Assembly (NCBI GenBank): GCA_036562265.1
Contig: DATCKS010000491.1
Coordinates: 1-6,684, forward strand
DNA: 6,684 nt
Direction: 5' to 3'
Origin: DASVDK01 sp036562265 [NCBI: Thermodesulfobacteriota bacterium]
Lineage (GTDB): Bacteria > DASVDK01
The notes beneath the pieces were generated by a model. That model made no database searches. It saw only the letters and a program-made list of their open reading frames with translations, and was not told the origin of the DNA. Both the position numbers and the translations under genes were made by a program. This document shows, one piece after another, positions 1-6,684 of the stretch (position 1 is its first letter; each line of letters opens with the position of its first letter).

Positions 1-85
1 GGGAGTTAGCACCAGCGCAGCCCCCCGTCGGGGCTGCCGGTTGCTGCGGCTTCGTCGGGCCCATCCCTCCGCCGCTCTAGATAAG
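1..85 (-). ncRNA. SAM-I (S-box) riboswitch, 3' part cut by the window edge
   Basis: Read on the minus strand from base 85 leftwards, the sequence follows the S-box consensus in order: CTTATC plus AGAG (85 to about 75), GGAGGG then GGCCC, GAAGCC, GCAACC, and finally GGTGCTAACTCC ending at base 1. P2 is visible as GCGGC (75-71) pairing with GCCGC (50-46). P3 is visible as 37-30 pairing with 24-17 (GCAGCCCC with GGGGCTGC). The P4 helix, the 3' arm of P1 and any expression platform lie beyond the left edge. Known family behaviour: this aptamer binds S-adenosylmethionine and usually turns off methionine or SAM synthesis or transport genes. The regulated gene must lie to the left on the minus strand and cannot be named. 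The call rests on consensus recognised by eye. Confidence 0.9.
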
Positions 86-121
86 AATCGCGGGCGAGAT
101 TCCCCGCGTTATGTCGGAACC

Positions 122-150
122 ATGGTGACGAAACGGAAGGCTCGTGTCAA
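122..150 (-). promoter_or_regulatory. Candidate promoter for the riboswitch leader
   Basis: On the minus strand a perfect TTGACA (150-145) is followed after 17 bases by CACCAT (127-122), which matches only three of six positions of a sigma-70 -10 box. A better -10-like hexamer, CATAAC (113-108), lies too far from TTGACA to pair with it. Transcription starting near base 115 would begin about 30 bases before the riboswitch, which is a sensible geometry. The -35 match stands out in such GC-rich DNA; the -10 assignment is uncertain. Confidence 0.4.
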
Positions 151-184
151 CAGTGTCGGTGTCGGGCCGGCCGCCCCGGGAGGG

Positions 185-198
185 CGCGGCTCGCCGCG
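185..198 (-). terminator. Short GC hairpin beside the stop of the DUF1445 gene
   Basis: CGCGG and CCGCG form a 5-bp stem with a 4-base loop directly after the stop codon of the minus-strand gene. No T-run follows, so it does not meet the classical intrinsic terminator definition. It could be a weak 3' end structure or simply chance in GC-rich DNA. Confidence 0.2.
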
Positions 199-199
199 G

Positions 200-982
200 C
201 TAGGGCACGTCGCCGGGGAAGGGGCCCGAGCCGGGCAGGTCGGTGACGAACATGTGCCCGGGGGCGTGCGTGATCGCGAAGGGGAGTCGGGCCTCGAGGA
301 GCGCGGCCTGGGGCGTGACGCCGCAGGCCCAGAAGACCGGCACCTCGCCCGGATGCACCGTGACCGGGTCGCCGTAGTCGGGGCGGCCGAGGTCGGCGAT
401 GCCGAGGCCGGCCGGCTCCCCCACGTGGATCGGCGCGCCGTGGACGCGCGGGACCCGGCCGGTGATCTCGACGACGCGAGGGATCTCGGCCGGCTTGAAC
501 GGGCGCATCGTGACGACGAGCGGCCCGCGGAAGGGACCGGCCGGGACGGTGGGCCGGCTCGTCCGGTACATCGGCACGTTTCGGCGCTCCGAGACGTGCC
601 GGACCTCGAGGCCGGCCTCGAGGAGCGGGCCCTCGAACGAGAGGGAGCAGCCGATGAGGAAGGCGACCAGGTCGTCCCGCCAGACGGCCCGCACGTCGGT
701 CGGCTCGTCGGCGAGGACGCCGTCGCGCCAGACGCGGTAGCGGGGCAGGTCGGTGCGCAGGTCGGCCCCGGGCGCGCAGGCCGGCTCGGTCGCGCCGACG
801 TCGAGCACCTCGAGCAGCGGACAGGGTCTCGGGTTGCGCTGGCAGAAGAGCAGGAAGTCGTAGGCGTACTCCCGCGGCAGCGCCACCAGGTTCGCCTGCG
901 CGTACCGTGGCGCCAGCCCGACCGTCGGTCCCGTCCATTCGCCCGCCCTGATCGCTCGCCTCGCCTCGGATGCCGACTGCAT
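200..982 (-). CDS. DUF1445 / D-glutamate cyclase-family (YcsI-like) protein
   Basis: This 260-residue protein has the typical length of the DUF1445 (UPF0317, putative hydro-lyase) family. Its conserved blocks occur in order: [10 protein letters not shown] (108-117), RNVPMYRT (134-141), [10 protein letters not shown] (181-190), [11 protein letters not shown] (215-225) and [12 protein letters not shown] (237-248). Known context: the family includes B. subtilis YcsI, found near 5-oxoproline (pyroglutamate) catabolism genes, and the related domain of mammalian D-glutamate cyclase, which makes 5-oxo-D-proline from D-glutamate. No PxpA/B/C genes are visible here, so the substrate is inferred only from the family. 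No signal peptide or membrane segment is seen; it should be cytosolic. The reading frame stays open 35 codons further upstream, but the ATG at 982 was chosen because AGGAGG lies 4 bases before it and homologous sequence begins there. The gene is transcribed divergently from the GGDEF gene. Confidence 0.9.
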
Positions 983-986
983 CGCC

Positions 987-992
987 CCTCCT
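987..992 (-). promoter_or_regulatory. Shine-Dalgarno of the DUF1445 gene
   Basis: On the minus strand AGGAGG, within GAGGAGGGG, ends 4 bases before the ATG at 982. It decides this start over an in-frame ATG at 1087, which would add 35 non-conserved residues and run the gene into the start of the divergent GGDEF gene. Confidence 0.8.
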
Positions 993-1034
993 CGGTCGTG
1001 TTCCGTCTCGCTTCGCGCTCTTCTTTCTAGCGCA

Positions 1035-1050
1035 CCGAGGGCCCCCTCGG
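1035..1050. repeat. Perfect inverted repeat in the divergent intergenic region
   Basis: CCGAGGG and CCCTCGG form perfect 7-base arms around a 2-base centre. The element sits between the divergent DUF1445 and GGDEF genes, 52 bases from one start and 39 from the other. It could be an operator for a dimeric regulator or an RNA hairpin in the DUF1445 leader. Neither role can be shown from the sequence, and GC-rich DNA makes chance palindromes common. Confidence 0.35.
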
Positions 1051-1089
1051 CACTCCCGTTGCACACCCTCAGGCGTGAGCCGCTCACCG

Positions 1090-1980
1090 ATGCGCCTGCT
1101 GCTGGTCGGATCCACGCCGGACGACGCCGCGCGCTTCGAGGCCGGCCTCGCGCGCGCCTCGCCCGCGCCGGTCGAGGTCCGCCCGGCGGGCGGCCTCGCC
1201 GACGCCGCGCGCCACCTGGCCGAGGGGCGGGTCGACGCGATGGTGATCGACGCGGTTCGGCCCGAGGGGCGCGACCTCGAGGCGCTCAGGCGGACCTGTC
1301 GCGACTGGCCCCACCTGCCGGTGGTCGTCCTGACGGCGGCCGGCGACGACGCGTTCGGCCTCAAGGCCATCGAGGCGGGGGCGCAGGACGCCCTGCCGAA
1401 GCCGGACACGACGCCTCCGCTCCTGGCCCGCGCCGTGGCCTACGCGGTCGAGCGGCAGCGGCTCCTCTGCGAGATCCGGGCTCTCGCGCTCGTGGACGAG
1501 CTGACCGGCCTGTACAACCGCCGCGGCTTCTTCACGCTCGCCGGCCACGAACTGCGCGTGGCGGCGCGGCAACGCCGGCGCGTCTTTCTGCTCTTCGCCG
1601 ACCTCGACGGCATGAAGTGGATCAACGACTCGCTCGGCCACGCGGCCGGCGACCGCGCGCTGATCGAGGCGGCCGAGGTGCTGAAGGCGACCTTCCGCGA
1701 GTCGGACACGATCGCCCGGCTGGGCGGCGACGAGTTCGCCGTCTTCGCCCTGTCGTCCGGCCGGCGGGCGGCTCGCGACCGGCCGGCCGAGCGCCTCCGC
1801 CGCGCCCTCGCGGAGCGAACCCGCCGCCCCGGCCGGCCGTTCCCGCTCGCGATGAGCATCGGCGTCGTCGAGCGGGTGCCCGACGCGACCACCACCATCG
1901 ATCAGCTCCTCGCGATCGCGGACGAGCGGATGTACCGCGACAAGCGCGCGCGGGGTGCGGGCCGCCCGCGTGCCGGCTGA
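1090..1980 (+). CDS. Response-regulator diguanylate cyclase (REC-GGDEF)
   Basis: The 296-residue protein has an N-terminal receiver-like domain (about 1-120) and a GGDEF domain (about 130-290). The cyclase domain looks intact: [12 protein letters not shown] (136-147), [10 protein letters not shown] (171-180), GHAAGD (183-188), GGDEF (212-216), SIGV (256-259) and an AD..MY..K ending (278-285). An RxxD inhibitory site (R203-D206) lies exactly five residues before GGDEF, so product inhibition by c-di-GMP is expected. The predicted reaction is two GTP to c-di-GMP plus pyrophosphate, in the cytosol. In the receiver, D54, T82 and K104 match the phosphoacceptor, switch threonine and lysine, but the acidic pair after strand 1 is replaced by G7-S8. 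Metal binding and phosphorylation may therefore be weakened or absent. M175 replaces the common Phe in the F-K-x-I-N-D motif. The start ATG at 1090 has no strong ribosome site; an in-frame GTG at 1075 is an alternative. The longer upstream frame is not domain-like. Confidence 0.93.
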
Positions 1981-1984
1981 GCCG

Positions 1985-2012
1985 GCGGCGCCGGCCCCGG
2001 CCGGGGCGCCGC
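1985..2012 (+). terminator. Candidate GC hairpin downstream of the GGDEF gene
   Basis: GCGGCGCC (1985-1992) and GGCGCCGC (2005-2012) form a perfect 8-bp stem around a 12-base GC loop, starting four bases after the GGDEF stop codon. There is no T-tract after it. Its position suggests a 3' end structure for the GGDEF transcript. The rest of the 235-base gap to the usp gene shows no convincing gene, and no clear promoter could be picked out. Confidence 0.3.
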
Positions 2013-2203
2013 GCAACCGGCCGGGGGGGAGGCGGGGCGTCCGCGCCGTGGCACGCGCGCCCCACCGGGGAGGCCGTGTCTCCTCCCCCGAGGCGAGCCG
2101 CCCTCGGTCCTGCCGCCGTGACGGGGGCTTGTGCGACCGCGCGCGCGGGCATCCTTGATGCAGCCGCCTTCGGGCGAGGCGACCCACGGCGCGCCGCGAA
2201 AAA

Positions 2204-2210
2204 GGGGAGG
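2204..2210 (+). promoter_or_regulatory. Shine-Dalgarno of the usp gene
   Basis: GGGGAGG, preceded by a run of five A residues, lies 5 bases before the ATG at 2216 and fixes this start. Confidence 0.75.
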
Positions 2211-2215
2211 TCCGC

Positions 2216-2698
2216 ATGTTCACGAAGATCCTCGTGCCGCTCGACGGCTCGCCGCTCGCGGAGCGGGCGCTGCCGATCGCGGTCGGTCTGGCCAAGCTCA
2301 CCGGGGGGGCGATCACCCTCGTGCACGCCGTCGAGGCGTCGGGCCTGCCGGGGACCGACAAGACCGACGCCGAGGTGGAGGTCGTGCGCAAGGGCGAGGC
2401 GTACGTCGAGGGGGTCGAGCAGCGCCTCCGCTCCGAAGGGGTCAACGTGCGCTCGGCCGTCTGGTACGGGCCGCCGGTCTTCGCCATCACCGAGGCGGCT
2501 CGCATCGGCGGGACCGACGTCATCGTCATGAGCACGCACGGCCGCGGCGGCCTGGGCCGCCTCGTCCTCGGCAGCGTCGCCGACGCGGTGATCAGGCGGA
2601 CGAGGGTCCCGGTCCTCCTCGTGCGCGAGGCGGAGGCGCCGCTCGAGGAGCCGTTGCCCGGACCGGCGGCGGTCCCTCGCTCGCCGGAAGGAGCCTGA
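2216..2698 (+). CDS. Universal stress protein (UspA family)
   Basis: A 160-residue single-domain Usp. The N-terminus has the family signature ILVPLDGSPLAERAL (5-19) including the conserved strand-1 Asp, D10. The C-terminal nucleotide loop reads STHGRGGLGR (106-115) then LGSVADAVIRR (118-128) and PVLLVR (132-137). This fits the G-x2-G-x9-G-S ATP motif (G109, G119, S120), except that the first Gly is Ser at 106, a frequent variant. The protein is probably an ATP-binding cytosolic dimer; Usp proteins are linked to stress survival, but their molecular roles vary. The last 20 or so residues are rich in Pro, Ala and Glu, slightly longer than usual, and probably disordered. The gene is the first of a probable operon: the dehydrogenase starts 4 bases after this stop, with its ribosome site inside the end of this gene. 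Confidence 0.95.
   Translation: MFTKILVPLDGSPLAERALPIAVGLAKLTGGAITLVHAVEASGLPGTDKTDAEVEVVRKGEAYVEGVEQRLRSEGVNVRSAVWYGPPVFAITEAARIGGTDVIVMSTHGRGGLGRLVLGSVADAVIRRTRVPVLLVREAEAPLEEPLPGPAAVPRSPEGA
2686..2693 (+). promoter_or_regulatory. Shine-Dalgarno of the dehydrogenase gene, inside usp
   Basis: GGAAGGAG overlaps the last codons of usp and lies 9 bases before the GTG at 2703. It supports GTG rather than the ATG at 2718 as start, and implies co-transcription and probable translational coupling with usp. Confidence 0.7.
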
Positions 2699-2702
2699 GC
2701 CT

Positions 2703-3752
2703 GTGCGCGCGTTCGTCATGAAGGGGATCGGGCAGGTGGCGGTCATGGAGAAGCCGGTGCCCGAGCCGGGACCGAACGACGCCGTCGTCAGGACGACGAC
2801 GGCGCTCGTCTGTACCTCGGACACGCACACCGTGGCCGGCGCCATCGGCGACCGGCGCGACCTCACCCTCGGCCACGAGGCGGTCGGCGTCGTCCACCGG
2901 CTGGGCAGCGCGGTGAGAGGGTTCAGGGCAGGCGACCGCGTGGCGGTCAACGCCATCACGCCGGACTTCCGGTGCGAGAACTGCCAGCGCGGCTACACGT
3001 CCCAGTGCACGGAGATGCTCGGCGGCTGGAAGTTCGCCAACCTGAGGGACGGCAACCTGGCCGAGTACTTCCTCGTCAACGACGCCGAGGCGAACCTCGC
3101 CCCGATCCCCGACGGCCTCACGGACGAGCAGGCCGTCTACTGCACCGACATGCTCTCGACGGGGTTCATGGGCGCCGAGCATGCGGCCATCCCCATCGGG
3201 GGGACGGTGGCCGTGTTCGCCCAGGGACCGGTCGGCCTCATGGCGACCGCGGGGGCGAGGCTCCTCGGGGCCGGGCTCGTCATCGCGGTGGAGAGCGTGC
3301 CCCGGCGCCAGGAACTGGCCCGCCACTACGGCGCCGACGTGGTGATCGACCACACGAAGGAGGATCCGGTCGAGGCGATCCGCCGGCTCACGGGGGGCCA
3401 GGGGGTCGACTCGGCCATCGAGGCGCTCGGCGCCGAGGCGACGTTCCAGGCGTGCGTTCGCGCGACCCGACCCGGCGGCACCATCTCGAACATCGGCTAC
3501 CACGGGCACGGGGACGTCATCGGCCTGCCGCGGCTCGACTGGGGCGTGGGGATGGGGGACAAGACCATCCGCACCGGCCTCTGCCCCGGCGGCCGCGAGC
3601 GGATGAGCCGCCTCATGCGCCTGGTCGAGCGGGGTCGCGTCGATCCGACGCTCATGACGACGCACCGCTTCGCCTTCGACGAGATCGAGACGGCGTTCCG
3701 GATGATGGCGACCAAGGAGGGCGGCATGATCAAGCCGCTCATCCGCTTCTAG
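2703..3752 (+). CDS. Zinc-dependent medium-chain secondary alcohol dehydrogenase
   Basis: This 349-residue MDR-family protein resembles, from recall, the Thermoanaerobacter/Clostridium secondary alcohol dehydrogenases along its whole length: an early CTSDTHT block, GHEAVG, AITPD, QRGY, GWKFAN, GPVGLMA, GLCPGG and IKPLI. Predicted catalytic zinc ligands are C37, H58 and D149, with E59 next to H58. The Rossmann glycine motif is GPVGLM (175-180). At the end of the second strand the sequence is AVES (195-198): an acidic E197 sits where the NADP-specific relatives have Gly, and V199 sits where they have Arg. This predicts NAD preference. C91, C94 and C102 have structural-zinc spacing, with D88 in place of the first Cys, while the Thermoanaerobacter enzyme lacks such cysteines. 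The expected reaction is reversible oxidation of an alcohol to a ketone or aldehyde in the cytosol; the substrate is unknown. GTG start, chosen because MRAFVM aligns with the family N-terminus (MKGFAM) and a ribosome site precedes it. It sits between usp and an OsmC gene, suggesting stress-linked expression. Confidence 0.93.
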   Translation: MRAFVMKGIGQVAVMEKPVPEPGPNDAVVRTTTALVCTSDTHTVAGAIGDRRDLTLGHEAVGVVHRLGSAVRGFRAGDRVAVNAITPDFRCENCQRGYTSQCTEMLGGWKFANLRDGNLAEYFLVNDAEANLAPIPDGLTDEQAVYCTDMLSTGFMGAEHAAIPIGGTVAVFAQGPVGLMATAGARLLGAGLVIAVESVPRRQELARHYGADVVIDHTKEDPVEAIRRLTGGQGVDSAIEALGAEATFQACVRATRPGGTISNIGYHGHGDVIGLPRLDWGVGMGDKTIRTGLCPGGRERMSRLMRLVERGRVDPTLMTTHRFAFDEIETAFRMMATKEGGMIKPLIRF

Positions 3753-3785
3753 CGCACCCGGAGAGCGGGCGGGTCCGGAGGGACG

Positions 3786-4241
3786 ATGGGCGAGGGGACG
3801 ATCCGGACGATCGTCGGTCGCGAGCGCGGCTACCGATTCCGCATCCGATTCGACCAGGCGGGCGTGCCCGACCTCGTCACCGACGAGCCGCCGCCGCTCG
3901 GCAACGGGGAAGGGCCCAACCCCGCGAGGCTCCTCGCGGCCGCGGTCGGCAACTGTCTGGCGGCGAGCCTCCTCTTCTGCCTCACGCGGGCCCGGATCGA
4001 GGTCGGAGGCCTCACGGCCACGGTCGACGCGACGCTCGGACGCAACGAGCAGGGGCGGCTGCGCGTGACCGGGATGCGAGTCGTGCTGGCTCCCGAGGTG
4101 CCGGCAGAGGCGCGGGATCGGATGGCGAGGTGCCTCGAGATCTTCGAGTCGTTCTGCATCGTCACGGAGAGCGTACGCAAGGGGATCGACGTGACGGTCG
4201 AGGTCGAGCCGGTCGCCGGCGGTGCCGACCGGACGCCGTAG
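3786..4241 (+). CDS. OsmC/Ohr-family protein, probable thiol peroxidase
   Basis: A 151-residue OsmC-fold protein. Family features are GPNPARLLAAAVGNCLAASL (43-62), with the predicted peroxidatic C57 at the start of the central helix, and ESFCIVTESVRKGIDVTVEV (121-140), with C124 at the second active-site position. OsmC and Ohr proteins reduce organic hydroperoxides through such a Cys pair, usually as dimers with lipoyl or other thiol reductants. Whether this one acts on peroxides is inferred. Two further cysteines, C65 and C116, are present. The C-terminal FCIVTESV pattern is closer to the broad OsmC/YhfA group than to classical Ohr, so no symbol is given. GGAGGG ends 3 bases before the ATG. 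The gene follows the dehydrogenase after 33 bases on the same strand, probably as the third member of the usp operon. Confidence 0.88.
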   Translation: MGEGTIRTIVGRERGYRFRIRFDQAGVPDLVTDEPPPLGNGEGPNPARLLAAAVGNCLAASLLFCLTRARIEVGGLTATVDATLGRNEQGRLRVTGMRVVLAPEVPAEARDRMARCLEIFESFCIVTESVRKGIDVTVEVEPVAGGADRTP

Positions 4242-4250
4242 CGTCGCCTG

Positions 4251-4292
4251 CCGCCGGCGCGGGTTCCCGTTCGCCGCGCGGGACGCCGGCGG
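4251..4292 (+). terminator. Strong GC hairpin after the OsmC gene
   Basis: CCGCCGGCG (4251-4259) pairs perfectly with CGCCGGCGG (4284-4292). TCCCG (4265-4269) extends the stem with CGGGA (4279-4283), leaving a 5-base bulge on the left and a 9-base loop. It begins 10 bases after the OsmC stop. No T-tract follows, so intrinsic termination is not certain, but the position suits the end of the usp-dehydrogenase-OsmC transcript. The rest of 4242-4525 shows no supported gene; a promoter for the next operon would be expected there but no clear one was seen. Confidence 0.4.
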
Positions 4293-4510
4293 TCCGGCGC
4301 CTCGTCGCGCCGCCCGCCGTTGCCGCGCTGCCGTCGTCGTCGATGCCGATGCCGCGAGCCCGCGCCGGCCGGCGCGGGCAGTGCGGACCCGGGTGGGGCG
4401 GCAATGTCCCGCGATCCGCCCGCGGCGCGGCCGCAAGTCGGCGGTACGGCGTCGATCGCCGGGCGCGGCCCGCTGGCCTCACGATTGCAGTTCGCAGTGT
4501 GCGTCACCCA

Positions 4511-4520
4511 GGGAGGGAGG
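4511..4520 (+). promoter_or_regulatory. Shine-Dalgarno of the DUF6335-like gene
   Basis: GGGAGGGAGG ends 5 bases before the ATG at 4526. The reading frame is open for a long way upstream of this point, as is common in GC-rich DNA, so this ribosome site decides the start. Confidence 0.8.
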
Positions 4521-4525
4521 CGCAC

Positions 4526-4891
4526 ATGGGACGAACGCGCAGGCAGAAGACGAAGCGGCCGGCACCGCCCCGGCGCAGGGCGTGGGGCGACGCGAGCGGC
4601 CGGATCGGACGGATGGCGGTGGAGCTTACGCGCTACCACGAGACGGGGCCGATCCTGTCGGGCGGCGACCTCGACGCCGACTGGCAGCACGCGCACCTCT
4701 ACGGTGACGAGGCGGTCGGCGGGAGCGTGGCGACGCCCGACCAGGACATGGTCGACGAGATCGGGCGCGCCCTCGGGGTCGAGCAGGACCTCGACGCCGA
4801 ACTCTGGTCCTTCGACGAGATCCTGCGCCGCCGCGACCGGAACCGGTGGGCGCTCGAGGCGGAGGCGGCCCTGGAGGAGCGATGGATGTAG
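4526..4891 (+). CDS. DUF6335-like small protein of unknown function
   Basis: A 121-residue soluble protein. Its N-terminus (2-18) is strongly basic and probably disordered. The core matches, from recall, the DUF6335 pattern seen in cyanobacteria and other bacteria: SGGDLDADW (45-53), GDEAVGGSVATPDQD (60-74), VDEIGRALGVE (76-86) and RDRNRW (103-108). No function is established for the family, and no catalytic motif, signal peptide or membrane segment is seen. The acidic, Trp-containing core with a basic tail could suit a small binding protein, but that is speculation. The start at 4526 follows a strong ribosome site. The 3' end overlaps the start of the phosphotransferase-like gene by 10 bases, so the two are probably translationally coupled. 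The 284-base gap upstream suggests that this gene opens its own transcription unit. Confidence 0.82.
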   Translation: MGRTRRQKTKRPAPPRRRAWGDASGRIGRMAVELTRYHETGPILSGGDLDADWQHAHLYGDEAVGGSVATPDQDMVDEIGRALGVEQDLDAELWSFDEILRRRDRNRWALEAEAALEERWM

Positions 4892-5991
4892 CCCGGCCCG
4901 CGCCGGAGGCGGAGGCGCTCCGCCGGTACCTCGAGGGGGTCCTCGGCGCGCCGGTCGGCGACGTGACGGTCTCGGCGCTCGGCGGCGGGCCGTCGGGGAC
5001 CGACCTGAAGCGGTTCGGCTACGGCACGCCGCTCAGGATCGACTGCGTCGTCGGCGGCGAGCCGCGGCGGTTCGTCCTCGCCAGGCAGCGCGTGCAACCG
5101 GGCTACGGGCACGACTACCCGTCGGACCGCGCCCAGGCGGCGCTCTGGGCCCACGACGCCTACAACCGGCTCCCCCGTCACGTGGCGAGCCGCGACGTCG
5201 GGTTCCTCCTCGACTCCGGCGCGCTCGTCTCCGTGGCCGGCTGGCGCGACGCCTTCCAGCTCGTCGACTTCTCCGAGGGGACCGAGTACCGGCGCGACCT
5301 CGAACGGATCGCCGACACCCGCGCGCTCGGTCCGGGGGACATGGACCGCGTCGACGCGCTGGCCGCGTACCTTGCCGGGATCCATCGCGAGCGGCACGAC
5401 GCGCCGCACATCTACCACCGGCGGATCCGGGAGCTGGTCGGTCACGGCGAGTGCATCATGGGGGTGCTCGACGGCTATCCGGAGACCTTCGCGCTCCTGC
5501 CGCCGGCCGAACGCGAGGCGATCGAGCGGGCCGCCGTCTCCTGGCGCTGGCGCCTGCGCGGCCGCGTGCACCGGCTGGCCACGGCGCACGGCGACTTCCA
5601 CCCCTGGAACATCCTCTTCAGGACGGAGACCGACTTCACGCTCCTCGACCGCAGCCGGGGGGAGTGGGGGGAGCCGGCCGACGACGTGGCGGCGCTCGTC
5701 GTGAACTACCTCTTCTTCGCGCTCGTGTCCGAAGGGCGCTTCCGCGGCCCGCTGCGCGTCTGCTTCGAGCGCTTCCTCGAGCGCTACCTCGACGCGACCG
5801 GTGACGCGGAGCTGTTCGAGGTCCTGCCCCCCTTCCTCCTCTTCCGCGGCCTCGTCCTTGCGAGCCCCAAGTGGTACCCGACGCTCGACGAGGGGATCAG
5901 GCGGAGCCTCCTTTCGCTCGTGCGGCGCATGGCCGAGCCGGCGCCGCTCGATCTTGCGGCCGTGGAGGCCGCCCTCGAGGGTCGGCCGTGA
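4882..5991 (+). CDS. Aminoglycoside-phosphotransferase-fold kinase, substrate unknown
   Basis: A 369-residue kinase of the APH/choline-kinase fold. The catalytic loop HGDFHPWN (236-243) supplies D238 as base and N243 for metal. LLDRSRGEWGEPADDVA (254-270) supplies the second metal Asp, D256, and the D-V-A helix start. The N-lobe has a Gly-rich stretch GGGPSG (34-39). At the usual ATP-lysine strand the sequence is FVLARQ (64-69), with no Lys at the expected place. The central region contains a distinctive ELVGHGECIMGVLDGYP block (184-200). The protein probably phosphorylates a small molecule with ATP in the cytosol; antibiotic resistance is not implied. The ATG at 4882 lies 2 bases after GGAGGAG and overlaps the upstream stop; the longer frame only adds Gly-rich translation of the upstream gene. 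Its stop overlaps the CysC-like start (GTGA), so the two kinases should be made together. Fold confidence is high, substrate unknown. Confidence 0.9.
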   Translation: MDVARPAPEAEALRRYLEGVLGAPVGDVTVSALGGGPSGTDLKRFGYGTPLRIDCVVGGEPRRFVLARQRVQPGYGHDYPSDRAQAALWAHDAYNRLPRHVASRDVGFLLDSGALVSVAGWRDAFQLVDFSEGTEYRRDLERIADTRALGPGDMDRVDALAAYLAGIHRERHDAPHIYHRRIRELVGHGECIMGVLDGYPETFALLPPAEREAIERAAVSWRWRLRGRVHRLATAHGDFHPWNILFRTETDFTLLDRSRGEWGEPADDVAALVVNYLFFALVSEGRFRGPLRVCFERFLERYLDATGDAELFEVLPPFLLFRGLVLASPKWYPTLDEGIRRSLLSLVRRMAEPAPLDLAAVEAALEGRP

Positions 5992-6581
5992 GCTTCGCCA
6001 TCTGGATCACCGGTCCCCCCGGGTCGGGCAAGAGCACCATCGCGCGGGAGGCCGCGCGGCGCCTCGCCGCGGCGGGCCGTCCGGTGCGCGTCCTCGAACT
6101 CGACGAGGTCCGCAAGGTCGTCACGCCGGCGCCCACGTACAGCGAGGCGGAGCGGGACATCGTGTACCGGGCGCTCGCGTACATGGCGAAGCTCCTGGTC
6201 GAGGTCGGCCAGCCGGTCATCGTCGACGCGACGGCCCACCGGCGCGCCTGGCGGGACCTCGCGCGCCGTCTCGTCCCGCGGTTCGCCGAGGTCGAGCTCG
6301 ACTGCCCGCTCGAGGTCCGGGCGGCGCGCGAGCGGAGCCGGCGCGAGGGACACGCCCCTCGCGGCATCTACGCGCGCGCGGAGGAGCCGGGGGCGACCGT
6401 GCCGGGTGTGAACGTCCCCTACGAGTCGTCGGCCGCGCCCGAGCTTCGCCTCGACACCGCCGGGACCGACCTCGAGCAGCAGGTGGAGGCCGTCGTGGGC
6501 CTCGCGCGCCGTCTCGATCCGGAGTCGGGCGCGGGCGAGCCGTCGCCCGCCCCGCGCGCCCCCGAACGCCGGGACGCGTGA
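5988..6581 (+). CDS. CysC-like (adenylylsulfate kinase family) P-loop kinase
   Basis: A 197-residue P-loop kinase. Walker A is GPPGSGKST (9-17). The order of motifs follows APS kinase: LELDEVRKV (37-45), YSEAERD (51-57), VIVDATAHRRAWR (77-89), LDCPLEV (104-110), GIYARA (126-131), PGVNVPYE (139-146) and PELRLDT (151-157). APS kinase makes PAPS from adenylylsulfate and ATP. Here, however, the FISP-type block reads DATAHRR, the FTGID block reads VPGVN, and the segment before GIYARA is lengthened and Arg-rich. The true substrate may therefore differ. No sulfate assimilation gene is adjacent. The last 20 residues, rich in Pro, Arg and Glu, look disordered. The GTG at 5988 overlaps the upstream stop by 4 bases and follows GAGGG (5977-5981) at 6 bases; it places the first strand directly at the N-terminus. 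Databases would likely label this adenylyl-sulfate kinase, which I regard as only family-level. Confidence 0.85.
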   Translation: MSFAIWITGPPGSGKSTIAREAARRLAAAGRPVRVLELDEVRKVVTPAPTYSEAERDIVYRALAYMAKLLVEVGQPVIVDATAHRRAWRDLARRLVPRFAEVELDCPLEVRAARERSRREGHAPRGIYARAEEPGATVPGVNVPYESSAAPELRLDTAGTDLEQQVEAVVGLARRLDPESGAGEPSPAPRAPERRDA

Positions 6582-6596
6582 GGGCGGCGCCGGGCG

Positions 6597-6684
6597 TCAG
6601 GCCGCCCGTTGCCGGGCCGCGGCGAGCGGCAGCCGCACGACGAAGACGCTCCCCCGGCCCGGCCCGTCGCTCTCCGCCCATACC
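6597..6684 (-). CDS. C-terminal end of a sensor histidine kinase (partial)
   Basis: On the minus strand, entering from the right edge, one frame reads VWAESDGPGRGSVFVVRLPL followed by a short Ala/Arg tail and TGA (stop at 6599-6597). Only 28 codons are in the window. W-x-E-S-x-G-x-G-x-G-S-x-F-x-V-x-L-P is the last strand and G2-box ending of the HATPase_c domain of histidine kinases. The protein appears to finish right after this ATPase domain, with no receiver attached at its C-terminus. It converges on the CysC-like gene, with 15 bases between the two stops. The sensor domain and any partner regulator lie to the right. Confidence 0.85.
   Translation of the reverse strand, partial: VWAESDGPGRGSVFVVRLPLAAARQRAA

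Follow-up and report, generated by a model that had tools for sequence, protein, structure and literature searches.

An APH-fold kinase and an APS-kinase relative form a conserved pair in archaea and bacteria

An APH-fold kinase and a CysC-like P-loop kinase, encoded by overlapping genes in the stretch of DNA analysed here (6,684 nucleotides; hereafter the window), recur as a conserved unit in archaea and in several bacterial phyla, not only among close relatives. That the two kinases are kept together, or at least in one genome, points to an undescribed phosphorylation pathway shared by archaea and bacteria. Both may act in a single small-molecule pathway, the APH-fold kinase first, the CysC-like kinase second and, in archaea, a phosphatase third, an arrangement for which we consider the chances about even. 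A literature search, which included Rv2004c and dormancy as well as SAH hydrolase/APH/APS-kinase, returned no title or abstract opening describing the pair.

The earlier note had placed the two kinases in a stretch of three open reading frames overlapping by 10 and 4 bases, and direct reading of the sequence bears out both the coordinates and the overlaps (Table 1). Translation of the two kinase genes is likely coupled at the GTGA overlap. In a PADLOC scan for an anti-phage role, the CysC-like protein gave weak matches only (best 20 bits), and the APH and DUF6335 proteins gave none.

Table 1. Features of the window
Feature	Position	Strand	Details
Response-regulator/GGDEF gene	1081-1980		Upstream of the three-gene stretch
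Usp gene	2216-2698		Upstream of the three-gene stretch
Zinc alcohol dehydrogenase gene	2703-3752		Upstream of the three-gene stretch
OsmC gene	3786-4241		Upstream of the three-gene stretch
Shine-Dalgarno-like stretch before DUF6335 start	4511-4520		GGGAGGGAGG; by eye
DUF6335 ORF, 121 aa	4526-4891	+	PF19861, E 1.8e-25; overlaps APH gene by 10 bases
Alternative APH start	4846		In-frame GTG
Shine-Dalgarno-like stretch before APH start	4873-4877		GGAGG; by eye
APH-fold kinase, 369 aa	4882-5991	+	ATG start at 4882; PF01636, 24.8 bits vs cut-off 23.2
DUF6335/APH overlap, 10 bases	4882-4891	+	Direct sequence reading
Shine-Dalgarno-like stretch before CysC-like start	5977-5980		GAGG; by eye
CysC-like P-loop kinase, 197 aa	5988-6581	+	GTG start; PF01583, E 6.6e-26
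APH stop/CysC-like start overlap, 4 bases	5988-5991	+	GTGA; direct sequence reading
D-glutamate-cyclase-family gene		-	

At least 530 relatives of the APH-fold kinase occur in the genome collection, the nearest in a Rokubacteria genome at 59% identity. The best 80 loci (43-59% identity) span, among others, Rokubacteria, NC10, Nitrospirae, Bryobacterales, Betaproteobacteria and Planctomycetota and include archaea, among them Methanoperedens, Methanothrix, Bathyarchaeota and Hecatellales. A CysC-like gene adjoins the APH gene in 66 of these best 80 of at least 530 (62 downstream and 4 upstream), a count that, like those over 151 stretches given below, is uncorrected for relatedness; the gap between the two genes exceeds 100 bases in eight of the 66 (118-607 bases). 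For the other 14 loci, a strong CysC-like match lies elsewhere in 12 of the genomes, and the remaining two (G005 and G012) gave no strong match. Adjacency across phyla, which the earlier note had named as support for a functional module, thus extends from Rokubacteria to Bathyarchaeota. The fusion of the two kinases that it had also named was not found in the loci read; a 503-residue open frame in G056, considered as an APH/CysC fusion, was treated as an assembly gap because an X (N in the DNA) stands at the junction and the CysC part has no P-loop.

The pairing also holds at the level of whole genomes. We counted both genes in two evenly drawn samples, one Methanoperedens-centred (n = 120) and one Bathycorpusculum-centred (n = 121), and in the Rokubacteria/NC10 phylum (n = 95), with phylum names following the records of the centre loci and GTDB; many of the sampled genomes are incomplete MAGs. 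Both kinases were present in 38, 19 and 34 genomes, respectively, APH only in one genome of each set, the CysC-like kinase only in 1, 0 and 5, and neither in 80, 101 and 55. The one-sided Fisher values for co-occurrence (6e-29, 3e-21 and 3e-19) are overstated, because the sampled genomes are related and a few of them also supplied rows to the profiles used (A1, A2 or A4). The strong and weak limits for the CysC-like profile A2 (215 vs 178, 233 vs 191 and 185.6 vs 172 bits) were, like those for the profile A4 described below, placed after the gaps had been observed; in many genomes, the first A2 pass scored some candidates only, and G056 and G350, whose matches were truncated or low-scoring, were counted as positive because of their position. 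Among the genomes with both kinases, the two genes are adjacent on the same strand in 16/38, 12/19 and 28/34, and unlinked copies lie 39 kb apart in G104 and about 380 kb apart in G089. With adjacency in only part of these genomes, the coupling persists without linkage in many of them.

Of the three-gene module proposed in the earlier note, the two-kinase unit stands and the third member falls away. DUF6335 was found in none of the 80 homologous APH loci (BLASTP, E 1e-4; the 80 top-ranking loci of at least 530). Within the 95 genomes of the Rokubacteria/NC10 phylum, to which the window likely belongs, it is present in 24, the APH kinase in 35 and both in 12, and in all 12 the two lie on different contigs. 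Together, these results rule out DUF6335 as a module member: it is a local neighbour and no component of the conserved pathway. We found no paper in a literature search on DUF6335.

The APH protein falls within the APH/choline-kinase superfamily by its PF01636 score, its catalytic HGDFHPWN motif and its fold (Z about 22). The solved folds closest to the AlphaFold2 model (mean pLDDT 87.7) are 5-methylthioribose kinase at Z 22.4-21.4, PsiK at 21.3 and 25-hydroxysteroid kinase at 20.6, and since the last two lie within 2 Z units, the substrate is not readable from the fold. The overall fold and the HGDxHPxN motif are shared with 5-methylthioribose kinase and other kinases of this fold (PF01636), but identity to them is 11-14%, and the family has motifs of its own, such as RSRGEWGEPADD. 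The family-specific motifs in the window protein are LDRSRGEWGEPADD, KxFGYG (consensus of the family: KGFGYG), RIRELVGHGECIMG and ASPKWYP, and 54 columns are invariant among the 81 sequences of the APH alignment (A1). In L135, L141 and L142, the operon includes a PfkB kinase between AhcY and APH that bears a weak resemblance to nucleoside kinases, which makes adenosine kinase a less likely role for the APH protein.

In archaea, the pair has a third partner, a phosphatase of the inositol-monophosphatase/fructose-bisphosphatase family (PF00459, PRK12676), which in some archaeal genomes lies in an operon with S-adenosylhomocysteine hydrolase (AhcY). The L141 member of the archaeal partner scores 170.6 bits against the PRK12676 cut-off of 264, and the partner forms its own subfamily tracking the kinase pair. 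With a profile of 16 phosphatase sequences (A4), applied in one phylum, the 120-genome sample, we found it in 32 genomes: 30 scored at least 299.8 bits, and two gave truncated matches near 196 bits. All 32 carry at least one kinase of the pair and 30 carry both, whereas an A4-type phosphatase is missing from all 80 genomes that lack the two kinases, the next score being 181 bits (Fisher 6e-22, with 7 of the 32 genomes having supplied A4 rows). The phosphatase is absent from 8 of the 40 kinase-carrying genomes, six of which we infer, partly from gene order, to be Methanothrix-like. The association extends to unlinked copies: in 14 genomes, the phosphatase shares a contig with neither kinase, and the same is true of G070 and G133 for the single kinase found there.

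The genes around the kinases add a metabolic context. Of the 151 stretches, 25 have AhcY upstream in tight same-strand order, and 20 have an inositol-monophosphatase-family gene in such order downstream. Genes related to S-adenosylmethionine recur within four genes of a kinase: AhcY in 36 stretches, an archaeal-type methionine adenosyltransferase in 7 and, in 11, an amidohydrolase that resembles 5'-deoxyadenosine/MTA/SAH deaminases but scores under all the equivalog cut-offs listed. A gene for SAM hydroxide adenosyltransferase is present in two Nitrospirae loci, L038 and L048. Neighbours differ by lineage, with AhcY and the phosphatase in archaea and Usp, an archaeal-type methionine adenosyltransferase, a fructose-bisphosphatase-family gene or a ThiI-like gene in bacteria, so that the link to the SAM cycle may be mainly archaeal. 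Among the de-duplicated genes near the kinases (134 of 310 scanned), the top Pfam families were inositol monophosphatase (7), CBS (5) and Usp (4); among the distant genes (134 of 463), Usp was counted 3 times and CBS twice, and inositol monophosphatase was not among the 25 of 169 families listed, with 25 families likewise listed for the near genes. These counts suggest a specific link to the phosphatase and a regional one to Usp. Inositol-1-phosphate synthase occurs in 25/39 APH-positive and 40/81 other genomes and has no specific link to the pair, so we rejected an inositol pathway.

The same neighbourhoods could be read as a sign of a role in tRNA metabolism or translation, in which the CysC-like protein would resemble O-phosphoseryl-tRNA kinase and its partners would modify a tRNA- or translation-linked substrate. 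Archaeal copies are often near genes for cysteinyl- and histidyl-tRNA synthetases and TruD, and tRNA guanine methyltransferase-like and splicing-endonuclease-like genes also adjoin them (named mostly by eye). Four tRNA-synthetase Pfam families have two members each among the 134 near genes, where a single protein may count towards more than one family, and no such family is among the 25 of 169 listed for the 134 distant ones. However, genes of this kind are common in archaea, and the scan covered 134 of 310 near and 134 of 463 distant genes. The AlphaFold2 model of the CysC-like protein (mean pLDDT 91.6) matches phosphoseryl-tRNA kinase at Z 17.4, but APS kinases and gluconate kinases fit it better. 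With 37.1 bits, the window protein does not reach the cut-off of 290.5 for the PSTK equivalog TIGR03574. We consider a translation-related role unlikely.

The closest solved fold to the CysC-like model is the APS kinase of A. fulgidus (7yq1; Z 25.1, rmsd 1.7 over 170 residues, 39% identity), which raises the reading that this protein is an APS kinase that has diverged and that sulfate activation is where the pair acts. The likeness to APS kinase (CysC, TIGR00455/PF01583) includes the APS-kinase fold with its P-loop, the YE motif and residues at the substrate. Arg42 and Arg56, each present in 116/116 CysC-like family domains (a set that includes the window's own domain, a degenerate second tandem domain in L062 and a P-loop-less fragment in L188), match by spacing the two residues that bind the phosphosulfate in M. 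tuberculosis CysC, Arg483 and Arg497 (PMC4373884). The family also keeps an Asp (Asp39) three residues before the first of these arginines. In APS kinase (CysC), two aromatic residues, Phe492 and Phe576, sandwich the adenine. At the first of these positions, 113/116 family domains have Tyr; at the second, 103/116 have Val, and this position also varies among 20 APS-kinase-type domains (8 Phe, 9 Leu and 3 Met), which were picked as weaker A2 matches and not as assayed enzymes. One family member (L042) even exceeds the NCBIfam apsK cut-off (146.1 vs 138.7 bits), whereas the window protein, with 98.5 bits against TIGR00455, is under it.

Against sulfate activation stand the active-site loops, the phylogeny and the genomic distribution. 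In place of the APS-kinase loops, the CysC-like family has a DAT motif at 80-82 (Asp80 and Ala81 in 116/116 domains, Thr82 in 115/116) and a PG motif at 139-140 (Pro139 in 115/116), and it has Tyr60 (115/116) where APS kinases have Asn, Ile, Leu or Ala. The 20 APS-kinase-type domains have Ser or Ala at 80, Ile or Val at 82 and Thr139 (20/20), without Tyr60; Ala81 occurs in 4/20, and neither Asp80 nor Thr82 in any. A single branch (support 0.78) sets all 20 apart from the family. Furthermore, the CysC-like gene is tied to the APH-fold kinase and not to ATP sulfurylase. In the 120-genome sample, ATP sulfurylase (PF01747) is present in 9/39 genomes with the CysC-like gene vs 14/17 with the APS-kinase-type gene, G143 being counted in both classes, and five genomes with partial A2 matches (63-83 bits), none with PF01747, in neither; the search covered sulfurylase of the PF01747 type, as distinct from CysD/CysN. 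Several genomes (G143, G256, G022 and G004, among others) carry genes of both types. To judge by its motifs and branch, the CysC-like protein is a member of a separate subfamily and not a typical APS kinase, and there is little to recommend a place for the pair in sulfate activation. The retained arginines, the separate motifs and the poor tracking of sulfurylase together suggest that the substrate of the CysC-like kinase probably carries a phosphate and is probably not APS.

The earlier note had also suggested that the locus could be the split form of a COG2187-type bifunctional kinase, a type found in dormancy regulons. Rv2004c, of this type, is a fusion of an APH and a P-loop domain and is encoded beside a Usp gene. 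The combination of an APH-fold and a P-loop kinase, and the stress-protein neighbours in some bacteria, are indeed shared: nine Rokubacteria/NC10 stretches, eight of them APH loci, have Usp in tight same-strand order with one of the two kinases, as does the Burkholderiales locus L055 (by eye), and genes for Usp, OsmC and a GGDEF regulator lie farther upstream in the window. However, the kinases are encoded by separate genes, with no true APH/CysC fusion in the loci read, the P-loop part is APS-kinase-like, and Usp shows no preference for the nearest genes (4/134 near vs 3/134 distant). The APH protein has no match in the plasmid collection at E 1e-5 and no clear similarity there; with E up to 10, weak partial matches appear in 17 records, nearly all around the catalytic motif. 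An AAA_33 search of 13 genomes of the G020 phylum gave one protein, in a 175-residue frame. A split COG2187-type enzyme is, on balance, improbable. Finally, co-inheritance by descent and gene transfer with no joint function, to which the relatedness of many sampled genomes and the five Rokubacteria/NC10 genomes with the CysC-like gene alone might point, is very improbable, given that in three phylum samples the coupling survives without linkage of the genes, and that a third, often unlinked enzyme also tracks the pair in one archaeal phylum.

Successive phosphorylation of one small molecule, as the earlier note had put forward, is still the best mechanistic reading of the pair, and Arg42 and Arg56 give it some residue-level support; its order we infer from the retention of these arginines by the CysC-like protein. 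The APH-fold kinase would probably first phosphorylate a hydroxyl of the starting metabolite, and the CysC-like kinase would then probably add a second phosphate to the product, gripping the first with the two arginines that in true APS kinases hold the phosphosulfate of APS. In many archaea, the dedicated inositol-monophosphatase-family enzyme would strip a phosphate in the same pathway, and the metabolite may lie near the S-adenosylmethionine/adenosine cycle. More tentatively, and with the balance somewhat against it, archaea and bacteria may make or cycle a bisphosphorylated metabolite beside the SAM cycle, with the APH-fold kinase adding the first phosphate, the APS-kinase relative the second and the archaeal inositol-monophosphatase relative removing one. 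Such a cycle would resemble that of APS kinase and PAP phosphatase, but with a different carrier.

An APH-fold kinase kept at 43-59% identity (among the 80 best-matching relatives out of at least 530), together with a partner that looks obligate in archaea and bacteria alike, suggests an important reaction. If the proposal is true, the pathway has been masked by the labels aminoglycoside phosphotransferase and adenylyl-sulfate kinase. Since a CysC-like member passes the automatic APS-kinase cut-off, false APS kinases may sit in reconstructions of sulfate assimilation, and the DAT, PG and Tyr60 residues tell this family from APS kinases. The pair and its phosphatase offer a genetic and biochemical entry point to the metabolite.

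In several Rokubacteria and NC10 loci (L006, L008, L014, L017, L062 and L063), homologous to the kinase-pair locus of the window, the product of the CysC-like gene consists of a tandem of two CysC-like domains, which is split in L062. Several key residues are missing from the five second domains that were compared. In L017, a CBS-domain-like stretch, recognized by eye, lies beyond the second domain in the same reading frame.

An archaeal-type methionine adenosyltransferase gene is located near the kinase pair in seven bacterial loci (L019, L020, L035, L038, L048, L066 and L074), the hosts of which are NC10, Nitrospirae and one betaproteobacterium. In Methanothrix and related genomes (L111-L114, L116 and L161), the CysC-like gene unlinked from its partner kinase is followed on the 3' side by a diverged paralogue of type II glyceraldehyde-3-phosphate dehydrogenase; the L113 copy of this paralogue reaches 79 bits, where the cut-off is 185. 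Also 3' of the CysC-like gene in these loci is a gene that, judged by eye, is splicing-endonuclease-like. Unlinked copies of the archaeal inositol-monophosphatase-family phosphatase (L212-L226) often lie near genes identified by eye as ABCE1, Elp3, peptidyl-tRNA hydrolase Pth2 or aIF5A, a possible translation theme.

The genes upstream of the module in the window form a setting that resembles a stress island.

Other genes of the window
Feature	Position	Strand	Match	Location
Response regulator/GGDEF, universal stress protein, zinc alcohol dehydrogenase and OsmC genes	1081-4241			upstream of module
D-glutamate cyclase family gene	203-982	-	PF07286, E 2.8e-65	left end of window

One publication (PMC6286981) describes proteins from ANME archaeal genomes as APS kinases, one of them detected in metaproteomes; these proteins might be members of the non-APS CysC-like family.
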